This document shows, one piece after another, positions 1 to 37,993 of a stretch of DNA of 37,993 nucleotides. Numbering within the stretch: the first letter of the stretch is position 1; every line of letters begins with the position of its first letter. The position numbers and the translations under genes were made by a program. The stretch lies in NCBI GenBank assembly GCA_024398105.1, contig JAKSJP010000025.1, forward strand, positions 1-37,993, in the 5' to 3' direction. The notes under the pieces were generated by a model, which was not told the DNA's origin, did not search any database, and saw only the letters and a program-made list of their open reading frames with translations. Source of the stretch: Bacteroidales bacterium (lineage in GTDB: Bacteria > Bacteroidota > Bacteroidia > Bacteroidales > UBA932).

Positions 1-197
1 TGATTCACTGGATGATACGCAATAATCAGGGCCTTTTTCAGTGCCCTCGACACGGGCAGGGGGAAGGGTCCGCCGGAGACAAGTTCCGCGACAGCGGGAC
101 GCAGGAAACGGTGGAAGGGGCCGGAGCGAACAGAGTGAGCGGAGTCCTATCAGAGGCAACTACCTGCTGATACGCGAAGACCCGTGCGGCATACGGG
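1..197. other. Structured intergenic stretch, possible ncRNA or 3' UTR
   Basis: No convincing gene is visible here. Two + strand frames stay open for about 55-60 codons, but neither gives a recognisable protein. The stretch folds readily: CACGGG near 51-56 can pair with CCCGTG at 181-186 and enclose about 135 nt. Inside lie TTCCGC/GCGGGA near 85-100, flanked by TCCGCC/GGTGGA, and a long hairpin TATCAG-AGG/CCT-CTGATA at about 149-171. A second option, CCCGT/ACGGG at 181-197, sits directly after the tcdA stop on the minus strand. I compared it by eye with RNase P, SRP, tmRNA and the cobalamin and c-di-GMP riboswitches and found no match. Strand and function are unknown. Confidence 0.3.
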
Positions 198-926
198 CTA
201 GCCTTTGTTGACGATGTCCTGAAGGACGAGACCGGAGATGGTCAGGCCGAAGATGCCGGTAATGTGCGCGGTCGTACCGTTTATGACGGCCTTATAGTCA
301 CATGTCTCGCCCTTGTCACCACCCTTGTTCGGCAGCACCTCGTCGTCGTAGACGCAAAGGAACTTATGGGCGGGGTAGGTACCGGCCTTCTTGAACTTCT
401 TCCGCAGAGCGGCACCGAGCGGACATCCACGCACATTCCAGAACTCGGCGACACGTATCTTCGTCGGGTCGATTTTGCACGCCGCACCCATGGACGAGAA
501 CAGCACGGCCTTGCTCTCGCAGGCCTTCAGCATAAGATGTGCCTTGTCCTTGAGACTGTCGATCGCATCGATAACATAGTCATATGAGTCGAGGTCGAAC
601 TGCCCCTCGGTCTCTGCTGTATAGATCTGATGGACTGCTTCGATGTCGGCCTCAGGGTTGATCTCCAGGAGCCTTTCGCGGAGGACATCCACCTTGACAC
701 GGCCAACGGTCTTTGTCGTTGCCATGAGCTGGCGGTTCACATTCGTTACATTGACCGTATCCATGTCTACCATGGTAAGGTGCCCGATTCCGGAACGGAT
801 AAGACCTTCGGCGCACCAGCTTCCGACACCGCCCACGCCGAAGATGATGACCCTGACAGAGGCCAGCTTCGCCATCATCTCTTCGCCAAGAAGACGCTCG
901 GTCCTATCGAATATCTCTGCTGCCAT
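198..926 (-). CDS. tcdA: tRNA threonylcarbamoyladenosine dehydratase TcdA (ThiF/E1-like)
   Basis: This is probably the ATP-dependent enzyme that cyclises t6A37 of ANN-decoding tRNAs to ct6A. It is a cytosolic E1-like ThiF/MoeB-fold protein of 242 residues, close to the usual TcdA length. The N-terminus DRTERLLGEE is typical of the family. The nucleotide-binding loop GVGGVGS lies at residues 30-36, followed by the VDMDTVNVTNVNRQ stretch that binds ATP in E1 enzymes. The C-terminal part carries GCPLGAALRKKFKK and GETCDYKAVINGT. The frame could open two codons earlier at a GTG (932), but ATG at 926 is preferred. Its start overlaps the 3' end of lnt by 23 bases, so the two are probably co-transcribed and translationally coupled. 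Other ThiF-fold E1 proteins are a less likely assignment because no ThiS/MoaD partner gene is adjacent. Confidence 0.9.
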   Translation of the reverse strand: MAAEIFDRTERLLGEEMMAKLASVRVIIFGVGGVGSWCAEGLIRSGIGHLTMVDMDTVNVTNVNRQLMATTKTVGRVKVDVLRERLLEINPEADIEAVHQIYTAETEGQFDLDSYDYVIDAIDSLKDKAHLMLKACESKAVLFSSMGAACKIDPTKIRVAEFWNVRGCPLGAALRKKFKKAGTYPAHKFLCVYDDEVLPNKGGDKGETCDYKAVINGTTAHITGIFGLTISGLVLQDIVNKG

Positions 927-2553
927 CGCCACGTCTGATAAAGAGCCTTACACCCATCGCGACAGCGATAAGGGAAAAGAGCAACGAACATATCCTGCCG
1001 ACGATATCACCGTTCTCGGCAAAGAAAGTAATCTTGTCATTGAGGTTCATGGTACCCTGCATCACCGCTTTCTCCCACCATGGACCCTTCTCGATGATCC
1101 GGCCTCGCTGGTCGATGAAGGCAGAGATGCCGCTGTTACCGCAGCGGGCAATGTCCCTTCGCAGCTCGATGGCCCTGAGTGAGGAGTAGCTGAGGTGCTG
1201 ACGATAGCCCGGTGTGTCACCCCACCATGAGTCGTTGGTGATGACTGCAATCAGCCTTGCTCCTTTCCTGACGTAACCTGTACAGTACTCACCGTATATT
1301 GATTCGTAGCAGACTGCACATCCTACCGGGATGTCCACGCCGTCGGCCTTTACGTCGAGCAGGGATATCTCGTCTTGTCCGGTACATCTTCCCATTACAC
1401 CGCCGAGCATGTCGTCTATCTTGCAGAAGAATCCTGGATATGGGGTCATCTCCACTGCGACCACGAGCTTGCTCTTGTGGAATATCTGCTCCCTACGGGT
1501 TCCGTCGATGATGAGCGCTGAGTTGTGGGACTCTGTCCAGTAGTCATCTCCGGCGGACCTTGCCGTCTTGGACGGCCTGGTCGGAGACTGGATGAACTCG
1601 TATGAGGAAGCTCCGAATATCATGTTGACTCCATTGTAGGCGCTTAGAGCGTCGTCGAATCTCCTCCAGGTCCTGCTTGACGGGATATCGCCGACGACCA
1701 CGTCGTTGGTGAAGGTCTCCGGTGCGAGGACGAGCATAGGGGAGCGGTCGAGGGTGTCCCTTCCGGAAAGCAGCTGGTCCAGCTGACCGTTCAGTATGGC
1801 GTTCTGCTGGTTCTGTGAGAGCCTCTCGAACTTATGGTATGGGTCGATGTTCGGCTGCAGGATACCGACGGAGAGCGGCTCGTCAGACTCCTCGTATGAG
1901 TTCCAGATTCCAAGAGAGATTGCCATAGGAGCAAATATCGCCAGTACTGACAGAGCGATTGCAGCGACCTTGCCCTTGATGTTCCAGTTGAAGAAAGTAC
2001 CTTCTGAAAGAGAGCACATCAGGCCGAAGATGCAGAGGTTCGATACCCACACCCAGAGTGAACCTCCAAGGGTGCCGGTGAATTCATACCACTGGGCGAG
2101 GCTAAGGGTCCTGGCGAAACTGTTTCCGAGAACCAGCCATGGCCATGAGATCTGGGCCGTTGTAAGGTAGTACCTTTCCCATGCGATCCATGCTGCCGCA
2201 AGGAATATATATGGGACGGTGCCCTTGAAGACTTTCTTGCTGAGGCGGAAAAGTCCGAAGACGACCGACATCTGGAAGGCGTTCGCAAGAACTGCGAAGA
2301 TTCCGCCACCGACGGTGGCGTTGCATACCCAGAATGTGGTGAGGGCATTCCATATGACGAAGGCGCTGTAGTGCCACATCCATACTTTCTTCATCCCACA
2401 GTCTGTGGCTATCTTGTCCATGCAGAGCAGAGGTACGAATCCGAAAAGGGCTACCCAGCCGCAGTGGGGCACGAGGAATGGCACTGACATCATCAGTGCG
2501 AAAAGCAGCACGAGGACTGCCATGGTCTTTTTTTCTGTCTTGAACTGTTCCAT
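904..2553 (-). CDS. lnt: Apolipoprotein N-acyltransferase Lnt
   Basis: It transfers the third acyl chain onto the N-terminal cysteine of lipoproteins in the inner membrane, the last step of lipoprotein maturation. The protein has 549 residues from ATG 2553. An N-terminal half of hydrophobic segments (about residues 12-215) precedes a periplasmic nitrilase-fold domain. The nitrilase triad is visible: E279 in LVLAPETF, K360 in FHKSKLVV and C415 in VGCAVCYESIYGE, followed by a last membrane segment near the C-terminus. The frame is open further upstream to a TTG at 2568, but a TATCTTTG -7 box on this strand covers 2566-2573, so that TTG lies at or before the transcription start. ATG 2553 is therefore preferred, with a very short leader. 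The gene overlaps tcdA downstream. Confidence 0.93.
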   Translation of the reverse strand: MEQFKTEKKTMAVLVLLFALMMSVPFLVPHCGWVALFGFVPLLCMDKIATDCGMKKVWMWHYSAFVIWNALTTFWVCNATVGGGIFAVLANAFQMSVVFGLFRLSKKVFKGTVPYIFLAAAWIAWERYYLTTAQISWPWLVLGNSFARTLSLAQWYEFTGTLGGSLWVWVSNLCIFGLMCSLSEGTFFNWNIKGKVAAIALSVLAIFAPMAISLGIWNSYEESDEPLSVGILQPNIDPYHKFERLSQNQQNAILNGQLDQLLSGRDTLDRSPMLVLAPETFTNDVVVGDIPSSRTWRRFDDALSAYNGVNMIFGASSYEFIQSPTRPSKTARSAGDDYWTESHNSALIIDGTRREQIFHKSKLVVAVEMTPYPGFFCKIDDMLGGVMGRCTGQDEISLLDVKADGVDIPVGCAVCYESIYGEYCTGYVRKGARLIAVITNDSWWGDTPGYRQHLSYSSLRAIELRRDIARCGNSGISAFIDQRGRIIEKGPWWEKAVMQGTMNLNDKITFFAENGDIVGRICSLLFSLIAVAMGVRLFIRRGDGSRDIR

Positions 2554-2565
2554 CTTACGTCTCCA

Positions 2566-2573
2566 CAAAGATA
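2566..2573 (-). promoter_or_regulatory. -7 box of the lnt promoter (TATCTTTG)
   Basis: The minus strand reads TATCTTTG, an exact match to the Bacteroidota -7 consensus TAnnTTTG, ending 12 bases before the lnt ATG. No clear TTG -33 element is seen. It pairs as an inverted repeat with the plus-strand box at 2587-2594. Confidence 0.55.
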
Positions 2574-2586
2574 TGAATTAATTTGC

Positions 2587-2594
2587 TATCTTTG
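2587..2594 (+). promoter_or_regulatory. -7 box for the LysE-PASTA-rluD unit (TATCTTTG)
   Basis: TATCTTTG matches TAnnTTTG and lies 26 bases before the ATG at 2621. A -33 TTG is not evident at the usual 19-20 base spacing. The box is the mirror image of the lnt -7 box 13 bases away, so the two promoters diverge back to back. Confidence 0.55.
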
Positions 2595-2620
2595 TATTTT
2601 GTGATAATTGAAAGAAGACA

Positions 2621-3256
2621 ATGCTCCTCAATATAGTAAAAGCATTCCTGATCGGTATATGTGCGTCGGCTCCGCTGGGTCCGACCGCTATCTATATCCT
2701 CCAGGTCTCGCTGAGCAAGGGACATAAGCCTGGCTTCCTGACAGGTCTGGGAGCAACAACCATGGACACCATCTATGCGGTCATGGCGATCTTCGCGCTT
2801 GCCTTCGCCGAATCGTTCCTCGACAGCCATAAGGTGCTGATCATGATCCTCGGCGGCCTTGTAGTGGCTCTCGTAGGCGCTTCAGTGGTGTTCTCCAATC
2901 CTTTCCGCAAGCTTAAGCCTGGTGACAACCCTACGTATTCCATCAGGGACTACGCCCAGGCGGTTGCGTTGGCTCTTTCGAATCCTACAGCGATCGTGGT
3001 GATGTTCACCCTCTTCGCTTTCTTTGACGTGGATATCAGTGGCCAGGGCTTCAATGTGGCTCCGCTGATCTGTGCAGTCGCTGCCGGATCTGCCAGCTAC
3101 TGGTTCTGCTTCACAGGTTTTTTCGGATATATCAGACATAATTTCAAGCTGGCTACGCTGGTATGGGTGAACCGTATCGCGGGTGTGGTGGTGATGATAG
3201 TCGGTATCGCATTGCTGGCTGAAGGCTGCATCAAGCAGCTCATGAACAATTTATAA
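2621..3256 (+). CDS. LysE/RhtB-family amino-acid exporter-like membrane protein
   Basis: This 211-residue polytopic membrane protein resembles the LysE/RhtB/YggA superfamily, which exports amino acids or related small molecules by proton motive force. The N-terminus shows the family hallmark, a first helix ending in a short Pro/Gly turn (FLIGICASAPLGPTAIYIL, residues about 9-27), followed by the GFLTGLGATTMDTIYA stretch. Five or six hydrophobic segments are visible, at about 5-25, 38-60, 68-90, 107-130, 142-165 and 180-203. The ATG is preceded by GAAAGAAGA and a -7 box. PASTA and rluD genes follow 6 bases downstream in the same direction. The substrate cannot be read from sequence. Confidence 0.75.
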   Translation: MLLNIVKAFLIGICASAPLGPTAIYILQVSLSKGHKPGFLTGLGATTMDTIYAVMAIFALAFAESFLDSHKVLIMILGGLVVALVGASVVFSNPFRKLKPGDNPTYSIRDYAQAVALALSNPTAIVVMFTLFAFFDVDISGQGFNVAPLICAVAAGSASYWFCFTGFFGYIRHNFKLATLVWVNRIAGVVVMIVGIALLAEGCIKQLMNNL

Positions 3257-3262
3257 CAGATC

Positions 3263-4057
3263 ATGGAAGAGAAGAATAACAGATCAGAAGTTTCTTTCGT
3301 TGAGTGGGCAATCAAGAACGCAATCGCTATTGCAGCTCTTGTACTTGTCGTTGTGATCGGTGCAAGCATACTCCTCAAGGTGGGCACACACCACGGAAAG
3401 GTAATCATAGTGCCTGACCTTACCAATATGAAGGTCTCTGAGGCAAAGCATGTGGCTGCCTCTGATGAGCTTAAGATCGAGGTGACTGACTCAGTCTACA
3501 TCAGAAGAATGGGCAGAGGACTCGTGTATTCCCAGAATCCAAAGGCCGGATCGCAGGTGAAGAAGGGAAGGAGAATCCTTCTTACGATCAATTCCGTGAC
3601 CCCGAAGAAGGTGCAGATGCCTAATCTCGTGGGATATTCGATGAGACAGGCCAAGGCAGAGCTTCTCTCAAGAGGCCTCTCCCTCGGCAAGCTTGTCTAT
3701 GTCGACGACATTGCGACCAACAACGTCCTCAAGCAGACATATAAGAACCGTGACATCAAGGCTGGTACCATGGTCGACAGCGGTACCGAGATCGATCTCG
3801 TCGTCGGCCTCAACTCTGAGGACAACCAGACCTATATCCCTAAGCTTACAGGTCTCAAGTATATGAGAGCCGTTGACGTGGCACATGACAGCCAGCTCAA
3901 CGTGCGTAAGCTTGTGTTCGATGAGTCAGTGAAGAACTATGGCGATTCTCTCGACGCAGTCGTATACAAGCAGAATCCTGCGGCTTCTTCCGCACCTACC
4001 CTCATGGGATCTGAGGTTACCCTCTATCTTACAAATGACCCTGCAAAGCTGAACTAG
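3263..4057 (+). CDS. Membrane-anchored PASTA-domain protein (three PASTA repeats)
   Basis: The protein has 264 residues. A short cytosolic N-terminus is followed by one transmembrane helix (about 17-39) and an external region built of three PASTA repeats, roughly 47-113, 114-185 and 190-260. Each repeat opens with a V/IPxLTxM or MPNLVGYS-type motif and shows the conserved Ala in xxAxxxL. PASTA modules bind muropeptides or peptidoglycan in PknB-type kinases and PBP2x. Here there is no kinase or transpeptidase domain, so the role is probably cell-wall binding or scaffolding. This stand-alone form next to rluD recurs in Bacteroidota by my recollection. It sits 6 bases after the LysE-like gene and 5 bases before rluD, so it is in the same operon. 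Confidence 0.85.
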   Translation: MEEKNNRSEVSFVEWAIKNAIAIAALVLVVVIGASILLKVGTHHGKVIIVPDLTNMKVSEAKHVAASDELKIEVTDSVYIRRMGRGLVYSQNPKAGSQVKKGRRILLTINSVTPKKVQMPNLVGYSMRQAKAELLSRGLSLGKLVYVDDIATNNVLKQTYKNRDIKAGTMVDSGTEIDLVVGLNSEDNQTYIPKLTGLKYMRAVDVAHDSQLNVRKLVFDESVKNYGDSLDAVVYKQNPAASSAPTLMGSEVTLYLTNDPAKLN

Positions 4058-4062
4058 AATCA

Positions 4063-5124
4063 ATGGCAGATCTCGGGAACATGGATGCTCGTGAGGACGA
4101 GATCCTCGATGACGACGGAATGTTTGAGCATTTCAGGCTCAACGTCGACAGCGGTCAGACTCCTATGAGAGTCGACAAGTACATGGCTTGTCATCTCGAG
4201 GATACATCCAGGGCAAGGGTCCAGAACGCTATCAAGAACGGCTATGTGCGTGTCAATGACAAGGTTGCTAAGGCGAATGTGATCATCCGCCCCAACGATG
4301 TCATACGCTTCGTCATGCCGTATGAGCGACACGGCTTCGAGGTCCTTCCTGAGGACATCCCGCTTGACATAGTCTACGAAGACGATGATTTCCTGATCGT
4401 CAACAAGCCAGCCGGAATGGTCGTGCATCCTGGCCATGGTCACTTCGACGGAACTCTCATCAATGCTCTTTCGTACCATCTGGGCATAACCCAGGGCCCC
4501 GATGCCGAGGATGAGAGGATGGGTGTTCTGGTACATCGTATCGACATGGATACTTCAGGCCTACTCGTGGTGGCGAAGAACGATGCGTCCCAGCAGAACC
4601 TTGCAAAGCAGTTTTTCGTCCACTCGATCGAGCGAAAGTATGTGGCCGTCGTATGGGGCAACATACGTGAGGACGAAGGTACCATAGTCGGTAACATAGG
4701 CCGCGACCCTAACGACCGCCTGCGTTTCAAGGTATATCAGGAGGAGGACAAGGGAAAGCATGCCGTCACGCATTACAAGGTCCTTGAACGCTTCGGCTTC
4801 GTGACTGTCGTGGAATGCCGTCTGGAGACCGGACGAACCCATCAGATCCGCGTCCACATGTCATATATCGGACATCCTCTCTTCGGAGACGAACGATATG
4901 GAGGAACTGAGATACGCAAGGGAACAATCTACGCGAAATACAAGCAGTTCATCAAGAACTGCCTCGAGATATGTCCGAGACAGGCTCTCCATGCCAAGAC
5001 CCTCGGCTTCGACCATCCGTCGACCGGCAAGATCGTCAGGTTCGATTCGGAGCTCCCTGCAGACATGCAGGCGCTGATAGAGAAATGGCGCAAGTATTCC
5101 CAGAACATGCCGGAAGAATCATAG
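4063..5124 (+). CDS. rluD: 23S rRNA pseudouridine synthase, RluD/RluA family
   Basis: It isomerises specific uridines to pseudouridine; RluD acts on helix 69 of 23S rRNA. The protein has 353 residues. A 30-residue acidic N-terminal extension precedes an S4 RNA-binding domain (about 33-95: MRVDKYMACHLEDTSRARVQ) and the RluA catalytic domain. The signature HRIDMDTSGLLVVAK begins at residue 158, with D161 the catalytic aspartate. ETGRTHQIRVH and the LHAKTLGF element are also present. It is the last gene of the operon and ends three bases before a terminator. Close homologues RluA and RluC cannot be fully excluded, but the S4 domain and RluD-like length favour RluD. Confidence 0.9.
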   Translation: MADLGNMDAREDEILDDDGMFEHFRLNVDSGQTPMRVDKYMACHLEDTSRARVQNAIKNGYVRVNDKVAKANVIIRPNDVIRFVMPYERHGFEVLPEDIPLDIVYEDDDFLIVNKPAGMVVHPGHGHFDGTLINALSYHLGITQGPDAEDERMGVLVHRIDMDTSGLLVVAKNDASQQNLAKQFFVHSIERKYVAVVWGNIREDEGTIVGNIGRDPNDRLRFKVYQEEDKGKHAVTHYKVLERFGFVTVVECRLETGRTHQIRVHMSYIGHPLFGDERYGGTEIRKGTIYAKYKQFIKNCLEICPRQALHAKTLGFDHPSTGKIVRFDSELPADMQALIEKWRKYSQNMPEES

Positions 5125-5126
5125 AG

Positions 5127-5158
5127 AAAGGCCCCCTTACAGAGAGAGGGCCTTTTTT
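5127..5158. terminator. Intrinsic terminator between convergent rluD and lytTR genes
   Basis: AAAGGCCC (5127-5134) pairs with GGGCCTTT (5148-5155) and is followed by a T run on the plus strand, so it ends the rluD transcript. On the minus strand the right arm lies in the last codons of the response regulator gene, whose stop is at 5137-5139; the A run gives T residues there too, so it may act both ways. Confidence 0.8.
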
Positions 5159-5871
5159 CTGAGGTATTCGTTGAATGCGTCCTTGTAGGAGTCGGAGACA
5201 GGGATGATCGTCCTGCCTATCAGGATCTCCATTCCTGGCTGTATGGAATCGATCTTGTCCAGGGCTACTATGTAGGAGCGGTGGACCCGCATGAATGCTG
5301 ACGACGGCAGCATGTCCTCTATGCCTTTCATCGTTATATGCGTCACCAGAGGAGTCTTCGAGCTTGCTGTGTAGATGGTGACGTAGTCCTTCATTCCTAC
5401 GACGTAGAGTATGTCTGCGATCATTACTTTCTGCAGGACCTTGTCGGTCTTCACATATATCGAATCGTTGTCTTCTTTCTCGTTGGTGGCCGCAGAAGCC
5501 GCTTCCTTCAGGCTGAACCACTGCTGCGCCTTCTCGACTGCTTCCAGGAACTTCTGGTAGCGTATAGGCTTGAGGAGGTAGTCGAGTGCGTTGACCTCGA
5601 ATCCTTCAAGCGCGTACTGGGCAAAGGCCGTGGTGAAGATTATCCTGGTCTCCTTCGGGATCATCCTTGAAAGGTCAAGTCCGTTGAGATCGGGCATCTG
5701 GATGTCCAGGAACACCAGGTCCGGAGCGGCGTCCCGTATCTTGGAGAGCGCCATCACAGGGTCTGTGAAGGATTCGATCAGCTCTATTCCAGGGGTTCTT
5801 GTGACGAAGGTCTCTATCATCTTGACGGCCAGAGGCTCGTCGTCGACGATCATACATCTGAGATTTCTCAT
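5137..5871 (-). CDS. LytTR-family response regulator (LytR/AlgR type)
   Basis: A DNA-binding response regulator of 244 residues. The receiver domain covers residues 1-120: acidic pair D10/D11, phosphoacceptor D56 in LVFLDIQMP, T80/T81 and K101 in LLKP. A Glu/Asn/Asp-rich linker precedes a LytTR domain (about 137-240), recognisable from KVLQKVMIADILYVVGMKDYV and FMRVHRSYIV. LytTR domains bind pairs of short direct repeats spaced about two helical turns apart. The gene starts 2 bases after the histidine kinase stop, so kinase and regulator form a cognate pair. A direct repeat with 21-bp period at 9567-9598, upstream of the first gene of this operon, is the natural candidate target. The last codons lie in the terminator stem. 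Confidence 0.92.
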   Translation of the reverse strand: MRNLRCMIVDDEPLAVKMIETFVTRTPGIELIESFTDPVMALSKIRDAAPDLVFLDIQMPDLNGLDLSRMIPKETRIIFTTAFAQYALEGFEVNALDYLLKPIRYQKFLEAVEKAQQWFSLKEAASAATNEKEDNDSIYVKTDKVLQKVMIADILYVVGMKDYVTIYTASSKTPLVTHITMKGIEDMLPSSAFMRVHRSYIVALDKIDSIQPGMEILIGRTIIPVSDSYKDAFNEYLRKKALSL

Positions 5872-5873
5872 GT

Positions 5874-6956
5874 CTAGGCGAAGATGTTTCTGATTCTCAA
5901 TGTTGAACAGTAGCGGTCTTCCTGTGGACCGTAGTTGAACTCGTATCTTCCTGGGTAGATCAGTTCAAGGCGCTTATGCATGTTCTGGATGCCGATTCCG
6001 GAACCCGCCATGTCTGTCTTCTGCTTCTCGAACATGCTGTTGCTGCATTCGAAGACAAGGTCTGCTCCGTCTGCTCTCATCGATACGTCGAGGAAAGAAT
6101 CCATCCTGGAGTTCACTCCGTGCTTGAAGGCATTCTCGATGAGCGATATGAAAAGGAGCGGTGCGATCTGGGCGTTGCCGGAAGGTATGACCATGGTGAC
6201 ATTGACCGTGGCTTTCCCGTTGCATCTGAGCTTCATCAGGTCGATGTAGTCCTTCATGAACTCGACTTCGCCGCTCAGAGGGACCATGTCCTTGTCTGTC
6301 TCATAGAGAACGTATCTGAGAAGGTCTGATAGCTGGGCGATGCTTTCCTGTGCCTTGTCTCCGTCGATCACCGTAAGCGATGAGATGTTGTTCAGGGTGT
6401 TGAACAGGAAATGAGGGTTGAGCTGGTTCTTGAGCCATGAAAGCTCAGCCTCTGCGGCGTTTCTCTTCTGGACCTCGTACTGGTGGTTGATGTCGATCGA
6501 ACGGATGATATAGCTGAGTCCGACTGCAAGGCAGATCACACAGATGTTGAGAAGGACCCTGAGGAGACTCTGGTAGATGAACGCGATCTTGAAGTGTGAC
6601 AGGAAATCTGTGTCGGGCATCTCATGAGGGAACCCTCCCATAGGGGGAGGGGTGAAACTGAGGGCCTTGTTGATCGACCATGCTCTCCATGCTGCTATCA
6701 GCACGATGTTCACGATGTAGAACCACTTTCTCTTTCCCTTGACGAACAGGCACTTGGGACAGAGGAATATATAGTTCAGGAGGAACAGCCCGACCACAGG
6801 CCCGAACATCCTCAGCGATCTCGCTGCGTGTCCCATGAAATCTCCGCCGTAGCCCATCAGTATCGGGAGAAGTCCCGGTACAAAGATTATCCAGAGGACG
6901 AATAGGGTAAGGACGATGTTGATGAACAACTTAGTATTGTAGGTCTGTGGCTTCAT
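5874..6956 (-). CDS. LytS/YehU-type membrane sensor histidine kinase
   Basis: A sensor kinase of 360 residues. Four hydrophobic segments lie at about 9-33, 50-68, 78-95 and 124-151. A coiled linker (157-176) leads to the His_kinase (PF06580) domain: phosphoacceptor H182 in LNPHFLFNTLNN, N-box ENAFKHG at 274-280 and G-box GSGIGIQNM at 318-326. Between the third and fourth helices, about residues 98-120, is a probable external loop rich in Pro, Met and His (PPPMGGFPHEMPD) that could be the sensing face; a CPKC pair sits at 66-69. It lies 35 bases after the outer-membrane protein gene and 2 bases before the LytTR regulator, so all three form one operon. The signal is unknown. Confidence 0.9.
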   Translation of the reverse strand: MKPQTYNTKLFINIVLTLFVLWIIFVPGLLPILMGYGGDFMGHAARSLRMFGPVVGLFLLNYIFLCPKCLFVKGKRKWFYIVNIVLIAAWRAWSINKALSFTPPPMGGFPHEMPDTDFLSHFKIAFIYQSLLRVLLNICVICLAVGLSYIIRSIDINHQYEVQKRNAAEAELSWLKNQLNPHFLFNTLNNISSLTVIDGDKAQESIAQLSDLLRYVLYETDKDMVPLSGEVEFMKDYIDLMKLRCNGKATVNVTMVIPSGNAQIAPLLFISLIENAFKHGVNSRMDSFLDVSMRADGADLVFECSNSMFEKQKTDMAGSGIGIQNMHKRLELIYPGRYEFNYGPQEDRYCSTLRIRNIFA

Positions 6957-6991
6957 GGCTGCAAGTTAGTAATTATTTCAATAAGGTGTCA

Positions 6992-9490
6992 CTATTTTCC
7001 TGACATCATTGAGTTGATGCTCTGTCCCATGCTCTCGCTGTTGAGCTGGCTGTCGTCTACGTTGACTCTCTTGGCCTTTCTGACTGAACCTGTGTTTCTT
7101 CCGAATGAGTAGGTGAGGCTTGCCTGGATCTGGCCCATAGGGATTGTCATTGAACTTGTAGATGTGAAGTTGATGCCGGTAGTTGTAGTTGTACTCTTCA
7201 TGCTGAGGCCGTCCTTTGTGAGCATTCCGCTGACTGAGAGGCTGAGCCTGTTGTCGAGCAGTGACTTGCTTGCGCTGAGGTTGAGCATGCTCATGCCGTC
7301 TGACTTGCCCTGGAGGGTTACCCTTCCACCTGCGAGGATGAGGTTTGCGCTGAGTCTGATGTCACCTGGGATTGTCTGCTGGAGACCGATCATCGCTGTC
7401 TGTGTCCATCCGCTGTTGCTCTGTCCGAGGACTTCGCTGCTGAGGTCAGTGTAGCCGAGGGAACCGTTGATGGTGATCCTGGTCTGCTTCCAAGGAGTGT
7501 ACATGATGAATGCGTTGAGTCCTGTAGTGCTGCTTGATACGATGTTGCCGTAGGTTGTGTTGAGGATGTTGTTGCTGTCCATGAAGCTGTACTGTGAGAT
7601 GCCGTCAGGAGAGAGGGTGTATCTGAGTGTGGCATTTACCATGAGCTTCGGTGTGTAGAGGTTGTATACGAGGTTGAGGTTGTGGCTGTTGTCAGTCGAG
7701 AGGTTGGTGTTGCCATAGCTGAGCTGTGTAGGGTCTGTAGTGTCGATGTAAGGGTTGAGGTATGAGATACCTGGGCGGCTTACTCTCATGTTGTAGGAAA
7801 GACCGATGTTCTGGGTGTTGCTGATATTGTACTGGAGGCTTGCTGCCGGAACGAGGTTTCCGTATCTGATGCTGAAGTCTTCGCCCTGCCCTGCTGCGTA
7901 GCTGACGTCCTGCCATGTGTACTCGTAGCGGAGACCGCCCTTTACACCGAGATTGCCGAACTTTCCGTTGTACTCAGCATAGACTGCACCGATGCTGTTG
8001 TAGAAGTCATAGTTGAGGCTGCCGTTCGCGGTAGGCTCGAAGATGCTGCCGTTCCATACATAGTTTGTCTGGTCTGAAGAGTTGTTCCTGTAGGTGAACT
8101 TGACACCTGTGGAGATGCTCTGGTTGAAGCTGATAGGGGTGATGAAGTCTGCCTGGATGCTGTGGCTGAGCGAGTTGCTCTTACCGTCTGCCTTCCTGTC
8201 GGTGAGGTCCATTCCGATCATCGATCCACTGTAGGTGTTGAGTGTGTTGTTGATGCTAGGGCTTGAGCTGAACTGGTAAGATACGAGGAAGTCTCTTCCA
8301 GGGGTCTCTGACCATGAGTGCTGGTAGTCTACAGATGCTGTGATGGAGTTGCTGGTGTTCTTGGTCTGGCTGGTTCCATCGTATCCGAAGGTTCCACCAG
8401 GAGTGGTGATGCTGGTAGCGTTCGTGCCGTCCATGGTTGAACCGAAGCTCATAAGGCCTGCGGATACTGACACTACGTTCTCTGAGTCGATCTCATAGTT
8501 GGCATTGAGGTTCACGAACTTTACAGGAGCCTTCATGCTGTTGTCACTGTGGGTGCTTGTCACGATGTCACCTGCCTCTGTCTGCTGGATTCTTTCCATA
8601 TCCATTACGGTGCCGTCCATGTTCTGGTTCATGATGTTGGCGTTGATGCCTGCGCTGACCTTTCCTTTCTGTACATTGTACATGACATTGCCGCCTACGC
8701 CCTTGTTCGATACGTTCACACCTACAGAACCGTACTGGCCGTCAGAGATCGATGAAGAACCTGTGCTGGCGACAGCTTCTGCGTTGGTGGTGATGTTCAG
8801 GACTCCGCCTGCGCCTTCTGCGTCATAGCGTACGCCAGGGTTTGTCACGACCTCGATGTTCTTTACGGAGCTGGCCGGCATGAACTTGAGGATCTGTGAA
8901 GGATTGGCAGAGATCATCTGGTTAGGCTTGCCGTCTACATAGACCTTGAAGTTGCTGCTGCCGTTGACAGTGATGTTGTCCTGACCGTCGACTGATACCA
9001 TAGGGACCTTCCTGAGCATGTCGAGGACTGTGCTGGTCTGTGCGTCGACGTCGTCTTCTACCTTGTAGGTCATCTTGTCGACATCCATCTTGACGAGAGT
9101 CTTCTGCTCTGTGATCGTCGCACCGTTGAGCATCTCTACGTCGTCCTCGACGAGGATGTCACCGAAGCTGTAGCTGTCATTGCCTTCGAGTGAGAAGTTG
9201 ATGCGTACGTCCTTCTTTCCGATGTTTGAATAGTAGAGGATGTAGTTTGCGTTTGAAGGAAGATCGTACTCGAACGCACCGTCCATGTCGGTGAGAGTAT
9301 AGGCGATTACCTTCGACGGGTCACTTGCGCTGAGGAACTGGACTGCAGAAAGACTCTCGGCCTCTCTGACGCCTGCGTTGAATGAGTTCTCTGAGAAGAT
9401 GTTTCCCTTTACTGTGGTGGTCTGTGTCTGTGCGAAGAGGTTTCCTGCGAAGAGAAGGAGAGCCGCTGCGATTGTCTGGAACTTTTTCAT
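6992..9490 (-). CDS. TonB-dependent-receptor-like outer-membrane beta-barrel protein
   Basis: The protein has 832 residues. A signal peptide (residues 1-20, cleavage after LFA) is followed by an N-terminal beta-sandwich of the carboxypeptidase-regulatory type (about 25-115, including DMDGAFEYDLP), a plug-like region (about 125-235, with VYVDGKPNQM and EVVTNPGVRYDAEGAGGVLNI) and a large beta-barrel matching the OMP_b-brl_3 style seen in Bacteroidota. After the last barrel strand (ASLTYSFGRN) there is a tail of about 35 polar residues ending SMMSGK. No SusD-like lipoprotein or glycan enzyme is adjacent, so this is not a polysaccharide utilisation locus. The kinase and LytTR genes follow in the same operon. 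The ligand is unknown; the protein could be a transporter, an adhesin or a signal-input barrel. Confidence 0.85.
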   Translation of the reverse strand: MKKFQTIAAALLLFAGNLFAQTQTTTVKGNIFSENSFNAGVREAESLSAVQFLSASDPSKVIAYTLTDMDGAFEYDLPSNANYILYYSNIGKKDVRINFSLEGNDSYSFGDILVEDDVEMLNGATITEQKTLVKMDVDKMTYKVEDDVDAQTSTVLDMLRKVPMVSVDGQDNITVNGSSNFKVYVDGKPNQMISANPSQILKFMPASSVKNIEVVTNPGVRYDAEGAGGVLNITTNAEAVASTGSSSISDGQYGSVGVNVSNKGVGGNVMYNVQKGKVSAGINANIMNQNMDGTVMDMERIQQTEAGDIVTSTHSDNSMKAPVKFVNLNANYEIDSENVVSVSAGLMSFGSTMDGTNATSITTPGGTFGYDGTSQTKNTSNSITASVDYQHSWSETPGRDFLVSYQFSSSPSINNTLNTYSGSMIGMDLTDRKADGKSNSLSHSIQADFITPISFNQSISTGVKFTYRNNSSDQTNYVWNGSIFEPTANGSLNYDFYNSIGAVYAEYNGKFGNLGVKGGLRYEYTWQDVSYAAGQGEDFSIRYGNLVPAASLQYNISNTQNIGLSYNMRVSRPGISYLNPYIDTTDPTQLSYGNTNLSTDNSHNLNLVYNLYTPKLMVNATLRYTLSPDGISQYSFMDSNNILNTTYGNIVSSSTTGLNAFIMYTPWKQTRITINGSLGYTDLSSEVLGQSNSGWTQTAMIGLQQTIPGDIRLSANLILAGGRVTLQGKSDGMSMLNLSASKSLLDNRLSLSVSGMLTKDGLSMKSTTTTTGINFTSTSSMTIPMGQIQASLTYSFGRNTGSVRKAKRVNVDDSQLNSESMGQSINSMMSGK

Positions 9491-9529
9491 ATCTGTGTTG
9501 TTTTTTTTGTTTCAATTTTGTTTCTGGTG

Positions 9530-9537
9530 CAAAGATG
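9530..9537 (-). promoter_or_regulatory. Possible -7 box for the OMP-kinase-LytTR operon
   Basis: On the minus strand this reads CATCTTTG, one base off TAnnTTTG, 39 bases before the OMP ATG at 9490. A weak -7 box with no obvious TTG partner would suit an activator-dependent promoter. The 21-bp-period repeat lies 29-68 bases upstream of it. Confidence 0.4.
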
Positions 9538-9566
9538 GCCAGAGAAACAACACGGATTTTCTTATT

Positions 9567-9598
9567 TAGACGAATCGCCCGATTTCATAGACGAATCG
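9567..9598 (-). promoter_or_regulatory. Direct repeat with 21-bp period, candidate LytTR operator
   Basis: The 11-mer TAGACGAATCG occurs exactly twice on the plus strand, at 9567-9577 and 9588-9598, with a 10-base gap and a 21-base period. Two direct repeats about two helical turns apart is the usual geometry for LytTR-domain regulators. The pair sits upstream of the operon encoding such a regulator, at about -40 to -75 from the likely transcription start. The repeat sequence itself does not closely match published LytTR consensus sites, so the assignment rests on geometry and context. Confidence 0.55.
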
Positions 9599-9607
9599 GC
9601 GTATTGT

Positions 9608-9644
9608 AAAAAAAAAGAGACAGGCTAGCTGTCTAGCTTGTCTC
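9608..9644 (-). terminator. Strong intrinsic terminator of the RNase G gene
   Basis: On the minus strand GAGACA-A-GCTAG-ACAG-CTAGC-C-TGTCTC forms a nearly perfect 28-base hairpin (9617-9644), followed by a run of nine T. The stem contains the RNase G stop codon at 9625-9627. Confidence 0.88.
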
Positions 9645-11196
9645 CTTTTTCAGTGTAGAATTCATTCTGCAGGACTGAGAAGTCGGTGACTTCAACCAGG
9701 TTGATCTTGCATTTGTACTTCCTTTTCCATTTGCCCAGATATGAGTTGATCAGACCTCTTGAAAGGTACGCGCCCAGAATAGGGCTTACCTTGAGAGTGA
9801 AGTTCTTGATCTCTTTGTCTGTAACATAGTACGACAGACGTCTCTCAATCTGTTCGTCGATCAGAAGGCTGGAGGTTATCTTTCCAGTACCATGGCACAC
9901 CGGACATGTCTCGGTAGTGTTGATCTCGGTTGCCGGTCTCACCCTGTGGCGGGTGATCTGCATGAGTCCGAATTTCGTAAGAGGAAGTACGTTGTGCTTC
10001 GCGCGGTCCTCGCTCATGAGCTCACACATATATTTATAGAGCTCGTTGCGGTGCTCGCCGGATTCCATGTCGATGAAGTCCACGATCACGATTCCTCCCA
10101 TGTCTCGAAGCCTCAGCTGCCTTGCGATCTCTTCTGCTGCGTAGCGGTTGACCTCATAGGTGTTGTCTTCCTGGTCGGTTGTCTTGGCACGTATGCCGCT
10201 GTTGACATCCACTACGTTCAATGCTTCTGTAGACTCGATTACCAGATATGCGCCCTGCTTGAGCGGCACCACCTTTCCGAATGAGCTCTTGATCTGCCTG
10301 GTGACCTCGAAATGGTCGAAGATCGGCTCTTTTCCTTCGTAAAGCTTCACGATTTTCTCCTGCTCGGGAGAAATGAGTGAGATGTACTTCTTGATGTCGT
10401 TGAACTCATGCTCGCTGTTCACGTAGACATTGGAGAACGAGTCATTGAGAAGGTCTCTCAGGATCGTGGTGGTCTTACTGTACTCGCTGAAGAGCGGCTG
10501 GACTGCCTTTGACTTCTCCAGCTTCTCCCATGAAGCTTCCCACTTGCCGATGAGCGACTTGAGCTCTGATACAAGGACTGCTGCGTTCTTGCCTTCTGCG
10601 GCTGTGCGGATGATTGCTCCGTAGTTCTTAGGGAGAATGCTCTTCACGAGCGTCTCGAGTCTTCTTTTCTCCTCCTTTGAGGAGATCTTCTGGGAAATAC
10701 TCACCTTCTCTGCGAAGGGGAGGAGTACAATGTTCCTTCCTGCTAATGAAATCTCTGCAGTCAGTCTTGAACCTTTTGTGGAAATCGGCTCCTTGACTAT
10801 CTGGGCGATTATCATCTGGTCTTTCTTCAGCACATTCTCAATCCTGCCTTCCTTCTCGAGGATAGGGCCGATCTTTATCTGTGAATAGAGATCCTTTGAG
10901 TTTGTGTTGGAGTTTGTCCTGCGGACGAACTCGTCGAAAGAACTGAAATAAAGTCCGAGGTCCAGATAGTGTACAAAGGCTTCTTTTTCATCTCCGATAT
11001 CCACGAAGGCCGCATTCAGGGCGGGCATTACTTTTTTCACTTTTCCGAGGTACACGTCCCCGACTGTGAAGCTTCGCCCTGAGATGGACTCGGTGTTAAG
11101 TTCGATCAGCCTGTGGTTTTCCTGCAGGGCGATCCGAACTTCTGTCGATCCAACATCGACGATCAGATCTTTTAAAAGTTCCTTTTCTGATTCCAT
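9625..11196 (-). CDS. rng: Ribonuclease E/G family endoribonuclease
   Basis: A single-strand-specific endoribonuclease that processes rRNA precursors and starts mRNA decay. At 523 residues it has the short RNase G form without the long RNase E scaffold. An S1 RNA-binding domain (about 38-130: VGDVYLGKVKKVMPALNAAFVDIG) is followed by the catalytic region, with the metal-binding aspartate motif NVVDVNSG and IVIVDFIDM. The zinc-link CPVCHGTG, with two cysteines, lies near residue 430. The gene is downstream of the HU and mS38-like genes but separated from them by a terminator; no TAnnTTTG box lies directly before its ATG, so it may depend on read-through. Confidence 0.93.
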   Translation of the reverse strand: MESEKELLKDLIVDVGSTEVRIALQENHRLIELNTESISGRSFTVGDVYLGKVKKVMPALNAAFVDIGDEKEAFVHYLDLGLYFSSFDEFVRRTNSNTNSKDLYSQIKIGPILEKEGRIENVLKKDQMIIAQIVKEPISTKGSRLTAEISLAGRNIVLLPFAEKVSISQKISSKEEKRRLETLVKSILPKNYGAIIRTAAEGKNAAVLVSELKSLIGKWEASWEKLEKSKAVQPLFSEYSKTTTILRDLLNDSFSNVYVNSEHEFNDIKKYISLISPEQEKIVKLYEGKEPIFDHFEVTRQIKSSFGKVVPLKQGAYLVIESTEALNVVDVNSGIRAKTTDQEDNTYEVNRYAAEEIARQLRLRDMGGIVIVDFIDMESGEHRNELYKYMCELMSEDRAKHNVLPLTKFGLMQITRHRVRPATEINTTETCPVCHGTGKITSSLLIDEQIERRLSYYVTDKEIKNFTLKVSPILGAYLSRGLINSYLGKWKRKYKCKINLVEVTDFSVLQNEFYTEKGDKLDS

Positions 11197-11240
11197 CAGA
11201 AATTTCAGATTGTTGATAGGGAGGAAAATCCTCGTAGCAA

Positions 11241-11275
11241 AACAAAAAGGGCCTCCGGAACTTCCGGCCAGCCCT
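11241..11275 (-). terminator. Intrinsic terminator after the small ribosomal-protein gene
   Basis: On the minus strand GGGC-tgg-CCGGAA-g-TTCCGG-ag-GCCC folds into a stem over 11249-11275 and is followed by TTTTTGTTTTG. It lies 40 bases after the stop of the 29-residue gene and about 45 bases before the RNase G start, so it separates the two or attenuates read-through. Confidence 0.82.
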
Positions 11276-11314
11276 TCTCTCTTAGCTTACTGCTAAAATG
11301 GCAGACACAGAAGA

Positions 11315-11404
11315 TTACTTCTTCTTATGTCTGTTCTTGCGCAAACGCTTTTTACGCTTGTGCGTAGCCATCTTGTGGCGTTTGTGCTTCTTACCGTTTG
11401 GCAT
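11315..11404 (-). CDS. 29-residue basic ribosomal protein, mS38/bS22-like (AURKAIP1/COX24 domain)
   Basis: The gene encodes 29 residues, starting MPNGKKHKRHKM and ending KNRHKKK, and more than half are Lys, Arg or His. The core KRHKMATHKRKKRLRK fits the AURKAIP1/COX24 (DUF1713) motif of mitochondrial mS38 and of the small actinobacterial protein bS22, which binds the small ribosomal subunit near the decoding centre. Very similar tiny genes occur widely in Bacteroidota by my recollection. It starts 21 bases after the HU stop in the same direction and is followed by a terminator, so the two are co-transcribed. Its length puts it below common gene-calling cut-offs. The ribosomal role is inferred from the family. 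Confidence 0.85.
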   Translation of the reverse strand: MPNGKKHKRHKMATHKRKKRLRKNRHKKK

Positions 11405-11425
11405 ATTGATAAAGTTTTAAATGAA

Positions 11426-11701
11426 TTATTTCTTTACTGACGCAACGAAAACCTTCGCTGGCTTGAAAGCTGGGATGTCGTGTGCAGGAATTGTCATAGT
11501 GGTGTTCCTGGTGATGTTTCTGGCTGCCTTCTCTGCTCTGTGCTTGATGATGAAGCTGCCGAAACCACGAAGGTAAACTGGCTCACCCTTTGCGAGAGAC
11601 TCCTTGATGCTCTCCATGCTAGCCTCGATCACTGTCTGAACTGCTGTCTTCTCAATTCCAGTTGACTTAGCAACCTCGTTTACGATATCTGCCTTTGTCA
11701 T
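11426..11701 (-). CDS. hup: HU family nucleoid DNA-binding protein
   Basis: A 91-residue histone-like protein that bends DNA non-specifically as a dimer in the nucleoid; length and sequence are typical of HU (PF00216). The N-terminal helices MTKADIVNEVAKSTGIEKTAV are followed by the beta-arm region with RGFGSFIIKHRAEKAARNITRN and the DNA-intercalating-arm equivalent TTMTIPAHDIPAFKP. IHF subunits are related, but nothing here points to a heterodimer partner. It has a well-formed promoter at 11797-11826 with a leader of about 90 bases, and the small mS38-like ribosomal gene follows in the same transcript. Confidence 0.95.
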   Translation of the reverse strand: MTKADIVNEVAKSTGIEKTAVQTVIEASMESIKESLAKGEPVYLRGFGSFIIKHRAEKAARNITRNTTMTIPAHDIPAFKPAKVFVASVKK

Positions 11702-11796
11702 AATTTAAAGTTTGTTTTTGTTTAGTATTTATATTTTCACTTAGATAGGTAGTCGGGAATTAACTCGCTCCTTTTGCTTTGGTTGCAAATAGGTTA

Positions 11797-11826
11797 CAAA
11801 TTTAATCTGTTTTTGTGAAAGAACAA
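11797..11826 (-). promoter_or_regulatory. Primary sigma promoter of the HU operon
   Basis: On the minus strand TTG (11824-11826) is followed after exactly 19 bases by TAAATTTG (11797-11804), a full match to the Bacteroidota -33/-7 promoter. Transcription should start near 11791, leaving a leader of about 90 A/T-rich bases before the HU ATG. Confidence 0.75.
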
Positions 11827-11868
11827 AACTTTTACCTTCTTTTGGCTACCTTTTTTATGGCATAGAGA

Positions 11869-11898
11869 TTGACTATTATATATATCGGCATATTTTCT
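11869..11898 (+). promoter_or_regulatory. Possible lon promoter
   Basis: TTG at 11869-11871 is followed after 19 bases by TATTTTCT (11891-11898), a partial match to TAnnTTTG. The last two positions deviate, so this is a weak candidate. It would place the start of transcription just before the ATG at 11916. Confidence 0.35.
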
Positions 11899-11915
11899 GG
11901 GCATTTTATGACAAA

Positions 11916-14378
11916 ATGGCATACATGTCCGGACTGCCGTCTTTACACATTGATTATAATATGAATAATAATAACGATAACATGAACGACCTTTTCTCCC
12001 CAGGTGGAGCTGAGGTAAGCATCATCCCGGTGATGTCAGGAGAGGCTCCGGTCCATTTCAATCCGAGTGACCTCCCGTCGAATCTTCCGGTCCTTGCACT
12101 CCGCAACGCGGTCCTGTTCCCAGGAACCATCTTCCCTGTCACGATCGGCAGGGAGAAGTCCCTCAGGCTCATCGATGACGCGCAGAGCACCAATGCGTTC
12201 ATCGCCTGCATCCCGCAGCTGAATGTCGCAGTAGAGGATCCTGTCGACCTCGTGGACCTCTCGGAATATGGTACCGTGGCCAAGATCGTCAAGACCTTCG
12301 AGATGCCGGACGGTACGGTCTCGGCTGTCCTCCAGGGACTTGGAAGGATACATCTCGACTTCATCACCCATGTCGAGCCATATCTTCGCGGAAACATAAC
12401 ATACCAGGCTGACATCGATGCTGACATGGCAGACAAGAGTGTCAGGATGATCAGCGAATCCCTGAAAGAGAAGGCCGGCACGATCCTGAAGTCTTCGTCT
12501 TTCGCACCGAAGGAGGCTGTCACTGCTCTCCATTCGATCGAGGATTTCGGCTTCCTCGTCAATTTCATCGCGACCACCATCGAGATTGACAACTTCACAG
12601 AGAAGATTTCTCTCCTTAAATATAATTCGCTCAAGGAAAGGGCGATGGGCCTGCTGTCTATACTCAACCGCCAGCTCGAGCTCCTCAAGATCAAGCAGGA
12701 GATCAACGCCAAGGTGAAGTCTGAGATCGACCAGCAGCAGAGAGAGTACTACCTCAACAACCAGCTCCGTACCATCCAGGAGGAACTTGGCATGGACGGA
12801 GATGAAGATTTCAACCGCATGCGTGAGGCTGCGGCTGCAAAGGACTGGCCGGAGTCTGTCATGCAGATCTTCGAGAAGGAACTTGCCAAGCTTGAGAGAT
12901 ACAATCCTTCCGCACCTGAGTACAGCATTCAGTACAACTATCTCCAGTTCATGCTCGACCTCCCATGGAACCATATCTCGGAGGATGTGTATGACCTGGC
13001 GAAGGCAAAGAAGATCCTCGACAAGGACCATTATGGTCTCGACAAGGTCAAGGAAAGGATCATCGAGTACCTTGCGGTCCTCAAGCTCAAGGGAAACATG
13101 AAGTCTCCTATCCTCTGTCTCTACGGCCCTCCGGGAGTCGGCAAGACCAGCCTTGGAAAGTCCATCGCGAAGTCACTCGGAAGGCAGTATGTCAGGATCG
13201 CGCTCGGCGGCATGCACGACGAGGCTGAGATCAGAGGACATAGAAAGACCTATGTCGGCGCTCTCCCTGGACGCGTGCTCAACGCGATCAGCCGTGCCGG
13301 CACCTCGAATCCTGTGATCGTGCTCGACGAGATCGACAAACTCTCGAGCGACTTCAAGGGCGACCCTTCTTCAGCGCTGCTGGAAGCTCTTGACCCGGAG
13401 CAGAATACGACATTCCATGATAATTATCTCGACATCGACTACGATCTCTCGAAGGTGATGTTCATCACCACGGCCAACACGATCTCGACCATCCAGCCGG
13501 CCCTTCTCGACCGTATGGAACTGATCAATGTCAGCGGCTATCTCGAGGAAGAGAAGATGGAGATCGCCAGGCAGTTCCTCGTCCCTAAGCAGCTCGAGGA
13601 GCATGGCATAGAGAAGAACGCCCTGAAGATCAGCAAGAGTGCGCTTTCGCAGATCATCGACAAGTATACCCACGAGTCTGGCGTCCGCGGACTTGAGAAG
13701 CAGATCGCGAAGATCGCCAGGGTGACAGCCAGGAAGAAGGTGATGGAAGAGGAATGCCCTGCGACCATCAAGCCCGAGCATCTCAAGGAGTATCTCGGCC
13801 TCCCTGTCGCATTCCATGACAAGCAGGAAGGAAATGAGGGTGTCGGCGTAGTGACCGGCCTTGCATGGACTTCTGTCGGCGGAGAGATTCTTTTCGTAGA
13901 GAGCTCGGTGAGCGAGGGCAAGGGAATGCTCTCGATGACAGGTAACCTCGGAGATGTCATGAAAGAGTCCTCTACAATCGGATACCAGTACATCAAGGCC
14001 CATCCGGAGGTGGCAGGCCTTACATACGAGGAGTTCTCTAAGAAGGACATCCATGTCCATGTCCCTGAAGGCGCGACTCCTAAGGACGGTCCTTCAGCAG
14101 GTATAACCATGGTCAGCTCGATGGTGTCAGCCCTCAGGGGACAGGCCGTCAGGAGCGGCATCGCGATGACAGGTGAGATGACCCTCAGAGGCAAGGTGCT
14201 GCCTGTCGGAGGCATCAAGGAGAAGATCCTTGCCGCCAAGAGAGCCGGAGTGACTACCATCGTAATCTGCGAGGATAACAGAAAAGATATCGAGGACATC
14301 AAGGAAATATACGTAAAAGGTCTTACCTTTGTCTATGTCAGGACGATTGATGATGTCCTGAAGTATATTTTTGACTGA
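11916..14378 (+). CDS. lon: ATP-dependent protease Lon
   Basis: A cytosolic AAA+ serine protease degrading misfolded and regulatory proteins. The protein has 820 residues from ATG 11916; an ATG at 11961 that opens an Asn-rich stretch ([12 protein letters not shown]) would give 805 residues and is equally plausible. The N-terminal LON substrate-binding domain starts near residue 47 ([15 protein letters not shown]) and is followed by a coiled region (about 245-300). The AAA+ module has Walker A GPPGVGKT at about 404 and Walker [10 protein letters not shown]. The protease domain has catalytic S727 in KDGPSAGIT and K768 in [14 protein letters not shown]. The stop overlaps the ung ATG, so lon-ung-coaD are translationally coupled. 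Confidence 0.96.
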
Positions 14379-15046
14379 TGGACGTTAAAATAGAACAATC
14401 TTGGAAAAATGCACTGCGTGGCGAGTTCGAGAAACCGTACTTTGCTTCGCTGGTGCATTTTCTGCATCAGGAGAAGGCTGCCGGAAAGACCATCTATCCT
14501 CCCGGAAGCCAGATATTCAAGGCCTTTGAGCTGACTCCGGTAGACCAGCTGAAGGTAGTGATCCTCGGACAGGATCCTTACCATGGATATGGACAGGCCA
14601 TGGGCCTGTCGTTCTCCGTCCCGGAGGGCGTCAAGGCTCCACCTTCGTTGAAGAACATCTTCAAGGAGATCGAGACTGACCTTGGGGTGAAGATGAGCGG
14701 CAGTCCTGACCTTCAGCCTTGGGCAAGGCAGGGAGTGCTCCTGCTCAACGCCATCCTTACAGTCCAGGAGGCCTCGCCGGCATCCCACAGCAGGATAGGC
14801 TGGCAGGAATTCACTGATGCCGTGATCAGATATATATCAGACAATTGCGACGGAGTGGTGTTCCTGCTCTGGGGCAATTTCGCAAGGAGCAAGAAAGCTC
14901 TCATAGACACGGGCCGCCACCATGTGCTCGAGGCCGCGCATCCGTCTCCGCTTGCCGGAGGTGCCTTCTTCGGATGCCGCCATTTCTCGAAGACAAACCA
15001 GATACTTGAGGAAGAAGGCAAGGAGCCTATCAATTGGCAGATATGA
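14378..15046 (+). CDS. ung: Uracil-DNA glycosylase, family 1
   Basis: It removes uracil from DNA to start base-excision repair. At 222 residues it has the family length. The water-activating loop GQDPYHGYGQAMGLSFSVP carries catalytic D66. The PPSLKNIFKEIETDL segment, the LLLNAILTVQ strand and the C-terminal minor-groove loop HPSPLAGGAFFGCRHFSKTN are all present. The ATG shares a base with the lon stop (TGATG) and the stop overlaps the coaD start (ATGA), so this is a coupled operon. Confidence 0.96.
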   Translation: MDVKIEQSWKNALRGEFEKPYFASLVHFLHQEKAAGKTIYPPGSQIFKAFELTPVDQLKVVILGQDPYHGYGQAMGLSFSVPEGVKAPPSLKNIFKEIETDLGVKMSGSPDLQPWARQGVLLLNAILTVQEASPASHSRIGWQEFTDAVIRYISDNCDGVVFLLWGNFARSKKALIDTGRHHVLEAAHPSPLAGGAFFGCRHFSKTNQILEEEGKEPINWQI

Positions 15047-15513
15047 TAAGAAAAGCAATATTCCCAGGATCCTTCGATCCTTTCACAGCGGGTCATCTGA
15101 ATATCCTCAACCGCGCCCTCACCATGTTCGACGAGGTCGTGGTCGCGATCGGTATCAACCAGGACAAGAGGGGATTCCTCACCATGGACCAGAGACTCGA
15201 GATCATCCGCAAGGCCACTGAAGGAATGAAGGGCGTGAGTGTCATCAAGTACGACAATCTCACCATCGATACATGTAAAGAGCTTGGAATCAAGCATATA
15301 GTCAGAGGTGTCAGGAACATGCTCGACTTCGAGACAGAGAGGTCGATCGCCGACATGAACCGTCGTATCGAACCGGATATCGAGACTATCATCATCCCTA
15401 CGTCACAGGAATTCGCGCACATCTCCTCTTCGGCCGTACGCGACATCCTCAAGCACAAGGGCGACACTACCCAGTTCATGCCTAAGGGCGTCCATCTTCC
15501 TGAAATCGACTGA
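15043..15513 (+). CDS. coaD: Phosphopantetheine adenylyltransferase CoaD
   Basis: It transfers AMP from ATP to 4'-phosphopantetheine, giving dephospho-CoA, the penultimate step of CoA synthesis. The 156-residue protein starts MIRKAIFPGSFDPFTAGH, with the nucleotidyltransferase TxGH motif at residues 15-18. The KHIVRGVRNMLDFETE segment and the C-terminal ISSSAVRDI nucleotide-binding motif are intact. The frame extends three codons upstream to a TTG at 15034; the ATG at 15043 overlapping the ung stop is the better start. The next gene begins one base after its stop. Confidence 0.96.
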   Translation: MIRKAIFPGSFDPFTAGHLNILNRALTMFDEVVVAIGINQDKRGFLTMDQRLEIIRKATEGMKGVSVIKYDNLTIDTCKELGIKHIVRGVRNMLDFETERSIADMNRRIEPDIETIIIPTSQEFAHISSSAVRDILKHKGDTTQFMPKGVHLPEID

Positions 15514-15514
15514 T

Positions 15515-17023
15515 ATGCGTCTGCTCGGTAAAGTGCTGGCAGCTGCCATGTCCATGGTGTGTACGACCGTACATGCCCAGCTGGACTCTGCTCGCACAGC
15601 CGCACTTGACCGCAACGTCGAGGCGTATGCCAAGGCCATCGAGGCCGAGAGCATCGCTACCAAGATCGAGGAGGTGGACTTCATGCTCTCCAGCTGCGAT
15701 GCAGGGGATGTGAGGAACCATGTCGCCATCAAGGCCTACGACTACTATCTGAATTCTCCGGTCATGGGAGATGAATCGGTCGCCGTCCATCTGACTGACA
15801 GCTGGTTCGTCCCTGGGAAGGCCTCATTTACCAATGACATAGACCTTATGAACGCGCGCATCTATGCGGAGTTCAACCGCAGGTCGCTCATCGGCTGTCC
15901 GGCTCCGTCCCTGAGGCTTCGCACCCCGGAGGACGTCGAAGTCGAGGCTCTCGGCCTCAGGGCAGACTCGCTTGCCGGTGGAAACAAGCGTCTGAGGGTA
16001 CTTTTCCTCTACGACACGGACTGCTCGAAGTGCCAGATGGAGACCATCCTTCTCCGCTCTATGTTCCGTCAGACCGACTATCCTATAGACTTCCTGGCTG
16101 TCTACACCGGAAGCAACAAGGACGCCTGGGACAGGTACCGTGCAGGCCAGTTCGCTTTCGAGCAGGGTGCCGAGCGTATCTATCATTACTGGGACCCGGA
16201 GATCACCTCGGATTTCCAGAGGAAGTACGGAGTCCTGCAGACGCCTAGGATGCTGCTTATCGCCAAAGATGGTACTGTCCTTGGTAGAAACCTTGATACT
16301 CAGGCTCTTATGAGCCTTCTTGAGATATATTCCACCGACAGGCCGCTGGACTATGGTGGCAAGCAGAGCATAGAGATGTTCTCTGCGCTTTTCCCTGAGA
16401 ACGACCCGAAGATGACGGCCGACAGCATCTCGAAGGTAGCTGACTATATAGCCAGGAGAACCCTGTCCGAGACCCGAGACACGGTCAACTTCCGTCAGCT
16501 TACGGGCGACCTCCTTTACTATCTCTCCGGCAAGAGGGGAGAGGCGTTCAGCTACGGTGCGGACCGCGTGGCACGTACCATGGTCCTTGACCGTCCCGAT
16601 GTCTGGACCTCGCAGGATGACAGCCTCAAGGTCGTCGGCCTTGCCCGGATGCTCAGCGATCTCGTCGCCAAGGCTCCGGTCGGCGGAAAGATTCCCGATG
16701 TCCGGGCCCATGGTACCATGATCACGCTCAAGGGCGAGACTTCGAAGGTCTGGAAACTGCGTCGTCTCCGTCAGGGGACATTTGTCCTTTTCCATACGAA
16801 GGGCTGTCAGATATGCCAGGCCGAGATCGCATCCGGTCGCCGGTTGGTCAGCGAAGGCCGTGCGAGGCTGCTTCTGATCGATATGGACGAGGTCTATGAC
16901 CGTGCTGACCAGGAGATGGAAAGCCTGATGGACGCGTTCGATCTTTCGTCTCTGCCGTTCCTTCTGGAGACTGGCAGGAAGGGAACGGTCGCGAGGAAAT
17001 ATTCCTCGCTTGTCGGAAAATAA
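15515..17023 (+). CDS. Secreted protein with two thioredoxin-like domains (DUF5106-like)
   Basis: A 502-residue exported protein. The signal peptide (1-21, cut after TTVHA) precedes a helical N-terminal region (about 22-125). The first thioredoxin-like fold (about 126-275) has CSKC at 170-173 and a likely cis-proline at P244. A helical spacer (about 280-385) is followed by a second thioredoxin-like fold (about 388-500) with CQIC at 431-434 and cis-proline P481. Both domains keep the elements of a redox-active CxxC site. Similar Bacteroidota proteins annotated DUF5106 or thioredoxin-like usually have one such site. The likely role is periplasmic disulphide exchange or reduction; the partner is unknown. 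It is the last gene of the lon-ung-coaD operon. The last codons contain a small palindrome, GAGGAAATATTCCTC. Confidence 0.75.
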   Translation: MRLLGKVLAAAMSMVCTTVHAQLDSARTAALDRNVEAYAKAIEAESIATKIEEVDFMLSSCDAGDVRNHVAIKAYDYYLNSPVMGDESVAVHLTDSWFVPGKASFTNDIDLMNARIYAEFNRRSLIGCPAPSLRLRTPEDVEVEALGLRADSLAGGNKRLRVLFLYDTDCSKCQMETILLRSMFRQTDYPIDFLAVYTGSNKDAWDRYRAGQFAFEQGAERIYHYWDPEITSDFQRKYGVLQTPRMLLIAKDGTVLGRNLDTQALMSLLEIYSTDRPLDYGGKQSIEMFSALFPENDPKMTADSISKVADYIARRTLSETRDTVNFRQLTGDLLYYLSGKRGEAFSYGADRVARTMVLDRPDVWTSQDDSLKVVGLARMLSDLVAKAPVGGKIPDVRAHGTMITLKGETSKVWKLRRLRQGTFVLFHTKGCQICQAEIASGRRLVSEGRARLLLIDMDEVYDRADQEMESLMDAFDLSSLPFLLETGRKGTVARKYSSLVGK

Positions 17024-17040
17024 AAATTGAATTATCTTTG
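17010..17040 (+). promoter_or_regulatory. Promoter of tRNA-Gln
   Basis: TTG at 17010-17012, 20 bases, then TATCTTTG at 17033-17040. This is a full Bacteroidota -33/-7 promoter ending 11 bases before the mature tRNA. The -33 element lies inside the last codons of the preceding gene. Confidence 0.78.
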
Positions 17041-17051
17041 CGCTACGGAAT

Positions 17052-17122
17052 TGAGGTATTGTGTAATGGCAGCACCAGGGATTTTGGTTCCCTTAGTCGG
17101 CGTTCGAATCGCCGTACCTCAA
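17052..17122 (+). tRNA. tRNA-Gln (anticodon TTG)
   Basis: A full cloverleaf of 71 nt: acceptor TGAGGTA/TACCTCA, D stem GTGT/GCAC, anticodon stem AGGGA/TCCCT with loop TTTTGGT (anticodon TTG, decoding CAA), T stem CGGCG/CGCCG with loop TTCGAAT, and discriminator A. CCA is not encoded (ACA follows), so it must be added. The next gene starts 19 bases downstream with no terminator between. Confidence 0.95.
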
Positions 17123-17141
17123 CAAATTTCCCATTTTAAAT

Positions 17142-17720
17142 ATGAAAGGAGCATTCGTTTTTCTGGCTGACGGTTTCGAAGAGACCGAAGCACTTGCTAC
17201 TCTTGACGTCCTGCGCAGAGGTGGCATGGAGGTAAGTACCGTATCAATCGATGAGGAAGGTCTGGTCACCAGTTCCCACGGCGTCACCGTCGCTGTCGAC
17301 AAGACCTGGTCTGACTTCATGCTGGATGCCCGTATGGGCGGAACAACCAAGGAGGATCTCCTTGTGTTCCCTGGCGGCATGCCTGGAACAAAGAACCTGG
17401 CCGGCTTTGACCTGCTGATGGACCTTATGGTGAAGCATTATGAGGAGGGTGGCTCCGTGGCTGCCATCTGCGCTGCACCTGGCCTTGTGGCTTCTCAGCT
17501 TCCTGGTCTGGAGGGAAAGAAATTCACCTGCTACGACGGATTCCAGGAGCATATGCTTGCAAAGGGCGCTGAATATGTGAAGGCTCCTGCAGTGGTCGAT
17601 GGAAACCTGATTACCGGAAGAGGTGCGGGAACCGCAATCGATTTCGGCCTCGCAATCCTCGGCCATGTCGTAAGTGAGGAGACTGCTGCGAAAGTCAGAC
17701 AGTCGATCATGCTTGACTAA
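17142..17720 (+). CDS. DJ-1/PfpI family protein (YajL/ThiJ-like)
   Basis: A 192-residue protein of the DJ-1/ThiJ/PfpI superfamily, cytosolic. Known members act in oxidative or carbonyl stress, as glyoxalase-type enzymes or chaperones. The reactive-cysteine nucleophile elbow is clear: C110 in VAAICAAPG. The N-terminal acidic residue motif DGFEETEA (10-17) supplies the glutamate that tunes this cysteine, and GRGAGTAIDFGL near the C-terminus is typical of YajL/DJ-1. It starts 19 bases after tRNA-Gln without its own visible promoter, so it is probably transcribed together with the tRNA. Its stop overlaps the convergent alr stop by four bases. Confidence 0.9.
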   Translation: MKGAFVFLADGFEETEALATLDVLRRGGMEVSTVSIDEEGLVTSSHGVTVAVDKTWSDFMLDARMGGTTKEDLLVFPGGMPGTKNLAGFDLLMDLMVKHYEEGGSVAAICAAPGLVASQLPGLEGKKFTCYDGFQEHMLAKGAEYVKAPAVVDGNLITGRGAGTAIDFGLAILGHVVSEETAAKVRQSIMLD

Positions 17721-18829
17721 TGTCTGATGACTATCCTCTCGATCCTTCGAGGGACTGATGTCATTATCTCATAAGGAATCGTACCAAGAAGACCTGCCAG
17801 CTCGGATGCTGTCGGGTCTTCTCCGAATATGGTGACAGTGTCTCCGACCTGTGCCTCCACGCCGGTGATGTCCAGCATGCACATGTCCATGCAGATGTTG
17901 CCTATGGTCGGTACTCTGTGTCCGTTGAGGGAGAATGAGGCCTTGCCTCTGCCAAGATGACGGTCGATTCCGTCTGCGTATCCTACCGGGATTGTCGCGA
18001 TGGTCGTTCCTTCAGGAGCGATCTTTCCCCAGCGGCCATAGCCTATGGTACCGTCTTCCTGGGTAAGGTGCTTGATCTGGAGGATCTTGCATTTGAGGGA
18101 CGCCACCGGAGCAAGCTTCACGCCCGGAAGCGCACTGATTCCGTAGATTCCGATGCCGAGACGGACCATGTCGAACTGGTACTGAGGGAATCTCTCGATG
18201 CCTGCCGAGTTGAGTATGTGGAACATAGGCTTGTAACCTATTCCATCCGAGAGCTTTCCTGCATTGCGCTGGAACATCTCTATCTGTCCGAGGGTGAAGT
18301 CATCCTCTTCCGGTACTTCCGCTACTGCCAGGTGGGAGTATGTCGACTTGACCTTGACGTATGGACAGTCCTTTAGGAAATCGATCAGCTCGTCAAGCTC
18401 GCTGTCCATGAACCCGAGCCTGTGCATTCCGGTGTCCATCTTGATGTGGACAGGGTAGTCCTTCATGCCTCTTTTCCTCAGCTCTTCGCAGAAGGCCTTG
18501 AGGGAGGTGAGGTTAGGGATTCCTGGTTCGAGACGGCTCTCTATGATCTCGGGGAAGAAGTCGGTTCCTGCCGTCAGGACGAGTATGGGGAGACTGATGC
18601 CGGCCTGCCTGAGTTCCATTCCTTCGACAGGATAGGCGACTGCAAGGTAGTCCGCTCCGGCCTGCTGCATCATCGCGGCGAACTCCACGGCGCCGTGACC
18701 ATAGGCATTGGCCTTGACGAGGACCAGCAGCTTTGTGCTGGACTCGAGCTTCGACCTGAAGTACCTATAGTTGACAAGACAGTTGGAGAGCCTGAGCTCC
18801 AGCCTTGAAAAGTCGTTCTCCTTCATCAT
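17717..18829 (-). CDS. alr: Alanine racemase
   Basis: A PLP enzyme that interconverts L- and D-alanine for peptidoglycan synthesis. It has 370 residues from ATG 18829, close to the family norm. The PLP lysine K39 is in LVLVKANAYGHG. The catalytic tyrosine region YGRWG lies in GTIGYGRWGKIAP, followed by IPVGYADG and GNICMDMCMLD. The frame extends three codons upstream to a TTG at 18838 that lies in a TACTTTTG -7 box, so an ATG at 18829 or 18826 is preferred. The gene stands alone and converges with the DJ-1 gene, sharing a four-base stop overlap. It lacks the MurF fusion seen in many Bacteroidales alr genes. Confidence 0.95.
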   Translation of the reverse strand: MMKENDFSRLELRLSNCLVNYRYFRSKLESSTKLLVLVKANAYGHGAVEFAAMMQQAGADYLAVAYPVEGMELRQAGISLPILVLTAGTDFFPEIIESRLEPGIPNLTSLKAFCEELRKRGMKDYPVHIKMDTGMHRLGFMDSELDELIDFLKDCPYVKVKSTYSHLAVAEVPEEDDFTLGQIEMFQRNAGKLSDGIGYKPMFHILNSAGIERFPQYQFDMVRLGIGIYGISALPGVKLAPVASLKCKILQIKHLTQEDGTIGYGRWGKIAPEGTTIATIPVGYADGIDRHLGRGKASFSLNGHRVPTIGNICMDMCMLDITGVEAQVGDTVTIFGEDPTASELAGLLGTIPYEIMTSVPRRIERIVIRH

Positions 18830-18835
18830 AGAGTA

Positions 18836-18843
18836 CAAAAGTA
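18836..18843 (-). promoter_or_regulatory. -7 box before alr (TACTTTTG)
   Basis: TACTTTTG on the minus strand matches TAnnTTTG and ends six bases before the alr ATG at 18829, so the mRNA would be leaderless or nearly so. No well-spaced TTG is present. Confidence 0.45.
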
Positions 18844-18946
18844 ATCAATATTGATGTAAAAGAGTAATCAAATCTGCCAAATTGTCTTCTTTCATCAATG
18901 GCACAACACTTGTTCAGTATAGAGATGAAACTTTAAACAGAAAATT

Positions 18947-19615
18947 ATGATTTGGTTAATAATGATCGCTGTGATGGTGCTCAGCTTCATCGTGCAGCAG
19001 ACTCTTCAGTCAAGGTTTGACAAGTACTCCAGAATCCGCAATGCCGGCGGCCTGACAGGCGCCGAAGTGGCAGAAAGGATGCTCAGGGAGAATGGTATCC
19101 ATGACGTACAGGTAGTCTCTATCGACGGAACCCTGACTGACCACTACAATCCTCAGACAAAGATGGTGAACCTCAGCAGGAACGTATACTACGGCAATTC
19201 TATCGCTGCGGCTGCCGTCGCTGCCCACGAGTGCGGCCACGTCCTCCAGCATGCGACAGGCTATGCTCCTCTGCGCATGCGTACGGCTCTCGTTCCTGTC
19301 GTGCAGTTCTCAAGTATGCTCGTGCAGTGGGTGCTTCTCGCGGGAGTCCTCCTGATCAATGTGTTCCCGAATCTCATCTGGCTTGGAATCGCACTCTTCG
19401 CGATGACTACTCTCTTCAGCATCGTGACCCTCCCTGTGGAGGTGAACGCCAGTGCAAGGGCGGTTGACTGGCTGACCACCAATAATGTGGCAGACTACGA
19501 GACCAGACCTCTAGCCATCGATGCGCTGAAGTGGGCCGCATATACCTATTTCATCGCCGCCATCGGCTCGATTGCAACATTGATCTACTACATAACCCTC
19601 GCGAACAGGCGTTAG
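18947..19615 (+). CDS. Membrane zinc metallopeptidase (YugP-like, PF04298)
   Basis: A 222-residue membrane protein of the YugP/Zn_peptidase_2 family. An N-terminal helix (1-17) is followed by a soluble stretch containing the zinc motif HECGH at 94-98 (E95 catalytic), then hydrophobic segments at about 117-137, 140-160 and 196-216. Family members are putative membrane-bound neutral metallopeptidases with unknown substrates. The start ATGATTTGG follows an A/T-rich region. The gene stands alone and is closed by a terminator 25 bases after its stop. Confidence 0.85.
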   Translation: MIWLIMIAVMVLSFIVQQTLQSRFDKYSRIRNAGGLTGAEVAERMLRENGIHDVQVVSIDGTLTDHYNPQTKMVNLSRNVYYGNSIAAAAVAAHECGHVLQHATGYAPLRMRTALVPVVQFSSMLVQWVLLAGVLLINVFPNLIWLGIALFAMTTLFSIVTLPVEVNASARAVDWLTTNNVADYETRPLAIDALKWAAYTYFIAAIGSIATLIYYITLANRR

Positions 19616-19639
19616 GTGTACGAGATAATATTGAAAATG

Positions 19640-19666
19640 AGGTCGACCGGATGGTCGGCCTTTTTT
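19640..19666 (+). terminator. Intrinsic terminator after the zinc metallopeptidase gene
   Basis: AGGTCGACC (19640-19648), loop GGAT, GGTCGGCC (19653-19660), then six T. The stem is eight base pairs including one G-U. Confidence 0.88.
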
Positions 19667-19667
19667 G

Positions 19668-19739
19668 ACGGAAAGACCTCCAGAACAAGGGTGACATTTT
19701 CCAAAGTTCTTTGGAGCCCGGTTCCGGAGGTCTTTCTGT
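19668..19739. repeat. 72-bp imperfect palindrome between convergent genes
   Basis: The left arm (19668-19686, ACGGAAAGACCTCCAGAAC) and the reverse complement of the right arm (19721-19739) match at 17 of 19 positions. Inside are GGG/CCC and a second hairpin CCAAAG-tt-CTTTGG. The element starts one base after the T run of the preceding terminator and ends 18 bases before the guaA stop. It has no T run on either side, so it is not a plain terminator. It could be a miniature inverted-repeat element, a REP-like sequence, or an mRNA 3'-end structure for guaA. Confidence 0.6.
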
Positions 19740-19757
19740 TTCTTATGGTCTGGAGTA

Positions 19758-21341
19758 TTACTCCCACTCGATTGTTGCAGGCGGTTTTGACGAGATGTCA
19801 TAGACTACGCGGTTGACTCCGCGTACCTTGTTGATGATCTCGTTGCTGACGTCAGCGAGGAAGTCGTATGGGAAGTGGAACCAGTCGGCTGTCATGGCGT
19901 CGGTTGAGACGACAGCTCTGAGGGCAACCGGGTTCTCGTATGTACGCTCATCACCCATGACACCTACGCTCTTGATAGGGAGGAGGATGACTCCTGCCTG
20001 CCAGATAGCCTCATAGAGGTTCTTTGCCTCATAGCGTGGGTCAGCGGCTGAAGGAAGATGCAGCGCTGTGCAGTCGTAGTTGCGGAGACCCTTGATATAG
20101 ATGTCATCTGCCTCGCGGAGCACTCTGAGCTTCTCTTCGGTGATGTCGCCGATGATTCTGATTGCGAGTGACGGTCCTGGGAAAGGATGTCTTCCGACAA
20201 GCTCATCCTTGATGCCGAGAGCCTTGCCGACTCTTCTGACCTCGTCCTTGAAGAGCATTCTGAGAGGCTCTACGATCTTGAGGTTCATCTTCTCAGGAAG
20301 ACCGCCCACGTTGTGGTGAGACTTGATCTTGCTTGCTACACCTGGTATGCCGGCAGACTCGATCACGTCCGGGTAGATGGTACCCTGTGCGAGCCATCTT
20401 GCGCCTTCGATCTTCTTGGCGTAGCTGTCGAAAGTCTCGACGAAAAGCTTGCCGATGATCTTTCTCTTGGCCTCAGGCTCTGTGACGCCTGCGAGTGCCT
20501 CGAGGAATTCCTTTGAAGCGTCCGCGCCGATGACGTTGAGACCCATGTCCTGATATGACTCCATCACATCCTCGAACTCGTTCTTCCTGAGAAGACCGTT
20601 GTTCACGAAGATACATGTGAGGTTGTGTCCGATAGCCTTGTTGAGGAGCACTGCCGCCACGGTAGAGTCAACTCCGCCGCTGAGGCCGAGGATGACCTTG
20701 TCGTTGCCTACTGTGTCCTGGAGAGCCTTGACGGTCGTGTCGATGAATGACTCTGATGTCCAGTCGCCCTTGCATCCGCAGATGCCGAGCGCGAAGTTTG
20801 CGAGAAGCTTGCTTCCCTCGATGGTGTGGAATACTTCCGGATGGAACTGGACGGCATAGGTAGGCTCGCCGATGAACCTGTAGGCCGCATTCTCTACATC
20901 GGCTGTCGATGCGAGGATCTCAGTGTTTTCAGGAAGTCTTGAGATGGTGTCTCCGTGAGACATCCAGACCTGTGTGTGGTCTGTCATACCCTTGAGAAGC
21001 TCAGAATCCTTCTTGGTGATGTCAAGAATGGCTCTGCCGTACTCTCTTGCGATTGAACCTTCAACAGCGCCTCCGTTCTTCTGTGCAAGGTACTGGGCAC
21101 CATAGCAGATTCCGAGAACAGGAAGCTTTCCCTTGATCTCGGTAAGGTCCATCTGAGGTGCGTTCTCGTCTCTTACAGAACAAGGGCTTCCTGAGAGGAT
21201 GACACCCTTGATGTCAGGGGTGATCTGAGGAACCTTGTTGAATGGAACGATCTCGCAATAGACGTTAAGCTCTCTGAGTCGGCGGCCGATCAGCTGTGTC
21301 AGCTGAGAACCGCAATCCAGAATGATAATTTTTTCAGTCAT
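19758..21341 (-). CDS. guaA: GMP synthase (glutamine-hydrolysing)
   Basis: It aminates XMP to GMP using glutamine and ATP. At 527 residues it matches the family length. The N-terminal class I glutamine amidotransferase domain has nucleophile C79 in GICYGAQYL and the His/Glu pair in [10 protein letters not shown]. The ATP-pyrophosphatase domain has the P-loop LSGGVDSTV, and the C-terminal dimerisation domain ends PPATIEWE, the usual GuaA terminus. The frame opens at 21383, but a TATTTTTG -7 box at 21361-21368 lies inside that extension, so ATG 21341 ([13 protein letters not shown]) is the start. Confidence 0.97.
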
Positions 21342-21360
21342 TGAATTTGAGATTGTCCTA

Positions 21361-21368
21361 CAAAAATA
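21361..21368 (-). promoter_or_regulatory. -7 box of guaA (TATTTTTG)
   Basis: TATTTTTG on the minus strand matches TAnnTTTG and ends 19 bases before the guaA ATG. It lies 33 bases from the plus-strand bipA box, a divergent promoter pair. The -33 element is unclear. Confidence 0.5.
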
Positions 21369-21401
21369 AGCCAAATTCTTCATATTTTTAGTTAGTTTCA
21401 G

Positions 21402-21409
21402 TAATTTTG
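21402..21409 (+). promoter_or_regulatory. -7 box of bipA (TAATTTTG)
   Basis: TAATTTTG matches TAnnTTTG and ends 28 bases before the bipA ATG. No TTG is found at the expected distance. Confidence 0.5.
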
Positions 21410-21437
21410 CAAGATTTTATAGATAAGCATAGGAAAT

Positions 21438-23243
21438 ATGGAAATTAGGAATATAGCGATCATCGCGCATGTCGACCATGGCAAGACCACTCTCGTGGAC
21501 AGGATGATCTACCAGGCAGACCTCGTGAGGAAGCCTGAGAACCTCGGGGAACTCATCCTCGACAACAACGACCTCGAAAGGGAAAGAGGCATCACTATTC
21601 TCGCAAAGAATGTATCAGTCATATACAAGGGTGTAAAGATCAACATCATCGATACTCCAGGCCATAGCGACTTCGGAGGTGAGGTGGAGCGTGTGCTCAA
21701 CATGGCAGACGGCGTGCTCCTTCTCGTGGACGCGTTCGAGGGATGCATGCCTCAGACACGTTTCGTGCTCCAGAAGGCTCTCGAGCTCGGAAAGAAGCCT
21801 ATCGTGGTAGTGAACAAGGTGGACAAGACCAACTGCCGTCCGGATGAGGTCCAGGAGGAAGTGTTCGACCTTATGTTCAATCTCGGAGCTACCGAGGATC
21901 AGCTCGACTTCAAGACAATCTACGGAAGTGCAAAGCAGGGCTGGATGTCAGAGGACTGGCAGGCTCCTACAGACAACATCACTCCGCTCCTTGACGCCAT
22001 CCTCGACGTGATCCCGGCTCCAGAAGTGGTCGAAGGTACCCCTCAGATGCTTATCTCTTCTCTCGAGTACTCGCCATACGTAGGACGTATCGCAGTCGGC
22101 AGGCTTACCAGAGGATCCCTCAGGACCGGCATGAACGTCAGCCTCTGCAAGAGATATGACATCGTCGAGAAGCAGAAGATCAAGCAGCTCATGAGCTTCG
22201 ACGGCCTCGGAAAGAAGAATGTGGACGAAGTCCTCTGCGGTGACATCTGCGCCGTGGTCGGAATCGAAGGCTTCGAGATCGGCGACACCATCGCTGACTT
22301 CGAGAATCCGGAGGCGCTCCCACCTATCGCGGTGGATGAACCTACCATGAGCATGGTGTTCACGATCAACAACTCTCCGTTCTTCGGAAAGGACGGCAAG
22401 TTCGTGACTTCAAGACATATCAAGGACCGCCTCGACAGGGAACTTGAGAAGAACCTCGCCCTCAGGGTGAAGCCAGGCCTCAATGCCGATTCGTTCGTAG
22501 TGTTCGGACGTGGTGTCCTCCATCTTTCCGTACTTATCGAGACCATGCGCCGCGAGGGCTTCGAGCTCCAGGTCGGCCAGCCTAAGGTCCTCGACAAGAC
22601 CATCAACGGCCAGCGCTGCGAGCCTATCGAGGAACTCTCGATCGAGGTCCCTGAGGCATTCGTAGGTGCGGCCATCGAGCTTTCTACACGCCGCAAGGGC
22701 GCGCTTCTCAGGATGGAGCCGAGAGGAGACAGGACGCTTCTCGAGTTCGAGATCCCGACCAGAGGTCTCATGGGACTCAGGAGCAACCTCCTTACAGCAT
22801 CCCAGGGAGAGGCTGTGGTCGCTCACAGATTCAAGGAATATCAGCCTTTCAAGGGCGAGATCGAAAGCAGGACCAACGGCTCCCTCGTATCTCTCGAGAC
22901 CGGTGAGGCTATCGCATACTCGATGAACAAGCTTCTTGACCGTGGCCGTTTCTTCGTGGATCCGGGCGAGCCTATCTATGGCGGCCAGGTAGTAGGTGAG
23001 CACACCAGGGACTTCGACCTCAATGTCAACATCTGCAAGACGAAGAAGCTTACCAACGTGCGTGCAGCGGGCAGCGACGAGAAGGTCGCACTCCCTCCTC
23101 CGATCAAGTTCTCTCTCGAGGAAGCGCTCGAGTACATCCAGGACGATGAGCTCGTCGAGGTGACTCCTCACTCAATGCGAATCCGCAAGATTCTGCTTGA
23201 TCCGCTTGACAGAAAGAGAAAAAGCGACAGAGAAAATTGTTAA
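21438..23243 (+). CDS. typA: Translational GTPase BipA/TypA
   Basis: A ribosome-associated GTPase of the EF-G/LepA group, needed for 50S assembly and growth under stress. It has 601 residues, the usual length. G1 HVDHGKTT is at residues 11-18, followed by the G2 region ERERGITILAKN, G3 DTPGHSDFGGEVERV and G4 NKVDK. The EF-G-like domains II, III and V follow, then the BipA-specific C-terminal domain (about 480-590, with GQVVGEHTRDFDLNVNICKTKKLTNVRAAG). The stop codon overlaps the promoter of yceD, so the next gene has its own control. Confidence 0.97.
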   Translation: MEIRNIAIIAHVDHGKTTLVDRMIYQADLVRKPENLGELILDNNDLERERGITILAKNVSVIYKGVKINIIDTPGHSDFGGEVERVLNMADGVLLLVDAFEGCMPQTRFVLQKALELGKKPIVVVNKVDKTNCRPDEVQEEVFDLMFNLGATEDQLDFKTIYGSAKQGWMSEDWQAPTDNITPLLDAILDVIPAPEVVEGTPQMLISSLEYSPYVGRIAVGRLTRGSLRTGMNVSLCKRYDIVEKQKIKQLMSFDGLGKKNVDEVLCGDICAVVGIEGFEIGDTIADFENPEALPPIAVDEPTMSMVFTINNSPFFGKDGKFVTSRHIKDRLDRELEKNLALRVKPGLNADSFVVFGRGVLHLSVLIETMRREGFELQVGQPKVLDKTINGQRCEPIEELSIEVPEAFVGAAIELSTRRKGALLRMEPRGDRTLLEFEIPTRGLMGLRSNLLTASQGEAVVAHRFKEYQPFKGEIESRTNGSLVSLETGEAIAYSMNKLLDRGRFFVDPGEPIYGGQVVGEHTRDFDLNVNICKTKKLTNVRAAGSDEKVALPPPIKFSLEEALEYIQDDELVEVTPHSMRIRKILLDPLDRKRKSDRENC

Positions 23244-23266
23244 TCCAAAAGTTTTTTGTAACTTTG
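23237..23266 (+). promoter_or_regulatory. Promoter of yceD-rpmF
   Basis: TTG at 23237-23239, 19 bases, TAACTTTG at 23259-23266: a full -33/-7 Bacteroidota promoter. The -33 element sits in the final codons of bipA. It fixes the yceD start at ATG 23293, because the longer frame from 23197 would start upstream of the promoter. Confidence 0.8.
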
Positions 23267-23292
23267 CAACCCTTAAATCTGTTAATAGGCTT

Positions 23293-23841
23293 ATGAATGA
23301 AGATTTTTTGATCCCTCTTAATGGATTGAGTGCTGGGAAACTTAGTTTTCAATGGCATGTCGGGAAAGAGTTCTTTGTCAGTTTTGGCGATTCAGATATC
23401 ATTGACGCACAGATAGTTGCGAATGTCTCAGTAGAGAAGTCCGGCAACTATATCGGAGTCAACTGCGCATTGGACGGCAAGCTCGTCGTACCTTGTGACA
23501 GATGCCTTGAGGACCTGGACATCCCGGTCTCTGAGATGGTAAGACTCAGCGTGAAGTTCGGCAGCGAGCCTTCTGATCCTTCGGTCGCAAGCATGACCGA
23601 GGACGAAAGGGAGGTCGTCTATCTCTCCGCAGAAGAGGCGTCGATGGACATGGCACAGATAATCTATGATTATTCTATGCTTGCGATTCCGCTCCAGAGG
23701 GTCCACGAGGACGGCGAATGCAACCCTGAGGCGATCAAGTATCTGACGTCAGACGCTGATTTGGAGAAGGTCGTCGAGACCTCTACTCAGAACTCTGAGA
23801 ACAACCCTTTTGCTGCCCTTAAGGGATTGTTCGACAACTGA
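23293..23841 (+). CDS. yceD: YceD family protein (DUF177), L32-associated
   Basis: A 182-residue DUF177/YceD protein. This family is almost always encoded just before rpmF and is linked to 23S rRNA metabolism and accumulation; its precise biochemical role is open. The family signature, a Cys pair in the middle of the chain, is seen as VPCDRCLEDLDIPV (about residues 74-87). An acidic stretch DEREVVYLSAEEASMDMAQIIYDY follows, with FAALKGLFDN at the end. The start follows from the promoter at 23237-23266. L32 follows 44 bases downstream. Confidence 0.9.
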   Translation: MNEDFLIPLNGLSAGKLSFQWHVGKEFFVSFGDSDIIDAQIVANVSVEKSGNYIGVNCALDGKLVVPCDRCLEDLDIPVSEMVRLSVKFGSEPSDPSVASMTEDEREVVYLSAEEASMDMAQIIYDYSMLAIPLQRVHEDGECNPEAIKYLTSDADLEKVVETSTQNSENNPFAALKGLFDN

Positions 23842-23885
23842 TGACAGGGCAGGGGCTGAAAATAAAAATTTAAAATATATAAACA

Positions 23886-24068
23886 ATGGCACATCCAAAA
23901 CACAAAATCTCAAAGCAGAGAAGGGACAAGAGAAGAACTCACGATCACGCTGCAGTTCCAACACTTGCAACATGTCCTAATTGCGGTGCTACCGTAATCT
24001 ATCACAGAGTTTGCCCTGAGTGCGGCTTCTACAGAGGACGTCAGATCGTAGAGAAGAGCGCAGAATAA
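23886..24068 (+). CDS. rpmF: 50S ribosomal protein L32 (bL32)
   Basis: A 60-residue protein of the large ribosomal subunit. The N-terminus MAHPKHKISKQRRDKRRTHD is the standard basic tail of bL32. The zinc ribbon is complete: CPNC (about 33-36) and CPEC (about 46-49), so this is the zinc-binding (C+) form. It follows yceD in the same unit; tRNA-Arg lies 40 bases downstream with a shared terminator after it. Confidence 0.97.
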   Translation: MAHPKHKISKQRRDKRRTHDHAAVPTLATCPNCGATVIYHRVCPECGFYRGRQIVEKSAE

Positions 24069-24108
24069 TCTGTCTCTGAACCGTATCTCTGACTTTGTGC
24101 GGAGATAT

Positions 24109-24180
24109 GGCCTCATAGTTCAACGGATAGAACGGAAGTTTCCTAAACTTTAAATCGTGGTTCGATTCCACGTGGGGCTA
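24109..24180 (+). tRNA. tRNA-Arg (anticodon CCT)
   Basis: A 72-nt cloverleaf: acceptor GGCCTCA/TGGGGCT, D stem GTTC/GAAC, anticodon stem GAAGT/ACTTT with loop TTCCTAA (anticodon CCT, decoding AGG), T stem CGTGG/CCACG with loop TTCGATT, and discriminator A. CCA is not encoded. The acceptor stem has G-U wobbles at pairs 1-72 and 5-68, which is unusual for the first pair. No clear promoter precedes it, so it is probably cut from the yceD-rpmF transcript. Confidence 0.92.
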
Positions 24181-24183
24181 CTT

Positions 24184-24218
24184 GAAAGTGGGATGATATT
24201 TGATATCGTCCCACTTTT
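24184..24218 (+). terminator. Terminator after tRNA-Arg
   Basis: AAAGTGGGA-T-GATAT pairs with ATATC-G-TCCCACTTT, then T residues. A long, almost perfect stem starting four bases after the tRNA; it closes the yceD-rpmF-tRNA unit. Confidence 0.85.
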
Positions 24219-24237
24219 CATTGTGCTATATTTTATA

Positions 24238-24245
24238 TAAATTTG
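24238..24245 (+). promoter_or_regulatory. -7 box for the 24269 gene cluster (TAAATTTG)
   Basis: TAAATTTG matches TAnnTTTG, 23 bases before ATG 24269. A TTG at 24221-24223 is only 14 bases upstream, shorter than usual. The box lies within the longer open frame from 24200, which argues for the ATG at 24269. Confidence 0.5.
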
Positions 24246-24268
24246 TATATTTATCGTACGGTAAATAT

Positions 24269-26491
24269 ATGAATAGAAGAACACTGATAACCTGCCTCTC
24301 TGTGCTTGCTGTCCTGGTTGCCCTGGTGGTTGCCGGAGTGGTGATGCTGTATGCTCCGGGAAAGGGATATTCTGACAAGGACGCTGCCTCCCTCCCGAAG
24401 TCTGACTACAAGCTTTTCCAGGCGATTCCATCCGACGCGGCAATGCTGATGGCCTTCTCCAAGGCATCGGATGCATTCTCTGTCCTCAACGACTCGACTC
24501 AGGTGTTCAGCGTGCTGATGACTGATGCCACATCTTCAAAGCATCCGTTCAGCAACTTCATCAGACTTGCAAAGAAAGCCGATCTCGGCAGCCTCAGATA
24601 TGAGAACGCCGTGATTTCCCTCCATTACAGCGGCACACTTGAGCCTCTTATGGTCATATCTGCAGGCTCGGCCCCTTCAGACACCACCGACGCGGTCCGC
24701 AGGATGATGGCCCTGGCAGATTCTGCCAAGATCCTCCACAGCCTGGTCGACTGCTCCGACATCGCTCCGGAATCCTCAAGGATCCGCAAGTCGATGCTCC
24801 TTCTCCTGTCTTCGTCCGAGACATTGCTCACAGCGTCCCGCAGACATATCGAAGGCGGCATGTCGATCCTCGACAAGGCGTCTTTCCCTCAGGCTGCGGC
24901 AGAGGCGTCGGGACATGACGCGGTATTCGTGTCACATGACTATGCCTCGAAGCTTTTCCCTGTCTATCTCCAGAAGCCATACACTTCGCACAGCACATTC
25001 TTCAGCCGCTTCGCCGACTGGTCCGTGCTCGCAATAAGAAGCAACAGCAGCAAGAAGATTGCCATGGCCGGTTCGTCCGTGTCTCCGTCAAAGGAGCAGA
25101 CAGCCTTCGTCAACGTCTTTTCGAAGGCCCATGGTGCCGAGACTCAGTTCGCTTCCATCGTTCCCGCGTCCGCACTTTTCGCCGTCTCGGTATCGGCTTC
25201 CGATATCAAGGCCTACGGAGACGCATATCTCCAGTATCTCGACGCCGCAGGCAGGCAGGACAGGTTCAACTCAGTGCCTAAGGCGCTCAAGGACAGCCTT
25301 GGCGTCGGCCCGCTGCAGTGGTTCGAGAAGATGGACGTCAAGGAAGTGGCCAAGGCGGATGTGATCATGGGAGAGGAAATCGTATCGCTTCTGTTCGTGC
25401 GCCCGGGCAAGAACGTCAAGGAAGCGAAGGAAGTCCATGAGAACCCGTACCATGGTTACGTATCCTCTATCCTCGGATCGCTCTTCACTGCTGATGACAG
25501 CCATGCCGCATATAGGAACGGATGGCTGGTGCTTGGCCCTGAGGCCGCAGTCGATGCAGTGGGAGATGACAATCTCAAGTCTGAACTCTCAGCGATGGAT
25601 TTCAATATTCTGGAGAAGGGCAACAACCTGACAGCATATTTCTCAGTATCGAAGTATCCTGCCCAGCTTGAGAAGATCTTCAAGCCGGCCATGGTCAAGG
25701 CTCTGGGTCAGAGCCTGATGGGCGTGACTGACATGGCGGCGGTCCTTACCGTCAACGGTACTTCGCTCAACCTTGAGGTGTCCAGGTCCAATGTCGCACC
25801 GTCCGGGAAATCGGCATCTGCTGCCACAAGCCAGGTAGCAAAGGATACTTCCGTCCCTGTTCCGGAAGGCCCGTTCAAGGTCAAGAACTCAGGCACAGGC
25901 AAGACAAACCTCTTCAGCCAGGCCGCAAACGGAACTCTCTCGCTCAAGGATGAGAACGGAAAGGGTCTCTGGGGCGTACCGTTCCAGGGAAGGATCTGCG
26001 GAAGGGTAGAGTCCATCGACTACTATGCAAATGACAAGATCCAGTTCCTCTTCGCTTCAGGATCCAAGCTTTATCTGATCGACAGGCTCGGACGTTTTGT
26101 CAATCCTTTCCCTGTCGACCTCGGCAAGACAATCGTCCTCGGTCCGGCCGCATATGACTTTACCGGAGCCAAGGGCTACACTGCGATGGTCCTCCATGAC
26201 GACAATACCATAGGAATGTATGACCTCCATGGCAATCTCCGTCAGGGCTGGCAGGGCATCACGTCAGAAGAAACTATCAAGTCGCTTCCGGAACTTGTGG
26301 AAGCCGGCGGAAAGAAATACTGGGCAGTCAGGACATCTGTCCAGACCTTGATCTATCCATTCATGGGCGGTGACCCTCTCACCAAACTTTCAGGGGACAA
26401 GATGATACGACCCGACAGCGAGATCACGGTAAAGGATGGCACCATCAGCGCAACCAGCCTTGATGGCAAGGTCCGCAATGTCAAACTCTAA
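24269..26491 (+). CDS. Membrane-anchored protein of unknown function, 740 aa
   Basis: I do not recognise a named family. One N-terminal transmembrane helix (about 7-29) anchors a large domain, probably exported. The N-terminal half (about 45-520) is Ser/Ala rich and alternates strands and helices, beginning KLFQAIPSDAAMLMAFS, a pattern recalling DUF3352-like bacterial proteins. A Pro/Ser/Ala linker (about 530-560) leads to a C-terminal part (565-740) with repeated short strands (GLWGVPFQGRICGRV, KLYLIDRLGRFVNPFP, IGMYDLHGNLRQGW) that suggest a partial beta-propeller. There is only one cysteine in each half. It is the first gene of a four-gene cluster; the acyl-CoA synthetase gene starts one base after its stop. 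Start chosen from the promoter position. Confidence 0.7.
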   Translation: MNRRTLITCLSVLAVLVALVVAGVVMLYAPGKGYSDKDAASLPKSDYKLFQAIPSDAAMLMAFSKASDAFSVLNDSTQVFSVLMTDATSSKHPFSNFIRLAKKADLGSLRYENAVISLHYSGTLEPLMVISAGSAPSDTTDAVRRMMALADSAKILHSLVDCSDIAPESSRIRKSMLLLLSSSETLLTASRRHIEGGMSILDKASFPQAAAEASGHDAVFVSHDYASKLFPVYLQKPYTSHSTFFSRFADWSVLAIRSNSSKKIAMAGSSVSPSKEQTAFVNVFSKAHGAETQFASIVPASALFAVSVSASDIKAYGDAYLQYLDAAGRQDRFNSVPKALKDSLGVGPLQWFEKMDVKEVAKADVIMGEEIVSLLFVRPGKNVKEAKEVHENPYHGYVSSILGSLFTADDSHAAYRNGWLVLGPEAAVDAVGDDNLKSELSAMDFNILEKGNNLTAYFSVSKYPAQLEKIFKPAMVKALGQSLMGVTDMAAVLTVNGTSLNLEVSRSNVAPSGKSASAATSQVAKDTSVPVPEGPFKVKNSGTGKTNLFSQAANGTLSLKDENGKGLWGVPFQGRICGRVESIDYYANDKIQFLFASGSKLYLIDRLGRFVNPFPVDLGKTIVLGPAAYDFTGAKGYTAMVLHDDNTIGMYDLHGNLRQGWQGITSEETIKSLPELVEAGGKKYWAVRTSVQTLIYPFMGGDPLTKLSGDKMIRPDSEITVKDGTISATSLDGKVRNVKL

Positions 26492-26492
26492 A

Positions 26493-28163
26493 ATGCAAAA
26501 CCACGTTATTATGCAATTCACATCGGTAAACAAGACTTTTGAACAGAGCTTCAAGAAAAACTGGGATCGTGCAGCCCTCTCCAACTATCAGGGTATGACT
26601 CTCTTCTACAGAGACGTCGCAGTCCGTATCGCCAAACTTCACATCGCTTTCGAGCAGTGTGGACTGGTAAAGGGCGACAAGGTCGCCATCTGTTCAAGGA
26701 ACCAGGCTCACTGGGGCGTCAGCTTCCTTGCAGCTACGACTTATGGTGCAGTGCCGGTGCCGATCCTTCACGAATTCAAGCCAGGCAACATACATTATCT
26801 GGTGAACCATTCAGAGGCTAAGGTCCTCTTCGTCGATGATGTCATCTATGAAGGCCTCAGCGCTGAGGAGATGCCTAATCTCTCTGTGATTGTCCAGATC
26901 AATACATTCAAGTTCCTCTATGCGAAGAGCCAGGAGCTCTGGGACATCAGGGAGCATCTCAACGAGAGCTTCGGAAAGAAGTATCCTAATGAGTTCAGCC
27001 CTGAGGACATCAATTACTACGAGGACAGCGCGGAAGAGCTCGCTCTCATCAACTACACATCAGGAACCTCAGGTTTCTCAAAGGGTGTGATGATTCCTTA
27101 CAGAGCCCTCTGGTCAAACATCGAGTTCGCAAAGCAGGCTGAGCCTCAGATGGACAACAAGTCCGAGGTCGTGGCCATGCTTCCTTCGGCTCATATGTAC
27201 GGTATGATGTTCGAGTTCCTCTTCGAGATGGCTGTCGGTGCCCATGTACACTTCCTCACAAGAGTACCTAGCCCTAAGGTCATCATGCAGGCATTCGCTG
27301 ACATCCATCCTTCGATCATCATCGCGGTTCCTCTCATCATCGAGAAGATCTATAAGTCAAAGCTCAAGCCTATCATCGACAAGAACAAGCTCTTCTTCAA
27401 GATTCCTGTCCTTGACAAGATGGTCCAGAAGAAGTTCCTCTCGGAGCTTACCACTACCTTCGGCGGCAATTTCGAGGAGATCATCCTCGGCGGTGCGGCT
27501 TTCAACCCTGAGGTAGAGGAGTTCTTCCACTCTATCAGTTTCCCTTTCACAGTGGGATACGGCATGACAGAGTGCGCTCCTATCATTTCATATGCGCACT
27601 GGAACAAGGCTAAGCTCAACTCTTGCGGAAAGGCAGCTCTCAACATGGAGATCAAGATCGATTCTGAAGATCCTCAGAACGTTCCTGGCGAGGTCATGGT
27701 AAAGGGTGATAACGTATTCCTCGGCTACTTCAAGAACGAGGAGGCCACAGCGTCTTCATTCACAGAGGACGGATGGTTCAAGACCGGTGACATGGGTGTA
27801 GTGGACAGCGAAGGCTATCTCTTCCTCCGCGGCCGTTCTAAGTGCATGATCCTCGGACCTTCAGGCCAGAACATCTATCCTGAGGAGCTTGAGGCAGTGA
27901 TCAACAATGTCTCTTATGTCGTTGAATCTCTCGTGATCGAGGATGAAGGCGCACTCACAGCTCTCATCTATCCTGACTACCATCAGGCTGAACTTGACGG
28001 CCTTGCACCTAAGGCTCTCGAGGAGAGGATCCAGGGCCAGCTTCCTGATATCAACAAGGAGCTTCCTAAGTACGCCCAGATCAAGAAGATAGAGTTTATG
28101 CCTGAGGACTTCGAAAGAACTCCTAAGCGCAGTATCAAGAGATATCTCTACCAGAGAAACTAA
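26493..28163 (+). CDS. AMP-dependent acyl-CoA synthetase (long-chain fatty acid-CoA ligase type)
   Basis: It activates a carboxylic acid, probably a fatty acid, through an acyl-AMP to acyl-CoA. It has 556 residues. The ANL-superfamily P-loop YTSGTSGFSKGVMI is at about residues 188-201, the A5 motif GYGMTECAPIISY at about 355-367, and the hinge TGDMGVVDSEGYLFLRGRSK near 430-450; the C-terminal catalytic lysine is in RTPKRSIKRYLY. The start is ATG 26493 (or 26511); the frame open further upstream overlaps the previous gene and is not needed. The substrate chain length cannot be read. It sits one base after the membrane-protein gene and 15 bases before the dCMP deaminase gene. Confidence 0.9.
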   Translation: MQNHVIMQFTSVNKTFEQSFKKNWDRAALSNYQGMTLFYRDVAVRIAKLHIAFEQCGLVKGDKVAICSRNQAHWGVSFLAATTYGAVPVPILHEFKPGNIHYLVNHSEAKVLFVDDVIYEGLSAEEMPNLSVIVQINTFKFLYAKSQELWDIREHLNESFGKKYPNEFSPEDINYYEDSAEELALINYTSGTSGFSKGVMIPYRALWSNIEFAKQAEPQMDNKSEVVAMLPSAHMYGMMFEFLFEMAVGAHVHFLTRVPSPKVIMQAFADIHPSIIIAVPLIIEKIYKSKLKPIIDKNKLFFKIPVLDKMVQKKFLSELTTTFGGNFEEIILGGAAFNPEVEEFFHSISFPFTVGYGMTECAPIISYAHWNKAKLNSCGKAALNMEIKIDSEDPQNVPGEVMVKGDNVFLGYFKNEEATASSFTEDGWFKTGDMGVVDSEGYLFLRGRSKCMILGPSGQNIYPEELEAVINNVSYVVESLVIEDEGALTALIYPDYHQAELDGLAPKALEERIQGQLPDINKELPKYAQIKKIEFMPEDFERTPKRSIKRYLYQRN

Positions 28164-28178
28164 TACCCGTCCCCCGTT

Positions 28179-28583
28179 ATGGAGAAATTTGACAAGAGCT
28201 ATGTCGAGATGGCATCGATATGGGCGAAGAACTCATATTGCAAGAGGCGTCAGGTAGGCGCTCTCCTGGTCAAGGACAAGATGATCATCTCGGACGGTTA
28301 TAACGGCACACCTTCCGGCTTTGAGAACGTCTGCGAGGATGAATCCGGCGTGACCAAGCCATACGTGCTCCATGCCGAGGCCAATGCCATCTCCAAGGTG
28401 GCTAAGTCAGGCAACAGCAGCGACGGGTCGACGCTCTATGTCACAGCGTCGCCTTGCATCGAGTGTGCGAAGCTTATCATCCAGGCTGGGATCAAGAGAG
28501 TCGTCTATAGGGATGAGTACCGTCTTACCGACGGTGTCGACCTTCTCAGAAGAGCCGGCGTCGAGGTAGAAAAGGTAGACTAG
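28179..28583 (+). CDS. dCMP deaminase (deoxycytidylate deaminase family)
   Basis: It deaminates dCMP to dUMP, feeding thymidylate synthesis. It has 134 residues. Zinc ligands H65 in HAEAN and C93/C96 in SPCIECA, with E67 the proton shuttle, match the ComEB/dCMP deaminase branch of the cytidine deaminase superfamily. The early CKRRQVGALLVKDKMIISDGYNGTPSG segment is characteristic of dCMP rather than cytidine deaminases. It is short for the family, lacking C-terminal extensions. The S41 protease gene begins one base after its stop. Confidence 0.92.
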   Translation: MEKFDKSYVEMASIWAKNSYCKRRQVGALLVKDKMIISDGYNGTPSGFENVCEDESGVTKPYVLHAEANAISKVAKSGNSSDGSTLYVTASPCIECAKLIIQAGIKRVVYRDEYRLTDGVDLLRRAGVEVEKVD

Positions 28584-28584
28584 A

Positions 28585-30207
28585 ATGAACAGGGAAGATA
28601 GAAATTCATATGTCGCAGCCTTGCTTGGTGTCATCCTTGGCATCATGATAGTCGTGCTGTTCAACAGTATCAATGACGGCCGCCGCAAGAAGGTCAACTA
28701 TCTTGACTGGAGGAAGCTCAATGTCGTTCTCGACGAGGTCCAGAAGAACTATGTCGACACTGTCAATGTGAAGGACATGACCGACGCTGCGATCGTGGCG
28801 GCGCTCTCCAAGCTTGATCCTCACACGGTCTATCTTCCTCCGGCACAGCTCGAGGATTCGGAGACTGACCTTGCCGGTAATTTCGATGGAATCGGCATCC
28901 AGTTCAACGTACCTAACGACACGGCCATAGTCCTTGAGGTCATACCGGGCGGCCCTGCCGAGAAGGTCGGCATGCTCCAGGGAGACAGGCTTCTCAAGAT
29001 TGACGACAAGGTAGTCGCAGGTGTGAATTTCCCTCAGGACAGCATGGTCAGAAGAATGAAGGGTCCGTCAGGTACCAAGGTGACTGTGACTGTAGGCAGA
29101 GGAAAGGAGACCATTCCTTTCGAGATCACAAGAGGAAAGATACCTGTACACTGCGTCGATGCCTCGTTCATGATCAATGACACGACCGGCTATATACGTC
29201 TCAGCAAGTTCTCGAGGACTACATATAAGGAAGTCGTGCTAGCATCCATGGAACTGCTCGGACAGGGTATGAAGCGCCTTATCTTTGACCTCAGGGACAA
29301 TACCGGAGGATATATGGACCAGGCGTTGTCCCTTGCGGACATGTTCCTCGAGAAGGACGACGAGATGCTTTACCTCCTTGGACGTAACAGGAAGAAGGAG
29401 GAGTATAAGGCCAGCGGAAAGGGCATCCTCAAGGATGTCGAGCTGTCTGTGATCATCAACGAGAGCTCAGCTTCTTCAAGTGAGATCTTCGCAGGCGCGA
29501 TACAGGACAATGACAGGGGAGTCATCGTCGGAAGACGTTCCTTCGGCAAGGGACTCGTCCAGGAACCGATCTATTTCACTGACGGCTCCGGCGTAAGGGT
29601 CACTGTGGCAAGGTTCTATACTCCTTCGGGAAGGTGCATACAGAAGCCGTATTCAGACGATTACAGCTATGACGTATATAAGAGATATACCGATGGCGAG
29701 ATGTTCTCTTCCGACAGCATCAAGGTCGACAGCACCGCTGCTTTCAAGACAGTGGGCGGCAGGACTGTCTATGGTGGCGGAGGAATCATCCCGGATGTCT
29801 TCGTCCCTATGGATACTACAAAGGCTACCAGATTCTACGTCGCCTGCAACAAGAAGGCTACTTCGATGAGGTTCGCGTCGGCTATGTTCGACAAGTACAG
29901 AGGCCGTCTGGCGGACATCGATGACTATGCGCAGCTCGAGAGTTTCCTCAGCTCGATCGACCTTCCTGCCCAGTTCCTCGCATTCGCTGCGTCCAAGGAC
30001 GGAATCACACCGGCTCCAGGTGAATGGCAGGAGAGCTCTGAGTACATGATGCCTCAGATCCGCGCTCTGGTGGCCCGCTATTCAAGGCTGGGCGACAATG
30101 CCTACCACAAGATGTACCTGCCGGTCGACAAGGAAATAAAAGCAGCGCTCGACGCTTCATCGAAGGTCGAGCTGTTCGATTTCCGCTTCCACAGCAAGAA
30201 GAACTAG
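28585..30207 (+). CDS. S41 family C-terminal processing protease (CtpA/Prc type)
   Basis: A periplasmic serine protease of 540 residues. It has an N-terminal membrane anchor (about 10-28), a leader region with DEVQKNYVD, a PDZ domain (about 95-175: GIGIQFNVPNDTAIVLEVIPGGPAEKVGMLQGDRLLKIDD) and the S41 catalytic domain. The catalytic serine is in NESSASSSEIFAGAIQD and the lysine in GRRSFGKGLVQ. The C-terminal 130 residues form a charged extension. Family members trim C-termini of envelope proteins. It is the last gene of the cluster and converges with the aminotransferase gene, eight bases apart. Confidence 0.93.
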   Translation: MNREDRNSYVAALLGVILGIMIVVLFNSINDGRRKKVNYLDWRKLNVVLDEVQKNYVDTVNVKDMTDAAIVAALSKLDPHTVYLPPAQLEDSETDLAGNFDGIGIQFNVPNDTAIVLEVIPGGPAEKVGMLQGDRLLKIDDKVVAGVNFPQDSMVRRMKGPSGTKVTVTVGRGKETIPFEITRGKIPVHCVDASFMINDTTGYIRLSKFSRTTYKEVVLASMELLGQGMKRLIFDLRDNTGGYMDQALSLADMFLEKDDEMLYLLGRNRKKEEYKASGKGILKDVELSVIINESSASSSEIFAGAIQDNDRGVIVGRRSFGKGLVQEPIYFTDGSGVRVTVARFYTPSGRCIQKPYSDDYSYDVYKRYTDGEMFSSDSIKVDSTAAFKTVGGRTVYGGGGIIPDVFVPMDTTKATRFYVACNKKATSMRFASAMFDKYRGRLADIDDYAQLESFLSSIDLPAQFLAFAASKDGITPAPGEWQESSEYMMPQIRALVARYSRLGDNAYHKMYLPVDKEIKAALDASSKVELFDFRFHSKKN

Positions 30208-30215
30208 TATTGAGC

Positions 30216-31421
30216 TTATCGGCTGTTATAAGTCTCGAGGGCCTTTCTGAGGATCAGGAGGGCCCTTTTGAGGTCGTTGATCTTAAGGACGTACGCAAGT
30301 CGTACCTGGTTGAGGCCGAGACCAGGAGTAGAATAGAATCCTGCGGCAGGAGCCATCATGATGGTCTCTTTCTTTCCGTCTTCCTCATAGACGAAGTCTG
30401 TGAGGCACCACTTGCAGAAATCCTCCGCATCCTCTACCGGAAGCGCAGCTACTGTGTAGAATGCGCCGCTTGGAGCAGGGGAGAATACGCCTGGGATCGA
30501 GTTGAGCTCCTCCATGAAGAAGTTGCGCCTGTCCCTGTATTCCTCGAATACTGCCTTTGAGTAGTCTTCGGTACCTTCGATTGAAGCCTCGGCTACGATC
30601 TGTCCGATGAGAGGTGGGCTGAGCCTTGCCTGGCAGAACTTCATGATGATTTCGCGCAGTCCCTTGTTCCTTGTCACGATGGCACCGATACGGATACCGC
30701 ACTCAGAGTATCTCTTTGAAACAGAGTCGATGAGGACCACATTCTCTTCGAGGCCCTCGAGGTGGAGTGTGGAGATGTACTCGGCGCCGGTGAAATCGAA
30801 TTCCCTGTAGACCTCGTCGGAGAAGAGGAAGAGGTTGTGCTTTGAGACGATCTGGCGGATCTTCTCCATCTCTTCTGCAGTATAGATGTAGCCTGTAGGG
30901 TTGTTAGGGTTGCAGATGAGGATAGCCTTGGTGCGAGGACCGATCATAGCTTCGATCTCCTCTACAGGAGGAAGCGCGAAACCGTTCTCGATCTTCGATG
31001 TTACTGTCTTGATGATTGCTCCGGCTGATACTGCGAAGGCCATGTAATTGGCATATGCAGGCTCCGGAACGATGATCTCATCACCTGGGTTGAGACATGC
31101 CATGAAGGCGAAGAGCACTGCCTCTGAGCCGCCCGTGGTCACGATGATGTCGTCAGGTGTGATGTCGATATTGAATTTCCTGTAATAGCCGACCATCTTC
31201 TCCCTCAGGCTGAGGAATCCCTGGCTCGGGCTGTATTCAAGGATGCTTCTGTCTATTGTCTTGAGTGCGTCGAGGGCCTTCTGTGGGGTAGGAAGGTCCG
31301 GCTGTCCGATGTTGAGATGGTATATCTTCACACCTTTTGCAGCAGCCTGTGCAGCAAGCGGAGTGAGCTTCCTGATCGGAGAGGATGGCATTATTACGCC
31401 TCTGTCTGAAAATGTTATCAT
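30216..31421 (-). CDS. PLP-dependent class I/II aminotransferase
   Basis: A fold-type I aminotransferase of 401 residues, probably using aspartate or a similar amino acid (AspC/PatA branch). Visible motifs are YHLNIGQPDLPTP near the N-terminus, the TTGGSEAVLFAF nucleotide-phosphate loop, NPNNPTGYIY, the DEVYREFDF stretch and the PLP lysine in DSVSKRYSECGIRIGAI. The C-terminal arginine region is in GLGLNQVRLAYVL. Substrate specificity cannot be decided from sequence. The gene is divergent from sppA and convergent with the S41 protease. A terminator for the protease lies within its last codons. Confidence 0.92.
   Translation of the reverse strand: MITFSDRGVIMPSSPIRKLTPLAAQAAAKGVKIYHLNIGQPDLPTPQKALDALKTIDRSILEYSPSQGFLSLREKMVGYYRKFNIDITPDDIIVTTGGSEAVLFAFMACLNPGDEIIVPEPAYANYMAFAVSAGAIIKTVTSKIENGFALPPVEEIEAMIGPRTKAILICNPNNPTGYIYTAEEMEKIRQIVSKHNLFLFSDEVYREFDFTGAEYISTLHLEGLEENVVLIDSVSKRYSECGIRIGAIVTRNKGLREIIMKFCQARLSPPLIGQIVAEASIEGTEDYSKAVFEEYRDRRNFFMEELNSIPGVFSPAPSGAFYTVAALPVEDAEDFCKWCLTDFVYEEDGKKETIMMAPAAGFYSTPGLGLNQVRLAYVLKINDLKRALLILRKALETYNSR
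30237..30269 (+). terminator. Possible terminator of the S41 protease, inside the aminotransferase 3' end
   Basis: GGGCC (30239-30243) pairs with GGCCC (30261-30265), followed by TTTT. It lies within the reading frame of the convergent aminotransferase gene. The stem is short and the T run has only four bases. Confidence 0.42.
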
Positions 31422-31441
31422 TCGTCCTATTATAAGAATAA

Positions 31442-31449
31442 CAAATATA
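31442..31449 (-). promoter_or_regulatory. -7 box of the aminotransferase gene (TATATTTG)
   Basis: TATATTTG on the minus strand matches TAnnTTTG and lies 20 bases before the ATG at 31421. The sppA box on the other strand lies 15 bases away. Confidence 0.5.
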
Positions 31450-31463
31450 ACAATTATTTTGAC

Positions 31464-31471
31464 TAATTTTG
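31464..31471 (+). promoter_or_regulatory. -7 box of sppA (TAATTTTG)
   Basis: TAATTTTG matches TAnnTTTG, 39 bases before the sppA ATG at 31511. No TTG stands 19-20 bases upstream. Confidence 0.5.
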
Positions 31472-31510
31472 CCTTGTATATAATGTAGAACGATTAATCA
31501 AAGCAATACA

Positions 31511-33292
31511 ATGAAGGAATTTGTCAAAACAACGCTGGCCGTCATGGCCGGTGTGTTCATCATGGGCATCGTCGGCATGGTCATTTTCATCTCGTTCATC
31601 GGGGCCATGGCTGCCGCAGGCGATGCAAAGCCTGTACTTCCAAGGAGCGGTGTGCTTAAGATGGATATGTCCAAGATAGCCATCTCTGAGCAGTCAAGCG
31701 CAGAAATGGACATCCAGGCGATGGTAAGCGGCTCGAATCTTCCTAAGGTCGGCATCTGGAATGCTGTCCAGGCAATCAATGCCGCTGCAGGCGATCCTGG
31801 CGTGAAGTATATCTATCTCAAGCCGGACGGAATGACGGCGGATCTCGCCCAGGTAGAGGAACTCCGTAAGGCTCTCTCAGCTTTCAGACTCAGCGGAAAG
31901 CCTGTCATCTCATATGTCGAGCAGCCAAGCACTGCTTCATATTATCTAGCCAGCGTCTCAGACAAGGTCTATATGTCTGCCAACGCAGGCGCCAGCCCTA
32001 TGATTGTCGGCGTGGGCAGCCAGATGTTCTTCCTCAAGGACCTTCTTGACAAGCTTGGCGTCAATGTCCAGCTTATCCGTCACGGAAAATACAAGTCAGC
32101 CGGTGAGATGTTCATCAAGAACAGCCCGAGCCCTGAGAATCTGGAGCAGAACCAGGTCATGATCAACTCTATCTGGAACGCAGTCGCTGAGGACGTGGCG
32201 AAGAGCAGGGAACTTACTCCGGAGGCATTTACTGCGATGATCGACGACCTTGAGCTCAACGACGGTCCGGACATGCTCCGCTGCAGACTCGTGGATGAGC
32301 TTCTTGACAGGGAGGGACTCAAGGACAAGCTTGCTACATTTGCCGTCGCAGAGAAGTTCGATGACGTCAAGATGATTCCTTTCGCTGACTATGCGGCAGT
32401 CAAGGGTGTGGGCAACCAGACATCCAAGAAGAAGATCGCTGTCGTCTATGCAGACGGTGACATCGTTGATGGTGAGGCCTCTGCTAATGTCGCAGGTGAT
32501 ACATTCGCATCAATCCTTGCTGACATCAGAGCTGACGAGTCAGTGAAGGCAGTTGTTCTTCGCGTCGCTTCTCCAGGTGGAAGTGTCCATGGGTCTGACA
32601 AGATCAGGAATGAGATCGAACTTCTCCGTGCCGAGAAGCCTGTGATTGCCTCTTACGGCTCATACGCCGCATCCGGTGGTTACTGGATTTCAGCAAGCTG
32701 CGACAAGATCTTCACTGACAGGACCACCCTTACAGGATCGATCGGATGCTTCAGCATGATTCCTGACTTCAGCAAGACGGCGAAGGATGTCCTCAAGGTG
32801 GGCATCACAGTGGTTGGATCAAGCAAGCATAGCGGAATGTACTCATCGATGAAGCCTCTTGACGAGGCTGAGACTGCATATATGCAGAAGTCCATCGAGA
32901 CCATCTACGACCAGTTCGTCTCAATCGTTTCCGAGGGTCGTGACCTTACACCTGAATTCGTCGACTCGATCGCACAGGGTAGGGTATGGACAGGCTCTGA
33001 TGCTCTTGAGATCGGCCTTGTCGACTCTATCGGTACTCTGGAGGACGCAGTGACATACGCTGCATCTGTCGCAGGCGATGCCGACGTGGCAGCATGGACA
33101 GTGTCTGCTTATCCTAAGCCGATGTCTATGATGGAGTCTATCATGGCCCAGTTAGGCCAGTCTATGAAGCAGGACAATGATGTCCTTTCAGGTACTCCTT
33201 TCAAGGCAGTTGGAAAGGCATTCAAGGACTGGACATGGGAAGGATCTGAGCATACTTTTGCAAGAATGCCTTACGAGATCATCATCAAGTAG
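31511..33292 (+). CDS. sppA: Signal peptide peptidase SppA, long (67K) type
   Basis: A membrane-anchored serine/lysine protease that degrades cleaved signal peptides. At 593 residues it is the duplicated-domain long form. It has an N-terminal membrane helix (about 9-32). The first peptidase repeat contributes the catalytic lysine in RHGKYKSAGEMF and the second the catalytic serine in GSYAASGGYWISASCDKIF, followed by TLTGSIGCF. The C-terminal region MMESIMAQLGQSM is as usual. It is a single gene with its own promoter and converges with the TonB gene; no strong terminator is seen, only a short TGCCC/GGGCA hairpin at about 33304-33320. Confidence 0.94.
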   Translation: MKEFVKTTLAVMAGVFIMGIVGMVIFISFIGAMAAAGDAKPVLPRSGVLKMDMSKIAISEQSSAEMDIQAMVSGSNLPKVGIWNAVQAINAAAGDPGVKYIYLKPDGMTADLAQVEELRKALSAFRLSGKPVISYVEQPSTASYYLASVSDKVYMSANAGASPMIVGVGSQMFFLKDLLDKLGVNVQLIRHGKYKSAGEMFIKNSPSPENLEQNQVMINSIWNAVAEDVAKSRELTPEAFTAMIDDLELNDGPDMLRCRLVDELLDREGLKDKLATFAVAEKFDDVKMIPFADYAAVKGVGNQTSKKKIAVVYADGDIVDGEASANVAGDTFASILADIRADESVKAVVLRVASPGGSVHGSDKIRNEIELLRAEKPVIASYGSYAASGGYWISASCDKIFTDRTTLTGSIGCFSMIPDFSKTAKDVLKVGITVVGSSKHSGMYSSMKPLDEAETAYMQKSIETIYDQFVSIVSEGRDLTPEFVDSIAQGRVWTGSDALEIGLVDSIGTLEDAVTYAASVAGDADVAAWTVSAYPKPMSMMESIMAQLGQSMKQDNDVLSGTPFKAVGKAFKDWTWEGSEHTFARMPYEIIIK

Positions 33293-33308
33293 GAAATCTG
33301 GAACTGCC

Positions 33309-34043
33309 CTATCTCTGGGCAATGAACTGATATACGATATCGCCGCTCTGACGGGCGGGTGCCTTAGGGTCGCTGGAGAATTTGGAAAGTCTGGCGGCCC
33401 TTACTGCAAATTCGCGCAGGCACTTGTCTGTAGATGAACCGGTCTCGTTGACCTTTGCGTCAACTACGTTGCCTGCATTGTCGACCTTGATGAGTACGAC
33501 CACCATTCCGCCGCCGTAGCATCTGTAGGCCGGAATAGGCATCCTGCTGGCCTTTCTTCCATCAAGGGTATAAGATACCACCGACGGGCCTGAGTACTCC
33601 TGCTGAGGCTTTTCAGGGTCATTCTTGACCTGCTTGCTGACCTCAACGTAGTCGTTGTCCGGCTCGTCTGCCTTGAACCCGTCCTTGAGCTCCTGGGCAA
33701 GGCGCTCTGCGTCTTCGTAGAGTTTCTGGGCATCAGTCCCTCTGTCGTCCTTGAGGGCGGAACGGTCAACTGCGACATTCCTGAAATTCGCACCGGAGTT
33801 GCCGGCTATCATTTCCTGGACCCTCCGGCTGATCATCTCGTCGAATGCCTCTTCTTCCATCTGCTTGTGCTCTTCGGCCTTCTGCTTTTCGATGGCTTCC
33901 TCTCTTGAGAAGTCAATGAGGAAAGATTCTGACTTCTTGAACCCGGCTGTGATCTGACATATCAATAAAATGATAATCACCGTGAGATGTACGATCACGG
34001 TGATATACAATCCTGCCTTGTCTTCGCCGGTGAATTTCTTCAT
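33309..34043 (-). CDS. tonB: TonB-family energy transducer
   Basis: It carries proton-motive energy from ExbB/ExbD to outer-membrane receptors. It has 244 residues: a membrane anchor (about 12-36), a long charged periplasmic spacer and a C-terminal TonB-like fold (about 150-244). The spacer lacks the usual proline-rich rod; instead it is Glu/Lys/Asp rich with coiled character (about 46-130). The C-terminal part reads GGMVVVLIKVDNAGNVVDAKV and GSSTDKCLREFAVRAARLSKF and has two cysteines, about 50 residues apart, that could pair. The frame reaches a TTG at 34055, but ATG 34043 is preferred. It is the third gene after asnS and udk, 12 bases from udk. Confidence 0.82.
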   Translation of the reverse strand: MKKFTGEDKAGLYITVIVHLTVIIILLICQITAGFKKSESFLIDFSREEAIEKQKAEEHKQMEEEAFDEMISRRVQEMIAGNSGANFRNVAVDRSALKDDRGTDAQKLYEDAERLAQELKDGFKADEPDNDYVEVSKQVKNDPEKPQQEYSGPSVVSYTLDGRKASRMPIPAYRCYGGGMVVVLIKVDNAGNVVDAKVNETGSSTDKCLREFAVRAARLSKFSSDPKAPARQSGDIVYQFIAQR

Positions 34044-34055
34044 CAGAAAGTGCAA

Positions 34056-34670
34056 TTATTTGTTATTGAGAGCTTTGTCAACAGTTGCGGCGATCACGTC
34101 TATTGCAACCTTGTTATGGCCTCCCTGAGGGATGATGATGTCTGCGTAACGCTTGCTCGGTTCGATGAACTGGAGGTGCATAGGCTTCACAGTCTCTGTG
34201 TAATGCTCGATGGCTGTGTGGATGGTCCTTCCGCGCTCTTCGGTGTCTCTGAGGATGATTCGCATAAGACGGTCATCGTCATCGGCGTCGACGAAGATCT
34301 TGATGTTCATCTGGTCGCGAAGCTCCTTGCATGTGAAGATGAGGATGCCTTCGACGATCATTACTTCCGCAGGCTCGACTGTCACGGTCTCGGTCTTCGA
34401 TCTTGAGCATGTAAGATATGAGTAGACGGGCTGCTCGATTGTCTTGCCCTGCTTGAGTTCCTTGACCTGCTCGCAGAGAAGCTTGAAGTCAATGGCATCC
34501 GGGTGGTCAAAGTTGATCTTCTGCCTTTCTTCCATGGGCAGATGGCTGGAATCCTTGTAGTATGAATCCTGAGGGATTACTACTACCTTTCCGCTGAGCT
34601 GTCTTGTGATAGCCTTTACGACGGTTGTCTTTCCTGAACCTGAACCTCCTGCGATACCAATGACTAGCAT
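34056..34670 (-). CDS. udk: Uridine kinase
   Basis: It phosphorylates uridine and cytidine with ATP or GTP in pyrimidine salvage. It has 204 residues, the standard length. Walker A is GIAGGSGSGKTTV at residues 5-17. PQDSYYKDSSHL, NFDHPDAIDFKLL, the PVYSYLTCSR stretch and the VEGILIF segment are all present. It lies between asnS and tonB in one operon, with 13- and 12-base gaps. Confidence 0.95.
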   Translation of the reverse strand: MLVIGIAGGSGSGKTTVVKAITRQLSGKVVVIPQDSYYKDSSHLPMEERQKINFDHPDAIDFKLLCEQVKELKQGKTIEQPVYSYLTCSRSKTETVTVEPAEVMIVEGILIFTCKELRDQMNIKIFVDADDDDRLMRIILRDTEERGRTIHTAIEHYTETVKPMHLQFIEPSKRYADIIIPQGGHNKVAIDVIAATVDKALNNK

Positions 34671-34683
34671 ATCTCTTATCCGA

Positions 34684-36090
34684 TTAAAATTCTGCGTTCT
34701 TTGGAGTTCTTGGGAATGGGATGACGTCCCTGATGTTGCTCATACCGGTAACGAAGAGAAGGAGTCTCTCGAAACCAAGTCCGAATCCGCTGTGAGGCAC
34801 TGTACCGAATCTTCTGGTATCAATGTACCACTCGAGGTTCTTCCTGCTCATTCCGAGCTCGTCGATTCTTGTCTCGAGCTTCTCAAGTGAAGCCTCTCTT
34901 TCTGAACCGCCGATGATCTCGCCGATCTTAGGGAAGAGGACGTCCATCGCACGTACTGTCTTGCCGTTCTCATCCTGCTTCATGTAGAATGACTTGATAT
35001 CCTTAGGATAGCCTGTGAGGATGACTGGCTTCTGGAAGTGCTTCTCTACGAGATATCTCTCGTGCTCGCTCTGGAGGTCAACGCCCCAGTATACAGGGTA
35101 CTCGAACTTGTGGCCGTTCTTGATAGCCTCCTCGAGGATAGCGATACCGTCTGTGTACTCAAGCCTTACGAACTCAGTACCGATGACGCTCTGGAGACGC
35201 TCGATGAGTGAATCGTCATATTTGTCGTTGAGGAACTTGACATCGTCCATACAGTTGTCAAGAGCGTACTTGACAAGGTACTTGATGAATTCCTCAGCGA
35301 GGTTCATGTTGTCGTTGATGTCATAGAATGCCATCTCAGGCTCTACCATCCAGAACTCTGCAAGGTGACGTGGAGTGTTTGAGTTCTCTGCACGGAATGT
35401 AGGTCCGAATGTGTAGATCTCGCCGACAGCTGTAGCACCGAGCTCACCCTCGAGCTGACCGCTCACTGTAAGGCTGGCCTGCTTTCCGAAGAAATCTGTG
35501 CTGTAGTCGATGTCACCCTTCTTGGTGCGTGGAAGCGGCTCGTTGAGGTTCAAGGTCGTAACCTGGAACATCTGGCCTGCACCCTCGCAGTCTGACTCAG
35601 TGATGAGTGGGGTGTTGAGATAGACGAATCCCTTGTCGTTGAAGAACTTGTGGATCGCGAAAGCCATGTTGTGACGGATTCTGAGCACAGCTCCGAATGT
35701 GTTTGTACGGAGACGCATGTGAGCTACGGAACGAAGGTACTCGAGTGTGATGTCCTTCTTCTGGATAGGGTAGCGCATAGGGTCGCACTCACCGTAGAGC
35801 TCGATCTCCTTTGCCTGGATCTCTACTGACTGGCCGCTGCCCTGTGAAGCTACGAGCTCGCCCTTCACTGCAAGGCTGGCACCGGTTGTGATCTTCTTAA
35901 TAAGCTCCTCGTCGAAGAGGGAAGCGTCTGCTACAACCTGGATATTATTGACTGTTGAACCGTCATTAAGAGCGATGAATTTCACCTGCTTGTTACCTCT
36001 CTTGGTCCTTACCCAACCTTTGGCGAGGACTTCCTGACCTGGCTCCATTGTGAGGAGCGCCTTAACTTTGGTTCTTTTAATTGTTTCCAT
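34684..36090 (-). CDS. asnS: Asparagine-tRNA ligase
   Basis: It charges tRNA-Asn with asparagine. It has 468 residues. The N-terminal OB-fold anticodon-binding domain is at about 1-115 ([33 protein letters not shown]), followed by the class II catalytic core. Motif 2 is [21 protein letters not shown] and motif 3 [15 protein letters not shown]. The motif 2 sequence is of the AsnRS rather than AspRS type. It heads the asnS-udk-tonB operon with a -7 box at 36120-36127. Confidence 0.97.
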
Positions 36091-36119
36091 GATTTATCAA
36101 GTATATTCTATATATCATA

Positions 36120-36127
36120 CAAATATA
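36120..36127 (-). promoter_or_regulatory. -7 box of the asnS operon (TATATTTG)
   Basis: TATATTTG on the minus strand matches TAnnTTTG and ends 29 bases before the asnS ATG. It lies immediately after the T run of the exbD terminator; a TTG 11 bases upstream is too close to act as the -33 element. Confidence 0.5.
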
Positions 36128-36131
36128 CAAA

Positions 36132-36166
36132 ATAAAAACAAAAAGCCGGCTGAAATCAGCCGGCTT
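36132..36166 (-). terminator. Terminator of the exb cluster
   Basis: AAGCCGGCTGA pairs perfectly with TCAGCCGGCTT around a two-base loop (36143-36166), followed on the minus strand by TTTTTGTTTTTATTTTG. It separates the exb cluster from asnS-udk-tonB. Confidence 0.92.
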
Positions 36167-36188
36167 GATGCAATATATCTTATCAGAA

Positions 36189-36656
36189 TTATTCTGACTT
36201 TCTTGTTGCTGCGTACATGATCTTAAGTGCAGAGCATCGTCTGAGCTCCTGCTTGATATCAGTGATGATACCCATTCTCACGTTCTCATCAGCCTTGATG
36301 ACAGTTGTCATGAACTGACGGTCTGCCTCGCTCATAGCGTCACGCTCTGCTGCGATGAAGTCGCGGATGTCGCTGACTGTCTTGAAAGAGTCGTTGAGCT
36401 GGATACGAGAGTCAGTTCCGTACTGAGCCTGATAAGTTCTGGTAGGAGTACCGACATTGATATAAGAAGAAAGATCCTTTCTTTCAAGCTTTACGACCTC
36501 AGAAGCCTGAGGCATTGTAACCATGACCTTGTTCTCGGTGTCACGCATCTGTGTGGTCACCATGAAGAAGAACAGGAGCATGAACACGATATCTGAGATG
36601 GATCCTGATGATCCTGTTGGCGTAGATTTCTTTTCGCCTTTCTTGAATCTTGACAT
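36189..36656 (-). CDS. exbD: ExbD/TolR family proton-channel subunit (second copy)
   Basis: A 155-residue inner-membrane protein. One transmembrane helix (about 19-37) carries the proton-relaying aspartate D22 in SISDIVFMLLFFFMVTT, followed by a periplasmic domain. It works with ExbB and TonB. It lies 17 bases after the other exbD gene, so two ExbD-like subunits are encoded in tandem, and a terminator follows. Confidence 0.92.
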   Translation of the reverse strand: MSRFKKGEKKSTPTGSSGSISDIVFMLLFFFMVTTQMRDTENKVMVTMPQASEVVKLERKDLSSYINVGTPTRTYQAQYGTDSRIQLNDSFKTVSDIRDFIAAERDAMSEADRQFMTTVIKADENVRMGIITDIKQELRRCSALKIMYAATRKSE

Positions 36657-36673
36657 ATTTCTATTCTCCTATT

Positions 36674-37249
36674 TTACTTTCTGGAAACATCCTTAGGCTC
36701 TGCCTCTGAAATGTTCTGAGGGACTGCCTTCTTGATGATTTCCTGCTGGTCTGAGGTACAAGCATTGAAATCTCTTCCGTAGTTCCTTGTAGCGAACTCA
36801 TCACGGAGTTCGTTTACAGCCTTGACGAGCTCGTTCTGGACAGCGATGTATGCATGGTAGCTGGTACCACGGTCGTTCTGGAGGGAGATGACTCCCTTAG
36901 ATACTGCATACTCACCGAATCCTTCGATATCAGTCATGGTCTTCTCTGGGAGAGAAGGGTCATCTGTAGGGTTGGTAAGGAAGATCTTGATCTTATCTTT
37001 GAGCTGGCTAACATCTATAGGGTCTGTACCGGCAAGAATCCTGTCTGCTGAGTTAATCTTCACAACGATAATGTTACGACGGTTAACCTTCTGGTCCTCT
37101 GCCTTCTGATTTGCATCAGGCATAGGAGGAAGACGACGCTGCAAACCTGTATTAGATCCCATGGTTGTTGTCATAAGGAAGTAACAAAGAAGGAGGAATG
37201 CGATGTCGGCTGTTGAACTGGAGTTAATCGCAGGTGTTTTCTTTCCCAT
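36674..37249 (-). CDS. exbD: ExbD/TolR family proton-channel subunit (first copy)
   Basis: A 191-residue ExbD-like protein. The N-terminal helix (about 12-30) has the conserved aspartate D15 in STADIAFLLLCYFLMTTTM. It is longer than the second copy, with a periplasmic part containing IKIFLTNPTDDPSLPEK and a 20-residue acidic, Pro/Glu-rich tail. The two copies are only distantly alike, so they are not a recent duplication and may form a heteromeric channel. The preceding gene ends 5 bases upstream. Confidence 0.92.
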   Translation of the reverse strand: MGKKTPAINSSSTADIAFLLLCYFLMTTTMGSNTGLQRRLPPMPDANQKAEDQKVNRRNIIVVKINSADRILAGTDPIDVSQLKDKIKIFLTNPTDDPSLPEKTMTDIEGFGEYAVSKGVISLQNDRGTSYHAYIAVQNELVKAVNELRDEFATRNYGRDFNACTSDQQEIIKKAVPQNISEAEPKDVSRK

Positions 37250-37254
37250 AGATC

Positions 37255-37683
37255 TTATCTGTTACGTATTGCACTATAGAGCTCACCGAAGACGATTGAT
37301 ACGATTGCCAATCCTGCTGCGATGTAGGTAAGGTTCAATACTGTGTCTGTTAACTTAAGAGTAGTTGCTGAAGGCTGATCGATAGTGATGCCGACTGCAG
37401 GTGCTCCTGATGAGATTGCGTAAACACCGCCGACAACTACTGCGATACCTGCAACGACGCCGAGGAGCTTGAGAAGGCTCTTAGGATCGTTAACTGCAGA
37501 TACGAGAATGCCAACGACGATTACAGCAAACAGTGCGATGCCTACCATGAGGTATGTGTAGTTCATCACCATGTCAACATTGCTTGAAGCCCACTCGTTT
37601 GTGAAACCGAGGACTACGATAGCAACGCTGATGAGGATGAGAACCCACATGAGCACTGAAAATATTTTACCGTAATTCTTCAT
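37255..37683 (-). CDS. Small four-helix membrane protein within the exb cluster
   Basis: The protein has 142 residues with four hydrophobic segments at about 9-27, 40-63, 71-90 and 112-135; the segment between helices 3 and 4 (GAPAVGITIDQPSATTLKLTD) is probably extracytoplasmic. I do not recognise a family. It lies between exbB and exbD with gaps of 37 and 5 bases, so it is probably a component or assembly partner of this proton channel. A similar gene in this position recurs in other Bacteroidota by my recollection. Confidence 0.8.
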   Translation of the reverse strand: MKNYGKIFSVLMWVLILISVAIVVLGFTNEWASSNVDMVMNYTYLMVGIALFAVIVVGILVSAVNDPKSLLKLLGVVAGIAVVVGGVYAISSGAPAVGITIDQPSATTLKLTDTVLNLTYIAAGLAIVSIVFGELYSAIRNR

Positions 37684-37720
37684 AATGAAACGCTTTTTTT
37701 AGATTATTACGCGTTTTTTA

Positions 37721-37993
37721 TTACTTGAGCTCAGCGAGCTTGTCGATAACGTCGAGTGAAGCGTCCTCCATATCAACAGAGATACCCTCGATCTTAGCAA
37801 GAATGTAGTTGTAGAATACCTGGAGGATCATAGCTACGATCAAACCACCTACGGTTGTGATCAAAGCGACCTTCATACCACCAGCGACAACGTTAGGAGA
37901 GATATCACCAGCCTTCTGGATATCATCGAATGCCTGGATCATACCGATAACTGTTCCAAGGAATCCGAGAGAAGGTGCAAGAGCGATGAAGAG
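37721..37993 (-). CDS. exbB: ExbB/TolQ/MotA family proton-channel protein, 5' end beyond the window
   Basis: Only the C-terminal 90 residues are in the window; the start lies past the right edge. The visible part opens within LFIALAPSLGFLGTVIG and contains MIQAFDDIQKAGDISPNVVAGG and the last helix VALITTVGGLIVAMILQVFYNYI, the ExbB/TolQ signature. The GFLGTVIGM helix and the Thr in ITTVGG line the proton path in this family. The stop at 37721 precedes the 142-residue gene by 37 bases. Confidence 0.9.
   Translation of the reverse strand, partial: LFIALAPSLGFLGTVIGMIQAFDDIQKAGDISPNVVAGGMKVALITTVGGLIVAMILQVFYNYILAKIEGISVDMEDASLDVIDKLAELK

Follow-up and report, generated by a model that had tools for sequence, protein, structure and literature searches.

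Paired direct repeats in front of an operon for an outer-membrane beta-barrel protein, a LytS-type sensor kinase and a LytTR response regulator are, with a probability of roughly 0.86, the operator through which the operon's own regulator would activate its transcription. The geometry of the repeats, their conservation and their linkage to the regulator all indicate, at the level of sequence comparison, that the regulator very probably controls its own operon through them. The position of the site favours activation over repression. The features concerned lie within the window, i.e. the whole stretch of 37,993 nucleotides that was analysed (Table 1). An earlier note on this DNA had claimed the gene order barrel, kinase, LytTR regulator, and profile matches confirmed it (PF14905, PF06580 and PF00072 plus PF04397). 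Both domains of the regulator score above the curated cut-offs (PF00072 76.4 bits against 30.2, PF04397 67.7 bits against 22.6). With a receiver domain followed by a LytTR DNA-binding domain the protein is a LytTR response regulator by definition, and the motif FMRVHRS is kept in it.

Table 1. Genes of the operon and elements of its promoter region, in window coordinates.
Feature	Position	Strand	Details
OMP_b-brl_3 outer-membrane beta-barrel protein, 832 aa	6992..9490	-	PF14905 E 3e-72, PF00593 E 1.6e-10
LytS-type sensor histidine kinase, 360 aa	5874..6956	-	PF06580 E 5e-26
LytTR response regulator, 244 aa, proposed repeat binder	5137..5871	-	PF00072 E 2.5e-21, PF04397 E 1.1e-18
Distal half-site TTCGTCTAT	9587..9595	-	overlaps exact repeat 9588-9598; GTC.A invariant in 53/53 loci
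Proximal half-site TTCGTCTAA	9566..9574	-	overlaps exact repeat 9567-9577; 21 bp from distal
-7-type promoter box CATCTTTG	9530..9537	-	consensus TAnnTTTG; 5/6 consensus positions

The exact 11-bp repeat with a 21-bp period that the earlier note had reported before the operon was located precisely, with TAGACGAATCG at 9567-9577 and again at 9588-9598 on the plus strand. Read on the minus strand, which is that of the operon, it becomes CGATTCGTCTA-N10-CGATTCGTCTA. The exact pair occurs once in the source genome (2.43 Mb, 91.8% complete), while the reversed control pattern is absent. From 100 dinucleotide-shuffled windows, 0.03 exact repeats of at least 11 bases at a period of 20-23 were expected versus two observed. 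A second exact direct repeat, ATAACAGATCA, stands at 3253 and 3276 (period 23, spanning 3253-3286), at the junction of a gene ending at 3256 and the gene of a PASTA-domain protein starting at 3263. Shuffling only the intergenic region 9491-9624 (134 bases) yielded a repeat of at least 11 bases at period 20-23 in 5 of 5000 cases. Taken by itself the window repeat is suggestive, and conservation is the deciding evidence. The repeat might be non-regulatory, either a product of chance or a piece of the RNase E/G terminator; the RNase E/G gene lies upstream and ends at 9625, close to the repeat and on the strand of the operon. However, the repeats lie beyond the hairpin and T-run that follow the RNase gene (judged by eye), they persist in relatives despite differing upstream sequences, and chance rarely produced such a repeat in the shuffles. 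The conservation in 53 of 53 loci described below refutes this reading, and we regard its probability as negligible.

A search for the barrel protein in 300 genomes of the genus (E 1e-60) gave 116 matches in 106 genomes. Besides the window, 99 of the other 115 matches were fetched first; the 16 left were contig-end fragments and distant paralogues. Together with the window and one barrel-less regulator locus (L164), this made 101 loci, namely 53 with a downstream kinase, 35 barrel orthologues without two-component genes, nine distant paralogues, three loci at contig ends (L108, L153, L154) and L164 itself, which was handled separately. The regulator was seen in 51 of the 53 barrel-kinase loci, the other two being cut by contig ends. 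Pairs were scored as two copies of TTCGTC(G/T)AA 20 to 22 bp apart, with a maximum of 18. The score was at least 15 in 52 of the 53 loci with the system, and 14 in the remaining one (L116). The check set beforehand was whether the operon is conserved while the repeat is not; instead, the pair was found at period 21 in every one of the 53 loci. Orthologous barrels without two-component genes scored 10 to 14 (none of 35 reached 15, two reached 14), the nine paralogues 10 or 11, and shuffled sequence about 11. Two of the matches initially left out (G282:C2 and G104:C42) also carry the pair, G282 with a -7 box at 38 bp.

The half-site consensus on the operon strand is TTCGTC(G/T)A(A/T). Its core GTC.A is invariant in both half-sites at all 53 loci, and in the proximal half-site the invariance extends to GTC.AAA. 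Information content over these loci was 1.50 bits per half-site column, compared with 0.69 in the spacer and 0.07 in the upstream flank. The LytTR operators described in the literature consist of 9-bp direct repeats that are separated by 10-13 bp and lie upstream of the -35 region (PMC6193735, PMC11347149), and a paired direct-repeat operator is also described for the family in PMC4227749. The layout found here, 9-bp repeats around a 12-bp spacer in 53 of 53 loci, is that of a LytTR operator, so the geometry that had been proposed stands. Each locus holds two to four half-site copies, the last pair always 21 bp apart. One locus has three copies, and four half-sites in a row were seen in L078, L079, L090, L091, L093 and L098 as well as in the second G104 copy (L374); the promoters with four suggest regulator arrays of more than one dimer. 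A motif-free test found period 21 best or tied in 42 of the 53 loci with the system and also in 10 of the 35 barrels without it. A subclade of the latter (L113, L115, L117 and L119-L125) shares an AT-rich promoter stretch in which units resembling ATTAAA.AAT/ATATTTG recur about every 21 bp (by eye); these units are not the half-site.

The position relative to the promoter is equally constrained. In the window the proximal half-site starts 37 bp away from the -7 box; over the genus this distance to a TAnnTTTG-like box is 38 bp in 39 loci and 37 bp in 11, and in the remaining three of the 53 the program picked another -7 match at 25 bp. The suggested placement just upstream of a -7 box is thereby borne out in 50 of 53 loci. 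All six consensus positions of the box are present in 44 of 53, and no conserved -33 element was found between site and -7 box across the 53 loci. A fixed distance of 37 or 38 bp without a conserved -33 is the layout expected if a repeat-bound protein touches the polymerase at a weak promoter. We propose that the sensor kinase would phosphorylate the LytTR regulator, a dimer of which would occupy the two half-sites; with 21 bp, or two turns, between them, these face the same side of the helix. The bound dimer would adjoin the expected -33 place and help RNA polymerase at a promoter with a -7 box and no good -33. Barrel, kinase and regulator would then be produced together, forming a positive feedback loop, and in relatives the same regulator would also control a few exported or surface proteins.

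Alternatively, the regulator might bind the repeats and repress its own operon, or act in both directions according to its phosphorylation state. Autorepression is common among regulators in general, and the many complete -7 boxes would fit it. Furthermore, the LytTR protein CoxC represses via repeats that overlap a -35 box (PMC11347149). Here, however, the pair ends upstream of the -33 place and does not overlap the -7 box, there is no conserved -33, and the near-constant distance between site and box suits contact with the polymerase. Repression is therefore an unlikely alternative to activation by the operon's own regulator.

If the repeats are the operator of this regulator, they should accompany it and not the barrel. 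Indeed, in two genomes, G013 (L164) and G131 (L266), kinase and regulator occur without the barrel and the repeats stand directly before the kinase gene, which indicates that the site goes with the regulator. Among regulators at least 53% identical to that of the window (n=57), the repeats were found in all 54 with a reachable operon promoter, i.e. 51 among the 53 barrel loci plus G013, G131 and G282, where the barrel start lies on another contig. The contigs of G247, G064 and G260 end before the promoter, and these regulators are outside the 54. Promoter and regulator of G317 are on separate contigs. Two barrel loci with repeats, in G121 and G217, have regulators that are absent from this list. 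The 24 weaker regulators included 13 paralogous loci and L221, which were scanned for the pair, and L220 and L224, which were scanned near the kinase only. No repeat pair was present within the fetched stretch of the 13 paralogous loci (best score 13), nor in L221. These 13 regulators are 44-50% identical to that of the window, 12 of them have a related kinase, and eight lie behind genes that look macAB-type by eye. LytS-LytTR pairs behind efflux permease-, ATPase- and membrane-fusion-like genes were seen at L215-L217, L221-L223, L225, L271-L277 and L279; macAB-type efflux loci, their genes named by eye, form another frequent setting for this regulator family.

On the barrel tree the system-bearing barrels form nearly one clade (two changes). 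The system was therefore gained about once, and its co-occurrence with the site does not amount to 53 independent tests. The co-occurrence is nevertheless strong evidence, in comparative terms, for long conservation and a functional linkage. L138 (G286), a barrel without the system, sits inside the system clade on a long branch, although its placement is unsure. Its repeats are missing, as joint loss of site and system would predict, and no related regulator was detected in G286 at E 1e-10. Altogether, the promoter region of the operon that encodes the regulator contains a putative operator which is conserved along with that regulator, as is expected of an autoregulated operon. Barrels without the system carry an alternative element, the imperfect palindrome GTGTA.TA.T...CTAATACAC. 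Its exact pattern occurs in 5 of 35 of them (L138, L139, L143, L145, L146) and in none of the 53 with the system; near-variants are visible in L135, L137, L142 and L147. Possibly another regulator acts on the same barrel gene through this palindrome. Some barrels have Met-rich tails.

The earlier note had pictured a self-contained loop. This fits the window's genome, where we found one credible site (a weak second match, C34:98874, overlaps a coding sequence at its end), but in relatives a few more targets appear. A degenerate pair pattern gave 77 matches in the 53 operon-bearing genomes versus 15 for the reversed control, whereas it gave 20 versus 24 in 53 genomes that had been selected as lacking a barrel-kinase locus; among these is G013, whose system comes without the barrel. 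Among 20 further sites that were fetched, eight precede the gene of an exported DUF4412 protein beside a yebC-like gene, and some have no clear target. When 30 DUF4412 loci were scanned, 12 had the pair and 18 did not, L245 and L246 among the latter having just one good half-site. The -7 box lies at exactly 38 bp in the 10 closest pair-bearing DUF4412 loci and roughly an additional helical turn away, at 47 bp, in the two others. Targets found singly are Flg_new/GLUG surface proteins and a SnoaL-domain protein, together with an exported protein that resembles DUF4890 but falls below the Pfam cut-off and, as judged by eye, an efflux operon of the TolC type. No DUF4412 homologue was found in the window's genome at E 1, and the open-licence papers searched do not mention DUF4412. 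Since the additional targets are mostly exported or surface proteins, the system is probably an envelope-sensing switch, the envelope signal being a guess from the kinds of target.

The DUF4412 loci bear on a further possibility, namely that a DNA-binding protein other than the operon's regulator recognizes the repeats. Among the genomes of the 10 closest DUF4412 loci, no orthologous regulator was detected in G142 (83% complete) and G015, which has an apparent operon promoter at a contig end (L210); G142 thus keeps the site before DUF4412 without a detected orthologous regulator. Moreover, TTCG-T-CGAA, the most frequent half-site, is almost a palindrome, which would suit a symmetric dimer. Yet 18 of 53 proximal copies have TCTA, which breaks this palindrome, whereas every copy retains GTC.A, and this makes the half-site a directional unit. 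The pair also stays before the kinase in the two barrel-less loci, and not one of the 35 barrel orthologues without two-component genes scores 15 or more. We therefore consider another binder improbable, and less probable than repression, and retain the operon's own regulator as the protein that would bind the pair.

The earlier note had also made a Pro/Met/His-rich loop of the kinase part of the system. We counted P, M and H in 18-residue stretches of 49 relatives (L080, L085 and L134 were not counted). The window kinase reaches 8, compared with 7 in L065 and 6 in L066, its nearest relatives; in the majority of the kinases the count is at most 5. The stretch is richer in three of 49 (L114 and L118 with 11, L136 with 10) and poorer in 46, so that the loop is not a general feature and a general role in metal sensing was dropped. 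The loop might have a lineage-specific role in metal sensing. In L114, L118 and L136 the rich stretch lies at about the same place (e.g. HMHHGRPPGPHMPF); these are not the nearest relatives of the window on the barrel tree.

LytTR autoregulation through direct repeats is already known. Autoactivation of its own operon through such repeats is proven for HdrR of Streptococcus mutans (PMC6193735, PMC11347149), and the known cases include kinase-less LRS-like operons of Bacteroides (PMC6193735). As PMC6193735 describes them, the LRS, i.e. HdrRM and BrsRM of S. mutans and the LRS-like operons of B. thetaiotaomicron and B. ovatus, share with the window operon a LytTR regulator and paired short direct repeats upstream, about two helical turns apart, with positive autoregulation proposed or proven, and the Bacteroides operons also have a TATCTTTG -7 box. 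An LRS, however, consists of a regulator and a membrane inhibitor, and the Bacteroides regulators have membrane segments (PMC6193735), whereas here a histidine kinase (PF06580), a receiver-LytTR protein and an outer-membrane barrel are found; the operon is thus not an LRS. The repeats differ as well, TCCGGTATTCA-11-ACCGGAAATCA in B. thetaiotaomicron (PMC6193735) versus TTCGTC(G/T)A(A/T)-12-TTCGTC(G/T)AA here.

Among response regulators, AgrA of Staphylococcus aureus serves peptide quorum sensing in a bacterium without an outer membrane, and its half-site sequence and promoter type differ from those described here. It is likewise a LytTR response regulator, and its dimer binds two direct repeats that lie upstream of the promoters of its own operon (PMC4227749). 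Within the same genus, the paralogous LytS-LytTR pairs are related proteins, but unlike the window operon none of the 13 has the repeat pair. BtsR and YpdB of E. coli pair a LytS-type kinase with a LytTR regulator, a pairing that the window operon has in common with them. The best NCBIfam match of the window regulator is indeed BtsR, at 139.9 bits against an equivalog cut-off of 246, and it is therefore not filed as BtsR. The classic LytTR half-site consensus is [TA][AC][CA]GTTN[AG][TC]; compared with it by eye, TTCGTCGAA agrees at positions 1, 3, 4, 5 and 8 and departs at 2, 6 and 9, and hence conforms to it only partially. In the open-licence literature, as far as the texts available to us extend, no Bacteroidota LytTR two-component operator was found, the nearest being the Bacteroides LRS-like repeats (PMC6193735), nor was a description of this operon type, the half-site or the 37/38-bp rule. 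The proposed mechanism is thus of a known type, while the half-site appears to be new. Half-site, spacing rule and fixed -7 distance together make regulons readable from sequence, and the operator is a potential handle on what the barrel proteins respond to.

Outside the genus, searching named genomes returned at least 80 regulators, and the following refers to loci among the matches listed. Barrel-kinase-regulator operons numbered 11 among these, nine from Prevotellaceae, one from Bacteroidaceae and one from an unplaced rumen Bacteroidales genome. All 11 have the pair, with scores of 14 to 18 and a period of 21 in three and 22 in eight. The proximal copy lies 37 or 38 bp from the -7 box in 12 of 12 named-genome loci among the matches listed, also where the period is 22. 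One of the nine Prevotellaceae operons, with a variant operator, belongs to Xylanibacter ruminicola D31d, so that a named host is available for tests; its half-site and that of Prevotella sp. UBA2809 is AACGTCGAA, the weakest fit. In L293 a 121-aa exported protein takes the place of the barrel. A protein that looks homologous to it by eye is encoded in a different genome by a solitary gene with a site of its own in front (L370); neither protein falls into a Pfam family above cut-off. A strict period-22 pattern was applied to 14 genomes, of which 10 have the operon or the L293 variant and four do not. It matched exactly once in eight of the 10, seven times at the operon itself, and gave no match in the four genomes without the operon.

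Tentatively, these observations might be extended to a Bacteroidota-wide code, in which TTCGTC(G/T)A(A/T) at 21/22 bp, placed 37/38 bp before a -7 box, marks one LytTR branch that runs an outer-envelope stress response; we consider this rather doubtful. If true, the branch would control the barrel, DUF4412, DUF4890-like and small exported proteins, a GLUG protein and a TolC-type efflux operon, and would be a Bacteroidota counterpart of the proteobacterial envelope-stress systems. Kinase-first operons are found in many Bacteroidota, and these and the barrel operons were tested against shuffles (79 loci among the matches listed; one was too short). Eight of 50 kinase-first loci lay at the shuffle floor of p 0.01 (about 0.5 expected), seven of the eight with period 21; the motif in these loci is suggestive, the other 42 being negative. 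In the same test nine of 11 barrel loci passed p 0.05, and the two misses, L292 and L305, had a misplaced anchor although their sites are present. No motif was shared by 17 distant LytTR operon loci scanned near the kinase. One of these, L227, has a different 10-of-11 repeat of period 21, TTTGACTGA, which could be chance. In Mucilaginibacter, three kinase-regulator operons (L325, L330, L337) have TTCGTCGAA-like pairs with period 21, and apparent inverted copies of the half-site were seen by eye further upstream.
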